Below, in pieces: positions 1-56,247 of a stretch of 56,247 bases of DNA. Under the pieces are notes generated by a model. It saw only the letters and a list, made by a program, of their open reading frames with translations. It ran no database searches and had not been told where the DNA came from. Positions within the stretch are counted from its first letter, which is position 1; each line of letters opens with the position of its first letter. Origin of the DNA: an uncultured Pirellulaceae bacterium (GTDB taxonomy: Bacteria > Planctomycetota > Planctomycetia > Pirellulales > Pirellulaceae); contig CALLUY010000077.1 in the NCBI GenBank assembly GCA_938010615.1, forward strand, positions 1 to 56,247. The letters are read 5' to 3'. A program made the translations under genes and the position numbers.

Positions 1-27
1 ATCGCCAAAGCAAACGGATTGTTCGCA

Positions 28-1065
28 CTAGCCTTTTCCGCGGTGACGTAGCTGATCGAGTGCAACAGCGCCGATGATAATTCCGCCGATAACCATTTCC
101 TGAACCCATTTTGGCCAGCCCATTTGTTGGCCGCCCATGTATAGGACTCCAATCATGGTGGCACCAACGAGACTGCCCAGGATCGTGCCTTCGCCTCCCA
201 TTAAGCTTGCGCCGCCAATGACAACGGCGGCAATAACAAACAGTTCGTAGGAAATGGCAGATGTAGGCTGGCCGATATCGCCTTGATAAGAATAAAGCAT
301 CAAGCCGGCCAAACCGGAAAAGAATCCGGCGATCATGTAGACGATGATTTTAGTTCGAGCGACTGGAACACCACACAGGCGAGCCGTCTCTTCGTTTGAT
401 CCAATGGCGTAAACATGACGTCCAAAGCGAGTGTACCGCAGCAATATCGCCGCTCCTATAGAAGCGATCAGCAAGATCCAAATGCCGGGCGGCAGCAACA
501 TCCAAGAATTTTCTTTATTGGTAATCGTTGGATCCATCAGCGAACTGACCCATGATTCAGGCGGATAGATATCTTTCTCGTCGGAGATCCCTTTTGCCAA
601 ACCACGAAACAGCCCCATCGTCCCGAGCGTAACGATAAAGGGTGTAATCCTCAGACCGACCACCATTAGGCCGTTTGCCATTCCAGCGAGCGTGGCCAGC
701 GCGACGCCTCCGATGACGGCGAGCACTGGCAGCATGATTGGGTAACTTTCGAGCAAATAGGCTTCTGCTTCGGTGCGCATATCCAGCACCCAAGCAGTCC
801 CCACGACGGTCAGCGCGATCATCGAACCGACCGAAAGGTCGATTCCAGCGGTGATGATGACGAGCGTCATGCCAAGCGAAGCAGCAGCGTAAACGGCGCT
901 CTGTCGCGCGATGTTTTCAAGGTTTCGCGGTGTATAGAACTTTCCATCTTCAACGGCAATCGCGAAGAACGAAAAGACCAACAAAAGAGCACCGAATCGC
1001 CCGAGCGCGTTGACCCATCCAGAGTTCCAAATGGAAGGTTTCGGTTGGTTGATCAAGTCTGACAT
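28..1065 (-). CDS. Sugar ABC transporter permease (RbsC-like)
   Basis: This 345-residue protein is very hydrophobic, with about eight to ten membrane segments. It carries the hallmarks of ribose/xylose-type permeases: GITAGIDLSVGS-like sequence near residues 70-80 (here IITAGIDLSVGSMIAL), the LGTMGLFRGLAKG stretch near residue 145, and the C-terminal VVIGGASLMGGEGTILGSLVGA run near residue 285. In this family the permease forms the membrane channel of a high-affinity monosaccharide importer. It is the last of three minus-strand genes after the binding protein and the ATPase, so the unit is complete. The length is close to the usual 320-350. The sugar cannot be told from the sequence. A gene further downstream may lie outside the window. 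Confidence 0.93.
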   Translation of the reverse strand: MSDLINQPKPSIWNSGWVNALGRFGALLLVFSFFAIAVEDGKFYTPRNLENIARQSAVYAAASLGMTLVIITAGIDLSVGSMIALTVVGTAWVLDMRTEAEAYLLESYPIMLPVLAVIGGVALATLAGMANGLMVVGLRITPFIVTLGTMGLFRGLAKGISDEKDIYPPESWVSSLMDPTITNKENSWMLLPPGIWILLIASIGAAILLRYTRFGRHVYAIGSNEETARLCGVPVARTKIIVYMIAGFFSGLAGLMLYSYQGDIGQPTSAISYELFVIAAVVIGGASLMGGEGTILGSLVGATMIGVLYMGGQQMGWPKWVQEMVIGGIIIGAVALDQLRHRGKG

Positions 1066-1090
1066 ATTTAGTTCTGCTGTGTGTTTGTAG

Positions 1091-1146
1091 GCACGTCTGT
1101 CTCAGACTTGCACGCTGTGGTTTGTTCCGGCCTAGGACAGACCGGA
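1091..1146. repeat. Two small inverted repeats between ATPase and permease genes
   Basis: The 87-base gap holds two short hairpins. One pairs 1091-1099 with 1103-1111 around a TCT loop, with one mismatch. The other pairs TCCGG (1126-1130) with CCGGA (1142-1146). Neither has a run of T, so they are not textbook terminators. They resemble the short palindromic repeats found between planctomycete genes and could alter the ratio of ATPase to permease message. That role is a guess. Confidence 0.4.
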
Positions 1147-1152
1147 CTACTT

Positions 1153-2679
1153 CTACTCTTGACCCGTTGCGACCATCATCAGTTTTTGTTCGTCCCACTG
1201 CTCGACCGATCGAGAAGCACTAAGGCGTCCACGATCCATCACGGCAATCTCGTCACAGATACCGAGCAGCTCGGGTAAATAGCTGCTGATCAACAGCACC
1301 GCTTTCGGTTTACGCCCCGTTGCGGGATCGCCAGAAGCGAGGTCGTCGATCAGTTTGTAAATTTGAGCTTTCGATCCGACATCAATTCCGCGAGTCGGTT
1401 CGTCGAGCAAAAGTAAATCAACGTCGGCGTGCAACAATCGTGCAATCGCAACTTTCTGTTGATTGCCGCCAGAAAGCGCCGAAACGGGTTGCCCCGGACC
1501 GGCACATTTGACTTCGACTTTTTCGATCCACTGTTTCGATGTCTGTTGTTGACGAGATGGAAATACGAATCGGCCGATGCCAAGTCCGTCAAGTTTCGGA
1601 AGCGTGATGTTGTCGGCGATCGAAAGGTTCAGTGCGAGTCCTTCCTGCTTGCGGTCTTCGCTGACCATTCCGACTCCGGATCGCCAGCGTCTGGCGGGCT
1701 TTGCTATGCCGCTGAAGTTTCCGATCGAGATCTGACCGCTTTTAACTTTGTCCAACCCAAAGATGGCTCGCATCATTTCGGTTCGCCCTGCCCCGACCAG
1801 TCCAGCAATCCCAAACACCTGACCGCGACGAACCTTCAGCGAAGCGGATTTTGGTTTTACGCCGCCAGTAAGTTCGCTAACGTCCAGCACGACTTCACCG
1901 TCTTGAGAACGTGCCGACCGAGGGTAAAGATCGCTGACTTCGCGGCCTACCATCATCGCCACAATTTCGTCGGCTTGGACATTGTTGGTCATCTTCGAAC
2001 CAACGGACTCTCCGTCGCGAAGAATCGTGATGCGGTCACTGATCTCTTTGACTTCTTCGAGGAAGTGCGAAATGTAGATGATCGAAATGCCTCGTGCTTT
2101 CAATCGATTGATCAACGCGAACAATTGCTCGATATCACCACGTGTCAAACTACTGGTGGGCTCATCGAGCACCAACACTTGGCAGTCGAGTGCAATCGCA
2201 CGTGCGATCTCGACCATTTGCTGTCGCGCGAGCGAAAGGTCTCGGACTTCCGTTTTCGGGTCGACATCGCCGAGCCCGATTTCGGTTAGCGCGTCGCTGG
2301 CTCGTTTCTTGATCTCGCCCCATTTGATAAACGGACCTTTCGTTGGTTCGACTCCCAGGAGAATGTTTTCCATCACCGAAAGGTGCGGTGCGAGCGAGAG
2401 TTCCTGATAGATCATCCCCACGCCAGAGTTGCGTGCGTCCAGCGGATTCCGAGGTCTGTACGCTTTGCAATCAACCCACATTTCGCCCGAATCTGATTGG
2501 TGAGCACCAGAGAGCACTTTCATCAACGTACTTTTCCCAGCGCCGTTTTCGCCGACCAAGGCCAATACTTCACCGGGAAGAACTTCAAGGTCGACCTGCC
2601 GCAGCGCACGGGTTGCCCCGAAGCTTTTGCTGATCCCCGCCATTTTCAGACGCGGGGCATCTTTGGTTGGTTCTGACAT
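1153..2679 (-). CDS. Sugar ABC transporter ATP-binding protein (RbsA/MglA-like, double ATPase)
   Basis: The 508-residue protein has two fused nucleotide-binding domains, as in RbsA, MglA and XylG. The first has a full Walker A, GENGAGKST (residues 43-51), a degenerate signature (LSLARQQMVEIARA) and Walker B VLVLDEPTSSL. The second has the degenerate P-loop typical of this family (GLVGAGRTE) but an intact signature LSGGNQQKVAIARLL and Walker B LLLLDEPTRGID. It powers sugar import through the neighbouring permease. It starts 15 bases after the stop of the binding-protein gene, so the three genes are very likely one transcript. Length and layout are normal. Substrate unknown. Confidence 0.95.
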   Translation of the reverse strand: MSEPTKDAPRLKMAGISKSFGATRALRQVDLEVLPGEVLALVGENGAGKSTLMKVLSGAHQSDSGEMWVDCKAYRPRNPLDARNSGVGMIYQELSLAPHLSVMENILLGVEPTKGPFIKWGEIKKRASDALTEIGLGDVDPKTEVRDLSLARQQMVEIARAIALDCQVLVLDEPTSSLTRGDIEQLFALINRLKARGISIIYISHFLEEVKEISDRITILRDGESVGSKMTNNVQADEIVAMMVGREVSDLYPRSARSQDGEVVLDVSELTGGVKPKSASLKVRRGQVFGIAGLVGAGRTEMMRAIFGLDKVKSGQISIGNFSGIAKPARRWRSGVGMVSEDRKQEGLALNLSIADNITLPKLDGLGIGRFVFPSRQQQTSKQWIEKVEVKCAGPGQPVSALSGGNQQKVAIARLLHADVDLLLLDEPTRGIDVGSKAQIYKLIDDLASGDPATGRKPKAVLLISSYLPELLGICDEIAVMDRGRLSASRSVEQWDEQKLMMVATGQE

Positions 2680-2694
2680 CGTTTCGTTGGAGGT

Positions 2695-3714
2695 TTACTC
2701 CAGTCCAACCAACTTGCGAATGGCTTCTTCGTTTTCAAGTCGATCAGCAGTCACCAGTTCGACGCCGGTGTCAACTTCCTTCTCGACGCTTTCACCTTTG
2801 AGGTGCTTCACGATCGTTGCAACGGCAAGGTAACCCATCTTTTTTGGATCCTGTGAAACGAGTGCTTCGATTTCACCAGATCGAATTCCTTGAATCAACT
2901 TTGGAGAAGTATCAAACCCGATGAAAGTTGCTTTGACTTCAACGCTACTTTTGCGAAGGTCATCCAGAGCGGCTGCCATTCCCAAAGCAGCGGTCAAGTT
3001 GCATGCGAAAATTCCATCAAGCTCAAGCTTGCCGTCTTTGACGAAACCTTCGAGTGTATTCGATGCCGTTTTCTTACAGCCCGCAACGGTACCGTCTTCA
3101 GGATAAGGATCCGCAACGATTTTCATGCCAGCAGCCTTGACCGCGTCCATGAAGCCCTTCGCACGGTTCTCAGTACTGGCGGTTCCCTGAACGTAACGAA
3201 GAACCAAAATTTTCTTTTCGCCGGCACCGATTTTCTCAACGAGGTAATCACCACCGAGTGCTCCACCGGAAACGTTATTGGTCGCCACGAAGGCAGTGTG
3301 CTTGTCACCGTCCAGGCCCGAATCAAAAACGACGACCGGAATGTTTGCATCCACAGCACTGGCAACTGGTTTTGCGGTTGCTCGATTGTTCAGGGGAGCA
3401 ACGGCCATTCCGTCGACGCCAAGGTTGATCATGTTTTCGATGATCTTGTTTTGTTCTGCGATTTCCATTTCGGTCAGCGTGCCTTCCCATTTCAGGTCGA
3501 CGTCCAGCTCTTTGGCTGCGTCACGAGCGCCCTGTTCGACTGTTTCCCAAAACTCACCGCCGGTGCTTTTGGGGATCGCTGCGATGACGAGCTTTTTTTC
3601 GCCCGCTGCCCCATCACCTTTGGCTGTGGCTTTTTCGTCGCTTGAACAGCCGATGGTTCCAAGAAGAAACAGTAACAATAACGGAAGAGTTGTGAGCGAA
3701 AAACGCTTCATCAA
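2695..3714 (-). CDS. Sugar-binding lipoprotein of ABC transporter (RbsB-like)
   Basis: The N-terminus is a lipoprotein signal: basic MMKR, a leucine-rich core and the lipobox LGTIGC with Cys23 as the lipidated residue. The mature part is a periplasmic-binding-protein type 1 fold, recognisable from IPKSTGGEFWETVEQGARDAA, the repeated 'NLGVDGMAVAPLN' element and a GIFACNL segment. It would capture a sugar outside the inner membrane and deliver it to the permease. A methionine doublet leaves the start uncertain by one codon. It is the first gene of the three-gene transporter unit, so the promoter should lie in the gap upstream. RbsB-like proteins bind ribose, xylose, inositol, autoinducer-2 and others, and the sequence does not decide between them. 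Confidence 0.93.
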   Translation of the reverse strand: MMKRFSLTTLPLLLLFLLGTIGCSSDEKATAKGDGAAGEKKLVIAAIPKSTGGEFWETVEQGARDAAKELDVDLKWEGTLTEMEIAEQNKIIENMINLGVDGMAVAPLNNRATAKPVASAVDANIPVVVFDSGLDGDKHTAFVATNNVSGGALGGDYLVEKIGAGEKKILVLRYVQGTASTENRAKGFMDAVKAAGMKIVADPYPEDGTVAGCKKTASNTLEGFVKDGKLELDGIFACNLTAALGMAAALDDLRKSSVEVKATFIGFDTSPKLIQGIRSGEIEALVSQDPKKMGYLAVATIVKHLKGESVEKEVDTGVELVTADRLENEEAIRKLVGLE

Positions 3715-4090
3715 TACACCTGCTTAAAACTTTTGAGTGGGAGATTTTTGGCGAACATTCAGTTTAGTACCTTTGACATTGAACCGGAACATCCGCGATC
3801 GGCTGATCTCGTAAGGTACCGATAGTTCCGACTGACTTGGGCAATTAGCTGCATTGCTAGATCGATCCCTGCATTGACGTCGACCGAGCCTGAAGAGCAA
3901 TGCTGGCGGTTGGAAACGGCCGCAAAAAGCGGAATTTGCGGTGTTTTACCGCTCAAGGCAAATCTTTTGCGTTTTTTCCAAAGATCCGTTGGGCTGCCGC
4001 GAATTACTAGTCTGACAGGCGATTCTTTCCCATTGTGGGCAAGCAGAATCGCAAGAGTTTTACTTTCGGTTACAAACGGAGCCACGAAGA
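3715..4090. promoter_or_regulatory. Intergenic region between two divergent genes
   Basis: This 376-base stretch separates the sugar transporter (leftward) from the coiled-coil protein (rightward), so it should hold both promoters. I see no gene in it. There is a small hairpin, GCGGT (3938-3942) pairing with ACCGC (3948-3952). A GGAG ribosome-binding site at 4078-4081 serves the gene starting at 4091. I could not pick out convincing -35/-10 boxes. Confidence 0.5.
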
Positions 4091-4933
4091 ATGAAAAAGT
4101 TAATCCTTGGTGTAGTTGGTATTGGGATGGTTGCTGGGCTATTGTTCGGTAGTAACTTGATGCCTTACGCACAAACAGCTTATGACAAAGCCAGTCGCTC
4201 AATTGAGCAACAGGTTCCAATTTCCTTCCAGATCGACGCTGCCAAGAAACAGCTAGAAAACATCGGTCCAGAAATCGACGACATGAACTTGCAGATCGCG
4301 AAAGAGAAAGTTTCGATCAAGAAGCTGCAGCAATCTCTCGAGCGACAAGAGGATTCACTCGAAAAGAGCCGCGGCGAAATGCTAACGTTGCGTTCGCACA
4401 TCGATTCTGGTGACGAGTTCTACGTTGCCGCAAACTCGAAGGCTTACACGACTCAACGAGTCAAAGAAGAGCTTCGAACACGTTTGGCGATTCACAAAAC
4501 TGCCACTGCGACGATGGAAAAGGACGGAAAAGTCTTGGAGCTTCGCGAGAAGTCACTCAACGCAGCGATGGAGCGGCTTGCAGAAGCACGTTCTCAGAAA
4601 ACCGAACTCGCACTTGAGATCGAGCATTTGACGGCTCAGAATCGCATGAACGAAGTGGTTAAAACTGCCAGCAAGCTGGACCAGTTTGACAACAGCCAAC
4701 TGGCTCGAACTCGCGGCATGATCGAAGACATCAGTGCCCGTCTGGAAACAGAGCAGGAAATGATGAGCATGATGCCGACTCACTTCGGTCAGATTCCAGT
4801 CAGCAGCGATTCTTCAATCGCCGACTCGGATGTGTTGAAGGACATGGACGCTTTCTTCGACCAACAGGATGCGAAGAAAGCTGAAAGCAAGAAGGAAGTT
4901 TCAGGCGAAGAGCTTGTGTCTTTCGAAAGTTAA
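4091..4933 (+). CDS. Exported or membrane-anchored coiled-coil protein, function unknown
   Basis: The 280-residue protein opens with a hydrophobic segment (residues 4-22, LILGVVGIGMVAGLLFG) that is either a signal peptide or an N-terminal anchor. From about residue 45 to 235 it is almost wholly heptad-like helix with many Lys, Glu and Gln, so a long coiled coil is expected. The acidic tail carries no recognisable domain. A GGAG site lies 9 bases upstream of the ATG, and the gene stands alone, with a strong terminator 46 bases after the stop. I do not recognise the family with certainty. Coiled-coil shape and an export signal suggest a structural or scaffolding role in the periplasm, which is inference only. 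Confidence 0.85.
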   Translation: MKKLILGVVGIGMVAGLLFGSNLMPYAQTAYDKASRSIEQQVPISFQIDAAKKQLENIGPEIDDMNLQIAKEKVSIKKLQQSLERQEDSLEKSRGEMLTLRSHIDSGDEFYVAANSKAYTTQRVKEELRTRLAIHKTATATMEKDGKVLELREKSLNAAMERLAEARSQKTELALEIEHLTAQNRMNEVVKTASKLDQFDNSQLARTRGMIEDISARLETEQEMMSMMPTHFGQIPVSSDSSIADSDVLKDMDAFFDQQDAKKAESKKEVSGEELVSFES

Positions 4934-4979
4934 ACGCAAATAACGCGAACCAACCGAATTGTAACTGAGTGGTTTCCGG

Positions 4980-5008
4980 GGGCCTCTGTTTCGACAGAGG
5001 CCCTTTTT
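4980..5008 (+). terminator. Rho-independent terminator after the coiled-coil gene
   Basis: A perfect 10-bp stem, GGGCCTCTGT (4980-4989) with ACAGAGGCCC (4994-5003), closes on a TTCG tetraloop and is followed by TTTTT (5004-5008). The UUCG loop is exceptionally stable in RNA. It ends the transcript of the plus-strand gene stopping at 4933 and lies just past the 3' end of the convergent minus-strand gene. Confidence 0.93.
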
Positions 5009-5054
5009 GCGTTCGCGCGTGGTTGTGGGCTTCCCGTCACAATCGTCTTACAAG

Positions 5055-6458
5055 TCAATCTTGCGAGTTTGCCGTTTGTGGAACTTCAATCTCAAAGTCC
5101 TGACGTCGATACATGCAGACTCCGTCTTCAGTGCAGACGTTATACAAGGCAAAACCTTTGACCGAGCATTTGTCTGCTTTACCGACAAGGATATCGAACT
5201 CCAGCGATCGATTCTCTTTTGAGTCCGGCTGGTTCGGGTTGTCAAACGTCAGAAGGTGCTTCGACAGCTTCGCACCTTCGGACTCGATCCAAACTGTAAG
5301 CGGAGTCGACTCATTATTCCATTTGGCGCCCTTGGGAACGAGACGCATATGGATCGTCGCTGGTTTCTCCGCTTCGACGTAGCCGGGAACCATCGTGGAT
5401 TCGATCAAGATGAACGTTCCACCGTCACGGGAAACTTCTTCGGTCGATTCTGGCTTCGCATCCTCATTCGAATAATTTGGCGTTGAGCGATTCGCCAATT
5501 CAGATTGAGTCAAATCAACAGTAAGGGCAATAGGTGTTTCACCTCGTTCCTTGATCTCCTTGATCGCCGTGCCAACCCAATCGTAAAACGGATAGGGCTT
5601 CTGAAGTCGAGGGCCATATTGTTCGATACGGCGTCGCCAAATGTACTGACCTGGATTCGAATCCAAAGCCATCGTCCAATACTTCGAAGCCATATCAAAG
5701 TCGGCGTCATCGTGAGAATGTTCGTCGTATCGTTGGCGGTATGCCGCGCCCAAGCGAAATAGAATCGTTCCGTTGTTTGGATTCTTTTCTAATGCAGCTT
5801 TATAAGCTTCAATGGCTTTGTCATGGCACTTCATGCCGCTATCGCGAAACAGCATTTCTTGATCGCCCAACATGCATAGGTTCTCAGCCGTTGGATCCTC
5901 TTCGGCAAGCTCTGCGAAGTTTGTTTCTTTTCCCATGACAGGCGACGCGGTTTCGGGGGCATCGAACTTCGTTTTAAGGAACTTCGCGAGACCGTTGGGT
6001 CGAAGCTTTGTGTTCTGCACAATGCCGTACTCATCGATCCCAATGAAGATCGGCACGACGGCAGCGCCTAGCTTCGTGATCGAATCCTGAGCGATTGGGA
6101 AATCGTATTGCTTCCATTGTTTGTACAGTTTTGTTCGTTCGGAGTGCTGTTCCTGAACGACGCCGAGAACGGCAAGATTTTCTGGAGCAAGTTCTTTAAT
6201 CGTTGCGTGCCACACGGGCACCATCTTGCGACAACCAGCTCACCAACTGGCGAAGTGCATCAGCAACACTTTTTTGCCACGATAGTCCGACAATTGAATG
6301 GGGCTGCCGTCATCGATCGAAGGCAGGATGAAATCAACGTGCGGTTGTCCAACCTTTGGTGCGTAGCTGGCAGTCTGAGCACGTGACTCATTTGCCAACA
6401 GAGTGATCACAGCAAATGCAAAGAAGATTGCTGGCGCGGTAGTGTGAGTTCGAATCAT
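5055..6458 (-). CDS. Thioredoxin-fold selenoprotein candidate (Sec-Ala-Gly-Cys) with TPR and DsbD-like C-terminal part
   Basis: Two open frames in the same register are joined across a single TGA at 6240-6242. Read through, they give 467 residues. Residues 1-28 are a signal peptide. About 30-180 form a redoxin domain, with GKKVLLMHFASW, then residue 73 encoded by TGA, then AGCRKMVPVW, and the cis-proline region VVPIFIGIDEYG. Residues about 195-290 hold a TPR-like segment. The last 120 residues resemble the substrate-binding part of DsbD-type proteins (YNVCTEDGVC). TGA stands where thioredoxins have the first Cys of CxxC, and Cys76 would be the partner. A SECIS-like hairpin follows directly. 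The likely role is periplasmic thiol-disulfide exchange or peroxide reduction. The alternative is a nonsense-mutated gene or sequencing error, but the TGA position and hairpin argue against that. Confidence 0.8.
6202..6242 (-). other. Candidate bacterial SECIS element with its UGA codon
   Basis: Reading the minus strand, TGA occupies 6242-6240. Eighteen bases later GTGCC (6221-6217) pairs perfectly with GGCAC (6211-6207) around the five-base loop CGTGT (6216-6212). A second helix, GTTGT (6235-6231) with GCAAC (6206-6202), lies below it across a nine-base bulge. Known bacterial SECIS elements are small hairpins in the coding region, with the apical loop starting some 16-37 bases after UGA and a G among the first two loop bases. 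Here the loop starts 24 bases after the UGA and its second base is G. The fit is by eye, and folding energy was not computed. Confidence 0.7.
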
Positions 6459-6580
6459 GGTTCTATCCCGAGAAAAGTTATTGCGGGATTATCACCACGA
6501 AAGTCGCATAAATGCAAATCGCAGAGACTGATTCTTGTGACAAAGCCAATGAAGTGTGAGACGTTTGGCCTTACAGAGCC

Positions 6581-7954
6581 CTAATCCAACGGAAAGTATT
6601 CAACGGGGATTCGTTGGCGGACCGATTCGAGATGCTTTTCAAACGCTGCGTTAATCTTGTTGTTCTTAAGTCGCTTCTTGATTTCAAGTTGAGCTTCGGT
6701 GAACGGAGTGTACGAGGCTTCATTGCGATCGAGGACTCGGACGATGTGATAACCATCGCGGCTCTCGATGATGTCGCTCAGTTTTCCGATCGGCAATGTG
6801 AAGATCGCGTTGTCGATTTCTTTTAGAACCAAAGCTCCTTTGCCAGTCCAGTCGTGCTGGCCGCCTTGGGATGCGCGAAATCCATCAGAGCTCTTCTTCG
6901 CAGTCGCGGCAAGGTTGGCTCCGTAGATGATTTGGTTTCCAATCTCGGCAATTTTCTTTTTCGCTGCAGTCCGCGATTCCGATTTGTCAAACCGAACCAT
7001 GATCTGCTCCCATTTCGCCTTGGCCCGAATGGCGTACTTTTCCTTGTTGGCCAAGTATTCGTCAAGCATTTCTTGGTGTGTCACGGTTTGATCGATGTTC
7101 AAACTCTGTTGCACAAACTGGCGCGACAGCTGATCTTTTGCCCAAGCCAATCGGACTTGTCGTAGCGAAGATCCTTGCACCCGAAGGTTGCCGTCGAACT
7201 CGGTAATGTTTTTGACGCCCGAGCTCTTGATCATGTCCGGTAAAACCTGCTCGTTAAAGATACCGGAGGCTTGCTTCACAAGGTCGTCAACACTTGCTCC
7301 TTCGGGGAGCTTTCCCAACGCGTCGACGTAGAGCAATTTTTGATCGACGAATTTTTTTGTCATCGCTTTCAAAATTCGTTTTCGCTGAATCTGTTTGGCA
7401 GATTCGGGCGCTTGAGGGATCTTGGCCTCGATGATTTGATTGGCTTCGAACAGCATATCGCCGACAAAAATTGGCTCACCGCCGACAAGGGCGACGACTC
7501 GACCAGGTTCGAAATGTTTTAGCGATTCCGACTTGGTTGTCGTTGTGCTTGAAGGCAGAGAAGCGACGCGAACGCCGTCCTGTTGCTGGGTGACCGGCTC
7601 GATCGCCGTCGCTAGTTGAATCTTATCGGGCGAATCAACAATGTCTGAATTTGGTTTGAAGTCATTCTGTTCTTCTGATCGGTCGCGAACAATCGATCGC
7701 TGATGATTCCACGAAACGGAGCGCTTGTCTGACCTGGTGGAGCCAGATTTAGGAAGTCGCTCACCAATCGAACCAGGCGAGAAACTTGGCGGAACATAAG
7801 TTTCGCTGAAGTCCGGTTTCTTTGCCGCAGGCTTGAAGTACGGATCGGGCGTTGGTTCCGAGGACTGAGCTTCGACATGAGACGCTGTCAGCAGACAAAC
7901 GCCAGCACAAATCGAAACGCGAAAGATAGATTGATAGACTTTTGCCGAAGCCAT
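6581..7954 (-). CDS. Periplasmic peptidyl-prolyl isomerase, parvulin (PpiC/SurA) type
   Basis: The protein has 457 residues. It begins with a signal peptide (residues 1-30, ending near SHVEAQ), then a Ser/Pro-rich low-complexity stretch to about residue 150. A SurA-N-like helical region (about 160-300) is followed by a parvulin domain (about 315-410) containing KWEQIMVRFDK, GGQHDWTGKGALVLKEID, LPIGKLSDIIESRDGYHIVRV. This is the normal order for SurA/PrsA-like foldases, which help secreted proteins fold outside the cytoplasm by isomerising prolyl bonds. The redox protein follows 122 bases downstream on the same strand, so the two may be expressed together as folding factors. The long linker is unusual but common in planctomycete exported proteins. 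Confidence 0.88.
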   Translation of the reverse strand: MASAKVYQSIFRVSICAGVCLLTASHVEAQSSEPTPDPYFKPAAKKPDFSETYVPPSFSPGSIGERLPKSGSTRSDKRSVSWNHQRSIVRDRSEEQNDFKPNSDIVDSPDKIQLATAIEPVTQQQDGVRVASLPSSTTTTKSESLKHFEPGRVVALVGGEPIFVGDMLFEANQIIEAKIPQAPESAKQIQRKRILKAMTKKFVDQKLLYVDALGKLPEGASVDDLVKQASGIFNEQVLPDMIKSSGVKNITEFDGNLRVQGSSLRQVRLAWAKDQLSRQFVQQSLNIDQTVTHQEMLDEYLANKEKYAIRAKAKWEQIMVRFDKSESRTAAKKKIAEIGNQIIYGANLAATAKKSSDGFRASQGGQHDWTGKGALVLKEIDNAIFTLPIGKLSDIIESRDGYHIVRVLDRNEASYTPFTEAQLEIKKRLKNNKINAAFEKHLESVRQRIPVEYFPLD

Positions 7955-8062
7955 GGATTCGCCCTGATAGCAAAAACTGGAGAAAATACCGCGCGACCGT
8001 ACAGATGTTGGCAGCGGTACGCAATAGAATCCTGAAGGTTCGAGGAAATTTCAGCAACTCGC

Positions 8063-8168
8063 AATACAAGCCCGAAGCGCAAGCGAGTGGTCGTTTTGCA
8101 TCCGAGCGAGCCCGCGAGCCCGTGGGTTACGTTGGTTAGACCACTCGCTTGCGCTTCGGGCTTGTATT
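8063..8168. repeat. Perfect 30-bp inverted repeat (palindromic unit, copy 1)
   Basis: The left arm at 8063-8092 starts AATACAAGCCCGAAGCGCAA. It is the exact reverse complement of the right arm at 8139-8168, with a 46-base loop between. The same arms recur at 49706-49818 with a different loop. The unit lies between the mfd stop and the isomerase start on the minus strand. It looks like a REP-type mobile palindrome. It may also act as a transcript-end hairpin for mfd. Confidence 0.9.
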
Positions 8169-8187
8169 TCAACGATTACGCTAGAAC

Positions 8188-11100
8188 TTAAGCGTTTTCT
8201 AGCAGCGATTTCACAAGTGATAGCAACTTGCCCGGCGCGATCTTCCCCGACTTCAGCGTCACCATGGCCGTATGGTCATCAATGATCCGAATCATCGGAC
8301 GCTCTTTGGAGAGCCGTTCCATCCGTGGACGGACGGCGTAATTGAGCACCAGATATTTGTCTCGCAGTTGAATCGCGTCGATCTGCCAAGACGCCGCCAA
8401 TAGTTTGATCTCGGAAGCCGCCAGTAAACGTTCGACCGATTTCGGTAACGGACCAAAGCGATCCGCCAACTCTTCCCGAACTTCACCGATGTCGTCGAAA
8501 CTTTCCAGACGTGTAAGTCGACGATAGAGGTCCAGTTTCTGTCGTCGATCCGGAACGTACTCGTCGGGGATGAAGGCGGAAATTGGCAAATCCACGTCGA
8601 CCTGAATCGAGAGCTTTGCCGGCATTTCCTTGAGTTGTCGCACCGCTTTCTCCAACAGTTGGCAGTACATCTCGTAGCCGACCGTTGCGATGTGGCCCGA
8701 CTGCTGAGTTCCTAGCAAGTTTCCCGCCCCGCGAATTTCTAGGTCTCGCATTGAAATCTGAAAGCCAGCACCCATTTGTGAAAACGTTTCGATCGCTTGC
8801 AGTCGTTTCGCTGCCGTCGGATTCAGATGCTTGTGCGGTTGCAGCAACAGGTAGCAATACGCTTGGTGATGGTAGCGGCCAACGCGGCCTCGAAGCTGGT
8901 GCAGATCCGAAAGGCCGTAGCGATCTGCTTCGTCGATGAAGATCGTGTTCGCATTGGGAATGTCGAGGCCGCTTTCAACGATCGTTGTCGCCAACAGCAC
9001 GTCGAACTTACCGGCGATGAAGTCGCTCATCACCTTCTCGAGTTCCAGTTCGTCCATCTGCCCGTGGCCGACTTCGATGGAAGCCTCAGGAACCAGTTCC
9101 CGAAGTTTCTCTTTCAAAATGTGAATGTCTTTGACTCGGTTGTGAACAAAGAAAACCTGTCCGCCCCTGGCCAGCTCGCGAAGGATCGCCGAACGCACAA
9201 CTTCGTTGTTGAAACGCATCACTTTTGTTTCAACCGGAATTCGATCTTCGGGAGCCGTCTCCAGATTCGCGATATCGCGAACTCCGACCAATGACATATG
9301 CAGCGTTCGCGGAATCGGAGTTGCCGACATGGTCAAAATGTTGACTGTTGAGCGAAAGTTTTTCAGCTTCTCCTTGACCGCGACGCCGAATTTTTGCTCT
9401 TCGTCGATCACAACGAGTCCAAGGTTCTGGAATTCGATGTCTTTCGAAACGATGCGATGAGTCCCGATTGCGATGTCGGCTTCGCCCGATTTCAGTTTGG
9501 CAACGTTCTCCTTCATTTGCTGCGTCGTGCAAAAGCGAGAAAGCTTCACGATCTCCAACGGGAATTCAGCCATTCGGGAACGAAATGATTTGTGATGTTG
9601 TTCGGCCAAGACCGTTGTCGGAACCAGCACGGCAACTTGATATCCGTTTTCGACCGCTTTGAATGCGGCTCGCATCGCGACTTCCGTTTTTCCGAATCCC
9701 ACGTCTCCGCAAAGCAACCGTTCCATCGGTTGCGAATTTTCCATGTCCTCTTTGATCGCGGCGATGGCCGTCAGTTGATCGGGCGTTTCATGATACGGAA
9801 ACGACTGTTCGAATTCGTGTTGCCATTGAGTTTCCATTCGCATCGCGATGCCAGATCGCCCCTGACGTTTGGCCTGAAGGTCAATCATTTCAGACGCCAT
9901 GTCTGTGATCGCGGACTCAACGGATGCTTTTCGTTTCTGCCATCCGGTTCCGCCAATTTTTGCCAGCCGCGGAGTCGTCTTCGATCCGCCGATGTATTTT
10001 TGGACTAGGTCAATTTTTGCCGCGGGCACATAGATACGGGTCCCGGCAGCGAACTCCAGTTCCATGTGCTCCGTATGTTGGCCATCTTTCTCCAGCATCT
10101 TCAGCCCGCGATAGCGACCGATGCCGTGCGATAGGTGCACGATCAAGTTGCCGTCTTTTAAGTCCAGAAAGCTGTCGATCGCTTTGCCGAGTCGCCGTCT
10201 TCCTTTACGCCGCAGGTCGGAACGATTGAAAATTTGATCGCAACTGACGAGTACCTGTTTGGAATCGCGAATTCGAAAGCCGTCATGAATCGAGCCGACG
10301 CCCATCGCGATGCGACCTTCTTTCCACGCTCCTGTTGGCGACAGGATTTCGGTGACTCGGGTCGATTCGCCGTCGACCGACGCAACGATGAGAACTTGAT
10401 ATTCCTGCCCGGTTGCGTCGCGGGAAAGTCGTTCGACTTGCATTCGAATTTCGCCAATCTCGCCGCTGAACTTTTCCACCGACTCGATTGGCAGTTGCCA
10501 TTGCTGACCGATTGCTCCCGTCGTGACCGAACTCGCGGAAGCCAAGCCGCGTCCCGCCATCTTTTCCCGAGTTTCGTCCCACGTGAAAAGTTTGATTGAT
10601 TCCGAAGTTCGTTCGGCGAACCGTTCAGCTTCTTCGCCGAGTGAATCAGGTTCGACGAGCAATACGACGGCGTCTTGCGAAACATGATCAAAAAAGTGGC
10701 CTTCGAAAATTCCGCTGTCATGGTCTGTCAGAACGGTGATTTCAAATTGTTGCAAACTGGAAACACTACGCTGCGTCGAGGTGTCGAACTGGCGCAGCGA
10801 TTCGATCTCATCGTCGAAAAGCTCGATACGCACTGGGCTGGAGAAGTCCGGAGCGAATACATCCAAAATGCCGCCGCGGTTTGAGAACTCTCCCGGCAAT
10901 GCCACAGCACTGGTGCTGTGGAAACCATGTTCTAACAACCAACTTTCAAATGCGGCCACATCGACTTGATCGCCAACGGCCAACCTTCGCGTGTTTCCGC
11001 CAAGTGATTCGGTCGAAGGAACTGGCTGCAACAGCGACGACACGGTTGTGACAATGATTGGATTTTCTTCGCCCGCGTTGAGCGATTTCACCAGCCGCAA

Positions 11101-11436
11101 TCGTTCGCCGTAATCAAGATCGACAACGTTTGAGTTGTCGGCGCGGATCATGCACGCTGGGAATCGTTCCGATCGGGCGCTGCCAAAAGTCGGCAAGTCA
11201 TCCAGCAAACGGTCTTGCGTTTTGGTGTCGCGCGTGACGACGACGATTTGGTCGATGTGAGCCGCGAGACTTTGAATCAGCAGCGCGCAGGAGGAACCCC
11301 ACACCGAATCGAAAGTCGCTGGCAATTTTTGCTTCAGCGCTTCAACGCAGGCGATCAGTTGCGGTTGTTGAGCGAACTCGCGAGCGAGTTTTTCGATGGC
11401 TTCCGCAGAGTCAGTTTGCGATGCCACTTTTGACAT
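8188..11436 (-). CDS. mfd: Transcription-repair coupling factor Mfd
   Basis: The 1,082-residue protein has the complete Mfd architecture. The UvrB-like N-terminal part is followed by the RNA-polymerase-interaction domain (HLSHGIGRYRG, around residues 430-490). Next come the RecG-like helicase with Walker A GDVGFGKT (residues 577-584), motif II DEEQ, motif III TMSATPIPRTLHMSL and motif VI QLRGRVGR. The TRCF domain, with its IPDEYVPDRRQKLDLYRRL stretch, closes the protein. Mfd pushes RNA polymerase stalled at DNA damage off the template and recruits UvrA to the site. The length is slightly below the E. coli protein (1,148). It is transcribed alone or with the isomerase gene, with the palindromic repeat between them. 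Confidence 0.97.
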   Translation of the reverse strand: MSKVASQTDSAEAIEKLAREFAQQPQLIACVEALKQKLPATFDSVWGSSCALLIQSLAAHIDQIVVVTRDTKTQDRLLDDLPTFGSARSERFPACMIRADNSNVVDLDYGERLRLVKSLNAGEENPIIVTTVSSLLQPVPSTESLGGNTRRLAVGDQVDVAAFESWLLEHGFHSTSAVALPGEFSNRGGILDVFAPDFSSPVRIELFDDEIESLRQFDTSTQRSVSSLQQFEITVLTDHDSGIFEGHFFDHVSQDAVVLLVEPDSLGEEAERFAERTSESIKLFTWDETREKMAGRGLASASSVTTGAIGQQWQLPIESVEKFSGEIGEIRMQVERLSRDATGQEYQVLIVASVDGESTRVTEILSPTGAWKEGRIAMGVGSIHDGFRIRDSKQVLVSCDQIFNRSDLRRKGRRRLGKAIDSFLDLKDGNLIVHLSHGIGRYRGLKMLEKDGQHTEHMELEFAAGTRIYVPAAKIDLVQKYIGGSKTTPRLAKIGGTGWQKRKASVESAITDMASEMIDLQAKRQGRSGIAMRMETQWQHEFEQSFPYHETPDQLTAIAAIKEDMENSQPMERLLCGDVGFGKTEVAMRAAFKAVENGYQVAVLVPTTVLAEQHHKSFRSRMAEFPLEIVKLSRFCTTQQMKENVAKLKSGEADIAIGTHRIVSKDIEFQNLGLVVIDEEQKFGVAVKEKLKNFRSTVNILTMSATPIPRTLHMSLVGVRDIANLETAPEDRIPVETKVMRFNNEVVRSAILRELARGGQVFFVHNRVKDIHILKEKLRELVPEASIEVGHGQMDELELEKVMSDFIAGKFDVLLATTIVESGLDIPNANTIFIDEADRYGLSDLHQLRGRVGRYHHQAYCYLLLQPHKHLNPTAAKRLQAIETFSQMGAGFQISMRDLEIRGAGNLLGTQQSGHIATVGYEMYCQLLEKAVRQLKEMPAKLSIQVDVDLPISAFIPDEYVPDRRQKLDLYRRLTRLESFDDIGEVREELADRFGPLPKSVERLLAASEIKLLAASWQIDAIQLRDKYLVLNYAVRPRMERLSKERPMIRIIDDHTAMVTLKSGKIAPGKLLSLVKSLLENA

Positions 11437-11610
11437 GGCTAGAGTTTAGCCCTAATGGCCAAAGTTCAGTAGCCTGCAACGTTTATTACTGCCGTATCCG
11501 GCTTGATTTTTGGCGACCAACGTTCATCGACGGTTTCCAGCACTTTGTGTCTGCAATCAAAGCCGATTTGTCGTAAAATCTGACCTCTCCCCACCAAGTT
11601 CGAGATCAAT

Positions 11611-13194
11611 ATGGACTCCTTTTCTGATTCAGCCCAAGCAGAACGTCACGCCAGTGGAATGTTGGCGAAACTAAAAACGTTTTCGATGCTTGGCATCAAC
11701 GCGATGCCGGTGGAAGTCGAAGTCGATGTTTCTGCGCGGGCGATGCCGAAAACGATTCTGGTTGGACTCCCTGAGGCCGCCGTTCGCGAAAGTACTCATC
11801 GCTGCGAACGAGCCATGATTAACTCCGGTTTCAATCGCCCTGCGGACCGGATCGTCATCAACTTGGCTCCTGCGGAACTTCCAAAACAAGCCGCCACGTT
11901 TGATCTGCCGATTTCGCTGGGGATTCTGATTGGCAGTGGCCAAGTTTCTTCGGATCGTTTGAAAGACTATGCCGTCGTCGGCGAGCTGGCACTTGAAGGT
12001 CATACTCGTCCAGCCAAAGGTGTTCTCTCGATGGCGATCGAAGCCAAAAAGAATGGCCTTCGTGGAATCGTTGTTCCAACCGAAAATGCTGGTGAAGCTG
12101 CCGTCGTTGAGGGCCTCGACGTGATCGCGGTTGGATCGCTCACCGAAGCCGTCGGTTTCTTTGGTGGTCAGCTCGATATCGATCCGACTCCTTCTCGGGT
12201 GGACGAACTGTTCGAAGAGTTTTCGGTTTATGAAATGGACTTCTCGGATGTTCGAGGACAGGAAACCGCCAAGCGAGCGATCACGATCGCTGCGGCAGGT
12301 TCACACAATATTTTGATGCTCGGTCCGCCCGGATCCGGTAAAACGATGTTGGCGAAGCGAATTCCGACCGTGTTGCCGCCGCTGTTGCCGGCGGAGTCCA
12401 TTGAGACGACTCGGATTTACAGCGCCGTTGGGCGGCTCGAGCGAGGACAACCGTTGTTGGCGACGCGCCCGTTTCGTTCGCCGCACCACACGATCAGCGA
12501 AGCTGGTTTGGTTGGCGGTGGAAGCACGCCGATGCCGGGCGAGATCAGTATGGCTCATCATGGGATTCTGTTTCTCGATGAGCTCCCGGAATTCAATCGC
12601 CGCACGCTAGAAGTGATGCGTCAGCCTTTGGAGGATCGCGTCGTCACGATTTCACGCGCGATGGCTTCGACAACGTTTCCCTGCGAGTTCATGCTGGTGG
12701 CGGCGTTGAATCCGTGTCCTTGCGGTTATCGCAACGATCCACGACGACAGTGCAATTGCACGCCGCCGCAAATTGAAAAATACATGGGCAAGATTTCAGG
12801 TCCGTTGCTCGATCGCATTGACATTCATGTTGAAGTTCCAGCCGCTCAGTTTTCGGAACTGTCATCGACAAAACCTGGTACGTCCAGCGAAAAAATCCGA
12901 GGAGACGTAATCGCCGCTCGCCAAGCACAATCCGCTCGATTCGCAGAAGCATCGATCCGCTACAACGCTCAGATGTCCAGCCGTCAGATCCGAGAGTACT
13001 GTCCGATTCCGCAGGATTGTGTTGAGTTACTCAAGCACGCGGTGAACGAAATGGGATTGTCGGCACGTGCTCACGATAAAGTGCTTCGTCTGTCACGAAC
13101 GATCGCCGATCTCGAAGGTTCGGCCGATATAGAATTTGCTCACATGAGCGAAGCCATCCAGTATCGCATGCTCGATCGTGACATCTGGAAATGA
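11611..13194 (+). CDS. comM: YifB/ComM family Mg-chelatase-like AAA+ ATPase
   Basis: The protein has 527 residues, the usual length being about 500-510. The N-terminal third is the Lon-protease-like fold of this family (GINAMPVEVEVDVS and LVGLPEAAVRESTHR near the start). Then comes a Mg-chelatase-type AAA+ module with Walker A GPPGSGKT (residues 238-245) and Walker B ILFLDELPEF. The sensor region is ALNPCPCGYRNDP, which includes the family's CPCG cysteines. The C-terminal Mg_chelatase_C segment contains RAHDKVLRLSRTIADLEG. In Haemophilus and others ComM is a hexameric helicase that promotes branch migration during natural transformation. In most genomes its role beyond DNA processing is unproven. 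The gene stands alone, divergent from mfd. Confidence 0.93.
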   Translation: MDSFSDSAQAERHASGMLAKLKTFSMLGINAMPVEVEVDVSARAMPKTILVGLPEAAVRESTHRCERAMINSGFNRPADRIVINLAPAELPKQAATFDLPISLGILIGSGQVSSDRLKDYAVVGELALEGHTRPAKGVLSMAIEAKKNGLRGIVVPTENAGEAAVVEGLDVIAVGSLTEAVGFFGGQLDIDPTPSRVDELFEEFSVYEMDFSDVRGQETAKRAITIAAAGSHNILMLGPPGSGKTMLAKRIPTVLPPLLPAESIETTRIYSAVGRLERGQPLLATRPFRSPHHTISEAGLVGGGSTPMPGEISMAHHGILFLDELPEFNRRTLEVMRQPLEDRVVTISRAMASTTFPCEFMLVAALNPCPCGYRNDPRRQCNCTPPQIEKYMGKISGPLLDRIDIHVEVPAAQFSELSSTKPGTSSEKIRGDVIAARQAQSARFAEASIRYNAQMSSRQIREYCPIPQDCVELLKHAVNEMGLSARAHDKVLRLSRTIADLEGSADIEFAHMSEAIQYRMLDRDIWK

Positions 13195-13280
13195 ACCGTG
13201 ATTGTTCATCCGTGGAACTGGTGCGTTTCGAAATATTGAACAAGGTTTTGGCTTGGTGAATCAGGTTTTGGCTCTTGACT

Positions 13281-13314
13281 CCTTATTCTTGTGTGACACC
13301 TTATTCTTGTGCGA
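13281..13314. repeat. Short direct repeat upstream of a hypothetical gene
   Basis: The 16-base unit CCTTATTCTTGTGTGA (13281-13296) is repeated at 13299-13314 with one change, giving an 18-base period. A second pair, GGTTTTGGCT, occurs just before it, at about 13244 and 13264. The repeats lie in the leader of the next gene and would encode a Leu-Phe-Leu-Cys repeat if translated from an upstream start. They are more likely a local slippage duplication. Confidence 0.55.
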
Positions 13315-13339
13315 TTTTTTCTTGAATGAGAATCATGTG

Positions 13340-13816
13340 ATGGATGCGATAAGACGAATCAAAGTTGACAACTTTGAATTTGAAATGGGCAAAAATCAAG
13401 TTTCGGTATCGCCTGCCCCGCCGCCAGAAACACCTTCGAGACATTATCCGAGTTTCATTCCGATTGAGCGAAAGGATGTCGCACCGGTTTGCTTTGCAAT
13501 AGCAAGTTGCTGGCGACAACCAGACTTTCTGGATCGTTTGGCGAGCCGAAAAGGCGGAGGGTCCCAAAGTGTAACGTCGTACGATTTTTATAATCCAAAT
13601 GAGTTTGAAGAATCCCCGCCAGCTGTGAGAGTCAATCTGGAGCCGGGTGAGCGCGGAGTCGTTTGTGGATATCTGGAAGAAGATGTAGAGACGTCAGAAC
13701 AGTTCTTCGCAAAGCTGGTGATTGCCTTTGGTACCTACTGTGTCGAAAACGAAATGGGATTCGGGCACACTAAAGAAGACTTGGATCGGATACGCGAGGC
13801 ATTCTTGGCGGACTAA
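13340..13816 (+). CDS. Hypothetical protein, 158 residues
   Basis: I chose the ATG at 13340. The frame stays open back to 13202, but that extra part is made of short direct repeats and does not look like a conserved protein. The product is acidic, probably soluble, without signal peptide or membrane segment, and rich in Pro near the start (SPAPPPETPSRHYP). I do not recognise a domain. It lies between comM and a dead transposase, so it may be accessory cargo. The ORF quality (balanced composition, no stop over 470 bases) supports a real gene but not strongly. Confidence 0.5.
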   Translation: MDAIRRIKVDNFEFEMGKNQVSVSPAPPPETPSRHYPSFIPIERKDVAPVCFAIASCWRQPDFLDRLASRKGGGSQSVTSYDFYNPNEFEESPPAVRVNLEPGERGVVCGYLEEDVETSEQFFAKLVIAFGTYCVENEMGFGHTKEDLDRIREAFLAD

Positions 13817-13857
13817 GCCTTAAACAAGCGTTGCGTGAGCCGAATTTCCGTGTTCCT

Positions 13858-14784
13858 TCATGAGCGCAGGCTGAGTTCGGCAACTTGGTTGCTGTTCGAA
13901 GCGTATGGTTTTTGGTGCTTGATGGTGTGAGACTTTCTTGGGCTTGGCGTTGATGCGGTGCCGAAACATCCAGACTTCGGCTTCGTGGAATACGCCAGAT
14001 AATGACGCAGCGGCAAGCCAATGTGGTCATGAAGCGTCAGGAACTTGTCCACCGTCGGACGGTAAGTCAGCAAGCGAACCGTCAACGTTCTCGCACTGCG
14101 AATCACCTGACCGGGAATCAACATTAGCGAACTCAGATAAGTCGCGAACTCCATCCGGACCAACCACCGACGCAGCTCGCCGCGAACCCGCCGCTGACCC
14201 GGATTGCCTTTGACCTGAACCAGCATGCCGCTCCACTGCTTCAGGTTCCACGCCAGCGAAGCAAACACCATGTAGGCACCGTTGCTCGCCAGATCATGCA
14301 GTGGTGCCTTGAGGCAATGACAAGCCTTGAGCTGCGCAATTGTGTTCTCCTGGTTGCAGCGACGATTCGCGCCGCGGATCACCTCGCGGGCCGGCAAGGC
14401 CTTCTTCGACTCGTTCGTGATATAGAAGAAGTAACGAATCTGATCGTCATCGAACAAACGCTGCTGACCGCTGTGGCAATGGACCTCCTTACGAACCACC
14501 ACCATGCGATAGCTGCGACTGCATCTGGAGGGACGGTAATCGAACTCGGCATAGCTCTCACTGGCAAGAACCAGATTTTTATAGCCTTTCTCGACGACGA
14601 TTTCTTCGCGAGTGTTGTCGCGCCGGTGACGTGGCTTGCTGCTTTGCCGCGAGTTTCGCTTGAGTGTTTTCCACCGCTTTTCGTCGAGCGAATCAGCGAT
14701 CCCGACAAGATTCGCGAAGATGTGATTGGTGCCTGGAGCGCTCAAGCCGAACGCTGAGACGTGGCACCCAGCGAATCGGTCAAA
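13858..14784 (-). pseudogene. IS1380-type transposase remnant, N-terminal part missing
   Basis: The frame encodes about 300 residues matching the C-terminal portion of IS1380-family DDE transposases. Recognisable elements are EFDYRPSRCSRSYRMVVVRK, then DDQIRYFFYITN, then NRRCNQENTIAQLK, then MVFASLAWNLKQWS and the basic RMEFATYLSSL stretch. Intact family members have about 430-460 residues, so the N-terminal 150-200, including the first catalytic Asp, are absent. The open frame begins just after a TGA at 14785-14787, where the homology seems to stop. I could not identify terminal inverted repeats. This is a decayed insertion sequence, not an active one. The aldo/keto reductase stop lies only about 17 bases away, so the fragment abuts a live gene. 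Confidence 0.8.
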
Positions 14785-14801
14785 TCAAGTCTGACGAACC
14801 A

Positions 14802-15848
14802 CTAACTAAGTCGTCGCAGGCCGTCTTCTGTCATCGGTGTTGGGATGTCGAAGTCAATTTGATCGATTCGCTCCATCGTTTCCGCGCTCAGGACCAGATC
14901 TTCGGCGGCGAGGTTGGCCTCCAGTTGACTGAATTCGCTGACACCGATGATCGTTGAAGCGACAAAGTCATGCTGTTTGCTCCAAGCGACCGACAGCGTT
15001 GTTACGTCGATTTCCAAATCGGCAGCGATCTCTGTCAAACGTCGAGTCGTCTCCAGTGTTCGATCGTTGACGAAACGTTTCGCCATCAATTTTTGCCGAT
15101 CATTTCCATCGTTCAAATAGCCAGTAAAGCGAGCGCCAGCCGGGTGGTCACCCTCTGCATTATATTTGCCAGTAAGTACTCCACCTCCCAACGGAGAGTA
15201 AGGCAACAAACTAACGGACTCGCGACGACAAACCTGAGCCAACTCACTTTCGCAGCGCCGGTTGATCAGAGAGAAATTGTTCTGCACCGTTTGAAAACGA
15301 GTCAATTCAAACCGGTCAGAAACCTGAAGACTCTTCATCATGCCCCAGCACGTTTCGTTGCTGGAACCGGCAACCCGAATTTTGCCTTCCGCTGCCAATT
15401 CGGTCAGCGCCATCAGGGTTTCTTCGTAGCCAAAGTCATGGTCAGGCCAGTGCGTTTGATACAAATCGATGTAGTCGACCTGTAATCGTTTGAGTGATCC
15501 TTCGACCGCGCGGCGAATCTGATGACGATCAAGACTGGTCATGCCGTGGCGAACTGGTGGGGAAAACCATCCCTTTTCAGGTCCCGCAATTTTCGTCGCA
15601 ATGATGATCGAATCACGAGGTTTCGTTTTTATCCATCGGCCAACAATCTCTTCGGTAACGCCATACTTTTCGGCTGATGGCGGCACAGGATAGAGTTCGG
15701 CCGCGTCAAGGAAGTTGACTCCACGTTCGTAGGCACAGTCCATGATTCGAAACGCTTCAGCCTCGTCAGCCTGTTCGCCGAAAGTCATCGTTCCTAGACA
15801 AATGTCTGAAACGATAACGCCACTTTTTCCCAAACGTCTTTTTTGCAT
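14802..15848 (-). CDS. Aldo/keto reductase (Tas-like)
   Basis: The start at 15848 ([20 protein letters not shown]) is preferred. A longer frame runs back to 15992 but would overlap the neighbouring gene and add non-homologous residues. The 348-residue product shows the aldo/keto reductase barrel. The catalytic Asp and Tyr sit in [13 protein letters not shown], the Lys in IIIATK and the His in [10 protein letters not shown]. The AELYPVPP form is typical of the Tas subgroup. These NADPH-dependent enzymes reduce aldehydes and ketones, and the natural substrate cannot be inferred. It lies between a transposase remnant and a small membrane-protein gene on the same strand. Confidence 0.9.
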
Positions 15849-15942
15849 GATTTCAATAAACGAAGATTCAAGTTTTGTGTAGATCGACAATCGAGTAGAG
15901 AGCAAAATTATAGCGACCGGAATCCCGGAGGATATACCGAAG

Positions 15943-16650
15943 CTATTTTCGCGTCTGTTGGCGAGAGCTTTTGGCTTTTTTGTAGAGAACAACGGCCGCC
16001 AACATCAAACTTTGCAGCACGAACCAAACGCCAACGGCGATCGCAAAATTGGGTCCGCCGAACAGGTTGGCAGTCGCGAAGGTAACTGCAATCCAAGCAG
16101 TCGCCATCATAAGATGCAAAATAGAAAGTCGACTTCGGATGTGATGTCGAGCCAACTCATAGTGGATTCCGGCATATCGTTTCGTTGACCACGCTGCTCC
16201 GATGGCGCCAAGTGACATGGCGAGAATTGGCCCCAAGGCAGCTGTTATTGCGACTTCAGTTGCATCCCAGCCGGGCATTACAAAAACGACCCATGCCGTT
16301 GGTAGATATCCAGCCAAGCTGCCAGTGGATATTGCTGCCGATCTGGCATCGAGTGGATAGCCAACGGATCGATTCATCCAATAGATGAGGAGGACGGAAA
16401 CAAGACCTGTCGTTGCGCTCAACATGAACCCAAAAATGCCGCCGAAAAAAACGATAAACATCGCTCCTGCAATCGCTTCTTCAATGCTCGGGATGCCGAT
16501 TTGCCATCCTTCGGCGATGGCAACAATGAGAGCGATACAACTGGGGTAGCAAAAACCTGCAGTGACGATGCCAACAAAAGCGCCGCTGATACATGAAAAT
16601 TGAATCCGATGCTGATCGATGCCCGTTGGATTTATGTCGTTCGAATTCAT
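15943..16650 (-). CDS. Polytopic membrane protein, function unknown
   Basis: With the start at 16650 ([10 protein letters not shown]) the product has 235 residues and about six hydrophobic segments. The first is [23 protein letters not shown] and the last pair lies near the C-terminus, followed by a Lys/Arg-rich tail ([13 protein letters not shown]). An upstream in-frame start at 16737 exists but adds a polar, unconvincing stretch. I recognise no family signature. Proteins of this kind, with a short polar head and small hydrophobic helices, are common lineage-specific genes in planctomycetes. The downstream aldo/keto reductase is on the same strand 94 bases away. Confidence 0.7.
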
Positions 16651-16953
16651 CTGCGAAATGGTATTGAGCACAAGAAGATTGACGTGTGATTTTACCACGT
16701 GAGTCCTGTTTTCATGATGTTTTCTGGTATCATCCAAAAATGCCTCAAGCCAAGCTTCGAGCCATATAACGCTTTCGATCTCCTGTAGAGAGCGTTATTT
16801 TGGTGTCCCAGCTTGCAAAATCACAAGTGCGGTATCGTTATTGCTTCCATTTGCTGGCAATACCAATTAGACTTCGCCGCGTGTTCTCCTCTCCACTTCC
16901 CTCGGATTGGATGTTACTCGGCCTCCTCCGTGACCCGCACTCTGTATATCAAA
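16651..16953. promoter_or_regulatory. Divergent intergenic region with an 8-bp inverted repeat
   Basis: This is the gap between the leftward membrane protein and the rightward copper oxidase. An inverted repeat pairs ATAACGCT (16766-16773) with AGCGTTAT (16791-16798), with a 17-base loop. It is followed by TTTT on the plus strand but serves no upstream plus-strand gene, so an operator or shared regulatory site is as likely as a terminator. No other gene is visible. Confidence 0.4.
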
Positions 16954-19293
16954 ATGTCTAAAATTCCGCGCGAGTTCTCCCCGTCTCTCTTTCCAATTGT
17001 CCGCCACGCCATTTTTGGAATTGTCTGCCTTGTAACGGTTCTCGGATGCGAGTTCGCTCAAGCCCAGAGTAGCAAGATTGAAGTTGGCGACGCGATGGAG
17101 GACAACTTCGACCTCTTTAGTCTCGTTGGAAATCCCGCTGCGGCTGTCGACGGTCAGTGGTCGGATGTTGCGGCATGGCCGATCAATGGACTTCATGCGG
17201 TGCTGCTACCCACTGGCGAAGTCATGACTTACGGTTTGGATCCGCTCAAAGTTGAATCAGGGTTCGTGTACGATCTGTGGGATCCGCGACTTGGCTTGCG
17301 ACCTAGTTCCCATACGACGCTCCAAGTCCAAACCAATAACGACATCTTCTGTAGCGCACAAAATTTGATTCCCGGAAGTGGCGGGATGCTGTTGGTGACT
17401 GGCGGATCAGTCAGTTATGACGGTGTAACGAATTTGGGGATCAAATCCGCCAATGTTTTCGATCCGTTTGGCAATACGTTCTTCCAGCCTTTCGACCAGA
17501 TGCACAAATCGCGTTGGTACCCGACACTGATCGGGCTCAACAATGGCGCACTGTTGACGACCGGAGGCCGGGACAAAAACAGAGAACCAGTGCTCGCACC
17601 TGAAGTCTTCTTTCCGTCCACCGGAAAATGGAAGCTGCTCACCGGAGCCACTTCCGAAGAAGCCTTCGGTGTCGGTGGATGGTCCTATCCACGAACGTTC
17701 ATGGCGCCCAACGGCAAAGCCCTCGTCATGCCAAGCCGCAAAAACAAAGCTTGGTATCTCGATACGGCGGGAAGGGGTTCTCTTACAGAAGCATTCACTT
17801 TCCAACGCAACGCCAGCACCAACCGACATTTGACCGTCATGTATCGCGAGAACAAATTGCTCAGCATTCGCGGAACCGAAGCCAGTATTCTGACGTTGCA
17901 TAGGAATGGTGACATCGAGGAAAAGAAAATCGACGGCTTGTCCCAACCCCGTCACTGGTCCGAGGCCACGATCCTTGCGAACGGTGAAGTTCTTGTTAGC
18001 GGCGGATCGACAATCAGTCAGGACCGCGATACCGCTGTTAAGTATGCGGAAATCTGGAACCCGGACACCGAGCAATGGCGAATCGGAGCCGAAGCCACCG
18101 AGGACCGCCTCTATCATTCTGCCACGATTCTGTTGCCTAGCGGTGCGGTGATGACAGGCGGCGGGAATCCGGGCGGCGGCATTCAACAGCTCAGTGCCGA
18201 AGTCTACTATCCCGATCACCTATTCAACGCCAACGGAAAGTTCAATTTGCGACCAAGAATCCTTGGCGTCGTACCGGAATCCGACGGTCGGGCGATCGTC
18301 GAAGTACGTGCTCGCGGAGACGAGGGAACTGAACAGTTCAATTTGGTGGTCGACAATAAAGTCGTAAGAACGTTTTCCGTTTCGACGGAGATGAAATCTT
18401 ACTTCTATTTCCGTAACCGGGAGATCACCGGCTCAGAAGTCAGAGTCGAATTCATCAATGACCAATACGATCCTCCGCTGTTCGACTCCAACCTGACTGT
18501 CGACTATATCGAGATCGACGGTGTCCGCCATGAAACTGAAAACGGGAACGTGGAGTCCTTTAACTTGGGCGAGGTCGGTAATTTCCAAAATGAGACGCTG
18601 TATACCAACGGTTACTTCAACTACTGGGACCAGACTCCTCCGAAAAAAATCCCGGGCTCGGTGATCGAAGTCAAAGCCGCTGGCAACGAGGGCATCGAAG
18701 AAATACGTTTGTTGATTAACAATTCAGTTGTGAAAACTTTCGAAGCCACCAAGTCCATGCAATCGTTTTACTATCGACACGTGCGACCAGTCACTGGCGA
18801 TCAAATCAAAGTCGAATTCGTGAGCGATGATTTTGGGCCGATTTTTGAACCCGGGCTCAACGTGGACTACATCAAGATCGATGGCTTCGTTCATCCAACA
18901 GAACACAAGAGAGTATTTTCGGAAACCGAAGACGAAGTTGGTTTTCTTGAAACAGAAACGTTGGCCAGCAATGGTTTCTTCAAGTACTGGGATCGGTCAC
19001 CAGAGAACTTGCAAATGGAAGTCGTCGACTATGCCAGCACGCAGCGTCTCTTCTATGATTACTCGACGACCGTGGAAAAAGTGATGCTGATCAAGTTTGG
19101 ATCGGCGACGCACAGCTTTGATATGGGACAGCTTGCCACGGAACTGGAATTTGAACTCAAGCCCGGCAAGCAGATTGAAGTTCAAATGCCAACCAATCCA
19201 AGGACCTGCCCGCCAGGTCATTACATGATGTTCATTATCAACGACAAGGGAACGCCTTCCCAGGCAGCGTTGATGGAAATTCTGAATCTGTAA
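16954..19293 (+). CDS. Secreted copper radical oxidase (galactose/glyoxal oxidase-like) with two CBM60-like modules
   Basis: The start at 16954 gives 779 residues with a signal peptide (about 1-39). A Kelch propeller occupies about 55-430, two CBM60-like modules about 432-562 and 562-690, and a DUF1929 (galactose oxidase C-terminal) domain the rest. All the residues expected at the active site are present: Cys133 (DIFCSAQ) for the thioether with Tyr189 (KSRWYPTL), axial Tyr387 and His388 (LYHSATILLP), and His720 (ATHSFDMGQ). Such enzymes oxidise primary alcohols or aldehydes with O2 and release H2O2. The two carbohydrate-binding modules inserted before the last domain suggest a polysaccharide target. 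A peroxiredoxin-like gene follows within 20 bases. Confidence 0.85.
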   Translation: MSKIPREFSPSLFPIVRHAIFGIVCLVTVLGCEFAQAQSSKIEVGDAMEDNFDLFSLVGNPAAAVDGQWSDVAAWPINGLHAVLLPTGEVMTYGLDPLKVESGFVYDLWDPRLGLRPSSHTTLQVQTNNDIFCSAQNLIPGSGGMLLVTGGSVSYDGVTNLGIKSANVFDPFGNTFFQPFDQMHKSRWYPTLIGLNNGALLTTGGRDKNREPVLAPEVFFPSTGKWKLLTGATSEEAFGVGGWSYPRTFMAPNGKALVMPSRKNKAWYLDTAGRGSLTEAFTFQRNASTNRHLTVMYRENKLLSIRGTEASILTLHRNGDIEEKKIDGLSQPRHWSEATILANGEVLVSGGSTISQDRDTAVKYAEIWNPDTEQWRIGAEATEDRLYHSATILLPSGAVMTGGGNPGGGIQQLSAEVYYPDHLFNANGKFNLRPRILGVVPESDGRAIVEVRARGDEGTEQFNLVVDNKVVRTFSVSTEMKSYFYFRNREITGSEVRVEFINDQYDPPLFDSNLTVDYIEIDGVRHETENGNVESFNLGEVGNFQNETLYTNGYFNYWDQTPPKKIPGSVIEVKAAGNEGIEEIRLLINNSVVKTFEATKSMQSFYYRHVRPVTGDQIKVEFVSDDFGPIFEPGLNVDYIKIDGFVHPTEHKRVFSETEDEVGFLETETLASNGFFKYWDRSPENLQMEVVDYASTQRLFYDYSTTVEKVMLIKFGSATHSFDMGQLATELEFELKPGKQIEVQMPTNPRTCPPGHYMMFIINDKGTPSQAALMEILNL

Positions 19294-19312
19294 ACCAATG
19301 GAAACGATCACA

Positions 19313-20512
19313 ATGCGATTCACTTGTTTGCTGCTGTTGGCAGTTCTTTGTGGATGTGACGCAGCGGATCGCGAACTTGAAAAGCAAACTCCAACTGTTG
19401 CTGCGTTGGTTAAGCTTCGAAAGCCCGTCGACAATCAGGTTTGGCATCGATCAGCGAAGCTTGCGGCAAAAGCTGTTCGCAATCACCTTGCCAAAGATCG
19501 GATTGACGAAGCGATTGAACTGACCAAGCAGGCTCTGGAACTTCCGCGCCATCCCGATCGCAACAACTCATTTGGTTGGGGGCATGCGACGATGAGTCTT
19601 AGTTTGTTGCTTGACGGACTGGTCGGTTCGCAGCGGTGGGATGACATCATCGCGATCGGTCACGATGCAGACGCCAACGTCGGCAATGAGTACGTCGAAA
19701 GCCAGCGAATCCGTGCTCTGGCATTGGCTCACTGGAGTAAACGTCAACTCAACTTTCGTTCACGCTTGATGGTCGAGGAACTGGAGTCGCTCAAGAAATC
19801 GCTGAGCAAGCGAATTGATGAGCAGCAGGATTGGAACGAGACCAACAGCCCTGAGGACCAAGTCGAGATTGATTCACTTTTCGTCGCAGCCACGAAAAAG
19901 CACATTCAATCCAGCCTCGCATTCCTCAAGCAGTTGGAAGAAACTGCACCCGATACGGAGTTGTCGCCTTTGAAACGGAGCTGTCTCGAACCTGAATGGG
20001 TCGTCCCTTGCGACGGAGTTGATGCGGTTAGATTTGGCGAAAACGGATTTATTGAACTGGGCCCGCTCCGCGTTGCTCCGCCCATTCGCCTTGCCAACAA
20101 AGACGGCGATATGATTTCACTCGCCGATACAAAAGGTCGGGGAACACTGGTCGCGTTCTATCTCGGTCGCGGTTGTTTCCATTGTGCGATGCAGCTTAAA
20201 GAATTCGCACCAAGGTTTGAAGAGTTTGACGCAAAAGGGATTTCAATTCTCGGCGTCAGTGCAGATACGCCTGAGCAACTATCGAACGCCATGAAAGCTT
20301 TCAACGGTCGGATTCCTTTCACGCTGCTATCCGATGGTGACAAAACCGTCTTCGAGCAATACGGTTTGATTGCGGATGATCAAGAGGATCCGTTGCACGG
20401 AACTTTCCTGATCGATCGAAGTGGAAAAGTGGTTTGGCATGATGTCGATGTCCATCCCTTTCTTGATATTTCGTTTCTGCTGAGAGAGTCGAATCGTTTG
20501 TTGCGTAAGTGA
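19313..20512 (+). CDS. Peroxiredoxin-like (AhpC/TSA) lipoprotein with helical N-terminal domain
   Basis: The start at 19313 (MRFTCLLLLAVLCGC) gives a compact lipoprotein signal with Cys15 in the lipobox, and an alternative ATG lies at 19298. The 399-residue protein has a TPR-like helical region (about 40-210) and a C-terminal AhpC/TSA domain (about 255-395). The latter contains the motif FYLGRGCFHCAMQLKEFAPR, in which CFHC is the likely redox pair, followed by ILGVSADTPEQL and GTFLIDRSGKVVWHDV. The bacterioferritin-comigratory-type thiol chemistry suggests peroxide reduction or disulfide exchange at the cell envelope. It starts 19 bases after the copper oxidase stop, so the two are almost certainly co-transcribed. 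Confidence 0.85.
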   Translation: MRFTCLLLLAVLCGCDAADRELEKQTPTVAALVKLRKPVDNQVWHRSAKLAAKAVRNHLAKDRIDEAIELTKQALELPRHPDRNNSFGWGHATMSLSLLLDGLVGSQRWDDIIAIGHDADANVGNEYVESQRIRALALAHWSKRQLNFRSRLMVEELESLKKSLSKRIDEQQDWNETNSPEDQVEIDSLFVAATKKHIQSSLAFLKQLEETAPDTELSPLKRSCLEPEWVVPCDGVDAVRFGENGFIELGPLRVAPPIRLANKDGDMISLADTKGRGTLVAFYLGRGCFHCAMQLKEFAPRFEEFDAKGISILGVSADTPEQLSNAMKAFNGRIPFTLLSDGDKTVFEQYGLIADDQEDPLHGTFLIDRSGKVVWHDVDVHPFLDISFLLRESNRLLRK

Positions 20513-20530
20513 CGGAATAACGCCTGCGAT

Positions 20531-21649
20531 TTACCCTCCCTTGAAGTTCAGAATTGGCTGGCGTCGATCGATGGTCCTGACCAGCGCCTTCTGTGCTTTC
20601 ATGACGATTCGAATGTCCTTGTAAGCAGACGGAGATTCGTCGACTAGGCGATTGCTTTTGCGTTCGTCAAACCAAACTCCATTCATCTCTCGTTGCAGTA
20701 CTTTTGTTGAGAGCTTGTTGAAAGCTACTTTGCGACTCATCGCGCGCCCCGCGCCGTGCGAGCAAGAATTCAACGCATCCATGCTCCCGCGGCCAGAAAC
20801 AACATACGTTGATGTTCCCATTGAGCCTGGAATGACACTGATTTGATCGGGCAGTAGCGCTTGCGCACCTTTGCGATGGACCCAAATTTCTCTGCCGCCG
20901 TGAGTTTCCTGCTGTACGTGATTGTGGTCCAGATGGATCAATGAATCACGGTCAATCGGTATGCCAAGCGGACCAAGCACGAGGCGTTGGATCGCGCCAA
21001 GCATAGCGAGCCGATTCGCAGCAGCGTATTGGCGAGCCCATTGTTGATCGTTGAGCCATCGTTGGCCATCATTTGAATCAGCGTTCAAAAACTTCAAACC
21101 GGAAACCATGTCGATGTCTGCAGTGCGCAAATGGTGAGCCGAAATGAGTTGGCCGATCGCACGCGAACCGCTGTGGATCAACAACCACAATCGTCCATTT
21201 TGATCGCTTTGGAATTCAACAAAGTGATTTCCACGGCCAAGCGTTCCCAACTGTAAGCTTCCCTCTCGCGAACGAAATTTCTCGAGTCGTGGACTGGAGA
21301 GTTTCCCTTCGATTGGGATCTTACAGTGATTTGAATGCTTGTTGATCGGTACAGCGCGATGAAGTTTCGACAACATGAATGCTGCGATATCCTGATCGAT
21401 CACGTCAGCATCAACACCAAGCGCAACGGACAAATACCCGCAGCCGATGTCGCCACCAACGGCTTGCGGGAACAGTCTACTTTTGGTCGCGACGACAACA
21501 CCGTTGCAAACATCGCCCGCCAGATGCACGTCCGGCATGACAGCGACGTGCAACACGTCTTCCGCATCAGCCAAACGTCGCAATCGACGCTCGATGACGA
21601 CATCCAGTTTGTGACCGACCCACGTTTTTAGCGTTGAATACTTATTCAT
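20531..21649 (-). CDS. rtcB: RNA ligase RtcB
   Basis: The start at 21649 (MNKYSTLKTWVGHKLD) gives 372 residues. RtcB motifs run the full length: MPDVHLAGDVCNGVV, then QAVGGDIGCG with the metal-binding Cys, then LGTLGRGNHFVEFQ, LLIHSGSRAIG, and the histidine-rich LDHNHVQQETH. The C-terminal part has VHRKGAQALLPDQISVIPGS and SCSHGAGRAMSRKVAF, whose HGAGR holds the guanylated histidine. RtcB joins RNA 2',3'-cyclic phosphate or 3'-phosphate ends to 5'-OH ends using GTP and Mn2+, and functions in tRNA splicing or RNA repair. It overlaps the RbfA-like gene upstream by eight bases, so translation of the two is probably coupled. The bacterial partner is usually RtcA or PrfH, and neither is seen here. 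Confidence 0.93.
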   Translation of the reverse strand: MNKYSTLKTWVGHKLDVVIERRLRRLADAEDVLHVAVMPDVHLAGDVCNGVVVATKSRLFPQAVGGDIGCGYLSVALGVDADVIDQDIAAFMLSKLHRAVPINKHSNHCKIPIEGKLSSPRLEKFRSREGSLQLGTLGRGNHFVEFQSDQNGRLWLLIHSGSRAIGQLISAHHLRTADIDMVSGLKFLNADSNDGQRWLNDQQWARQYAAANRLAMLGAIQRLVLGPLGIPIDRDSLIHLDHNHVQQETHGGREIWVHRKGAQALLPDQISVIPGSMGTSTYVVSGRGSMDALNSCSHGAGRAMSRKVAFNKLSTKVLQREMNGVWFDERKSNRLVDESPSAYKDIRIVMKAQKALVRTIDRRQPILNFKGG

Positions 21650-22076
21650 CGCCCTGCCCTCCTTTCGCGCAAGTCGCACGAACCGAAAACGTCAAGTTTG
21701 GCACTCGTTTGCGATTGATAGCGCGCGAGATCTCAAACTGCAAACGCGAAGTCTGACTTCGGATCGACAGCATGGCTGCGGCGTGATCAAAATTGTCGAC
21801 GTCACATTCAATGTGCAGCAACAGGCATGAACTGTCGGGTGCGGGCTGTACACCGACTAGGAACATGGACTGCACGATCGGATCGTCGCAATCGTTGAGG
21901 CACAGGTTGATGGTGCGCGAGACTTGTTGGCAAAGCTGTTTTGTTTTTCGGTCTCCTTTGTTGTTGCGTTTGGATTTGAAGTAGGTTCTCGGGTCGATCC
22001 CGTCGTCTTCGTGAATTTCTCCGCACGATTCCAACATGGATGCGCGCAGCTTCTTTGTCGTAATTTTTCGTTTCAT
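21642..22076 (-). CDS. RbfA-like ribosome-binding protein, partner of RtcB
   Basis: The 144-residue basic protein resembles ribosome-binding factor A. RTYFKSKRNNKGDRKTKQLC leads into a helix with QQVSRTINLCLND, then DDPIVQSMFLVGVQPAPDSS, a beta strand LLLHIECDV, a helix with ML..RSQTSRLQFEISRAI, and a closing KRVPNLTFSV strand matching RbfA's 'lrhvPeLxF' end. RbfA is a KH-like 16S rRNA-binding factor acting late in 30S maturation. The extra N-terminal and C-terminal tails make it longer than housekeeping RbfA, so it may be a paralogue. Its stop overlaps the rtcB start, pointing to a joint role in repair or processing of ribosomal RNA. The family call is by pattern, not search. Confidence 0.6.
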   Translation of the reverse strand: MKRKITTKKLRASMLESCGEIHEDDGIDPRTYFKSKRNNKGDRKTKQLCQQVSRTINLCLNDCDDPIVQSMFLVGVQPAPDSSCLLLHIECDVDNFDHAAAMLSIRSQTSRLQFEISRAINRKRVPNLTFSVRATCAKGGQGDE

Positions 22077-22335
22077 GATTTGCCTGTAAAGAGAGGCTGC
22101 TAAAGCAGCAGCTGAGTGCGATTAATAAGTTGGCGGGCGCGAACCGCGGCACTCATTGAGCAGGCGTAGAGAAATGTTCGAAGGAACGTCTACAGAATGC
22201 GAACTGCGTCAAAGAGCACGGCAGGTTCACATGTTGCAATTTTTGGCTGGTATTTCATCGGAATTCTCCCAGATGTAGAAAGTTGCTTCCGATGAGAGAC
22301 GGCTTGGCCAGCGAAAGGTTCGCTTAAATTTTCCG
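22077..22335. promoter_or_regulatory. Leader of the RbfA-like/rtcB unit with a small hairpin
   Basis: These 259 bases carry no convincing gene. A hairpin GCTGC-TAAA-GCAGC (22096-22109) lies about 20 bases upstream of the RbfA-like start on the minus strand, near the expected ribosome-binding site. It might affect translation. No promoter could be assigned. Confidence 0.35.
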
Positions 22336-23220
22336 TCAGTCCGAATCAGGCTTGATTCGCATCCATGCCATAAAGCCCGGGGCTGGCCCATCAACTTTGT
22401 TGAACCTTCCATCGACAAGACGCTTGCCACGGATTCGAAAAAGCTCCACCGGTTGTTCGAGAGAAAATTGTTCTGGCGAGAACGGACCAAAGTCGCAGAC
22501 CCGCCAGTCTGCTATATCTGGCTGAAACTGTATTTCTGCCAGGCATCGTGGCAACCACTTCATGTCTGATACTTCGGTATGCTCAAGTATCAATTTGCGG
22601 CTCTTTCTGGAGCGGCTTGTCGGTTTCCAAAGCATTTGTGCGTTCATCTCCAGACAACCGAATCGAGCGATCATTCCCTGGTTGGTTGTGTTTTCAAATG
22701 CTCCCAGTTCGAACTCTACGATGAAGTTACCTGAAGAAGTTGAGGACCACCCAGCAGGCCCGCCTTTCGAGTCAACAGTCCACTTGACCATTGGATCTAC
22801 ATCAAACGTTTCGTATTCTTCCGGAAACCCCGTGTCTGGAATTTTATTCACCGCCATGCATAGTTCGACCGGAGGCGAGTCGTTGGGTAGAAACAATCGC
22901 CAAGACATTTTTCTTTTGGGGTAACCCAAATGGACGTTCTTTTCATATTTGTAGTTGTCGATTCGAACGATGTGCATTTCGCCTCGGTCGACGTCAGCTA
23001 ACAAGTTCAACGAGTCATTCAGGTCTGCCATCATTCTGGAATGCTTCTGTGCAATGTCACTGGCTTCCATTTTCAGTTCATTAACTTCAGATACTACGGC
23101 TGATATTTGTTGCTGTAGCTCTCTTTGTTTCTCCCGCTCCTTTTTGATACCGACGTATCCAACCAGTCCGAGCGCGATGAAGGCAGTGAAAACAAGAATC
23201 GTCGAGATGCGGAACTTCAT
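22336..23220 (-). CDS. Membrane-anchored hypothetical protein, last gene of the MoxR/VWA unit
   Basis: The start at 23220 (MKFRISTILVFTAFIALGLVGYV) gives a 294-residue protein with one N-terminal membrane helix, followed by a coiled coil to about residue 75 (KKEREKQRELQQQISAVVSEVNELK). The globular part has no recognised fold. A longer start at 23244 would overlap the preceding gene by 20 bases. The MKFRISTIL...FTAFIALGL opening is a common N-terminus of small anchored proteins in planctomycetes. Position directly after the VWA gene (4 bases from its stop) indicates co-transcription. The function is unknown. Confidence 0.72.
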   Translation of the reverse strand: MKFRISTILVFTAFIALGLVGYVGIKKEREKQRELQQQISAVVSEVNELKMEASDIAQKHSRMMADLNDSLNLLADVDRGEMHIVRIDNYKYEKNVHLGYPKRKMSWRLFLPNDSPPVELCMAVNKIPDTGFPEEYETFDVDPMVKWTVDSKGGPAGWSSTSSGNFIVEFELGAFENTTNQGMIARFGCLEMNAQMLWKPTSRSRKSRKLILEHTEVSDMKWLPRCLAEIQFQPDIADWRVCDFGPFSPEQFSLEQPVELFRIRGKRLVDGRFNKVDGPAPGFMAWMRIKPDSD

Positions 23221-23224
23221 AGAA

Positions 23225-25894
23225 TCAGGCGACCGCTTCTTCATTTAGGCGAACAAGCCAGCGGAACGGCCAGTGCAACGAGAAGTCGATTCGACGAAGT
23301 GCAACATCCAATGCCAACAGAATGGCCGCTGCCGTTACAAGCCACGGCCACAACGGAAACGGTCGGCTCACAGATTTTGCGTCGGTGGTTGAAGCAAGAT
23401 CAGCGGGATCACTAATGAACGATCCACCAGACGTTTCGGCAATGCTACGCAAAAGTGACTCGTTCGTCGGGCGAATTCGAAGCTCGTCACTGTAACCAAC
23501 GGTCAGCCCGCGCGATTGTCGGTACACAACCTGATCATTTTTCTTGAGCGCAATTTCCATGTGCCATGCACCTGAAACGTCCGTGTCGAATTCGGTGTGA
23601 TACCGACCCGGAGCCGTTTGCTCCAAATCAAACGTGTCGCGTTTCAGATTTGGATTGATCAACGTCAGTTCAACGTCCGCGTTGTTCAGGAACTGGCCAA
23701 GCTCATTGACGGCATCCACGTTCAGTAAAGTTCGCTTTCCGTTTCGCTGCACGTCGACAATGATTCCGCGAGCGTCACTTTTGCGCATTGTGTGACGAAT
23801 CACCTGAGTCCAAAACTTTCCGAAGCCTTCCCACGTCATCCACTCGGCAGACCAGCGATTCTTCGCGTCGCTAGTGAACGCGGCTGTCATCCCGAGCCCG
23901 TATCGCCACCAAGCCAACAGCGGATCGCCTTTTTCCGTCGAAAGGATTACTTCGCAAGTCGGTTTGGGACGTGTCATCACATAGCCGAGCAAAAATGGAG
24001 CTGACTCCATGTCGATGTCCGCCAGCGCGTGTGTCGCGCGAATCACTTGCGGCAGGAACGGCTGTTCGTCGATCGCAGACTTACTGGCGGTAACGGTTTC
24101 TTTGGCAAAAATTTGCGGAACCTGTGAAACATCGGTCGTGTGGTAATGTCGTCCTTTACCGACTCGCGCAATTGCTTCGAGCAGTTCGAGGTCCGCTCCA
24201 TCGCCGGCTGCCACGGTCGAGACCGTCATCTTCGCACTGACCATTGTTTGCGCCAGACCTTCAAAGTCTCCAGGTGCGGAGACTCCATCGGTCAAAACGA
24301 TACAGTGTTTCAACTTGGCGGAAGTCGCCGACAGCATCTCGTGGGCAAGCTCCATCGCCGGGTACATGTTCGTTCCGCCACCGGCATCGATTTGAGCGAT
24401 CTCGTCGCTGATCTTTCCTTTGTTGCGAGCGGACTGCATTTCACTGACCACGAACGACTCGCCATCGAACGCGATGACTCCGATGTAGTCACGTTTGCCG
24501 AGCAGTTCGACGGCACTTCTGGCAGCGGACTTAGCCATCTCGATTGGCTCGCCGTCCATCGATCCCGATTTGTCGATTACCAACACCATCCCAAGTGATG
24601 GATTCTCTTTCTCTTTTTCAAAGTCACTTCGAACCGGCAATATTTCTTCCATGGAGCTTTTGTAAAATCCGCCGAGGCCAAACGATTGTTCGCCGCCGAG
24701 CATAATAAATCCGCCGCCAAGCTCCTGAACGTAAGTTCGCGTGATCTCCATTTGCTGTTGCGAGAGTTTCGTCGCAGGAACGTTCGACAGGATCATCAGT
24801 TCGTAGTTTTGCAGATCCGCCAGCGATTCCGGCATGCCTTGCGGCGGACGGACATCGGATTGGATACCTTCTTCCTCAAGTGCATACGCGAGGTCGCGAA
24901 TCAGATTTGGATCACTCTCAATAATCAGGACTTTGGGTTTTCCGGCTGCGTAAACGAGCCCAGATTCGATGTTGTTGTCCAGTAGTGTGTCGTTGGCAAG
25001 TTTGGAAATTCGAACGGTGTAAGCGGCGAGGCGTTCGCGTTCGATCGACTGTTGAAATTGGAAACGATTTTCACCCGTCTTCAGTTTCTTCTTTTCAGAA
25101 ATCACTTTGTGATCGCCGCGGAAGACTTCAATCAGCCCTTCATCGTCGTGATTCGATTGCACGACGACTTCGACCATAAACGGTTCGCCTTCACGGACTT
25201 CCGCGGGAACATTGACGGCCGAAAGTTGCACTTCCTGTTCTGATCGCGGAGGCAGAGCGACGGTCGAAATTGGCACGCGACTTTGCGATGCAGCGGCCAA
25301 GGCGTCGCCTTGAGTTTCATTGCCATCAGTGATCAGTACAATTCGCGGAATGTAACCGGGCGGAAGGTATCCTGCGGCGGCCTCGATGGCAGCCGCGATG
25401 TTGGTGCCATCGCGAAAACGGTCCTGTTCTTTTTGGTCCGCCAATTCATCAGCCGATGCGATCTCGACCGCGGCGGATTCTGTTTCGGAGTTTTCGGGAA
25501 CGCTCTCTTCTTTACCTTCTTCCTTTTCGTCACCAAACTCCTGCTTCACGTCTCCTGTTGTTGACGCGAAAGGCAGGAAAGCAACGCGGTTCTCGCCAAC
25601 GGATTCTTTGGCTGCGGTGAGAACCTTGTCTAATTCGGTGCGACCGTTGTCCGATATGCTGGTGCTCTGGTCAATCAAAAAGATGAAATACTGTTCATCC
25701 GTTTTCTGCAGCCATGCGAATCCGGCAAGAGCAAGGGTAAGCAACAAAACGATCAGGCTGCGAATGACGAGCGACAGTTTTCGTTGAAATTTTGGAAAGT
25801 CACTCAATGACCGAACGAAGAACAGGACCAATAGCGGTAACGCAATCAGCAAAAGCGTTAGGGCCCAAGGTCTGGTTATTTCGAAAGGTATCAT
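23225..25894 (-). CDS. Membrane protein with two VWA domains around a GATase1-like domain
   Basis: The 889-residue protein begins with two membrane helices (residues about 12-28 and 40-62). A VWA-like domain with MIDAS motif DQSTS (about 73-77) follows, interrupted by an acidic stretch (GDEKEEGKEESVPENSETES). Around 310-420 there is a GATase1-like segment (VLIIESDPNLIRDLAYALEE and GGGFIMLGGEQSFGLGG). A second VWA domain with MIDAS DKSGS follows near residue 438, then a beta-rich region, and a final membrane helix near 865 (PLWPWLVTAAAILLALDVAL). Proteins of this type sit beside MoxR/DUF58/BatA and are thought to act with that ATPase as a metal-dependent chaperone system in the envelope. The substrate is unknown. 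Confidence 0.85.
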   Translation of the reverse strand: MIPFEITRPWALTLLLIALPLLVLFFVRSLSDFPKFQRKLSLVIRSLIVLLLTLALAGFAWLQKTDEQYFIFLIDQSTSISDNGRTELDKVLTAAKESVGENRVAFLPFASTTGDVKQEFGDEKEEGKEESVPENSETESAAVEIASADELADQKEQDRFRDGTNIAAAIEAAAGYLPPGYIPRIVLITDGNETQGDALAAASQSRVPISTVALPPRSEQEVQLSAVNVPAEVREGEPFMVEVVVQSNHDDEGLIEVFRGDHKVISEKKKLKTGENRFQFQQSIERERLAAYTVRISKLANDTLLDNNIESGLVYAAGKPKVLIIESDPNLIRDLAYALEEEGIQSDVRPPQGMPESLADLQNYELMILSNVPATKLSQQQMEITRTYVQELGGGFIMLGGEQSFGLGGFYKSSMEEILPVRSDFEKEKENPSLGMVLVIDKSGSMDGEPIEMAKSAARSAVELLGKRDYIGVIAFDGESFVVSEMQSARNKGKISDEIAQIDAGGGTNMYPAMELAHEMLSATSAKLKHCIVLTDGVSAPGDFEGLAQTMVSAKMTVSTVAAGDGADLELLEAIARVGKGRHYHTTDVSQVPQIFAKETVTASKSAIDEQPFLPQVIRATHALADIDMESAPFLLGYVMTRPKPTCEVILSTEKGDPLLAWWRYGLGMTAAFTSDAKNRWSAEWMTWEGFGKFWTQVIRHTMRKSDARGIIVDVQRNGKRTLLNVDAVNELGQFLNNADVELTLINPNLKRDTFDLEQTAPGRYHTEFDTDVSGAWHMEIALKKNDQVVYRQSRGLTVGYSDELRIRPTNESLLRSIAETSGGSFISDPADLASTTDAKSVSRPFPLWPWLVTAAAILLALDVALRRIDFSLHWPFRWLVRLNEEAVA

Positions 25895-25906
25895 GTTTGG
25901 TTTCTG

Positions 25907-25965
25907 GGTGGCATAGGTCTCTGGCCTGTGGACATGGAGAACACAAGCCAGAGGCTTATGCCACC
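25907..25965. repeat. 24-bp inverted repeat between two VWA genes
   Basis: The left arm (25907-25930, starting GGTGGCATAGGTCTCTGGCC) is nearly the reverse complement of the right arm (25942-25965), with an 11-base loop. The plus strand continues with six T residues (25966-25971) that run into the stop codon of the upstream VWA gene. A single arm of the same family lies at 52788-52811, at the end of pgk. It could stabilise or attenuate the operon message at this point. Confidence 0.85.
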
Positions 25966-25969
25966 TTTT

Positions 25970-28114
25970 TTAGGATAAAACTCTACGTTGATGTAACAGC
26001 CATTCGGCCACGAAAAGAACAGCAGCGGCAGCAATCAAGTAGTACCAAACTGGTTTGCCAAACCAGCCGGATAGCGAAGTCGATTCGTTGGAACGTTCCA
26101 GCATCGCTTCCGTCGGGCGTAAGTCGGTTTCTCTTTCGCTAGCGATGTTGACGGCAATGTTGGAGACGAATTCGACCGGTTCTTTTCCTTGAGCAACTTT
26201 GGTCATGAATTGACTTCCGATCGCCCAAACGCCGCTTTGTTCAAATGGGCCGATCGTCATTTCGTTCTGTTTCATTTCTGATGCTTTAACGCCGTGAAAC
26301 GCCGCAATTTCCGTTTCCACACGTGCAGGAGTTTGCAAGATCATCGCCCCGCCGGCGAACGTTTTCGAATCAATCGGCCACGAAACCAGATCGCCCGTCT
26401 TCGATGATTCTCTCAGTTCGCCAGACGATTCAACAAACCAGTTGAGTGCATTGGTCACCATGATTGGAAACGTCGTTCGAAACGCGAGATCGGATTTGTC
26501 GAGATCAACACTTAGCAACAAGCACTTTCCGGACGGTCGATTGATTTGAGCATAAACAGCTTCCTTGGAGATCGTTCCCGCCAGAATTTTCGGATCGTTC
26601 TTGAAAGTGATACTGCGAGCTTCCGGCAATAGCACGTTGTCCAATCGCACATGCGTCATTAAGTCAGACTTCGTATCGATTTCGGTCACGATTGGGTTTT
26701 CGATCGATTTGCCGATCGACCACTGATCGCAGTCTTCGATTGGATCGACCACAAAGACGTCGCCCGGCGGGAGGACTTTGGGAACCAATCGATGCAACAC
26801 AACAAGCGTATCGGTTGGGAATGACTCGGGCATCTCAGTAACCGTCGTGACGTTGACCAGCGGATTGGCTTCGAAGACTTTCCGCAAGAACAGGTTGCCT
26901 TCGGTGACAATCAAAACGTTTTGAACTTTTTGTTCTGGCAGAATTGCCCAAGCGAAGTCGTCGCTGCTTAGCTGATTCAGCTGAGCCAGTTTTTCGAGAT
27001 CTTCAGCGGTTGGTTTTTCGTCCTCGACTTCCTCATCGGCGTCGCCCCGAATTTTGGTCAGGGTCGCTGAAAGGATTCCGCCCTCGCGAGAAGTTTTCTC
27101 CAGCGAGCGTGACCACAGTTCGCCAGGTTTGAGCTCCAACGGAATGACATCGACGACCGAATCGGACAATGTGATTTCGAGCCGACATTTGATTGCATTG
27201 TCGGATGCGTTTTTGACAGAGGCCAGAACTTCGTAACCCAACATGTCGATCAAGCTGCGGCGAACTTGAAATTGAGTGATGCCGACGTTGGAAGCTTCAC
27301 TGGCGAAGACTTGCCACGAAAGTTTCGTATCACCAACCGCAATATCACCCTCCCTCTGGGAGGGTCGCGAGCTCAGCGAGCGGGCAGGGAGAATTTCGGA
27401 AAGCTCTTCATTGGTTTTCGCGATCTCATTGTTTGCGTCAGCGTTCGCTTCGTCGGTTGACGTATCACCCCGCACCCTCCCCGGCTGCGCCGACCCTCCC
27501 AGAGGGAGGGTGTCGTTTTGAGGAATGTCCGCGCAGCCGTCGGTCAGTACAACCACCTCTCCATTGGGATGATCGCCGATCAACTGCTGGCCCAAAGCGA
27601 TCGCTGAATCGAGTCGAGTGGGATTGTCGGAAACTTCAATCGATCGCAAACTCTCCTTCAGCGTTGGAATATGGCCACTCATTCCCAACACCACATCTGG
27701 CCGCGATCCAGCGAGCACAATCGCCATCTCGTCGCGGAACCGCAAACCATCTGCAAGTTCAATGGCTCTTTCGATCGCGGCATTGAATCGAGTCGGTGAA
27801 ACATCGGTGGCTTTCATGCTGGCTGAGTTATCTACCACCAGCACGATACGCCGCGCTTTCATGGCTTGCCAGGAAAAGTATGGATCGGCCAACGCGAACA
27901 CCATCAACCCCAACAGCAAAAGCTGAACCAACAGCGAAAGCAAATGTCGGAACTTCTGCCAAATCGATCGCGGCGGTTTCTCTTCAAAAATTTGCTTCCA
28001 AAACATGTTCGTCGAAACAGGTACCTGCCGTAGACGAACTTTCAGGATGTAGAACACGATGATCGGAAGCGCGACCAGTGCGAAAGCCAAAGCAGAAGGT
28101 ACGGCGAGTGACAT
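25970..28114 (-). CDS. BatA-like VWA membrane protein
   Basis: The 714-residue protein starts with the BatA N-terminal signature (helix LAFALVALPIIVFYILKV, then RQVPVSTNMFWKQI, then a second helix LVQLLLLGLMVFALADPYF). A VWA domain follows with RRIVLVVDNSASM, so the MIDAS motif is DNSAS. Beyond about residue 290 it has an Ig-like region and ends in a membrane helix (WYYLIAAAAVLFVAEWLL). In Bacteroides-type Bat operons such proteins work with MoxR ATPases in envelope stress resistance. Between about residues 200 and 260 the chain contains two peptides encoded by inserted palindromic repeats (see the repeat features). It follows the DUF58 gene with no gap. Confidence 0.88.
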   Translation of the reverse strand: MSLAVPSALAFALVALPIIVFYILKVRLRQVPVSTNMFWKQIFEEKPPRSIWQKFRHLLSLLVQLLLLGLMVFALADPYFSWQAMKARRIVLVVDNSASMKATDVSPTRFNAAIERAIELADGLRFRDEMAIVLAGSRPDVVLGMSGHIPTLKESLRSIEVSDNPTRLDSAIALGQQLIGDHPNGEVVVLTDGCADIPQNDTLPLGGSAQPGRVRGDTSTDEANADANNEIAKTNEELSEILPARSLSSRPSQREGDIAVGDTKLSWQVFASEASNVGITQFQVRRSLIDMLGYEVLASVKNASDNAIKCRLEITLSDSVVDVIPLELKPGELWSRSLEKTSREGGILSATLTKIRGDADEEVEDEKPTAEDLEKLAQLNQLSSDDFAWAILPEQKVQNVLIVTEGNLFLRKVFEANPLVNVTTVTEMPESFPTDTLVVLHRLVPKVLPPGDVFVVDPIEDCDQWSIGKSIENPIVTEIDTKSDLMTHVRLDNVLLPEARSITFKNDPKILAGTISKEAVYAQINRPSGKCLLLSVDLDKSDLAFRTTFPIMVTNALNWFVESSGELRESSKTGDLVSWPIDSKTFAGGAMILQTPARVETEIAAFHGVKASEMKQNEMTIGPFEQSGVWAIGSQFMTKVAQGKEPVEFVSNIAVNIASERETDLRPTEAMLERSNESTSLSGWFGKPVWYYLIAAAAVLFVAEWLLHQRRVLS
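27346..27391. repeat. GC-rich palindromic repeat inside the BatA-like gene (copy 1)
   Basis: ACCCTCCC (27347-27354) pairs with GGGAGGGT (27358-27365) across TCT, then a second part GCGAGCTCAGCGAGC follows. The repeat is translated in frame as an Arg/Ser-rich peptide (ARSLSSRPSQREGD). It has the look of a planctomycete intergenic palindrome. Its mirror copy lies 82 bases away at 27473-27512, in the opposite orientation. Confidence 0.8.
27473..27512. repeat. GC-rich palindromic repeat inside the BatA-like gene (copy 2)
   Basis: ACCCTCCC (27493-27500) pairs with GGGAGGGT (27504-27511) across AGA, preceded by a CCGGCTGCGCCG stretch. It is inverted relative to copy 1 and is translated as LPLGGSAQPGRVRGD. 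A degenerate relative, CCTCCCAGGGGGAGGG, lies near 37393-37408 inside the giant TPR gene. Confidence 0.8.
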
Positions 28115-29014
28115 TTATCCTCCCGTTCCGGATTTTGCGGGAGCATGCCCTGCGGCGCGCATCATCATGTTCATCACCAAATCGTCAAACGGAACGTGTG
28201 ACGGCGTTTGCGTGCAGCCCATTCCGTAGTTGCGACAATACTCGCGAACGGAACCTTGATGTTCTTGGAACAGTTTCTTGTACTGACGAATGTTCTTTTC
28301 GGTGACGGTGACTTTGCGATTGGAGTCCGTTTCAACGTCGACCATTTCGACATCGCCCAGCATCGGAGGATTCTCCTCTTTGCGATCATGAATCTGAACC
28401 ACATGCCCGTCGTACCGTCGATAGCGGAGCTGGTCCAAACCTGTTTGAAATCCAGATTCGTCAAACAGATCGCTGACCACAACCGTCATGCCCGATCGAC
28501 CGCTGCGATGGACAAGTCCCTGCACACCGCGTGAGATGCTGGTGCTTTCGCCAGTGACTTCAAGGTTTTCAAGAAACTTCATCAGCGGCAAAATTCTCGC
28601 TTTGCCACGCGTCAAAGGAAACTCGTCGATGATCGTATCGGAAAATGCCATCAAATTGATTCGATCAAGATCGGCCAACGCGATATAAGCCAGTGCCGCA
28701 ACGACTTGCCTCGCGAGATCGAATTTTGCCGGGTTTCCAAAGCCCATGCTCTTTGAGCAATCGAGCATCAGATAAACGTGCAGATCTTGTTCTTCTTGGA
28801 AACGTTTCAGCAGCAGGTCGCCGTGCCGCGCGTAAATGTTCCAGTCCAAATATCGAAAGTCGTCGCCCGGCGAATACTCGCGATGATCCGAGAACTCGAT
28901 TCCGGATCCCATTTGTACGGTTCGTCGTTGAGCCAACAATTGGCCACGAAAAACACGTTTCGAAAGGATCGAAAGGTATTCGAGTCGAGTTAGGAAGTCG
29001 GGAGGAAACAGCAT
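28115..29014 (-). CDS. DUF58 / VWA-type protein of the MoxR operon
   Basis: This 299-residue soluble protein has the DUF58 pattern REYSPGDDFRYLDWNIYARHGDLLLKRF-like near residue 45. It is followed by a VWA core with LMLDCSKSMG (MIDAS DCSKS, about residues 85-89) and VSDLFDESGFQ. It lacks membrane helices. DUF58 proteins are constant partners of MoxR ATPases. It starts 63 bases after the moxR stop and ends directly at the start of the BatA-like gene, so the genes form one unit. The MIDAS motif predicts Mg2+-dependent binding to a partner. Confidence 0.92.
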   Translation of the reverse strand: MLFPPDFLTRLEYLSILSKRVFRGQLLAQRRTVQMGSGIEFSDHREYSPGDDFRYLDWNIYARHGDLLLKRFQEEQDLHVYLMLDCSKSMGFGNPAKFDLARQVVAALAYIALADLDRINLMAFSDTIIDEFPLTRGKARILPLMKFLENLEVTGESTSISRGVQGLVHRSGRSGMTVVVSDLFDESGFQTGLDQLRYRRYDGHVVQIHDRKEENPPMLGDVEMVDVETDSNRKVTVTEKNIRQYKKLFQEHQGSVREYCRNYGMGCTQTPSHVPFDDLVMNMMMRAAGHAPAKSGTGG

Positions 29015-29077
29015 TCGGATTCGTGATGAAAATCTTGCGGCGAAAAACTAACGCTCGGTTTGGTAGCGATTCGAACG

Positions 29078-30094
29078 TCAGACGGCAGCCGCCTCAAGCG
29101 CATCTTCTCGGACATGTTCCAGAATTTGATCGATTACGTCGTCAGTGCTAACGCCTTCAGCCTGACCTTCGAAATTCAAAATCAGGCGATGTCGCAGCAC
29201 GGGTTTGGCCATCGCTTTGAGGTCTTCCTTGGCAACGTGAAAACGAGAATCCAAAATCGCACGAATTTTGGCTCCCAGAATCAATGCCTGAATGCCGCGT
29301 GGACTGGCACCGAAACGGACGAACTTCTTTGTCGGTTCGGCAACGAGTTCGTGATCCGGATGCGTCGCCAAAACCAGAGCGATTCCGTAACGTCGTACTT
29401 CGTCTGAAATTGGAATCGTTCGTGCGATGGCTGACATCTCTAGGATTCTTTCGCCATTGAGCACCGCAGACGCCGCATTGTTTTGAGATTCCGTTGTGCG
29501 ATCGAGAATCGATTCGATCTCGCGAGCACTTGGATACTTGACCAGTAGCTTGCAGAAAAAACGATCCAGTTGAGCTTCCGGCAGCGGGTAAGTTCCTTCC
29601 ATTTCCAACGGGTTCTGAGTCGCCAACACGAAGAATGGCTCGTCGAGAATGTGAGTTGTACCTCCGACGGTGACGCTGTGTTCCTGCATTGCTTCGAGCA
29701 GCGCTGATTGCGTTTTCGGCGTCGCCCGGTTGATTTCGTCCGCAAGTAAAACATTTGCGAACAGAGGACCTTTTTGAAACTGAAAAATCTTATTGCCATC
29801 GTCGGACTCGATCACCATGTTGGTTCCAATCAAGTCAGCTGGCATCAGGTCCGGTGTGAATTGGATTCTTGAGAAATCAAGATCGAGTGCATCCGCGAGC
29901 GTTCGAACGGTCAACGTTTTGCCGAGTCCCGGAACTCCTTCCAACAGTACGTGACCTCCAGCGACCAGCGCCAGAATCGTGTCATCAAGTATTTCACTTT
30001 GCCCCACAATGACTTTTGAAATTTCAGACTTCAGCAATGCGAAGTCGCGACGAAAATCTTCCAGTTGTTGCTTGGTCTCATCGGTGACAGTCAT
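29078..30094 (-). CDS. MoxR family AAA+ ATPase
   Basis: The protein has 338 residues, typical for MoxR. Walker A is GVPGLGKT (53-60), Walker B is VLLADEINRATPKTQ near residue 115, and it has the family's MQEHSVTVGG and FVLATQNPLEMEGTYPLPEAQLDRF segments. MoxR proteins are chaperone-like ATPases that activate partner proteins through VWA domains. Here four downstream genes include three VWA-type proteins. It is the first gene of the unit, with the promoter presumably in the 223-base gap shared with the divergent giant TPR gene. Confidence 0.95.
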   Translation of the reverse strand: MTVTDETKQQLEDFRRDFALLKSEISKVIVGQSEILDDTILALVAGGHVLLEGVPGLGKTLTVRTLADALDLDFSRIQFTPDLMPADLIGTNMVIESDDGNKIFQFQKGPLFANVLLADEINRATPKTQSALLEAMQEHSVTVGGTTHILDEPFFVLATQNPLEMEGTYPLPEAQLDRFFCKLLVKYPSAREIESILDRTTESQNNAASAVLNGERILEMSAIARTIPISDEVRRYGIALVLATHPDHELVAEPTKKFVRFGASPRGIQALILGAKIRAILDSRFHVAKEDLKAMAKPVLRHRLILNFEGQAEGVSTDDVIDQILEHVREDALEAAAV

Positions 30095-30317
30095 TCAAAT
30101 TCCATACAAAAAATGGTTGCAAGTCAGTTGGCCACACTTCATAACAAGAGTATGAGATCGGCGCGTTGCATCTAATCTATCATCAGCGGCAAGCTTCAGT
30201 GTCGGACAGTTGGGAACCAAAAGCAACAAAAATATCTCTATCTAAGAAACAATTGAACGACTCGAGCGTTACCAAAGTTGTGCTCAAAAATTTCCGTTTT
30301 CGGATTTGGATTGAAAC
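30095..30317. promoter_or_regulatory. Divergent intergenic region between moxR and the giant TPR gene
   Basis: This 223-base AT-richer gap must hold the start signals for both divergent units. I see no gene, repeat or strong hairpin, and no ribosome-binding site that stands out before 30318. The shared location would allow joint control of the two units, but no operator could be identified. Confidence 0.4.
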
Positions 30318-33300
30318 ATGCGTAAAAAGCTTAATTTTTCACGAGTTCCATTTTCTGTTGCAGTTGTCGCCATAATGGTCGTTTGGCCAATGGCAACCGA
30401 ATGCGATGCCGCAGCGAAATTTGTGATTCAAGATTCGCAACCGGATGAACTATCTAGAGAAGAAGCGAAAAGCATCAAGATTGCTGATCGGTTTTTTTCG
30501 ATTTTGGAAAAGAGCCCACGTCGCGGCACGGCACTCGAACGAGTTTACGGTCACCATGTCGAATTCGGGACGCTGGATGAATTCCTGAAGGGTTTGCGCG
30601 ATCGAATCGAAGCCAATCCTGAAGACGGCGATGGCTGGATGTTGCTCGGGATGTTCGAAGCCCACCGTGGGCAGGACGCCGAAGCCGTGGACGCGTTCTC
30701 AAAAGCAGAAACGTTTCGCACCGAAGATGCCATGCCGAGCTACTACCTTGGGCAAAGCTTGCTGCTGATCGGTCAGCCAGAGAAGGCCGTCGAAGCATTC
30801 GAACGGGCCGTTGATCGCAAGCCGCGTCGTCCTGACATGTTAGAAATTTTTCGCCAGTTAGGCCGCGTCCATCAACGGGCTCAACGAACCGAAGAAGCAC
30901 TCAAAGTTTGGGATCGTCTCGAGAAGCTCTTTCCCGATGACGCGCGAGTTCAGGAGCAGATTGCGATCACGATGGTTGAGGAAGGCGAATACGATTTGGC
31001 TTTGCCACGCTATGAGAACTTGGCAAAGATCGTCAAAGATGACTATCGCCGCGTCACTTTCAACATCGAAGCGGCAGAACTGAAGATCCGACTGAACAAG
31101 CGCGGCGAAGGGATCGCCGACTTGGAAAAACTGTTGGCCGATTTGAATCCAACCGGATGGCTTTTCCGCGACGTGCGGCGACGAATTGAAGACATCTTTC
31201 TTCGTAGCGGTGACCAAGACGGGTTGGTGACGTACTATCAAAAATGGATCGACAAAAATCCTGAAGACATCGGAGCGATTGCTCGTTTGGCTCGGTTTTT
31301 AGCGTCTTCTGCTCGTGTTGAGGAAGCCAGTCAATGGATGGAGAAGGCGCTCACGCTGGCGCCAAAACGGACGGACTTGCGAAAGAGTTTCATCAATCAA
31401 CTGGTCAACGATCAACGTTACACCGAAGCATCAAAACAGTACGCAGAACTGGTCAAGTCAGCTCCTGGCAATCCGGACTTTCTTCGTGATTGGGGCAAGC
31501 TGGTGATGAAGGATCGCAGCGTTGAAAAAGACAAACGTCGCGAACAAGCCGTCAAAATTTGGAGCCGAATCGTTGAAGCTCGCCCCAACGACGCGCTCAC
31601 TCATGCTCAAGTTGCAGATCTCTATCGCCAGTCTGGCCTCGAAGCAGAGGCAATCGAGCGATACGAAAATGCGATCGAGCTAGCGCCTGGCGAAGCGCAG
31701 TATCGCGAGTACCTTGGTGAGTACTTTCATATTCTCAAGCGACCTGATGATGCCCTCAAAATTTGGGAATCGATTGCTGAAGGAAAACGCAACACGGCCG
31801 AAAACGTTGCGAGACTGGCAGAAGTTTACAACAGCTTTGGCTACCTTCCTCAAGCGGTCGAGAAAATTGCTGCCGCGTGCGAACTCGATCCGAAAGAGTT
31901 TGTGCTGCAGTTGAAGGCTGCCGAGTACCACATGCGAGATGGTAAGTTTGACAAATCCCTCGCCTACAACACCGCCGCGAATGCGCTTTCGGCCAGCGAT
32001 GAAGAATCTGAATTGGCGTTGAAGAATCGCATTGAGATCTTCCAAACTAATCGAAAGCTGGAAGAAGAAATCGATCGACTGAGAGAACAGGCTCAAAGCG
32101 CAGGTAAACCAACCGTCGACGCTTGGCATACTTTGGCGCGTTATCTTGAAGCCAGTCGAAACTGGGCCGATGCGACAGAAGCACTCGAAAAGGCATTGGC
32201 GATTGATGACAAATCGATTCCTGTGCTCACCACGTCGGCCCGCATCGCCGAAACATCAGGCGACTACGGACGTGCCGCGGCGGAAAACAGGAAGCTGGCT
32301 TCGATTGATCGACGTCTGCGAAGCGAACACTTAATGAACGTTGCCAGGCTCGAAGCTCAACTTGGAAACCGCGACCAAGCGATGGCTGCGGCCAAAGAAT
32401 TAATCTTGGCGGCGCCAGGAAACACTGACAATTACCAGTTCTATTCGCAGCTCTGCTATCGACTGGGCGAAACGGAAGAAGCACTCGATGCGTTGCGAAA
32501 AGCAGTGCGAATCAACCCGACCGAACCATCGCTGACCATGGCTTTGGGTCGCTCGTTGGCGGAAGAATTTCGTACCGATGAAGCCATCGAAGTTTATTGG
32601 CGGGCGTTCGAAAAATCAGATGAGATCGACGATCGAACTTCGCTGGTGCAGAAGTTGGCGTCGCTTTACGAACAGCAGAATCAGTTCGATAAATTGCTCG
32701 AGCGTCTCGAGCGCGATCGTCGCGAAGAATCAAAACGTCGCGAAATGACAATCTGCATCGCCCAAGCTCACAATTCTACAGGCGATTATGGAACCGCGCG
32801 TCGTGAACTCGAGAGTTTGCTGACCGACAATACTCGCGATACGAATTTGCTCCAGCAGCTTTCCAAGCTTTGTGAGTCAGGTTCTGACTTGGACGCCGCG
32901 GTCGCCTATCAGACTCAGTTGACAAAAATTGCTCCCGGACACGAATCCGAGTTTCGGTTGGCGAAGCTGTTGTTTAGCAGTGGCAAACGCGAAGCGGCGT
33001 CTGAGATTTTTGTGAAGCTCACGTCGCGCGAAGAAAATCCAGTTCGGTTGCTCAGGAGTGTTGATAGCCTACTGCAACGTAGCAATTTCGAAAGCGTCGT
33101 CAAAATTACCGAACCGCTACTGAGCGAGTCACGTGACAATTGGGAGTTGCTCTATCGCGAAGGCGTTGCACTGGCGAAGCAGGAGAAAGTTGACGAAGCC
33201 AAAATTCGATTCGAACGAATTCTGTCGTTGAGTTTTCCTCACGACAAAATGGGTGTCGCCGCGGAAGAAAGATTTAAACGTGCAAGCAAGAAAGCCAAAT

Positions 33301-36300
33301 CGAACAACAACCAAGGAATTCGCAGCCAGATTAAGGAACGTCCCAGCGCGTTTCAATTGGCACGGAGTCAAGCAGGCTCCGCGAAACAAGCCGTTGGTCT
33401 TTCACAGCAGAGTTACTACGGTGGCAATCAGTTGCCGCCACTTTGGACGCCAAGCCATTACGGTGTCGCGAGAATGGCGGCCTACGCTTGGCTGACTCGA
33501 TTCGAATCCGATGTTGAAATCGAAAAAGATGTAGCGGCAATTTCGGAAGATGAAACGGATGATGAAGATGACGACGAAGAGGAACCTGAAGTCGCTTCGT
33601 TTACTGACTCGATTGTTGAAAAGGGCAAAAAAGAAGATGCCGACCCGAATGAAATCCTCGACTGGCTATACGTCGAGAGTTTGCGCGGAGGATACAAGGA
33701 AATCTTTGAGATCTCGAAGCGGCTTGCGATTGACGGTGGGAAACAGGAGCAGCAGTTTTTCCTTTCTTCTCTGCCGATGCGAGGTATCGATTCAAAAACG
33801 GCACGGCAAAACAACCAGCAAGAAGTGCAGGATCCTGATCCGCTGTCCGAAGCCGACATCGAACTGATGCTGAAATGTTTCAAAGCGACGGCCAAGGAAG
33901 ATGACGCCTTCGGCACTGCTCTTGGTTCCGGACAAGTGATCTATTCTGGCGGCCAGATGTACGTTCGTGTTGGTAATAGTTGGCAGAGCGTTGGCGGCCA
34001 GCGAGGATCACTCGCGCAAGTCGTGAAAGAGTTGAAGCTGGCGAGCAAAACGGAACTCGCCGAGAAAATGATCAATGAAAAAGTTGATGCGGCGAAGAAG
34101 CCGACGCAACTTGCCCAGGCGATGCTGATGCTGATCTCGGAGAAGAAAACGGATCGCGTTGATGAATACTTTGCCAAATGGAAAACCGCGGCGGCCGAGG
34201 AGATTGAACTAGCGCCAGTCAAGTTGTCCCGACGTGGGAACTCGACCAACAAGCATTCCGCGAATCAAACGGCTCAAGTTTTGGATCTGATTCGAAAGTG
34301 GACCGGACCGCTGGCCGCCGAAGAGGAGAACGTAAAAGTTCTGTCGATCATCAATGATGTTCTGGACATTGAAATGAAAGAACGGGTCAAGAAACGCGTG
34401 CAGGCCAAAGCTTCCCGAAAACGAAAATCGCGATCGCGAAGTACCTACTATGACAACGATATTCCTTATCAATACGGCGACGAAGCAAGCACGACCAGCG
34501 TCGACTATCCTCGCCCGAGCGACTACCTGTCGACGACCGGAATCCACATGCTCCGTCAGGCTTACGAGACGCTGAAGAAGAACGAAGTCGAAGAAGATCT
34601 AACGACGATGGTTCGTGAACGGGTCAAGAAAGCGGAAACCGATTCACCGGAATCATTGATGTACGAGCAAATGTTGATGGCCACGCTGCTGTTTTGGCAG
34701 GACGAAAAAGATGAAGCCGTCGAAATGTTCCGCGCCGTTTCGGTGCAGCTGAAGGACGATCCGCAGTTTCAATTCGAAATCGCCAGCCTGTACGAAAAGT
34801 TGGGCGAACACGATGAAGCTCTAAGCATCATCGAAGCAATCGAACCGCGCGAACAGAAGCTGGTTCAGCAAAAAGAAACCAAAGTCTTGACGTTGGCTGA
34901 ACGCCTGGGTGACCTTGATCGAGCCCGAGCTGCCGCGGAACGCCTGTTCGGTTTGCGATTGAAGGCACAGACTCAGTTGTCGTTAGTCAGCAACATGAAA
35001 CGGCTGGGCATGGTCGAGATGGCCGATGCGGTTGTCTCGCGAGCACAGCGCCGCAGCGGACAGAAGATTCCTGCGATGGCCAGCCTGATGAGCCTCTACC
35101 AGGGCCAGGGGAAACCGGAACTGGCGACTCAGGTTGCGCATCGGATTTTACAGAAAACTCGATCGAGTGTTTCGCAGGCTGCGATGATCAATCGGAATCG
35201 ACGATACGGCCGAAGCAGCAACTCCAACGAATCGCACCGGCGAGCCGCGATTTCAACTTTACAGCAAACGGGGGCATTGAATTCGGTCATCGAACGATTG
35301 GAAAAGCAACAGGAACGATCGCCAGAATCGCCAGCGATCTACGAGCAGTTAATTGAATTTTATATGCAGACGAACAACAGCGATAAACTGTTGCCGATGC
35401 TCGAAACGGCCGTCAAGTCGCGACCGAAGTCGTCGTACTTCCGTGAGCAGCTTGCGAAACAGTATTCGGCCAAAGGGAAAAACGAAGAAGCGTGCGATCA
35501 ATACGCGGCCGCGATCCGTGAGAATCCTTCCATGCTTTCGGATGATTACTACGAGATCAAACAGTTCTTCAAGTCCGCCAATCGCAGTTCCGATTTACTG
35601 AAGCTTTTCCAGGACATCAATATTCGTGAAATTGGCCAGCCTTACTATGTCGCAAATTTCGCATCGGAGCTACTACGGGAGTCTCAACAGGCCAACACCG
35701 ATGCAATGTCGGACGAAGAAAAGAAAGCCAACGAGGCCACGGAGCTTGCGGCGATTCAATTGGCAGAAAAAATCTTCGATGAGTACCCCAATTACCGGCG
35801 ATACGTGATTCAAAACTTCGATGGTGAAGATGTTTGGAAGAACAAGCGTCTGTTCAATTTGGCTCGTAAGTCAATCATTCCAACGAAGTCACAAGCCAAG
35901 TCGGATCCGTGGTATGGGCTGAATGATATCTCGTCCTACTCGGGCAACGGAGAGGTGAATTCCATGTTCCATGATGTCTTCGAAGGCATCGAAGGGACTG
36001 ATCAGGAGAAAGTTCTCTGCGAGTCGATCGAAAAGAACATCGCCAAGAAACCGGATTGGTTGGCCGGAAAAATCATGTTGGCGATGTTCGATGTTCGCGG
36101 CGATCGGGAAGAGAAAGCAAAAGAATCTCTGACCGCAATCTTTGCTGACGAAAAAGTTGCTGACACCGTCCGCGGGGATACGGCTTGGCTGGTCGCGCAG
36201 GAGCTGGAGAAGTTTCCCGAGACGCGCGAAATCGCGGTGAAACTGTTGGAGAAAGTTGCCAAGAAAACGGACAACAATAACGACAATGAAATTCAATATT

Positions 36301-39300
36301 CGGCGGCTGGAAAGCTCGTGATGTTGTATCTCGATTCGGATGAAAAGGATAAGGCCAGAGATCTATTGTTGGAGGCCGCAAAGAAGAAGACTCATCAGAA
36401 CTACGATCGCCAATATCAAATGTATCAGCGTGGCCAGACCATCTTTTGGGTTACCAACAAGTTGTTGGAGATCGATTGCTCCGCTGATGCTGTTTCGTTG
36501 ATGCAGGGGATGTTGAACGATCAAGCGGTCATCGACGGATGGACGCAGTGGGGAGGAAACGATATCTCGGTCGCCAATGCCCTTTACGCGAAGTCGCTCG
36601 AACGCGCCATGGCAGACGAAGACACCGCTGGCGTTGCGGAAAAAATTATCGCAGTCCGTGACAAACCGCGTGCAGGAGACGGTGCTTTCGATCTGCAAGT
36701 TGGCGTCTCTGTGGTGAGCAACAATCGTGCGCGGACGCGATACGTTATCAGAAACGGGCGACGCGAAGCCGTTGTCGCTAAGGCATCAGCCCCCGAGATT
36801 GAATGCAAGTTTTTCAAACTTCTGGACACGCTTTCGAAAAAGGACATCGGCAAGCAGCTTTTGGAGAAGCGGTTGAAGCAATTGCAAACCGAAAAGCCCG
36901 ACGACAAAACGATTGCGATCGCAAACACATGGTTCCAATTGAAAAATGCTCCGGAAGAATCTGCGGCTGCGGAAGCACTTTTGGAGCTAATCAAGAAAAA
37001 TCCACTGGATGAGATCCGTGAAGGGCGCCGTCCGAATTCACGTCAACGACGCCAAGCGATGCAGCATGTTGCATTGTGGCCAATCAGCAAAGAATACCTG
37101 TCGAGCAAGGAGCCGAAGTTTCAGAAACTCGGCAAAGAGTTGGGTGAGCTTGCGATCAGTGGAGCTCGTCGACAAACGGACAAACAGTACCAACATCGAA
37201 TGCTGTTTGAGTGGGGGACGATGGCGGCCAAAGCGGACAATCTCGAGGAAGCGGAAAGTAAATGGTCGCAGTTGCTCGACGAAGTGACGCGTCGTCCGAC
37301 ACGAAAGAAGAAAGCCAAGCCAACCGATGCAATTCCGGGAGTTCCGATTCCGCAGCGAGCGCCGGGCACAAGCATGAAACTGGATGCCCCTTCCTCCCAG
37401 GGGGAGGGTTTTGGAATCGCACCACAACCTCTGGTGGTTCGTGTTGGAGAACGTTACCAAAGCCCATCAATGTACGTTGGCATCAATTTTCCTCGACAGG
37501 ACACTCCACAAGAGAAAACGGAAACCAAATCACCCGCATTGATCGCTCCACTTACCAACTCGCAATTTCAAACTGCCCTTCAGATTGCGGCCGCAGCGGC
37601 GGACAACGACATGCCCGAACTGTCAAAGCGGGCAATGCGAGAAATGCTTAAAGGTGGTCTTCCCGTCGCCGATCCGACGTTCGGCGATTCGAATTCCAAC
37701 AGTCGATCTGCTGCCATGGTCTATGTCTCACCTGCGGCTCGTGCTGCCACGGCCCAACCTGGCAACGCAACCAGCACGGCTTCTTTCGGTTCGCAAATTC
37801 GAACGATTCTGGATGTTTGGAAGGACAAAGAAGAAGGCTACGATCCGATCGAAGTCTACGAAATGACGGTCGCTAAAATTTTCCCCGAAAATCGACCATC
37901 GGAGATCCTGCTGTACGAACAGTCTTCCTCCATCCGCAACGCGACAGTCAGCAGTTTGGCTCGAACCGTCGTTTCGTGGGCGGCGAAAGCGGATCGTTTG
38001 GATGATTTCAAGAAACGGATTGCAGAACGGGAAGCTGAACCACGCGCGCAAGTTCAAGCGATGGTGCTCAACGGGATGGTTGCGTTGGAACAAAAAGATT
38101 TTCCTGCAATCAACGCGAACTTGGCGAAACTAGTTCAGCGAGTTACGAAACAGCCAGTGCCGCGAGACGTCGATCTGGCCTGCCACATCGCGGTGCCGGC
38201 CTGGACGGCTGACGATTCCCTTCGCGAACAATGTATCAAAATTTACCGGAAGAAGCTCGCGGCAAACAAAAAGTCTGAACTTGGAAAAATTGCGACTCGA
38301 GTCAATCGACATCTTGCGGCTAACGGCGGAGAGGCGGAAGTGCGAAAGTTCTTCGAAGGATACCTCGCCGCACAGCAGGAACAGTATGCAAACTATGGCG
38401 GCGACTACGGAATCTATCAGATGCAAAGATCGCTGTATCGAGTCTCCGGCGATTTGGCCAAGTCAAACTTGAGTGAGTTGGCCCTAGAATACATTGGCCG
38501 CGGCAAGGATTTGAAACACGATAGAAACTATGGCAACAACTCGGACAATGATGGTTGGATCGAAACAGCCAAACGTATTCGTGCGATGCCGGCTGAAAAA
38601 CGATATGCGACGCTCAAGGATTGGACGTTGCCAAAACCAGATCGACAGACGGTTCGATTTTCCTCTGCTTGGAGTGCGAATCCGGGCGATGAGCTAGCGG
38701 ATTTTCGTGTGCCAGGAGTTCGTGATTTACCCGACGCGACGTTGCCCGGCTTGCATTGTAATTTTCTGGACTTGATCGATGCTGCAGCGGAAGCTGGAAA
38801 GATGGACGACCTCAAGCAGTCCGTCGCCGCCGTTGACATTAAGAAGCATCCTGAAGTGGAAGGGTTGCAGGTTTGCATCGCGATTCGTTCCGACGATCCA
38901 GCTGCCGAAGAGATCGTGCGAAAGTACATCAAGGAACGCCCCGAACGGCAGAAACACAAAACGCTGGACCAGAACGTTAACAACTGGTCAGAGCATTTGG
39001 CTTGTCGCCTTAGTGCGCAGAAATCGGAAGAGTTGGGAAAACTTTTTGATGACAGTCGTTGGAAAATCATTCAGCAAAACGTTGGAGGCACAGGAAAGGT
39101 TGTTCGTCGTGACTATGAAATTCGACGCGCCAAATTCCTCGATACCAACGTGCAGCCGGGAACTTTCGATCCATTGTTGCATTGGCTCCCTCGTTATCAT
39201 GCAACTCGGTCCAACGGCACCGTCAATTCATGGACCGTTAGCGATGGCGATCAGCTGACCGCTTTGGGGTCAGATTCCAAGTCGACTTACTGGCTCAAGT

Positions 39301-42300
39301 ATCCGCTCAAAGGTGACTTCAAGTTCTCTTGTGAGGCTTATTCCTCTGGCAATAGCAGTGCGGAAATTGCGTTTGGAGGTGCGATGGTTCAATCGCAGTA
39401 CCGCAGAAATGGTGCCTTCATGATGATCAATTCGGTTGCCAATCATGATGCCATCTATCGACCGACCAACGGTACTGTGAAGCAGCAACAGTACGGTTTG
39501 TTGACGATCGAAGTCCAAGACGGTGTCATGAAACAGGCTCTTAATGGAAAAGTCTTGTATCAGGAAAAGTTGACTGGATCGTATCCGTGGCTGGCGTTGT
39601 TTACGAACTCAACAAGTTTGACGGCGTGGCGAAATCCGGTCTTCGAAGGCACTCCGGAAATCGTAACTGAAGTTGCCTTGATTGATGGCAATCGGATGGA
39701 AGGTTGGAGCACCGGTCGTGAATCACAGATCGCATTTCGAGGACTTGCAGAGCCGAAACCAAAAGAGCTCGAAGAACAGGAAGTCGCCGAAACCAAGGAA
39801 AAGAAACCTGAAGAGTACGACTGGCACGCGAAAGAAGGTGTGCTCTATGGAAAAGCGAACGACAAAGCAAAGGAAGGCAGCGACAGCGTGATCAGCTACC
39901 GCCGTCCGATCTCCGACGGTGATCGATTGAGCTTTGAGTTCTTCTACGAGCCAGGGAAAAAAATGGCCAATCCAACTATCGGTTCGGTGATTGTTGGCCT
40001 GACCGAAGGTGAGAAAGTTCAGGAACTTGTTGCGGGTGACTCAGAATTGGACGAGTACGCGACGTTCGTAAACGTCATCGATTCGCCACACGCAGTCGAA
40101 ACAGTGAAGCTCATTGCGAACGATTGGAATTCCGTTGAGTCGCGAATCGTTGGAGACAATGCTGAGGTCGAAGTCAACGGAGTCGTTGTTTGGCGTCGGC
40201 CTGTTACGAAACTCGACTCTTTGTTCGCCGGCATACAAAAGTACAAAAAGTACTCAGCTGAGATTCGCAAATTGCGATTGAAGGGAGATTGGCCCGGAAA
40301 GTTTCCAGAAGGTCTTCGTGAAAGTGCTTTCGCCAGCGAACGTAGTCTTGAGGAAAAGGATCACGATTTGATGGCCGAGGTGATCGGCGATCGATTCAAG
40401 AACGTGGAAATGTTAGCGCTTTATGACGACGCGAATTCGAAAGTCAGTACCGAATCGGCGGAGCGATACAACCAGTTTCGCAAATGGGTTTTTCCCGGCT
40501 ACGGCCATGGAGTTCGAATGGACTATCGCACCGTCCCCAAAAAGATTCGCACATCGGAGCAGCTGGCCGCGGACAACGAGAGCGAAATCGAATGTCCGGC
40601 GTGGGACATGATCGAGCTTGCAAAGGAGGCCGGTAAATTGGATGAGCTCGAAGAAGCGATCGGTGCACTCGAAATTCCGAAAGATAAATTGCTTCCCAAG
40701 TTCCGAGATATGACGGCATTGAAGGCGTTGTTGGCGATCGCCAAAGAAGACGACGAAACGGCTCGTGGGTATTTGAATGAAATTTATGCGTCGGTTGTCG
40801 CAGTTGAAGAGAAAGCGAAGAAGGACGAAAAGGAGAATGAAAACCATTCCGCGCCCAGCATCGACCGAACTTCAATCATGGTGCCAACTTGGTTTGCGAC
40901 GAATCGACCTGCGTTGCTCGATTGTGCAACCAGTCTGCAAACGAAATGTCAATCAGGTTTGGGCAATGCGATCCTTGCTCGAATCGAAAAACGTTCTGAC
41001 ACAATGGCCACGACCAAACCGTTGACTCAATGGAATGCCGCACATACTGGAATCCAGTCGATCAATCAGCAGGGCGGATACCTTGATCAATGGCGGATGT
41101 CGGCGATGGGAGTTTTGGAACGCTCGCCGGGCCATGTGAGCACTCCGCTCTATTTTCAGTCTCCTCTGAAGGGAAAATTTGAAATCACAGCGGACGTGTT
41201 GCGAAAAAGTGGGGCTCAATGTTGGTTGGACTACGGAGGCTACGCTGCGATTCCGGATGGGAAACGGTTTCGGTCTAGGATTGCAGGCAATGCGAACAGG
41301 AGTTCGAGCGAGAAATCCAAAAAGCAAGTCCCTCGATTGCATAGCGTTGTTCAGTATCGGATCGCGGTCGATGGAAACAATGTTGAAACTTATGTCAACG
41401 ACGTTCGCGTGAGCCGACACGAATTCGACCAGGCACCGCAACCGTGGTTCAGTTTGCAAACCAACGTTGGAAGTGCTCGTCCGATTTTGCAAAATGTTCG
41501 CATTACGGGTCAGCCTGAAATTCCAACTGAGATCGATTTGTTAGCAGCCGATCGACCACAGTGGAGCGGAGCGTTCAAGCGTTTCAAAGAATCAACGGAT
41601 GATCAGAATCGACATTATTCCCATCCCGGTTCGGTTCCCGCCGATCCATGGTTGCTGAAAAAAGGTGAACTGACTGCCGGTTCGCTCAAGATGAGTCTTC
41701 CCGATCGTCATGTTTTCAAAGAGAGCAGGCTGTTTTATCAACGTCCGATGCTCGAAGACGGTGAATTCGAATTTGAGATGTTCGCCGATGATGAAAAATT
41801 GAAACTCTGTCACGTTTCGCTTGGTCGTACTGCTTTGTTGCTGAAAGAAGACGGCGTTTGGCGGCACGAGATCGGAGGATACGACGGCACCGAAGAGACC
41901 GAAGATGAAAAGATCGCAGACTCTTCTGGAGTAGAACTGAAGAATGAAGATTGGAATCAGATTTTGATTCGACTCAAAGGCGACACCGCAACGTTGCTGG
42001 TCAACGATCAGGAAGTCGCGACGTTTGAAGTCGCAGATGCCCCGTCGTTACGTTTCCCGGGCTTGTTTCGATTCTCCGATCAGAGCAATGCTCAGGTTCG
42101 CAACATCAAGTATCGCGGCGAATGGCCGAAGACGTTGCCATCGGTTGAGCAGCAGGAACTGGCGCAGCATTCTACGGATCCGTTTGAGGGAGCGGTTGTC
42201 GGCAAAGCGAAAGTATTTGACCTGTCAAAAAGCATTGAGGAACTGAAAACCGTTGGCTTGGAGGTCACGGATGGTGGGCAGATCGAAACGACGAGCAACG

Positions 42301-42806
42301 GCGTTAAAATTTCCACTCGCAAGAATGCTGATTCGGCGAAGTGGCCTGCTTTCAAGTCGATGGTCAGCGCAAAGGATGACTTCGACTTGAGCGTTGGCTT
42401 TTCAGATTTGAAGATCGCCAACGTAACCGGTTGGGGCTGCGGTCTCGACTTGCAGGTCGACTTCGATTGTGTTGAAAGTAAATCGCTCACTATCGGAATG
42501 CGGCGCGATAAGGACAATGCCATGTTCATTATTGCTCAACGTGAGTACGACGATCCCAACGGTAAACGTAGCTACGAAACGACAAAGCTTCATGAACCAT
42601 TCGAAAAAGGAACATTGCGGATGGTTCGACGCGGAGGAAAAGTGTACGCGTTGGCCGCCGCGGATGGCGGAAAGCATCGATTGATCGCCAGCTATATCGT
42701 TGGTAAGCAATTGGCTTCGGCAATTTCCGTCACTGGCAGATCCGCAACCGATACGGCTGAACTTGATGTGGTCGTCAAAGAAATTAGTTTGAAGCTGGCA
42801 GAGTAG
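30318..42806 (+). CDS. Giant exported TPR protein (4,162 residues) with duplicated C-terminal modules
   Basis: One uninterrupted frame of 12.5 kb. A signal peptide covers about residues 1-32 (cleavage near TECDA). TPR repeats fill about 85-1000 (for example DGWMLLGMFEAHRGQDAEAV and AMPSYYLGQSLLLIGQPEKA). An acidic linker lies near 1070-1100, and more TPR-like helices follow to about 2750. The C-terminal 1,400 residues hold two tandem copies of a module, about 2760-3335 and 3384-3940. Each is a helical part, then two LamG-like beta domains that close with an 'IRKLRLKGDWP'/'VRNIKYRGEWP' strand. A last beta domain ends the protein. The C-terminus resembles Pirellulaceae-restricted DUF1581/DUF1583 families. 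A role as an extracytoplasmic scaffold is inferred. Confidence 0.9.
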   Translation: MRKKLNFSRVPFSVAVVAIMVVWPMATECDAAAKFVIQDSQPDELSREEAKSIKIADRFFSILEKSPRRGTALERVYGHHVEFGTLDEFLKGLRDRIEANPEDGDGWMLLGMFEAHRGQDAEAVDAFSKAETFRTEDAMPSYYLGQSLLLIGQPEKAVEAFERAVDRKPRRPDMLEIFRQLGRVHQRAQRTEEALKVWDRLEKLFPDDARVQEQIAITMVEEGEYDLALPRYENLAKIVKDDYRRVTFNIEAAELKIRLNKRGEGIADLEKLLADLNPTGWLFRDVRRRIEDIFLRSGDQDGLVTYYQKWIDKNPEDIGAIARLARFLASSARVEEASQWMEKALTLAPKRTDLRKSFINQLVNDQRYTEASKQYAELVKSAPGNPDFLRDWGKLVMKDRSVEKDKRREQAVKIWSRIVEARPNDALTHAQVADLYRQSGLEAEAIERYENAIELAPGEAQYREYLGEYFHILKRPDDALKIWESIAEGKRNTAENVARLAEVYNSFGYLPQAVEKIAAACELDPKEFVLQLKAAEYHMRDGKFDKSLAYNTAANALSASDEESELALKNRIEIFQTNRKLEEEIDRLREQAQSAGKPTVDAWHTLARYLEASRNWADATEALEKALAIDDKSIPVLTTSARIAETSGDYGRAAAENRKLASIDRRLRSEHLMNVARLEAQLGNRDQAMAAAKELILAAPGNTDNYQFYSQLCYRLGETEEALDALRKAVRINPTEPSLTMALGRSLAEEFRTDEAIEVYWRAFEKSDEIDDRTSLVQKLASLYEQQNQFDKLLERLERDRREESKRREMTICIAQAHNSTGDYGTARRELESLLTDNTRDTNLLQQLSKLCESGSDLDAAVAYQTQLTKIAPGHESEFRLAKLLFSSGKREAASEIFVKLTSREENPVRLLRSVDSLLQRSNFESVVKITEPLLSESRDNWELLYREGVALAKQEKVDEAKIRFERILSLSFPHDKMGVAAEERFKRASKKAKSNNNQGIRSQIKERPSAFQLARSQAGSAKQAVGLSQQSYYGGNQLPPLWTPSHYGVARMAAYAWLTRFESDVEIEKDVAAISEDETDDEDDDEEEPEVASFTDSIVEKGKKEDADPNEILDWLYVESLRGGYKEIFEISKRLAIDGGKQEQQFFLSSLPMRGIDSKTARQNNQQEVQDPDPLSEADIELMLKCFKATAKEDDAFGTALGSGQVIYSGGQMYVRVGNSWQSVGGQRGSLAQVVKELKLASKTELAEKMINEKVDAAKKPTQLAQAMLMLISEKKTDRVDEYFAKWKTAAAEEIELAPVKLSRRGNSTNKHSANQTAQVLDLIRKWTGPLAAEEENVKVLSIINDVLDIEMKERVKKRVQAKASRKRKSRSRSTYYDNDIPYQYGDEASTTSVDYPRPSDYLSTTGIHMLRQAYETLKKNEVEEDLTTMVRERVKKAETDSPESLMYEQMLMATLLFWQDEKDEAVEMFRAVSVQLKDDPQFQFEIASLYEKLGEHDEALSIIEAIEPREQKLVQQKETKVLTLAERLGDLDRARAAAERLFGLRLKAQTQLSLVSNMKRLGMVEMADAVVSRAQRRSGQKIPAMASLMSLYQGQGKPELATQVAHRILQKTRSSVSQAAMINRNRRYGRSSNSNESHRRAAISTLQQTGALNSVIERLEKQQERSPESPAIYEQLIEFYMQTNNSDKLLPMLETAVKSRPKSSYFREQLAKQYSAKGKNEEACDQYAAAIRENPSMLSDDYYEIKQFFKSANRSSDLLKLFQDINIREIGQPYYVANFASELLRESQQANTDAMSDEEKKANEATELAAIQLAEKIFDEYPNYRRYVIQNFDGEDVWKNKRLFNLARKSIIPTKSQAKSDPWYGLNDISSYSGNGEVNSMFHDVFEGIEGTDQEKVLCESIEKNIAKKPDWLAGKIMLAMFDVRGDREEKAKESLTAIFADEKVADTVRGDTAWLVAQELEKFPETREIAVKLLEKVAKKTDNNNDNEIQYSAAGKLVMLYLDSDEKDKARDLLLEAAKKKTHQNYDRQYQMYQRGQTIFWVTNKLLEIDCSADAVSLMQGMLNDQAVIDGWTQWGGNDISVANALYAKSLERAMADEDTAGVAEKIIAVRDKPRAGDGAFDLQVGVSVVSNNRARTRYVIRNGRREAVVAKASAPEIECKFFKLLDTLSKKDIGKQLLEKRLKQLQTEKPDDKTIAIANTWFQLKNAPEESAAAEALLELIKKNPLDEIREGRRPNSRQRRQAMQHVALWPISKEYLSSKEPKFQKLGKELGELAISGARRQTDKQYQHRMLFEWGTMAAKADNLEEAESKWSQLLDEVTRRPTRKKKAKPTDAIPGVPIPQRAPGTSMKLDAPSSQGEGFGIAPQPLVVRVGERYQSPSMYVGINFPRQDTPQEKTETKSPALIAPLTNSQFQTALQIAAAAADNDMPELSKRAMREMLKGGLPVADPTFGDSNSNSRSAAMVYVSPAARAATAQPGNATSTASFGSQIRTILDVWKDKEEGYDPIEVYEMTVAKIFPENRPSEILLYEQSSSIRNATVSSLARTVVSWAAKADRLDDFKKRIAEREAEPRAQVQAMVLNGMVALEQKDFPAINANLAKLVQRVTKQPVPRDVDLACHIAVPAWTADDSLREQCIKIYRKKLAANKKSELGKIATRVNRHLAANGGEAEVRKFFEGYLAAQQEQYANYGGDYGIYQMQRSLYRVSGDLAKSNLSELALEYIGRGKDLKHDRNYGNNSDNDGWIETAKRIRAMPAEKRYATLKDWTLPKPDRQTVRFSSAWSANPGDELADFRVPGVRDLPDATLPGLHCNFLDLIDAAAEAGKMDDLKQSVAAVDIKKHPEVEGLQVCIAIRSDDPAAEEIVRKYIKERPERQKHKTLDQNVNNWSEHLACRLSAQKSEELGKLFDDSRWKIIQQNVGGTGKVVRRDYEIRRAKFLDTNVQPGTFDPLLHWLPRYHATRSNGTVNSWTVSDGDQLTALGSDSKSTYWLKYPLKGDFKFSCEAYSSGNSSAEIAFGGAMVQSQYRRNGAFMMINSVANHDAIYRPTNGTVKQQQYGLLTIEVQDGVMKQALNGKVLYQEKLTGSYPWLALFTNSTSLTAWRNPVFEGTPEIVTEVALIDGNRMEGWSTGRESQIAFRGLAEPKPKELEEQEVAETKEKKPEEYDWHAKEGVLYGKANDKAKEGSDSVISYRRPISDGDRLSFEFFYEPGKKMANPTIGSVIVGLTEGEKVQELVAGDSELDEYATFVNVIDSPHAVETVKLIANDWNSVESRIVGDNAEVEVNGVVVWRRPVTKLDSLFAGIQKYKKYSAEIRKLRLKGDWPGKFPEGLRESAFASERSLEEKDHDLMAEVIGDRFKNVEMLALYDDANSKVSTESAERYNQFRKWVFPGYGHGVRMDYRTVPKKIRTSEQLAADNESEIECPAWDMIELAKEAGKLDELEEAIGALEIPKDKLLPKFRDMTALKALLAIAKEDDETARGYLNEIYASVVAVEEKAKKDEKENENHSAPSIDRTSIMVPTWFATNRPALLDCATSLQTKCQSGLGNAILARIEKRSDTMATTKPLTQWNAAHTGIQSINQQGGYLDQWRMSAMGVLERSPGHVSTPLYFQSPLKGKFEITADVLRKSGAQCWLDYGGYAAIPDGKRFRSRIAGNANRSSSEKSKKQVPRLHSVVQYRIAVDGNNVETYVNDVRVSRHEFDQAPQPWFSLQTNVGSARPILQNVRITGQPEIPTEIDLLAADRPQWSGAFKRFKESTDDQNRHYSHPGSVPADPWLLKKGELTAGSLKMSLPDRHVFKESRLFYQRPMLEDGEFEFEMFADDEKLKLCHVSLGRTALLLKEDGVWRHEIGGYDGTEETEDEKIADSSGVELKNEDWNQILIRLKGDTATLLVNDQEVATFEVADAPSLRFPGLFRFSDQSNAQVRNIKYRGEWPKTLPSVEQQELAQHSTDPFEGAVVGKAKVFDLSKSIEELKTVGLEVTDGGQIETTSNGVKISTRKNADSAKWPAFKSMVSAKDDFDLSVGFSDLKIANVTGWGCGLDLQVDFDCVESKSLTIGMRRDKDNAMFIIAQREYDDPNGKRSYETTKLHEPFEKGTLRMVRRGGKVYALAAADGGKHRLIASYIVGKQLASAISVTGRSATDTAELDVVVKEISLKLAE

Positions 42807-43070
42807 CCAACGCCAAGCGGGCCTGAACAAGGAATCCGGGATTGGCAAGGACTGATGGCCGTTTGGCCACTCCAACGGTGTTCTATTCTTCCGTCGTTGA
42901 CACAATTTAGAACAATGCGCTGCAACGAGCCTGAAAGGTAGGCGAAAACCATCAGATAAGCTGTCGCTTTCGAAAAAACTGGCAGAATATTGATTGCGGT
43001 AATGTTTCGATTGGCGATACCATATATAGAAGCGATCGCGAAAGAACCAATTCCACTCTGGAGCTAGACG
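42807..43070. other. Intergenic region after the giant gene
   Basis: These 264 bases contain no credible gene. A minor hairpin, TGGCC-GTTT-GGCCA (42856-42869), has no T run, so it is not a convincing terminator. The downstream gene on the same strand may be read through from the giant gene or have its own promoter here. Confidence 0.4.
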
Positions 43071-44549
43071 ATGGAAAATATTCGAGTCAGCGTTGAAACA
43101 GTTAGACAGCGTCAGCAACGTCAATGGATTTGGCAATGCGTTTCGACAGGATTGGTGTTTGGCGGGTTGGCCGCTTGCGTGCTGGCGATCGCTCGCGCGA
43201 TCAGTGAAGGACAAGTTCCACTTTTGTGGATTGCCGCAGCGATTGTTGTCGGTCCGTTGCTAGGTTGGCTCTGGTCTGCCGTGACGTTTCGCAAAACGTC
43301 GATGGCCGCAACACAGATCGATCAATGCTGTCATCTCAAAGACCGCATCGCGACGGCCCTCAGTTTCTCAAAGAAGAAACAAACCGATGTGCTGCATCAA
43401 TTGCAAATCGAAGACGCCAACGAAAAAGCAGCCAACATCGATGCTGTTGCGGTGGCTCCGATCAGCGCTCCGGGTGCTTGGCTTCCGGGGCTTGGTTTGG
43501 CGATGGTTGCAATCATCTTAGGTATCGTCACGACTCCAATCGAATCTGTTGTGGCGGCACCGATCGTCAACAGCGTGATTCTTGATCAAGCTTCCAAAGC
43601 CGAAAACGCGTTGGAGGATTTGAAAGATTTCAACAAAGAAGAAATCGATCCTGAGCTCGAAGAGATCATCAAAGAACTTTCAGGCACAATTGCCGAATTG
43701 AAAAAGCCCGGCGTCGATCCAAAAGAAGCTCTCGCAAAGTTTTCTGAAATGGAAGCAGCTCTGCAAAAGAAGCAGGAGCAGCTCGAGACCAGCAGTACCG
43801 AACAGACCTTGGCAAAGGTTGGCGAAGCAATTGCATTGGCTCACCCGATGCAAGCCGCGGGCGAAGCCATGTCCAATGGTCAAATGGAAAAAGCCGCCGC
43901 GGAGTTGGACAAGATGGAGATGCCGGAACTCGATCGCAAAACGGAAAAAGCAGTTCAGGGAAAATTGGCAGAGTTCGGCGAAAACGAAAACGGCAAAGCC
44001 GGCAAGAAAGTTCGCGAAGCGATCAAGAAGTTTTCCGAAGGCATGCGAGGCGGCAAGCGATCGAAGTTTCGCGAAGGCGTCGAAGGCTTGGCCGGAGAGT
44101 GCAAGAAGCAAGGTCGTCGCAAACGTCTGAAAGATCTGCTCAGGAAGCAGTGTCGTTGCTTGGGAGATTGCAAGAGTGAGTGCGAAGGCGAGTGTGAGAG
44201 TACGGCAGACTCAAACAAAAAGGGTGGCAGCAATTGGGGGCTGGGGCGAAGCACCAATGAACCCGGTGACAAGACTGCGAAACTCAAGACAGGTCCGCAG
44301 ATGGACATCAAGGGGCAGGAATCTGACTCTGGCGAGATCGACGTCGAGACGATCGAATCGGCTGAGCAAAATCAGGAGGCGATTCGCGAGTACCGCAAGC
44401 AGGCCAAGAAGTACGAGCAGATGAGCGAGTCGGTTCTTTCCGAAGAAGCCATTCCGCTTGGGCATCGCCAAACGATTCGTCGCTACTTCGAAATGATTCG
44501 CCCTTCCGGAGAAGGGACCGACGCGGTCAAAGCGGAAACGGATCAGTAA
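43071..44549 (+). CDS. Membrane protein with coiled coil and a cysteine-rich patch
   Basis: The 492-residue protein has two adjacent membrane helices near the N-terminus (about 22-45 and 48-68) and a third near 138-160. A charged, mostly helical domain with coiled-coil character (about 180-350) follows. An unusual segment has five Cys in 15 residues (361, 363, 367, 371, 375, alternating with charged residues). The rest is a hydrophilic, low-complexity tail. The N-terminal membrane hairpin with QIDQCCHLKDRIATALSF resembles proteins found next to planctomycete MoxR/VWA or giant-TPR loci. The Cys pattern could bind a metal. Function is unknown. A bidirectional terminator follows. Confidence 0.75.
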   Translation: MENIRVSVETVRQRQQRQWIWQCVSTGLVFGGLAACVLAIARAISEGQVPLLWIAAAIVVGPLLGWLWSAVTFRKTSMAATQIDQCCHLKDRIATALSFSKKKQTDVLHQLQIEDANEKAANIDAVAVAPISAPGAWLPGLGLAMVAIILGIVTTPIESVVAAPIVNSVILDQASKAENALEDLKDFNKEEIDPELEEIIKELSGTIAELKKPGVDPKEALAKFSEMEAALQKKQEQLETSSTEQTLAKVGEAIALAHPMQAAGEAMSNGQMEKAAAELDKMEMPELDRKTEKAVQGKLAEFGENENGKAGKKVREAIKKFSEGMRGGKRSKFREGVEGLAGECKKQGRRKRLKDLLRKQCRCLGDCKSECEGECESTADSNKKGGSNWGLGRSTNEPGDKTAKLKTGPQMDIKGQESDSGEIDVETIESAEQNQEAIREYRKQAKKYEQMSESVLSEEAIPLGHRQTIRRYFEMIRPSGEGTDAVKAETDQ

Positions 44550-44575
44550 TGAATTTCAGATGACTTGGTCCAATT

Positions 44576-44604
44576 GGCCTGCAGTTAGTCCTGCAGGCCT
44601 TTTT
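44576..44604 (+). terminator. Terminator shared by two convergent genes
   Basis: GGCCTGCAG (44576-44584) pairs perfectly with CTGCAGGCC (44591-44599) across a 6-base loop, followed by TTTTT (44600-44604). It ends the plus-strand gene stopping at 44549. The stop codon of the convergent minus-strand gene is the TTA at 44585-44587, in the loop, and its last four sense codons lie in the stem. Confidence 0.92.
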
Positions 44605-45892
44605 CATTATCTTCTTCGCCGACACCGCCGACTTCGGCGACCGATTCAATTCGTGTGATCAACGCCCGTCGTCTTTTACTTCCCACTTTCAGGTCGCCCA
44701 AGCCAATGTGGACTTCCGAGGCGAGCTCTTTTCCGCCGTCGATTCTTTCGAGCACTTCGACCATCTTTTCGACTTCGTCTTCCGAGTAATTCCTCGTCTC
44801 GTCTTCGCTGGAAACTCGCCAACCGTTTCGTGCCGCGATGAATTTGAATTTTTCCTTATAGGCATCGATTGCCCACGGTGCTGCGTCACTTTCAAGTAAG
44901 CCATGTAAAACCAGAAACGGAAGTGGTTCCTTTTCGCGATAGCCAACTCTTGGTGGCGGGTCCCAATGCGGTGGGAAAGCTCCACGCGAATTTTCCGCAG
45001 TAAGCTGACCGAACTCGGCGAATTTTCCCGCCTCGATCAGTTGCTCACACTTCCACCGAAGCTGCTGTTCTGGTTGGGTGACGAACAGAAATGGAATCCA
45101 AAGACCGATCCCTGCAATCGCCAACAGCCATGCCGATCTTTGGGCAACAGGATTTCTACCTTTGTTCTCTTCTTTAGATCGGTAATACGCCAGCTTGCGG
45201 CGACGGCAACAAATTGCAATGTAGCCAATGGCCCAAATCAAGATCGTTCCGTAGCACAACAGGATCAACAAATGACGAATGCCCAGAATGATCTGTTCAC
45301 TTTCGGTCAGTCGCACGCCACCCATGATCATAAAGATTGGCCCCGGAACGTAGTACAGGGCCAGCATCGCAAGAGTGTCACTGAACAGCAGCACAACAAT
45401 CGTCGAGCGCCAGACTGATGTGCCGCACAAGACGTAGACACAACGAATCATCAACAGGACTCTCCAAACGGCGACGATTCCTAGCAGGTAAAGGTTTGCA
45501 CGAGTCGCGTCGCCCGGATCGAAAAATCGTTCCACAGGAATGCCGTAAACCAGAGCCAGCGGCGCGGTCATCCAGTACACGTTTAAGAAACTGCGAAATA
45601 CTTCTGCGAACGAGCACTCTTTTTCGCCGTTGCATTTAAGGAACAGAAAGATCGGCAAAACCATCGCTGTACATCCGATCAGCGAAGCCGCCAAAGGCAA
45701 CACGAGGTGCCACGGTTCAGCGATCAGATACTCTCCGTCGTACTCTCTCGCGAAACCGGCCGCGATCACAAACAGCAAACCGATCCAGGAGGCTGATTTG
45801 CTGGCTGCGACTTTGAGAATTGCTTCTCGTTTGAATAGCAGAAAGTCGACAACGGTACGGGGAGTGATCGTTTCAGTTGCTGAATTGCTCAT
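44585..45892 (-). CDS. Polytopic membrane protein, function unknown
   Basis: This 435-residue protein has about seven hydrophobic segments in its first 280 residues (such as LVLPLAASLIGCTAMVLPIFLFL) and a soluble C-terminal domain of about 150 residues. The membrane part has a Yip1-like look (six-helix layout) but no motif that I trust. Its ATG overlaps the TGA of the radical SAM gene (ATGA, 45892-45889), so the two are translated together. The C-terminal four residues (GLQD) are encoded by the stem of a terminator hairpin. The function is unknown, and the tight coupling suggests it serves the same process as its partner. Confidence 0.75.
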   Translation of the reverse strand: MSNSATETITPRTVVDFLLFKREAILKVAASKSASWIGLLFVIAAGFAREYDGEYLIAEPWHLVLPLAASLIGCTAMVLPIFLFLKCNGEKECSFAEVFRSFLNVYWMTAPLALVYGIPVERFFDPGDATRANLYLLGIVAVWRVLLMIRCVYVLCGTSVWRSTIVVLLFSDTLAMLALYYVPGPIFMIMGGVRLTESEQIILGIRHLLILLCYGTILIWAIGYIAICCRRRKLAYYRSKEENKGRNPVAQRSAWLLAIAGIGLWIPFLFVTQPEQQLRWKCEQLIEAGKFAEFGQLTAENSRGAFPPHWDPPPRVGYREKEPLPFLVLHGLLESDAAPWAIDAYKEKFKFIAARNGWRVSSEDETRNYSEDEVEKMVEVLERIDGGKELASEVHIGLGDLKVGSKRRRALITRIESVAEVGGVGEEDNEKGLQD

Positions 45893-47196
45893 GATCGATT
45901 TCTTCTCTTCGATGTCCAGATCTTTCGCCGCAATGATGTTCGCTTCGCCGAAGCGTCTTTTGAAAACACGGTTTCCATTATTCTTACAAATCCAGCTTCC
46001 AACTGTTCGACGCTCATTGTGTCGGGTTGGTGAACGACATCAAACAACGTGTAGTACGACCAGTCGCGGTCAGGAATAAGCCGTCCGTCTTTCTTGAATC
46101 GACGATGGAGGCTTGTACCCGGAAACGGTGTTTGCAAAGTGATTTGGATCTCCGCAAGGTTACTGCCATTGATGAATTTGGCCATCGCATCGAGACTCTG
46201 ATCCGTTTCCCCGTCCGCACCCGCGATGAAACAACCGTTGGTCACAATACCGGCGCTTTGAATTTCATCAATCGCGTCCATCATACGTTGCGGTTCAGTT
46301 TGCTTTTTGCCCATTCCCGGATAGATATGAGTCGGGGATTCGATCCCTACTAGGACCTGAACGCAACCGGAATCGGCAAGTGCCTGAACGAGTTTTGGAT
46401 CTTCGCCAATCCGCCAGTCGGATTCTGTGAAGTACTTGATGTGGGCCGCACCAATCGTTTCCAACAGCTCATACGGATTCTTACGCCCGGCGAGCGTATT
46501 GTCGTCAGCAAGTTCAAGCCAAGGTGATGAATCGAGACCGCCGATGAGAGCCAATTCTTCCGCGATGTTTTGTACCGGTTTGAATCGGGCCGGCCCCAAC
46601 AATCGGCTGGCTCCACAGAACTCACAAGCCCAAGGACATCCGCGCTGCGTCTGGATCGTCCAACGTTGAGGTGACTTCTTGCCCAGCAAATCAAATCGCG
46701 GCTGCGGGCTGTTTTTTAGATCGAAAACTTTTTCGGGTTTGTAAATGGATTGTAGATTTCCGTCAGCGGCATCTTCAAGAATTCGCAACCACGAACCTTC
46801 TCCATCGCCAACGCAAACGCTGGTCGCATGAGAAGCCGCCTCTTGCGGCAGAACTGTCGCGTGCAAACCACCGATCACCGTCGGCAATCCATGTGCCTTC
46901 ATCTGATCGCAAAATCCATAGGCTTCGATGACAGAAGCCGTTAATGCGCTCACGGCGACCAAGTCTGGTTCTGTCGCGACAACGTCTTCGATCAATGCTT
47001 CGGTGTCCGATGACGGATGGTAGCTGCAAGTCCACGGATCGGGCGTCATTCCAGCAAGGGTTAGCAAACCAAGTGCTGGCAATCCGGCCAATGCTTCGGC
47101 TCGTTTCTTCAACCCCGGCAAGCGCATTCCCAGTTTCAACATTTCGCGTTCTCGAACGCGCAAACCAGTAAATGGAACAAAGGCAATGTGTGACAT
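45889..47196 (-). CDS. B12-binding-domain radical SAM protein
   Basis: The start at 47196 (MSHIAFVPFTGLRVREREM) gives 435 residues, and a longer frame upstream looks non-homologous. The N-terminal third has the cobalamin-binding-like alpha/beta fold of this superfamily (LVAVSALTASVIEAYGFC and GLPTVIGGLHATVLPQEA), without an obvious DxHxxG motif. The radical SAM domain has the 4Fe-4S motif Cys187-x3-Cys191-x2-Cys194 (GCPWACEFCGAS), then LELADDNTLAG and VLVGIESPTH. Such enzymes methylate or rearrange unactivated carbons. The BchE/HpnR-like group includes enzymes for lipids and pigments, but the product cannot be named. It is translationally coupled to the membrane protein downstream. Confidence 0.9.
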   Translation of the reverse strand: MSHIAFVPFTGLRVREREMLKLGMRLPGLKKRAEALAGLPALGLLTLAGMTPDPWTCSYHPSSDTEALIEDVVATEPDLVAVSALTASVIEAYGFCDQMKAHGLPTVIGGLHATVLPQEAASHATSVCVGDGEGSWLRILEDAADGNLQSIYKPEKVFDLKNSPQPRFDLLGKKSPQRWTIQTQRGCPWACEFCGASRLLGPARFKPVQNIAEELALIGGLDSSPWLELADDNTLAGRKNPYELLETIGAAHIKYFTESDWRIGEDPKLVQALADSGCVQVLVGIESPTHIYPGMGKKQTEPQRMMDAIDEIQSAGIVTNGCFIAGADGETDQSLDAMAKFINGSNLAEIQITLQTPFPGTSLHRRFKKDGRLIPDRDWSYYTLFDVVHQPDTMSVEQLEAGFVRIMETVFSKDASAKRTSLRRKIWTSKRRNRS

Positions 47197-47442
47197 GTCT
47201 TTAGCATAACGGCCTTGAATTCTGACTGGTTGCCCGTGCAACGGTTCAGTGGTTGGATAGACCACCAAAAAGAGCCGAAAACGCTAGCATGCGTGAACTT
47301 TTCGGGCATTTCTTCGGTAGTCTGCAAAGTTCCACGAAAGTTGGACCAGATGTGTCACGTCTACAGCGAATAGTAATGATGAAGAGGTTGGACATCAGTC
47401 ACGGCCTGACACAAACCCCAGATTCAAATCAAGGAAGAAACC
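47197..47442. promoter_or_regulatory. Divergent promoter region with csrA ribosome-binding site
   Basis: This 246-base gap separates the radical SAM gene (leftward) from csrA (rightward). AAGGAAG at 47431-47437 is a strong ribosome-binding site six bases before the csrA ATG. The site includes an AGGAA core rather than the AnGGA that CsrA itself prefers, so autoregulation here is not established by sequence. Confidence 0.55.
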
Positions 47443-47754
47443 ATGTTGGTACTATCAAGAAAGAAAAACGAAGCAATCGTTATCGGTGACAATGTTCGCA
47501 TCGAAGTCCTCAAAGTCAGCGGCAACACAGTGCGTATCGGAATCCAGGCTCCACGAGAAGTTAAAGTTCTCCGCGGCGAATTGGCTCCGTATGGCATCAG
47601 TGATGTGGATACTTCTGAGGAGGATTCCGCGAGTGGTTCCAAGCTCGAAGCGGTCCGGGAAGACGGCGAAGGGTACTCCTATGAGATGACTTTGCCTTTG
47701 GAATCGGAAGAATCGGCAACCCTGCCCAACCCATTTGTTGCTCAAGCAATGTAA
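47443..47754 (+). CDS. csrA: Carbon storage regulator CsrA with C-terminal extension
   Basis: The first 55 residues match CsrA closely: MLVLSRKKNEAIVIGDNVRIEV, then VSGNTVRIGIQAPREVKVLRGEL, including the RNA-contacting Leu4, Arg6 and the Val-Arg-Gly-Glu region near residue 45. CsrA dimers bind GGA motifs in mRNA leaders and control translation and stability. The protein has 103 residues, against about 55-75 for most CsrA. The extra 40 are acidic and Pro-rich, ending in LPNPFVAQAM. The strong ribosome-binding site and solitary position suggest steady expression. A BRCT-MerR-TPR gene follows on the same strand. Confidence 0.93.
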   Translation: MLVLSRKKNEAIVIGDNVRIEVLKVSGNTVRIGIQAPREVKVLRGELAPYGISDVDTSEEDSASGSKLEAVREDGEGYSYEMTLPLESEESATLPNPFVAQAM

Positions 47755-47815
47755 GTCGTGCGGTTAGGGGATTTTGCGGCTTCGCAAGTGGTTCTGGGGT
47801 CGTTACATTTTGGTC

Positions 47816-49051
47816 ATGACCCTCGACGAATCGCAAATCCCGCTGAAGCTCCACGACGTTTCCGTCCTGTACGGAAAGCACGTCGCGATCGATGGACAGC
47901 TCGGCAGCATGAATCGCAAAGACTTCAGCCGCCTTGTTGATTCCAAAGGCGGAACGTTGGTCGAGCTCTCCAGTTCACAGTTGGACTTGATCGTCGTCGG
48001 AGCAGAATCGACGCCCCGCGTGTTGAATATCGCCACGATCAACACTGACCAGATCGCGGAAACCGAACTATGGACGTCGCTTGGATTCATTGAACCCGAA
48101 GCGGAGATCGGTCGGCTTTACACGCCCGCGATGTTGGCCGAACTATTGAACGTTCCCGTTTCGACGATCCGCAGATGGCATCGACGCGGATTGATTCAAC
48201 CCTTGCGACAGGTCAAAAAGTTGCCTTACTTTGATTTCGAAGAAGTTGCCTCTGCGAGGAGGATCGCCAGATTGATCGCCGCAGGAAATGCTCCTTCAGA
48301 TATCGAAGCCAAACTTTCAAAGATCGCGAATTCAGAAAGTGTCAATCAACGTCCGCTCTCCCAGTTGTCCGTCATCGTCGAAGGCAAAGATGTTCTGTTA
48401 CGGCAGGGAGACGGCTTGATCGAACCAGGCGGCCAACAAGTTTTGCCATTCGAGACGATGGACAACGAGAACGAATGTGCCCCTTCCCTGTTGCCGATCG
48501 AACTGGGCCAACGCTTTGCGACCAACGATAGCGATCCTGATTTTTCATTTAACCTCGAAAGCGGCGAAGATCACGAAGCGTTGCTTGCTCCTGATGAGCT
48601 GATTGAATTGGCGATCGAGCTTGAAGACGAAGGAGAGCTTGCTGGTGCGATTGATTGCTACCGCAATATTTTGATGTCGCACGGTCCATCAGCGGACATT
48701 TCGTTTCGAATGGCTGAGCTAATGTATCAGTCTGGCGATTTGTCGGCCGCCCGCGAACGATACTACAACGCGATCGAGCTGGAGCCATCCTATGTTGAGG
48801 CTCGTGCGAGTCTCGGTTGCGTGTTGATGGAGTTGGGTGAAACGGAGATGGCGATTTCCTGCTTTCAGGGAACCTTGGATCAACATCAAGACTATCCTGA
48901 CGTTCACTTTCATCTAGCAAAGTTACTGTCGGAATCTGGTCGATCGGGTCAGGCGGTTCAGCACTGGGAAGCTTTCCTGCAGCTGGCTCCCAAGAGTCCG
49001 TGGGCCGAAGAGGCCCGTTTGCAGCTTGGCGAAGACATCCCGCGCGGGTAG
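47816..49051 (+). CDS. BRCT - MerR-type HTH - TPR fusion protein
   Basis: The start at 47816 gives 411 residues. A BRCT-like domain comes first (about residues 12-85: VLYGKHVAIDGQLGSMNRKD, with the typical G..GG pattern in VDSKGGTLVELSSS and a VVGA strand). A MerR-type winged helix-turn-helix follows at about 98-165 (LYTPAMLAELLNVPVSTIRRWHRRGLI). After a linker, three to four TPR units fill residues about 255-405 (ELEDEGELAGAIDCYRNIL and ELEPSYVEARASLGCVLMELGE). The order suggests a regulator that combines DNA binding with protein docking. BRCT-HTH-TPR fusions are known to me only from planctomycetes, and their targets are unknown. It lies between csrA and hslV. Confidence 0.8.
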   Translation: MTLDESQIPLKLHDVSVLYGKHVAIDGQLGSMNRKDFSRLVDSKGGTLVELSSSQLDLIVVGAESTPRVLNIATINTDQIAETELWTSLGFIEPEAEIGRLYTPAMLAELLNVPVSTIRRWHRRGLIQPLRQVKKLPYFDFEEVASARRIARLIAAGNAPSDIEAKLSKIANSESVNQRPLSQLSVIVEGKDVLLRQGDGLIEPGGQQVLPFETMDNENECAPSLLPIELGQRFATNDSDPDFSFNLESGEDHEALLAPDELIELAIELEDEGELAGAIDCYRNILMSHGPSADISFRMAELMYQSGDLSAARERYYNAIELEPSYVEARASLGCVLMELGETEMAISCFQGTLDQHQDYPDVHFHLAKLLSESGRSGQAVQHWEAFLQLAPKSPWAEEARLQLGEDIPRG

Positions 49052-49166
49052 GTTGTTGAGCAAATCCCAACCCGAAGCGTCAGCGAGGTTCCAGCTGCAC
49101 CTCGCGAACGCGTCGGGTTAGGATTTTGCGTCCCAAGTCGAACCCAACGCCCCACAAAAAGTACCC

Positions 49167-49703
49167 ATGAAAATACACGCAACGACCATCCTTACTGTCG
49201 AAAAAGACGGACAAGTCGCGATGGGCGGCGACGGCCAAGTGACGCTGGGCAGCGCCGTGATGAAGTCCGACGCCATGAAGATCCGAAAACTGCTCGACGG
49301 CAAAGTACTCGTTGGTTTTGCGGGCAGCAGCGCCGATGCGTTTGCGTTGATGGAACGTTACGAAGGATATTTGAAAGACTCGCCAAAAAATATCACGCGT
49401 GCGGCGACGGAACTCGCCAAGCAATGGCGTATGGATAAAGCGTTGCGTCAACTTGAAGCGTTGTTGATCACAACCGATGGAGACACCATCCTGTTGGTCA
49501 GTGGAACCGGAGACGTGATTTCGCCAACTGATGGAATCGCAGGAATTGGGTCCGGTGGGAATTTTGCGATAGCCGCCGCTCGGGCTTTGAAACAGCACAG
49601 TGATCTGTCAGCCGAAGATATCGTTCGCGAAAGCCTTACGATCGCCGGTGGGATCGACATCTATACCAATACAAATATCGTCGTCGAAAAGATCGACTCA
49701 TAA
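49167..49703 (+). CDS. hslV: ATP-dependent protease peptidase subunit HslV
   Basis: This 178-residue protein is the typical HslV. The catalytic Thr is residue 6 or 7 of [11 protein letters not shown], after removal of the short propeptide. The motifs [22 protein letters not shown] and [20 protein letters not shown] follow, and the SGTGDVISP and [12 protein letters not shown] signatures lie in the second half. HslV forms a double-hexamer protease chamber and needs HslU to unfold substrates. The hslU gene follows but is separated by a 113-base palindromic unit that starts right after the stop codon. Confidence 0.97.
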
Positions 49704-49705
49704 GC

Positions 49706-49818
49706 AATACAAGCCCGAAGCGCAAGCGAGTGGTCGGTCCGCGGAATAGTGGCCTGACCACGTAACTTGGTGCATAAACATATCCGGCGACCACTCGCTG
49801 GCGCTTCGGGCTTGTATT
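49706..49818. repeat. 30-bp inverted repeat between hslV and hslU (palindromic unit, copy 2)
   Basis: The left arm 49706-49735 is identical to that of the unit at 8063. The right arm 49789-49818 has one mismatch (CTGGCG instead of CTTGCG). The 53-base loop differs from the 46-base loop of copy 1. The repeat sits between the hslV stop (49701-49703) and the hslU start (49842), where it could alter the HslV:HslU ratio. Confidence 0.9.
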
Positions 49819-49841
49819 TGCTGAATCAAGGGAAACAAAAC

Positions 49842-51203
49842 ATGTCTGAAACAAAAACTCCACTCAAACCTCGCGAAACCGTCGAGCAGCTGGATCGCTA
49901 CATCGTTGGCCAAGCCGACGCGAAACGTGCCGTCGCCGTCGCGATGCGTAACCGTTGGCGGCGCCAGCAATTGTCCGATGAAATGCGGAACGAAGTATCA
50001 CCGAAGAACATTCTGATGATCGGCTCAACCGGCGTCGGTAAAACGGAAATCGCCCGCCGCCTCGCGAAGCTAACCGGTTCGCCGTTTATCAAAGTCGAAG
50101 CGAGCAAGTACACCGAAGTTGGCTACTACGGTCGCGACGTCGAAAGCATGGTTCGCGAATTAGTCGACAACGCGATCACGATCGTGCGCACGCAAGAACA
50201 GGATCGCCTCAAGCCTGACGCTGACAAGAAAACAGAAGATCGGCTCGTGGAGCTTCTTTGTCCCACGCCCGGCAGCACTCCATTCGGTGGCAGCCTTTCC
50301 GATGCGTTAAAGCCCGAACCAGATGAGTCCTTCGAGCGCACTCGCGAAAAGATGCGAAAGATGTTGGTCGATGGCGACCTAGAAGATCGACTGGTCGAAG
50401 TCCGTGTCGAGCAAAAATCGGCTCCAATGATGATCGGTGGAATGGGTATGGACCAGATGGATGGCGACTTTCAGGGCATGCTGGAAAAGATCATGCCGAA
50501 GTCTCAGTCAAAACGCGAAGTCAAAGTCAGCGACGCTCGAAAGATCATTTTCGAACAGCAATGCGACGCGATGATGGATGAAGAGGCCGTCAATGCAGCG
50601 GCGATTCAGCTCGCCGAAAACGAAGGCATGATCTTCCTCGATGAGATCGACAAGGTCATCGCTTCGGAAGGCAAGTCAGCCGACGTTTCTCGCGCTGGGG
50701 TTCAGCGAGACCTGCTTCCGATCGTTGAGGGAACCTCGGTGAAGACTCGCCATGGCTACATTAACACCGATCACATTCTGTTCGTCGCCGCCGGTGCCTT
50801 CCACAAGAACCAACCCAGCGATCTGATGCCGGAATTGCAAGGTCGTTTCCCGATCCGTGTTGAACTGAGAGACCTCACTGAAGACGACTTCGTCCGAATC
50901 CTAACCGAGCCCACCAATAGTTTGACTCGACAATACGCAGCACTGCTTGAAACCGAAGGCGTGAAACTTGACTTCGCTGAAGACGGCGTCCGCGAGCTTG
51001 CGAAAATAGCAACTCGCGTCAACGAAACGACCGTCAACATCGGAGCCCGTCGACTTTATACAATCCTCGAACACTTGCTTGAAGAGCTCAGTTTCGAGGC
51101 CCCTGATATGTCGACGGGTGCCGTTACGATCAACGCCGCGTACGTCACGGAGCGATTGGGCAAGATCGTCGAGGACGAAGACCTGAGCCGCTATATCCTT
51201 TAG
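49842..51203 (+). CDS. hslU: ATP-dependent protease ATPase subunit HslU
   Basis: The start at 49842 (MSETKTPLKPRETVEQLDRYI) gives 453 residues, the usual HslU length. The longer frame would translate the palindrome and is rejected. Walker A is GSTGVGKT (61-68), Walker B is MIFLDEID (263-270, with Asp267 and Glu268), and GYYGRDVESMVRELVDNA is the family stretch near residue 90. The C-terminal tail LSRYIL inserts into HslV and activates it. The I-domain lies at about 110-240. HslU unfolds proteins using ATP and feeds them into HslV. The stop overlaps, by a few bases, the end of the convergent P450 remnant. Confidence 0.97.
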   Translation: MSETKTPLKPRETVEQLDRYIVGQADAKRAVAVAMRNRWRRQQLSDEMRNEVSPKNILMIGSTGVGKTEIARRLAKLTGSPFIKVEASKYTEVGYYGRDVESMVRELVDNAITIVRTQEQDRLKPDADKKTEDRLVELLCPTPGSTPFGGSLSDALKPEPDESFERTREKMRKMLVDGDLEDRLVEVRVEQKSAPMMIGGMGMDQMDGDFQGMLEKIMPKSQSKREVKVSDARKIIFEQQCDAMMDEEAVNAAAIQLAENEGMIFLDEIDKVIASEGKSADVSRAGVQRDLLPIVEGTSVKTRHGYINTDHILFVAAGAFHKNQPSDLMPELQGRFPIRVELRDLTEDDFVRILTEPTNSLTRQYAALLETEGVKLDFAEDGVRELAKIATRVNETTVNIGARRLYTILEHLLEELSFEAPDMSTGAVTINAAYVTERLGKIVEDEDLSRYIL

Positions 51204-51390
51204 CGTTTGCCAACAAACTTCAATGGTATCCCAGACTTGGGCGCCATCGTGATGTTGCGCCGGTAAAGAGGCTCTGTTTCCGGTGCATCGCCGGGCAGTT
51301 CGAATCGAAAGTTCTTTATCCACGCGGCGATCACCATTTTCATTTCGAGCATCGCCAACGTTAAGCCTGGGCGGAGCAGTGCGAGAGTGT
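51200..51390 (-). pseudogene. Cytochrome P450 C-terminal fragment
   Basis: On the minus strand a frame ending with TAA at 51200-51202 encodes about 60 residues that match the extreme C-terminus of cytochromes P450. It reads LRPGLTLAMLEMKMVIAAW, then IKNFRFELPGDAPETEP, then LYRRNITMAPKSGIPLKF. The GLTLAMLEMKMVIAA stretch is the helix L that follows the haem-ligand loop. The Cys of the CxG motif is replaced by Arg (RPG, codon CGC where TGC is expected), and homology stops there. A 12-bp inverted repeat begins at 51391, at the breakpoint. The rest of the gene, about 85%, is absent. This is a dead remnant. Confidence 0.75.
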
Positions 51391-51445
51391 GGCTTCCAAC
51401 CGCACGATTGCGTTGTTGGTAAATGAAATGCTCCGGTTGGAAGCC
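51391..51445. repeat. 12-bp inverted repeat at the P450 breakpoint
   Basis: GGCTTCCAACCG (51391-51402) is the exact reverse complement of CGGTTGGAAGCC (51434-51445), with a 31-base loop. Similar GGTTGGAAGCC palindromes are familiar in planctomycete intergenic DNA. It marks the point where P450 homology ends. The 158 bases from here to the pgk start hold no gene, only the likely pgk promoter and leader. Confidence 0.75.
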
Positions 51446-51603
51446 GCAACCGCGATTGTCGAAATATTGCTTACGGCAGAACGGTCAACGCTATCTGCGG
51501 CTACCGCTGGATGATCATGGATCCAAGTCGATCATCTGGATTGAACGCCGATGTTCTCTTATATTCTTCGCTCCACAAACCATCACTTTTTGCAGCAAAT
51601 ACC

Positions 51604-52797
51604 ATGGCCAAACAAACCATTGCCAACGTCGACGTCGCTTCCAAAACCGTGCTCATGCGAGTCGATTTCAACGTTCCGCTCGACGATGAGTTGAAGATCA
51701 CTGACGATCGTCGAATTGAGATGGCACTGCCGAGTATCAAGTCCGTGATCGAACGCGGTGGCAAGCTGATTTTGATGAGTCACCTTGGCCGTCCGAAAGG
51801 TGAAGCGGTTGCCAAGATGAGCCTGAAACCTGCTGCCGATCGCCTCGGTGAGATTCTTGGTTCGACCGTTCACTTCGCGACCGACACCGTGGGCCCGGAC
51901 GCGACGGCGAAAGTCGAAGCGTTGGCCGATGGCGAAGTTCTGGTTTTGGAAAACCTCCGCTACGACGAGCGAGAAAAGAAAGGCGACGAAGCATTTTCGG
52001 CTCAGTTAGCTGCCTTCGCAGACATCTACTGCAATAACGCGTTTGGAACCTGCCATCGTGAGCATGCTTCCATGTTCGGCGTTCCCAAAGCGATGGGCGA
52101 TAAGCCAAAAGTTGTTGGTTCGCTGGTTGAGAAAGAAATCAAATACCTCAGCGGCGTGATTTCGAATCCTGACCGCCCTTTCGTCGCGATCCTTGGCGGA
52201 GCGAAAGTCTCTGACAAAATCAAAGTGATTGAGAACTTGCTGGATATCTGCGATCACGTGATCATCGGCGGTGCGATGGCTTACACGTTTTCGCTTGCTC
52301 AAGGCGGAAAAGTTGGTGGAAGTTTGGTCGAACCGGATTACGTTGACTTGGCGAAATCGCTGATCGAAAAAGCCGGCGACAAATTGGTTTTGCCTGTCGA
52401 CACCCATTGCGGCGATGCCTTCAACGCCGAGTGTAACAAGCGGGTCGTTGCTGCTGGCGAGATTCCTGACGGCTGGGAAGGATTCGACATCGGTCCTGAA
52501 TCGGCAAAGAAATTCGCGGAGATCATCAAGTCCGCCAAGACCGTGGTTTGGAATGGTCCGATGGGCGTTTTCGAAATCGCTCCGTTTGCCGAGGGAACCA
52601 AAACGGTTGCTCAGGCGATTGCCGATAGCGAATCGGTTTCGATCATCGGCGGCGGCGACAGTGCCGCTGCGGTTGCGCAGCTTGGCTTTGAAGATTCGGT
52701 AACGCATGTCAGCACCGGCGGCGGAGCGAGCCTTGCAATGCTTGAAGGCAAAACTTTCGCGGCCGTTGAAGTGCTCGACGAAGCGTTGGTGGCATAG
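51604..52797 (+). CDS. pgk: Phosphoglycerate kinase
   Basis: The start at 51604 ([20 protein letters not shown]) gives 397 residues, standard for PGK, and a longer frame upstream is not homologous. Landmarks are [10 protein letters not shown] near residue 20, [65 protein letters not shown] and the C-terminal [15 protein letters not shown] plus [15 protein letters not shown]. It catalyses 1,3-bisphosphoglycerate + ADP to 3-phosphoglycerate + ATP in glycolysis. The stop codon TAG (52795-52797) lies within a dispersed repeat, so the last residues (LVA) are repeat-encoded. Confidence 0.97.
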
Positions 52798-52846
52798 GCC
52801 TCTGGCCTGTGATTGTATTGGTCTAGCGGCGGCTTCAACCCGCCGC
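52788..52846. repeat. Dispersed repeat arm and adjacent hairpin at the end of pgk
   Basis: Bases 52788-52811 (GGTGGCATAGGCCTCTGGCC and on) match the left arm of the inverted repeat at 25907-25930. Unlike that copy, no matching right arm follows. Next comes a separate hairpin, GCGGCGG (52826-52832) with CCGCCGC (52840-52846), around a CTTCAAC loop. The element carries the pgk stop codon and lies before the antiporter gene. Confidence 0.75.
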
Positions 52847-52873
52847 ATCGCGTCTTTCGGGTTGGAGCCAAAT

Positions 52874-54730
52874 ATGGACGACCAGATTTTCTACTACCTT
52901 GCGTTGGTTCCACTGCTTGGAATGCTGGCGCAACTTTTGGCTTGGTGGATTCGGGTTCCTTCGATCCTGCTGCTGCTTGGCTTTGGTGTGTTGTTGGGGT
53001 TTTGGATGAATCCCGATGTCATCCTGTCTGAGCTCAGTGGCGACGAAACACTTGGACCGAAGATTGTCTTTCCGTTGGTCTCGCTTGCTGTCGCGGTGAT
53101 TCTGTTCGAAGGCGGATTGTCGCTGCGATTTCATGAACTCAAGTCCGCGGTTGGCGGCGCTGTGATTCGACTTTGTACGATCGGCGTTTTGATTTCGTGG
53201 GTGCTCGGAAGCCTGTTCGCTTGGTGGCTACTGGGGCTCCATTGGAAGTCAGCAGTTTTGTTGGGAGCCGTCTTGGTAGTGACAGGCCCAACCGTTGTCG
53301 CGCCGCTGCTACGCTACATTCGTCCGAACCGAAAAATTGGCTCGGTCGTGAAATGGGAAGGCATCATCATTGATCCGATAGGTGCGATTCTGGCGGTGTT
53401 GGTTTTTGAGCAGCTGTTTCATCACGGACATCACGGTTCCGAAGCAATGACCATCTGGGAACCGCTGACCAGTATCGTAAAAACGTCTGCGATCGGAATC
53501 GGATTCGGCTGCGCAACTGGATGGTTGCTCACCACAATCGTGAAGCGATATTGGATGCCAGACTATTTGCATGGGCTTGCATTCCTTGCCAGTTCACTGG
53601 CTGTTTTTGGACTTTCCAATTGGCTGATGCACGAATCAGGTCTCGTCACGGTAACGGTGATGGGAATCTATTTGGCCAACCAGAAAAAGATTTCAATCGA
53701 ACACGTGGTCGAGTTCAAAGAAAACCTTGGCGTGTTTCTGATTTCCTGTTTGTTTATCGTGCTCGGTTCGCGACTTGATCTTGCGGTACTGGGTGAAGTC
53801 GGCTGGCGGGGAGCTTTCTTCGTGCTGCTGATGATCGTGGTCGTGCGTCCGCTTTCGATTTGGGGTGCCATGTGGAAATCAGGTTTGAGTAAGCAGGAAC
53901 AGATCTTTCTGGCTTTTCTAGCGCCGAGAGGAATCGTTGCGGCTGCTGTGGTCAGCGTGTTTTCGCTTCGTATTTTGGCGAGTGCTGATCAGGACCCGAT
54001 GCTGATGAGTGATGCAGAAATTTTGGTGCCTGCTACGTTCATGTTGATTGTTGGGACGGTTGCCGTTTACGGATTGGGAGCCGCTCCGTTGGCGCGTCGG
54101 TTGGGGTTGGCAGAATCGAATCCGCAAGGAATTCTGTTCGGCGGAGCAACCCCGTGGATACGCGACGTGGCCGCAATATTGCAGGATGCCGGTTACACGG
54201 TGGTCGTCGTTGATACGAACTACGAAAATGTTTCAGCAGCAAAAATGGCCGGTTTGGATGCTCACTGTAAAAGTATTCTTTCCGATTACGTTCACGAGGA
54301 AGTTAACCTTGCTGGCGTCGGTAGGTTTTTAGCGTTGACGAAAAATGATGCGGTCAACGCGATGGCCGCCGCTGAATTTTCGCATCTATTCGGAAGCCAA
54401 AACGTCTATCGGCTTCTACCGGGCGACTTGGGTAAGGGCTCGCGATCGAAAGTCGGTGAAGTTTCTCGAGGTCGAGAATTGTTTGCCGAAGAGTGGGCTG
54501 AAGAGCGATTCGAGGCGGCTTATGAGTCAGGCTTTCGCCCAAAGCTGACGCGAATCTCGGAAGAGTTTACTTTCGAAGATTTCTCATGCAAATATGGCGA
54601 CGAAGTTTTAGTGCTGTTTGTTATTGAGCCCAACGGCTTGCTGCACATCAATACTGCCGACTACGAGCTGGAACCCAGGGTTGGTCAATCTGTAATCGCT
54701 TTGGTGAAGGCTGAAGGCGATCAGGGTTGA
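52874..54730 (+). CDS. CPA1-type Na+/H+ antiporter with C-terminal TrkA-N-like domain
   Basis: The start at 52874 (MDDQIFYYLALVPLLGMLAQL) gives 618 residues. About a dozen membrane segments span residues 5-400, with the CPA1 features LFEGGLSLRF, VTGPTVVAPLLR and the acidic IIDPIGAILAVLVFEQ, whose Asp is the expected ion-binding residue. The C-terminal third is soluble. It begins with a nucleotide-binding-like segment (GATPWIRDVAAILQDAGYTVVVVDTN), as in NhaP/KefB-like and RCK-containing transporters, and ends in a small TrkA-C-like domain (LVLFVIEPNGLLHIN). It exchanges cations for protons and could be gated by a nucleotide. The preceding pgk gene ends 76 bases upstream. Confidence 0.9.
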   Translation: MDDQIFYYLALVPLLGMLAQLLAWWIRVPSILLLLGFGVLLGFWMNPDVILSELSGDETLGPKIVFPLVSLAVAVILFEGGLSLRFHELKSAVGGAVIRLCTIGVLISWVLGSLFAWWLLGLHWKSAVLLGAVLVVTGPTVVAPLLRYIRPNRKIGSVVKWEGIIIDPIGAILAVLVFEQLFHHGHHGSEAMTIWEPLTSIVKTSAIGIGFGCATGWLLTTIVKRYWMPDYLHGLAFLASSLAVFGLSNWLMHESGLVTVTVMGIYLANQKKISIEHVVEFKENLGVFLISCLFIVLGSRLDLAVLGEVGWRGAFFVLLMIVVVRPLSIWGAMWKSGLSKQEQIFLAFLAPRGIVAAAVVSVFSLRILASADQDPMLMSDAEILVPATFMLIVGTVAVYGLGAAPLARRLGLAESNPQGILFGGATPWIRDVAAILQDAGYTVVVVDTNYENVSAAKMAGLDAHCKSILSDYVHEEVNLAGVGRFLALTKNDAVNAMAAAEFSHLFGSQNVYRLLPGDLGKGSRSKVGEVSRGRELFAEEWAEERFEAAYESGFRPKLTRISEEFTFEDFSCKYGDEVLVLFVIEPNGLLHINTADYELEPRVGQSVIALVKAEGDQG

Positions 54731-54757
54731 GCGAGCGAAGAATGGTGCGTGAGGTTC

Positions 54758-55999
54758 TTACCAGCTCAACGTGCCTTTGCTCTGCCCGAACTCATTGGCC
54801 TCAATTCCGGCTTGATTCAGCATTGAGACAAACAGATTGCAAAGTGGCGTGCCTTCTTTTTGCTTTATATATTGCCCGTGCTTGAATCCACCTCCGGCAA
54901 GGAAAACCGGAAGATTGTTCGCGTGGTGAGCATTGGCGTTGCCAAGGTTGCTGCCGAACAGAATCGATGTGCTGTCCAACAACGACTTGCCCGATTCGGT
55001 TCGGGATTTCATGTTGCCAAGCAACTCCCCGTAGCAGCCCACGATACTGGCTTCGATCTTTTGAAGCTGTTCGATCTTCTCTTCATCTTGGCCGTGGTGC
55101 GAAAGATTGTGATGGTTGCCGGTGACACCGTCGACCTTGGGAACCACAAAGTGATCCTGAACCATGATCGAAATCACGCGAGAGGAATCCGTTTGAATAA
55201 TCAGCGGAACCAAATCCGTCAACAGTTTCACGCGGCCAATCATGTCGGCGTGGTCAGCGATGTCAGACGGTTGTGAAGCGTCAACTTTCGGTTTTGGTTT
55301 GTCCATCCAGCCCTGGGACGTCTCAATGTTTTTCTCGGCTTGTCGCACGGATTCGAAGTAGTCGTTGAGCAAATGGTTGTCGGCGGCACTGGCCTTGCTT
55401 TTGAGTTTTTTGGCTTGCGAACCGAGTTCGTCGAGAATGCTTTTACCGTCGCCAAGCCGCTGCTGCTGTTTGCGGATTTCAGCGGGCTTTCCTTCGAGGA
55501 ACATTTTTGCAAACAGGTTTGCTGGACTCGTCTCGGCCGGGATCATCACACCGCCGCTGGTGTACGACTGACTTCTTCTTTTTGCTGATCCGAGCGACAC
55601 TGAAGAGAATCGAGTCTGGTTGCCGAAGTGGTTTGCCGCGACTTGGTCGATTGAAATCGTGTTGCGGAATCCGCCCATGCCGGGTTTGCGCGCCGACGTC
55701 AGGAACGTGAGTTCACTGTCGTGTGGTTGTCGGCCGGTTTGGTCTTCATGTTGCAAGCCGGAAAACAGAGTGAAGTCTTTGCGATGATCTTTTAGCAGGT
55801 CGAGGTACGGCGTTGGTTCGTAGTCGGCACCAGCAGTTTCAGGGAAAACGTTTGGCGGATGGAGGCCGAGTGCGGTGCAGATGAAGACGAGCCGTTTCGG
55901 CGCTTCGCCGCCAGCAAACGCCCACGCAGGAGCCATCGATTCCAAGAAAGGTAGCGAAAGAGAAACGCCGGTTGATTTGAGGAAAGTTCTGCGTTGCAT
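54758..55999 (-). CDS. DUF1552 family exported protein
   Basis: The start at 55999 (MQRRTFLKSTG) gives 413 residues with a Tat-type signal (QRRTFLKSTGVSLSLPFLES). The rest matches the DUF1552 family: GLQHEDQTGRQPHDSELTFL, then AANHFGNQTRFSSVSLGS, then PSDIADHADMIGRVKLLTDL and STSILFGSNLGNANAHHANN. In planctomycetes these proteins are usually encoded next to DUF1592/PSD1 cytochrome-like genes and are thought to be part of an extracytoplasmic complex of unknown task. The partner gene should lie upstream, beyond the window edge. It is convergent with the antiporter gene, 27 bases apart. Confidence 0.9.
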   Translation of the reverse strand: MQRRTFLKSTGVSLSLPFLESMAPAWAFAGGEAPKRLVFICTALGLHPPNVFPETAGADYEPTPYLDLLKDHRKDFTLFSGLQHEDQTGRQPHDSELTFLTSARKPGMGGFRNTISIDQVAANHFGNQTRFSSVSLGSAKRRSQSYTSGGVMIPAETSPANLFAKMFLEGKPAEIRKQQQRLGDGKSILDELGSQAKKLKSKASAADNHLLNDYFESVRQAEKNIETSQGWMDKPKPKVDASQPSDIADHADMIGRVKLLTDLVPLIIQTDSSRVISIMVQDHFVVPKVDGVTGNHHNLSHHGQDEEKIEQLQKIEASIVGCYGELLGNMKSRTESGKSLLDSTSILFGSNLGNANAHHANNLPVFLAGGGFKHGQYIKQKEGTPLCNLFVSMLNQAGIEANEFGQSKGTLSW

Positions 56000-56034
56000 G
56001 AGAAAGCTCAATGGGAATGAGTTGTGTGATTGCT

Positions 56035-56092
56035 GGCCACAGATGAACACAGATTAAACACAGATGTTGAATTTTTATCTGTGTAAATCTGG
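56035..56092. repeat. ACACAGAT-rich dispersed repeat
   Basis: The unit ACACAGAT occurs at 56047-56054 and 56058-56065. Its reverse complement, ATCTGTGT, is at 56077-56084, giving a hairpin with an 11-base loop. The GGCCACAGATGAACACAGAT style sequence is a common dispersed element in several bacterial phyla and often gives spurious short ORF translations. The rest of the window (56093-56247) shows no gene. Confidence 0.65.
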
Positions 56093-56247
56093 AAAGCGCC
56101 GGGGTAAACCGGTCAGGAGTAGTGAGATGTAAACACTCATACGAGTAAAGTTTAGCCAACAGCTCGGCCCAATCCCCTACGCGGCTTCTGGTAACAGAGG
56201 TGGGTGTAGCATGGGTGCTTGGGACCACGCAGGCAAGGCTATTGAGC

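Follow-up and report, generated by a model that had tools for sequence, protein, structure and literature searches.

A predicted selenoprotein family joining a ResA/TlpA-like redoxin domain to a TPR region and a C-terminal Ig-like domain in planctomycetes and other bacteria

A gene of an uncultured Pirellulaceae bacterium encodes, with a probability that we put at about 0.9, a selenoprotein with a predicted redox role, in which SelB and Sec-tRNA(Sec) decode an in-frame TGA at codon 73 by means of a hairpin. For the insertion of selenocysteine (Sec) at codon 73 as such, the TGA, the co-varying hairpin and the Sec machinery make a computational case that we regard as close to certain. The product has a ResA/TlpA-like redoxin domain, then a TPR region and, at the C-terminus, an Ig-like domain that carries a pair of Cys. 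Sec-containing thioredoxin-like proteins are a known kind; the new part is the architecture, together with the strictness with which Sec is kept.

The gene lies on the minus strand of the window, by which we mean the whole stretch of 56,247 nucleotides that was analysed. From an ATG at 6458-6456 to a terminal TGA at 5057-5055, translation gives one frame of 467 residues with Sec73 (5055..6458); a plus-strand reading of 5055-6458 was rejected, as it contains several stops. Only one TGA interrupts the frame, at residue 73 (6242-6240), and its context, HFASW-TGA-AGCRKM, puts it where a thioredoxin-type motif (W-U-A-G-C) has its first active-site residue; the resolving Cys76 (6231..6233) is invariant in the alignments. 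An earlier note on this DNA had described two frames joined over one TGA on the first active-site position of a redoxin, and the minus-strand translation, open apart from that lone codon, agrees with this description in both respects. It also agrees with the predicted outcome for gene calling: without recoding, 72 codons before the TGA are separated from a 389-residue ORF (5055..6224) after it.

The TGA is shared by every homologue that covers the site. Within the order, a search of 396 genomes gave matches at E 1e-15 in ten, of which one is a C-terminal fragment; the other nine, among them the window, span the site with one TGA each. The alignment of the nine sequences was used to search 84,980 named species genomes, and the best 80 of 122 relatives were taken. 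Search patterns were PYPFYDW and FASWCAG, and since the latter was written with Cys, Cys forms should if anything have been favoured. Codon 73 is TGA in 90/90 site-covering loci of the 93 in this first set, which includes the best 80 of the 122 relatives, and removal of 8 duplicates left 82 distinct genes. Among 392 genomes of the phylum 44 matched, and the 30 of these that were checked by codon all have TGA, adding 24 new genes. A search of 396 genomes from the phylum of an Acidobacteriota carrier gave 19 matches, and in a third set of 21 loci the 19 covering the site have TGA as well (19/19; 9 genes new). The total is 115 TGA codons in 115 distinct genes, without a Cys homologue among them and at identities to the window down to about 35%. 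The earlier note had argued that a TGA would hardly hit the catalytic codon by chance and had expected either Cys or Sec in homologues; conservation on this scale bears out the argument and narrows the expectation to Sec.

Candidates for a Cys form were rejected. A distant match without a stop (L147, G415:C197) reads FASW-DNSR, with neither Cys nor Sec, and by its sequence is probably a redox-inactive paralogue; two of the 44 phylum matches (G396 and G453) belong to a sister group with a U-G-C motif. The residue after Sec is Ala in 94, Arg in 9, Val in 2 and Gln in 1 of 106. A tree of 81 rows comprises, by bin labels, 45 Planctomycetota, 17 Acidobacteriota, 8 Gemmatimonadota and 3 Verrucomicrobiota, besides three single rows with other labels and 5 unlabelled ones, and it joins the window to Mariniblastus and further Pirellulaceae bins with a support of 100/100. 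Two loci show irregularities: L099:6004-6246 has an extra TAG four codons after the Cys (AGCR-stop), being either a decayed copy or a sequence error, and G440:C41:13592-14917 was reported with two TGA codons inside the match, of which one was located, at the Sec site.

In the encoded protein, an N-terminal signal peptide is plausible from hydrophobicity. The signal-peptide-like residues 1-27 (6378..6458) fall in a stretch of low pLDDT (residues 1-30), and placing the cleavage site after Ala27 is a guess. By a crude scan, 77/82 members have a hydrophobic stretch near the N-terminus and 11/82 a lipobox-like motif. The redoxin domain follows at about residues 36-163 (5970..6353). Pfam models scoring over their cut-offs were AhpC-TSA (PF00578; 49.8 bits, cut-off 26), Redoxin (36.1) and TPR_1 (PF00515), the last at 27.9 bits with a cut-off of 27.8; TPR_11 scored 27.0. 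An AlphaFold2 model built from 79 sequences (mean pLDDT 91.3) comprises the redoxin domain, helices over residues 181-304, and then a beta-sandwich that starts near residue 350. Val135 is invariant and Pro136 present in at least 90% of members, at the position of the cis-Pro strand. The helical region (about residues 181-304, 5547..5918), which contains an invariant KPYPFYDW motif at residues 287-294, corresponds to the TPR-like segment that had been proposed, as the narrow PF00515 match and the modelled helices indicate.

The C-terminal domain (about residues 340-460, 5079..5441) is an Ig-like beta-sandwich in the predicted structures and in Foldseek comparisons. Modelled alone it reached a pLDDT of 93.1, and none of its Foldseek matches reached E 0.001. 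It bears a second Cys pair, Cys442/Cys448 (5115..5135), of which Cys442 is invariant and Cys448 conserved in at least 90%; in the model of the window protein one strand ends at 442 and the next starts at 448. The spacing in the window is C-x5-C; of 81 members, 6 have C-x5-C and 73 have C-x6-C, and the pair is absent in 2. The earlier note had called this part DsbD-like, an assignment that we do not uphold. The N-terminal domain of E. coli DsbD (DsbD-alpha) has the same Ig-like fold class, and C-x3-G-x-C is common to the window (CTEDGVC) and to E. coli DsbD (CADAGFC), but most relatives have C-x6-C and many other Ig-like domains match better. A profile comparison with the E. coli domain by hhalign detected no sequence homology (probability 0.6%, E 0.1), the listed Pfam matches (E 0.01 or better) include no DsbD family, and the fold matches only weakly, with DsbD-alpha at rank 46 (E 0.021) among generic Ig-like domains; DsbD membership was rejected on these grounds.

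Judged from its family, the protein is probably exported and engaged in thiol-disulfide rather than peroxidase chemistry. The best Foldseek matches of the first domain are ResA-like structures (E 1.3e-8), and the ResA/TlpA thiol-disulfide oxidoreductases share both the fold and the probable location of the window protein, differing in that their solved structures have Cys in place of Sec and lack a TPR or Ig-like extension. A less likely alternative, though one that deserves some weight, accepts Sec and makes the protein a peroxidase, with Sec73 reducing peroxides and Cys76 resolving. AhpC-TSA is after all the top Pfam match, ahead of Redoxin, and is matched by 81/81 members; because the redoxin domain also scores as AhpC/TSA, such a role keeps a place, and peroxiredoxin structures do occur lower in the Foldseek list. 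The best structural and sequence matches are nevertheless to ResA/TlpA-type proteins, and the motif is U-x-x-C after F/W-A-S-W, as opposed to the T-x-x-U of Sec peroxiredoxins as given in the available text of PMC13188914.

Acting outside the cytoplasm as a ResA/TlpA-type thiol-disulfide oxidoreductase, the exported protein would use the selenolate of Sec73 to attack a substrate disulfide, and Cys76 would resolve the bond through a Sec-Cys selenylsulfide. The least certain step concerns the C-terminal domain, which might act as a built-in partner kept in place by the TPR region, with Cys442/Cys448 passing electrons to or from the redoxin domain. This internal relay is speculative, and we offer it as a tentative idea that is rather doubtful at present.

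Reading of the TGA would be directed by a hairpin located shortly downstream (6207..6221). With the T of the TGA numbered 0, bases 21-25 pair with 31-35; in the window this gives a stem of 5 bp (GUGCC/GGCAC) and a 5-nt loop (CGUGU) starting 23 nt past the TGA, with a folding energy of -12.2 kcal/mol. The bacterial SECIS model, as it appears in the available text of PMC13188914, places the apical loop 16-37 nt away and has a loop of 3-9 nt, a stem of 4-16 bp, a G in the first two loop positions and an MFE of -7.5 or lower. The window hairpin lies within these ranges on each count, its G being the second base of the loop, and loop position 2 is G in 82/82 genes. All five stem pairs form in 103 of the 115 genes. 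In the set from which it was defined it is paired in 70/82 genes, against a mean of 29.1 (sd 4.2, maximum 42 in 200) when the codons of each gene were replaced by synonymous ones according to that gene's usage; outside this set it is paired in 24/24 genes (null 9.3, maximum 16), and in the third set in 9/9 further genes (null 2.8, maximum 7).

Co-variation is seen in codons 80 and 84, which occur as the compensatory pairs GTG/CAC, ATT/AAT, GTC/GAC, GTA/TAC, GTA/TAT, ATA/TAT, GTT/AAC and CTG/CAG. Residue 84 (His, Asn, Tyr, Gln or Asp) covaries with the codon of residue 80, and some of these pairs change both amino acids, so that the protein appears to be constrained by the RNA. Of the 12 genes with an unpaired stem, nine form exactly one clade with a support of 100/100 (L042, L044, L045, L049, L050, L054, L056, L065 and L085), and this clade has an alternative conserved hairpin nearer the TGA (14-21/25-32), with 8 bp in eight members and 7 bp in one. 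The other three (L021, L022 and L039) have one stem mismatch and no alternative hairpin. Folding energy is ordinary: the window hairpin has a z of 0.02, 94/200 shuffles fold equally well, and the mean folding z relative to synonymous recodings is only -0.51. The case for the hairpin is built on pairing and co-variation.

The machinery for Sec insertion is encoded in the source genome, a draft of 4.7 Mb in 221 contigs that is 84% complete. The earlier note had named selA, selB, selC and selD as the genes to look for. SelA (552 bits, cut-off 267.9), selB (349.8 bits, cut-off 242.25) and selD (262.6 bits, cut-off 125) score over curated cut-offs, and a tRNA-Sec (selC) is found with RF01852 (65.9, gathering score 47) and also called by ARAGORN, as tRNA-SeC with anticodon TCA. 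As the RF01852 cut-off was exceeded in 5/14 control genomes and is not fully specific, the sel call is made on all four genes together. In this draft bin they lie on contigs other than that of the selenoprotein gene. Their presence, along with TGA in 115/115 homologues, sustains the proposal that Sec occupies the first active-site position of a thioredoxin-fold protein.

Machinery and gene also co-occur across genomes. SelA is over cut-off in 47/50 carrier genomes (50 of 72 intended genomes were covered) compared with 115/396 genomes of the order generally, and within the order it is found at E 1e-50 in 8/10 carriers. The carriers without a selA match, 3/50 in the carrier set and 2/10 in the order, are all draft genomes; three of these five have a tRNA-Sec over threshold, and two (G777 and G799) do not. 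One selA match, at G792:C353:463-1812, has a TGA inside the frame.

Sel genes lie near the family gene in at least 5/81 loci. In L087 and L104, selD, selB, selA and tRNA-Sec (selC) stand in a row upstream of it on the same strand; on the opposite strand are selA and tRNA-Sec in L107 and selB in L068, and L058 has a partial selB 159 bases upstream (113 bits, below cut-off). Flanks extended to at most 6 kb, and family models were run on these five loci only. A conserved neighbourhood was rejected as a clue to function, with no neighbour cluster in more than 6/81 loci. Directly downstream of the family gene and sel genes of L104 is another TGA-containing frame (7442-8416), whose product has a non-redoxin N-terminal part and then an AhpC/TSA domain with HW-U-PFC. 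The window itself has a PPIC-type PPIase gene (6581-7954, minus strand) 123 nt upstream of the selenoprotein gene on the same strand, which does not recur beside the family gene in the other loci compared. Elsewhere in the window are a 4162-residue ORF (30318-42806, plus strand) with many TPR matches, DUF1581 and DUF1583, and an ORF (13858-14745, minus strand) whose weak, sub-threshold matches to DDE transposases may mark the remains of an insertion element. Rfam gave no match in the window, and no phage record matched. On another contig of the source genome (L031, G000:C44:5878-6216), a second redoxin-like frame with a lipoprotein-like start has one TGA in FFGDW-U-GACK and likely encodes a second selenoprotein.

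Readings of the TGA other than Sec fare poorly. That it is decoded as Trp or Cys, through a changed code or general read-through, would suit its occurrence where Cys is usual, yet the same gene terminates at TGA, terminal stops across the family mix TGA, TAG and TAA, the sel genes are present, and the hairpin is conserved only in the way expected of a SECIS; we consider this very improbable. Still less credible is a pseudogene or sequencing error, in which a TGT or TGC (or TGG) had mutated and the gene was broken: the sequence does come from a draft bin with one internal stop, and L099 has a further one, but the frame is otherwise open, the hairpin is conserved, and the TGA in 115/115 distinct genes, to about 35% identity, refutes this explanation for the family. 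A true stop at codon 73 with a separate downstream protein, for which the ATG at codon 79 of the window could serve as internal start, is equally hard to credit: the product would have lost the redoxin active site along with the initial strands of that domain, and the ATG is not conserved, residue 79 being Ile or His in other rows of the alignment.

The closest named family is NCBIfam NF041054 (ResA-like WAxxUGC motif-containing protein, 'WAxxUGC_long'), a sister group in which a TPR-like region likewise follows a ResA-like domain that contains Sec. Its model is matched by 81/81 members at E 0.001 or better (best E 1.1e-26), but the window scores 62.7 bits, well below the cut-off of 300. The U-G-C motif of NF041054 is one residue shorter than the U-A-G-C of the window family, and NF041054-like sequences have an extra N-terminal region and end about where the C-terminal domain of the window family begins. 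A search of 294 genomes of the phylum with this model gave 3 matches at E 1e-40, none over cut-off, all with W/F-A-S-W-U-G-C and without that C-terminal domain. Planctomycete sister proteins of this type (L143, L144, L145, L149 and L150), with U-G-C and the extra N-terminal region, are below the NF041054 cut-off where scored and share FRLG and Y-x-x-R/K-x-Q motifs with the window family.

PMC13188914 lists 119 selenoprotein families, and two entries of its Table 1, 'Redoxin family protein' (PF08534, UxxC, HEU0032618.1) and 'Thiol-disulfide isomerase-like protein' (cd02966, UxxC), would be compatible in general label and type of motif. For neither does the table mention a TPR or C-terminal domain, the comparison is by description only, and no Table 1 entry names a TPR or Ig-like fusion; the first of the two, HEU0032618.1, could overlap the window family. 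The available text of PMC2398784 describes a fusion that resembles the window protein in joining a Sec redoxin to a domain that bears Cys; its CxxC motif and three Cys set it apart, and here too we compare descriptions only. Selenoproteins have been reported in the planctomycetes P1 and P2 (PMC4807772, in the text available). The window protein is not described in the available parts of PMC4807772, PMC12013277, PMC9312934, PMC2398784, PMC9402790 and PMC5029168, and the open-licence literature searched contains no description of it.

Within our sample, the family seems to be Sec-only, little described and dependent on selenium. Its Sec-only site spans planctomycetes, Acidobacteriota and Gemmatimonadota, and in some genomes the gene is part of a sel operon. 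Ordinary gene callers would split these genes in two, so that in planctomycete and acidobacterial genomes the family can easily escape notice. With Sec in 115/115 genes, it can serve to test why Sec is retained in some cases, and its hairpin offers clean natural compensatory variants for work on bacterial SECIS elements outside E. coli. We suggest, as a possibility somewhat short of an even chance, that the family has never reverted to Cys and that its hairpin dictates protein sequence, one clade having swapped hairpins. Given that Sec is kept in every carrier genome, the protein may also help to keep the whole Sec trait alive.
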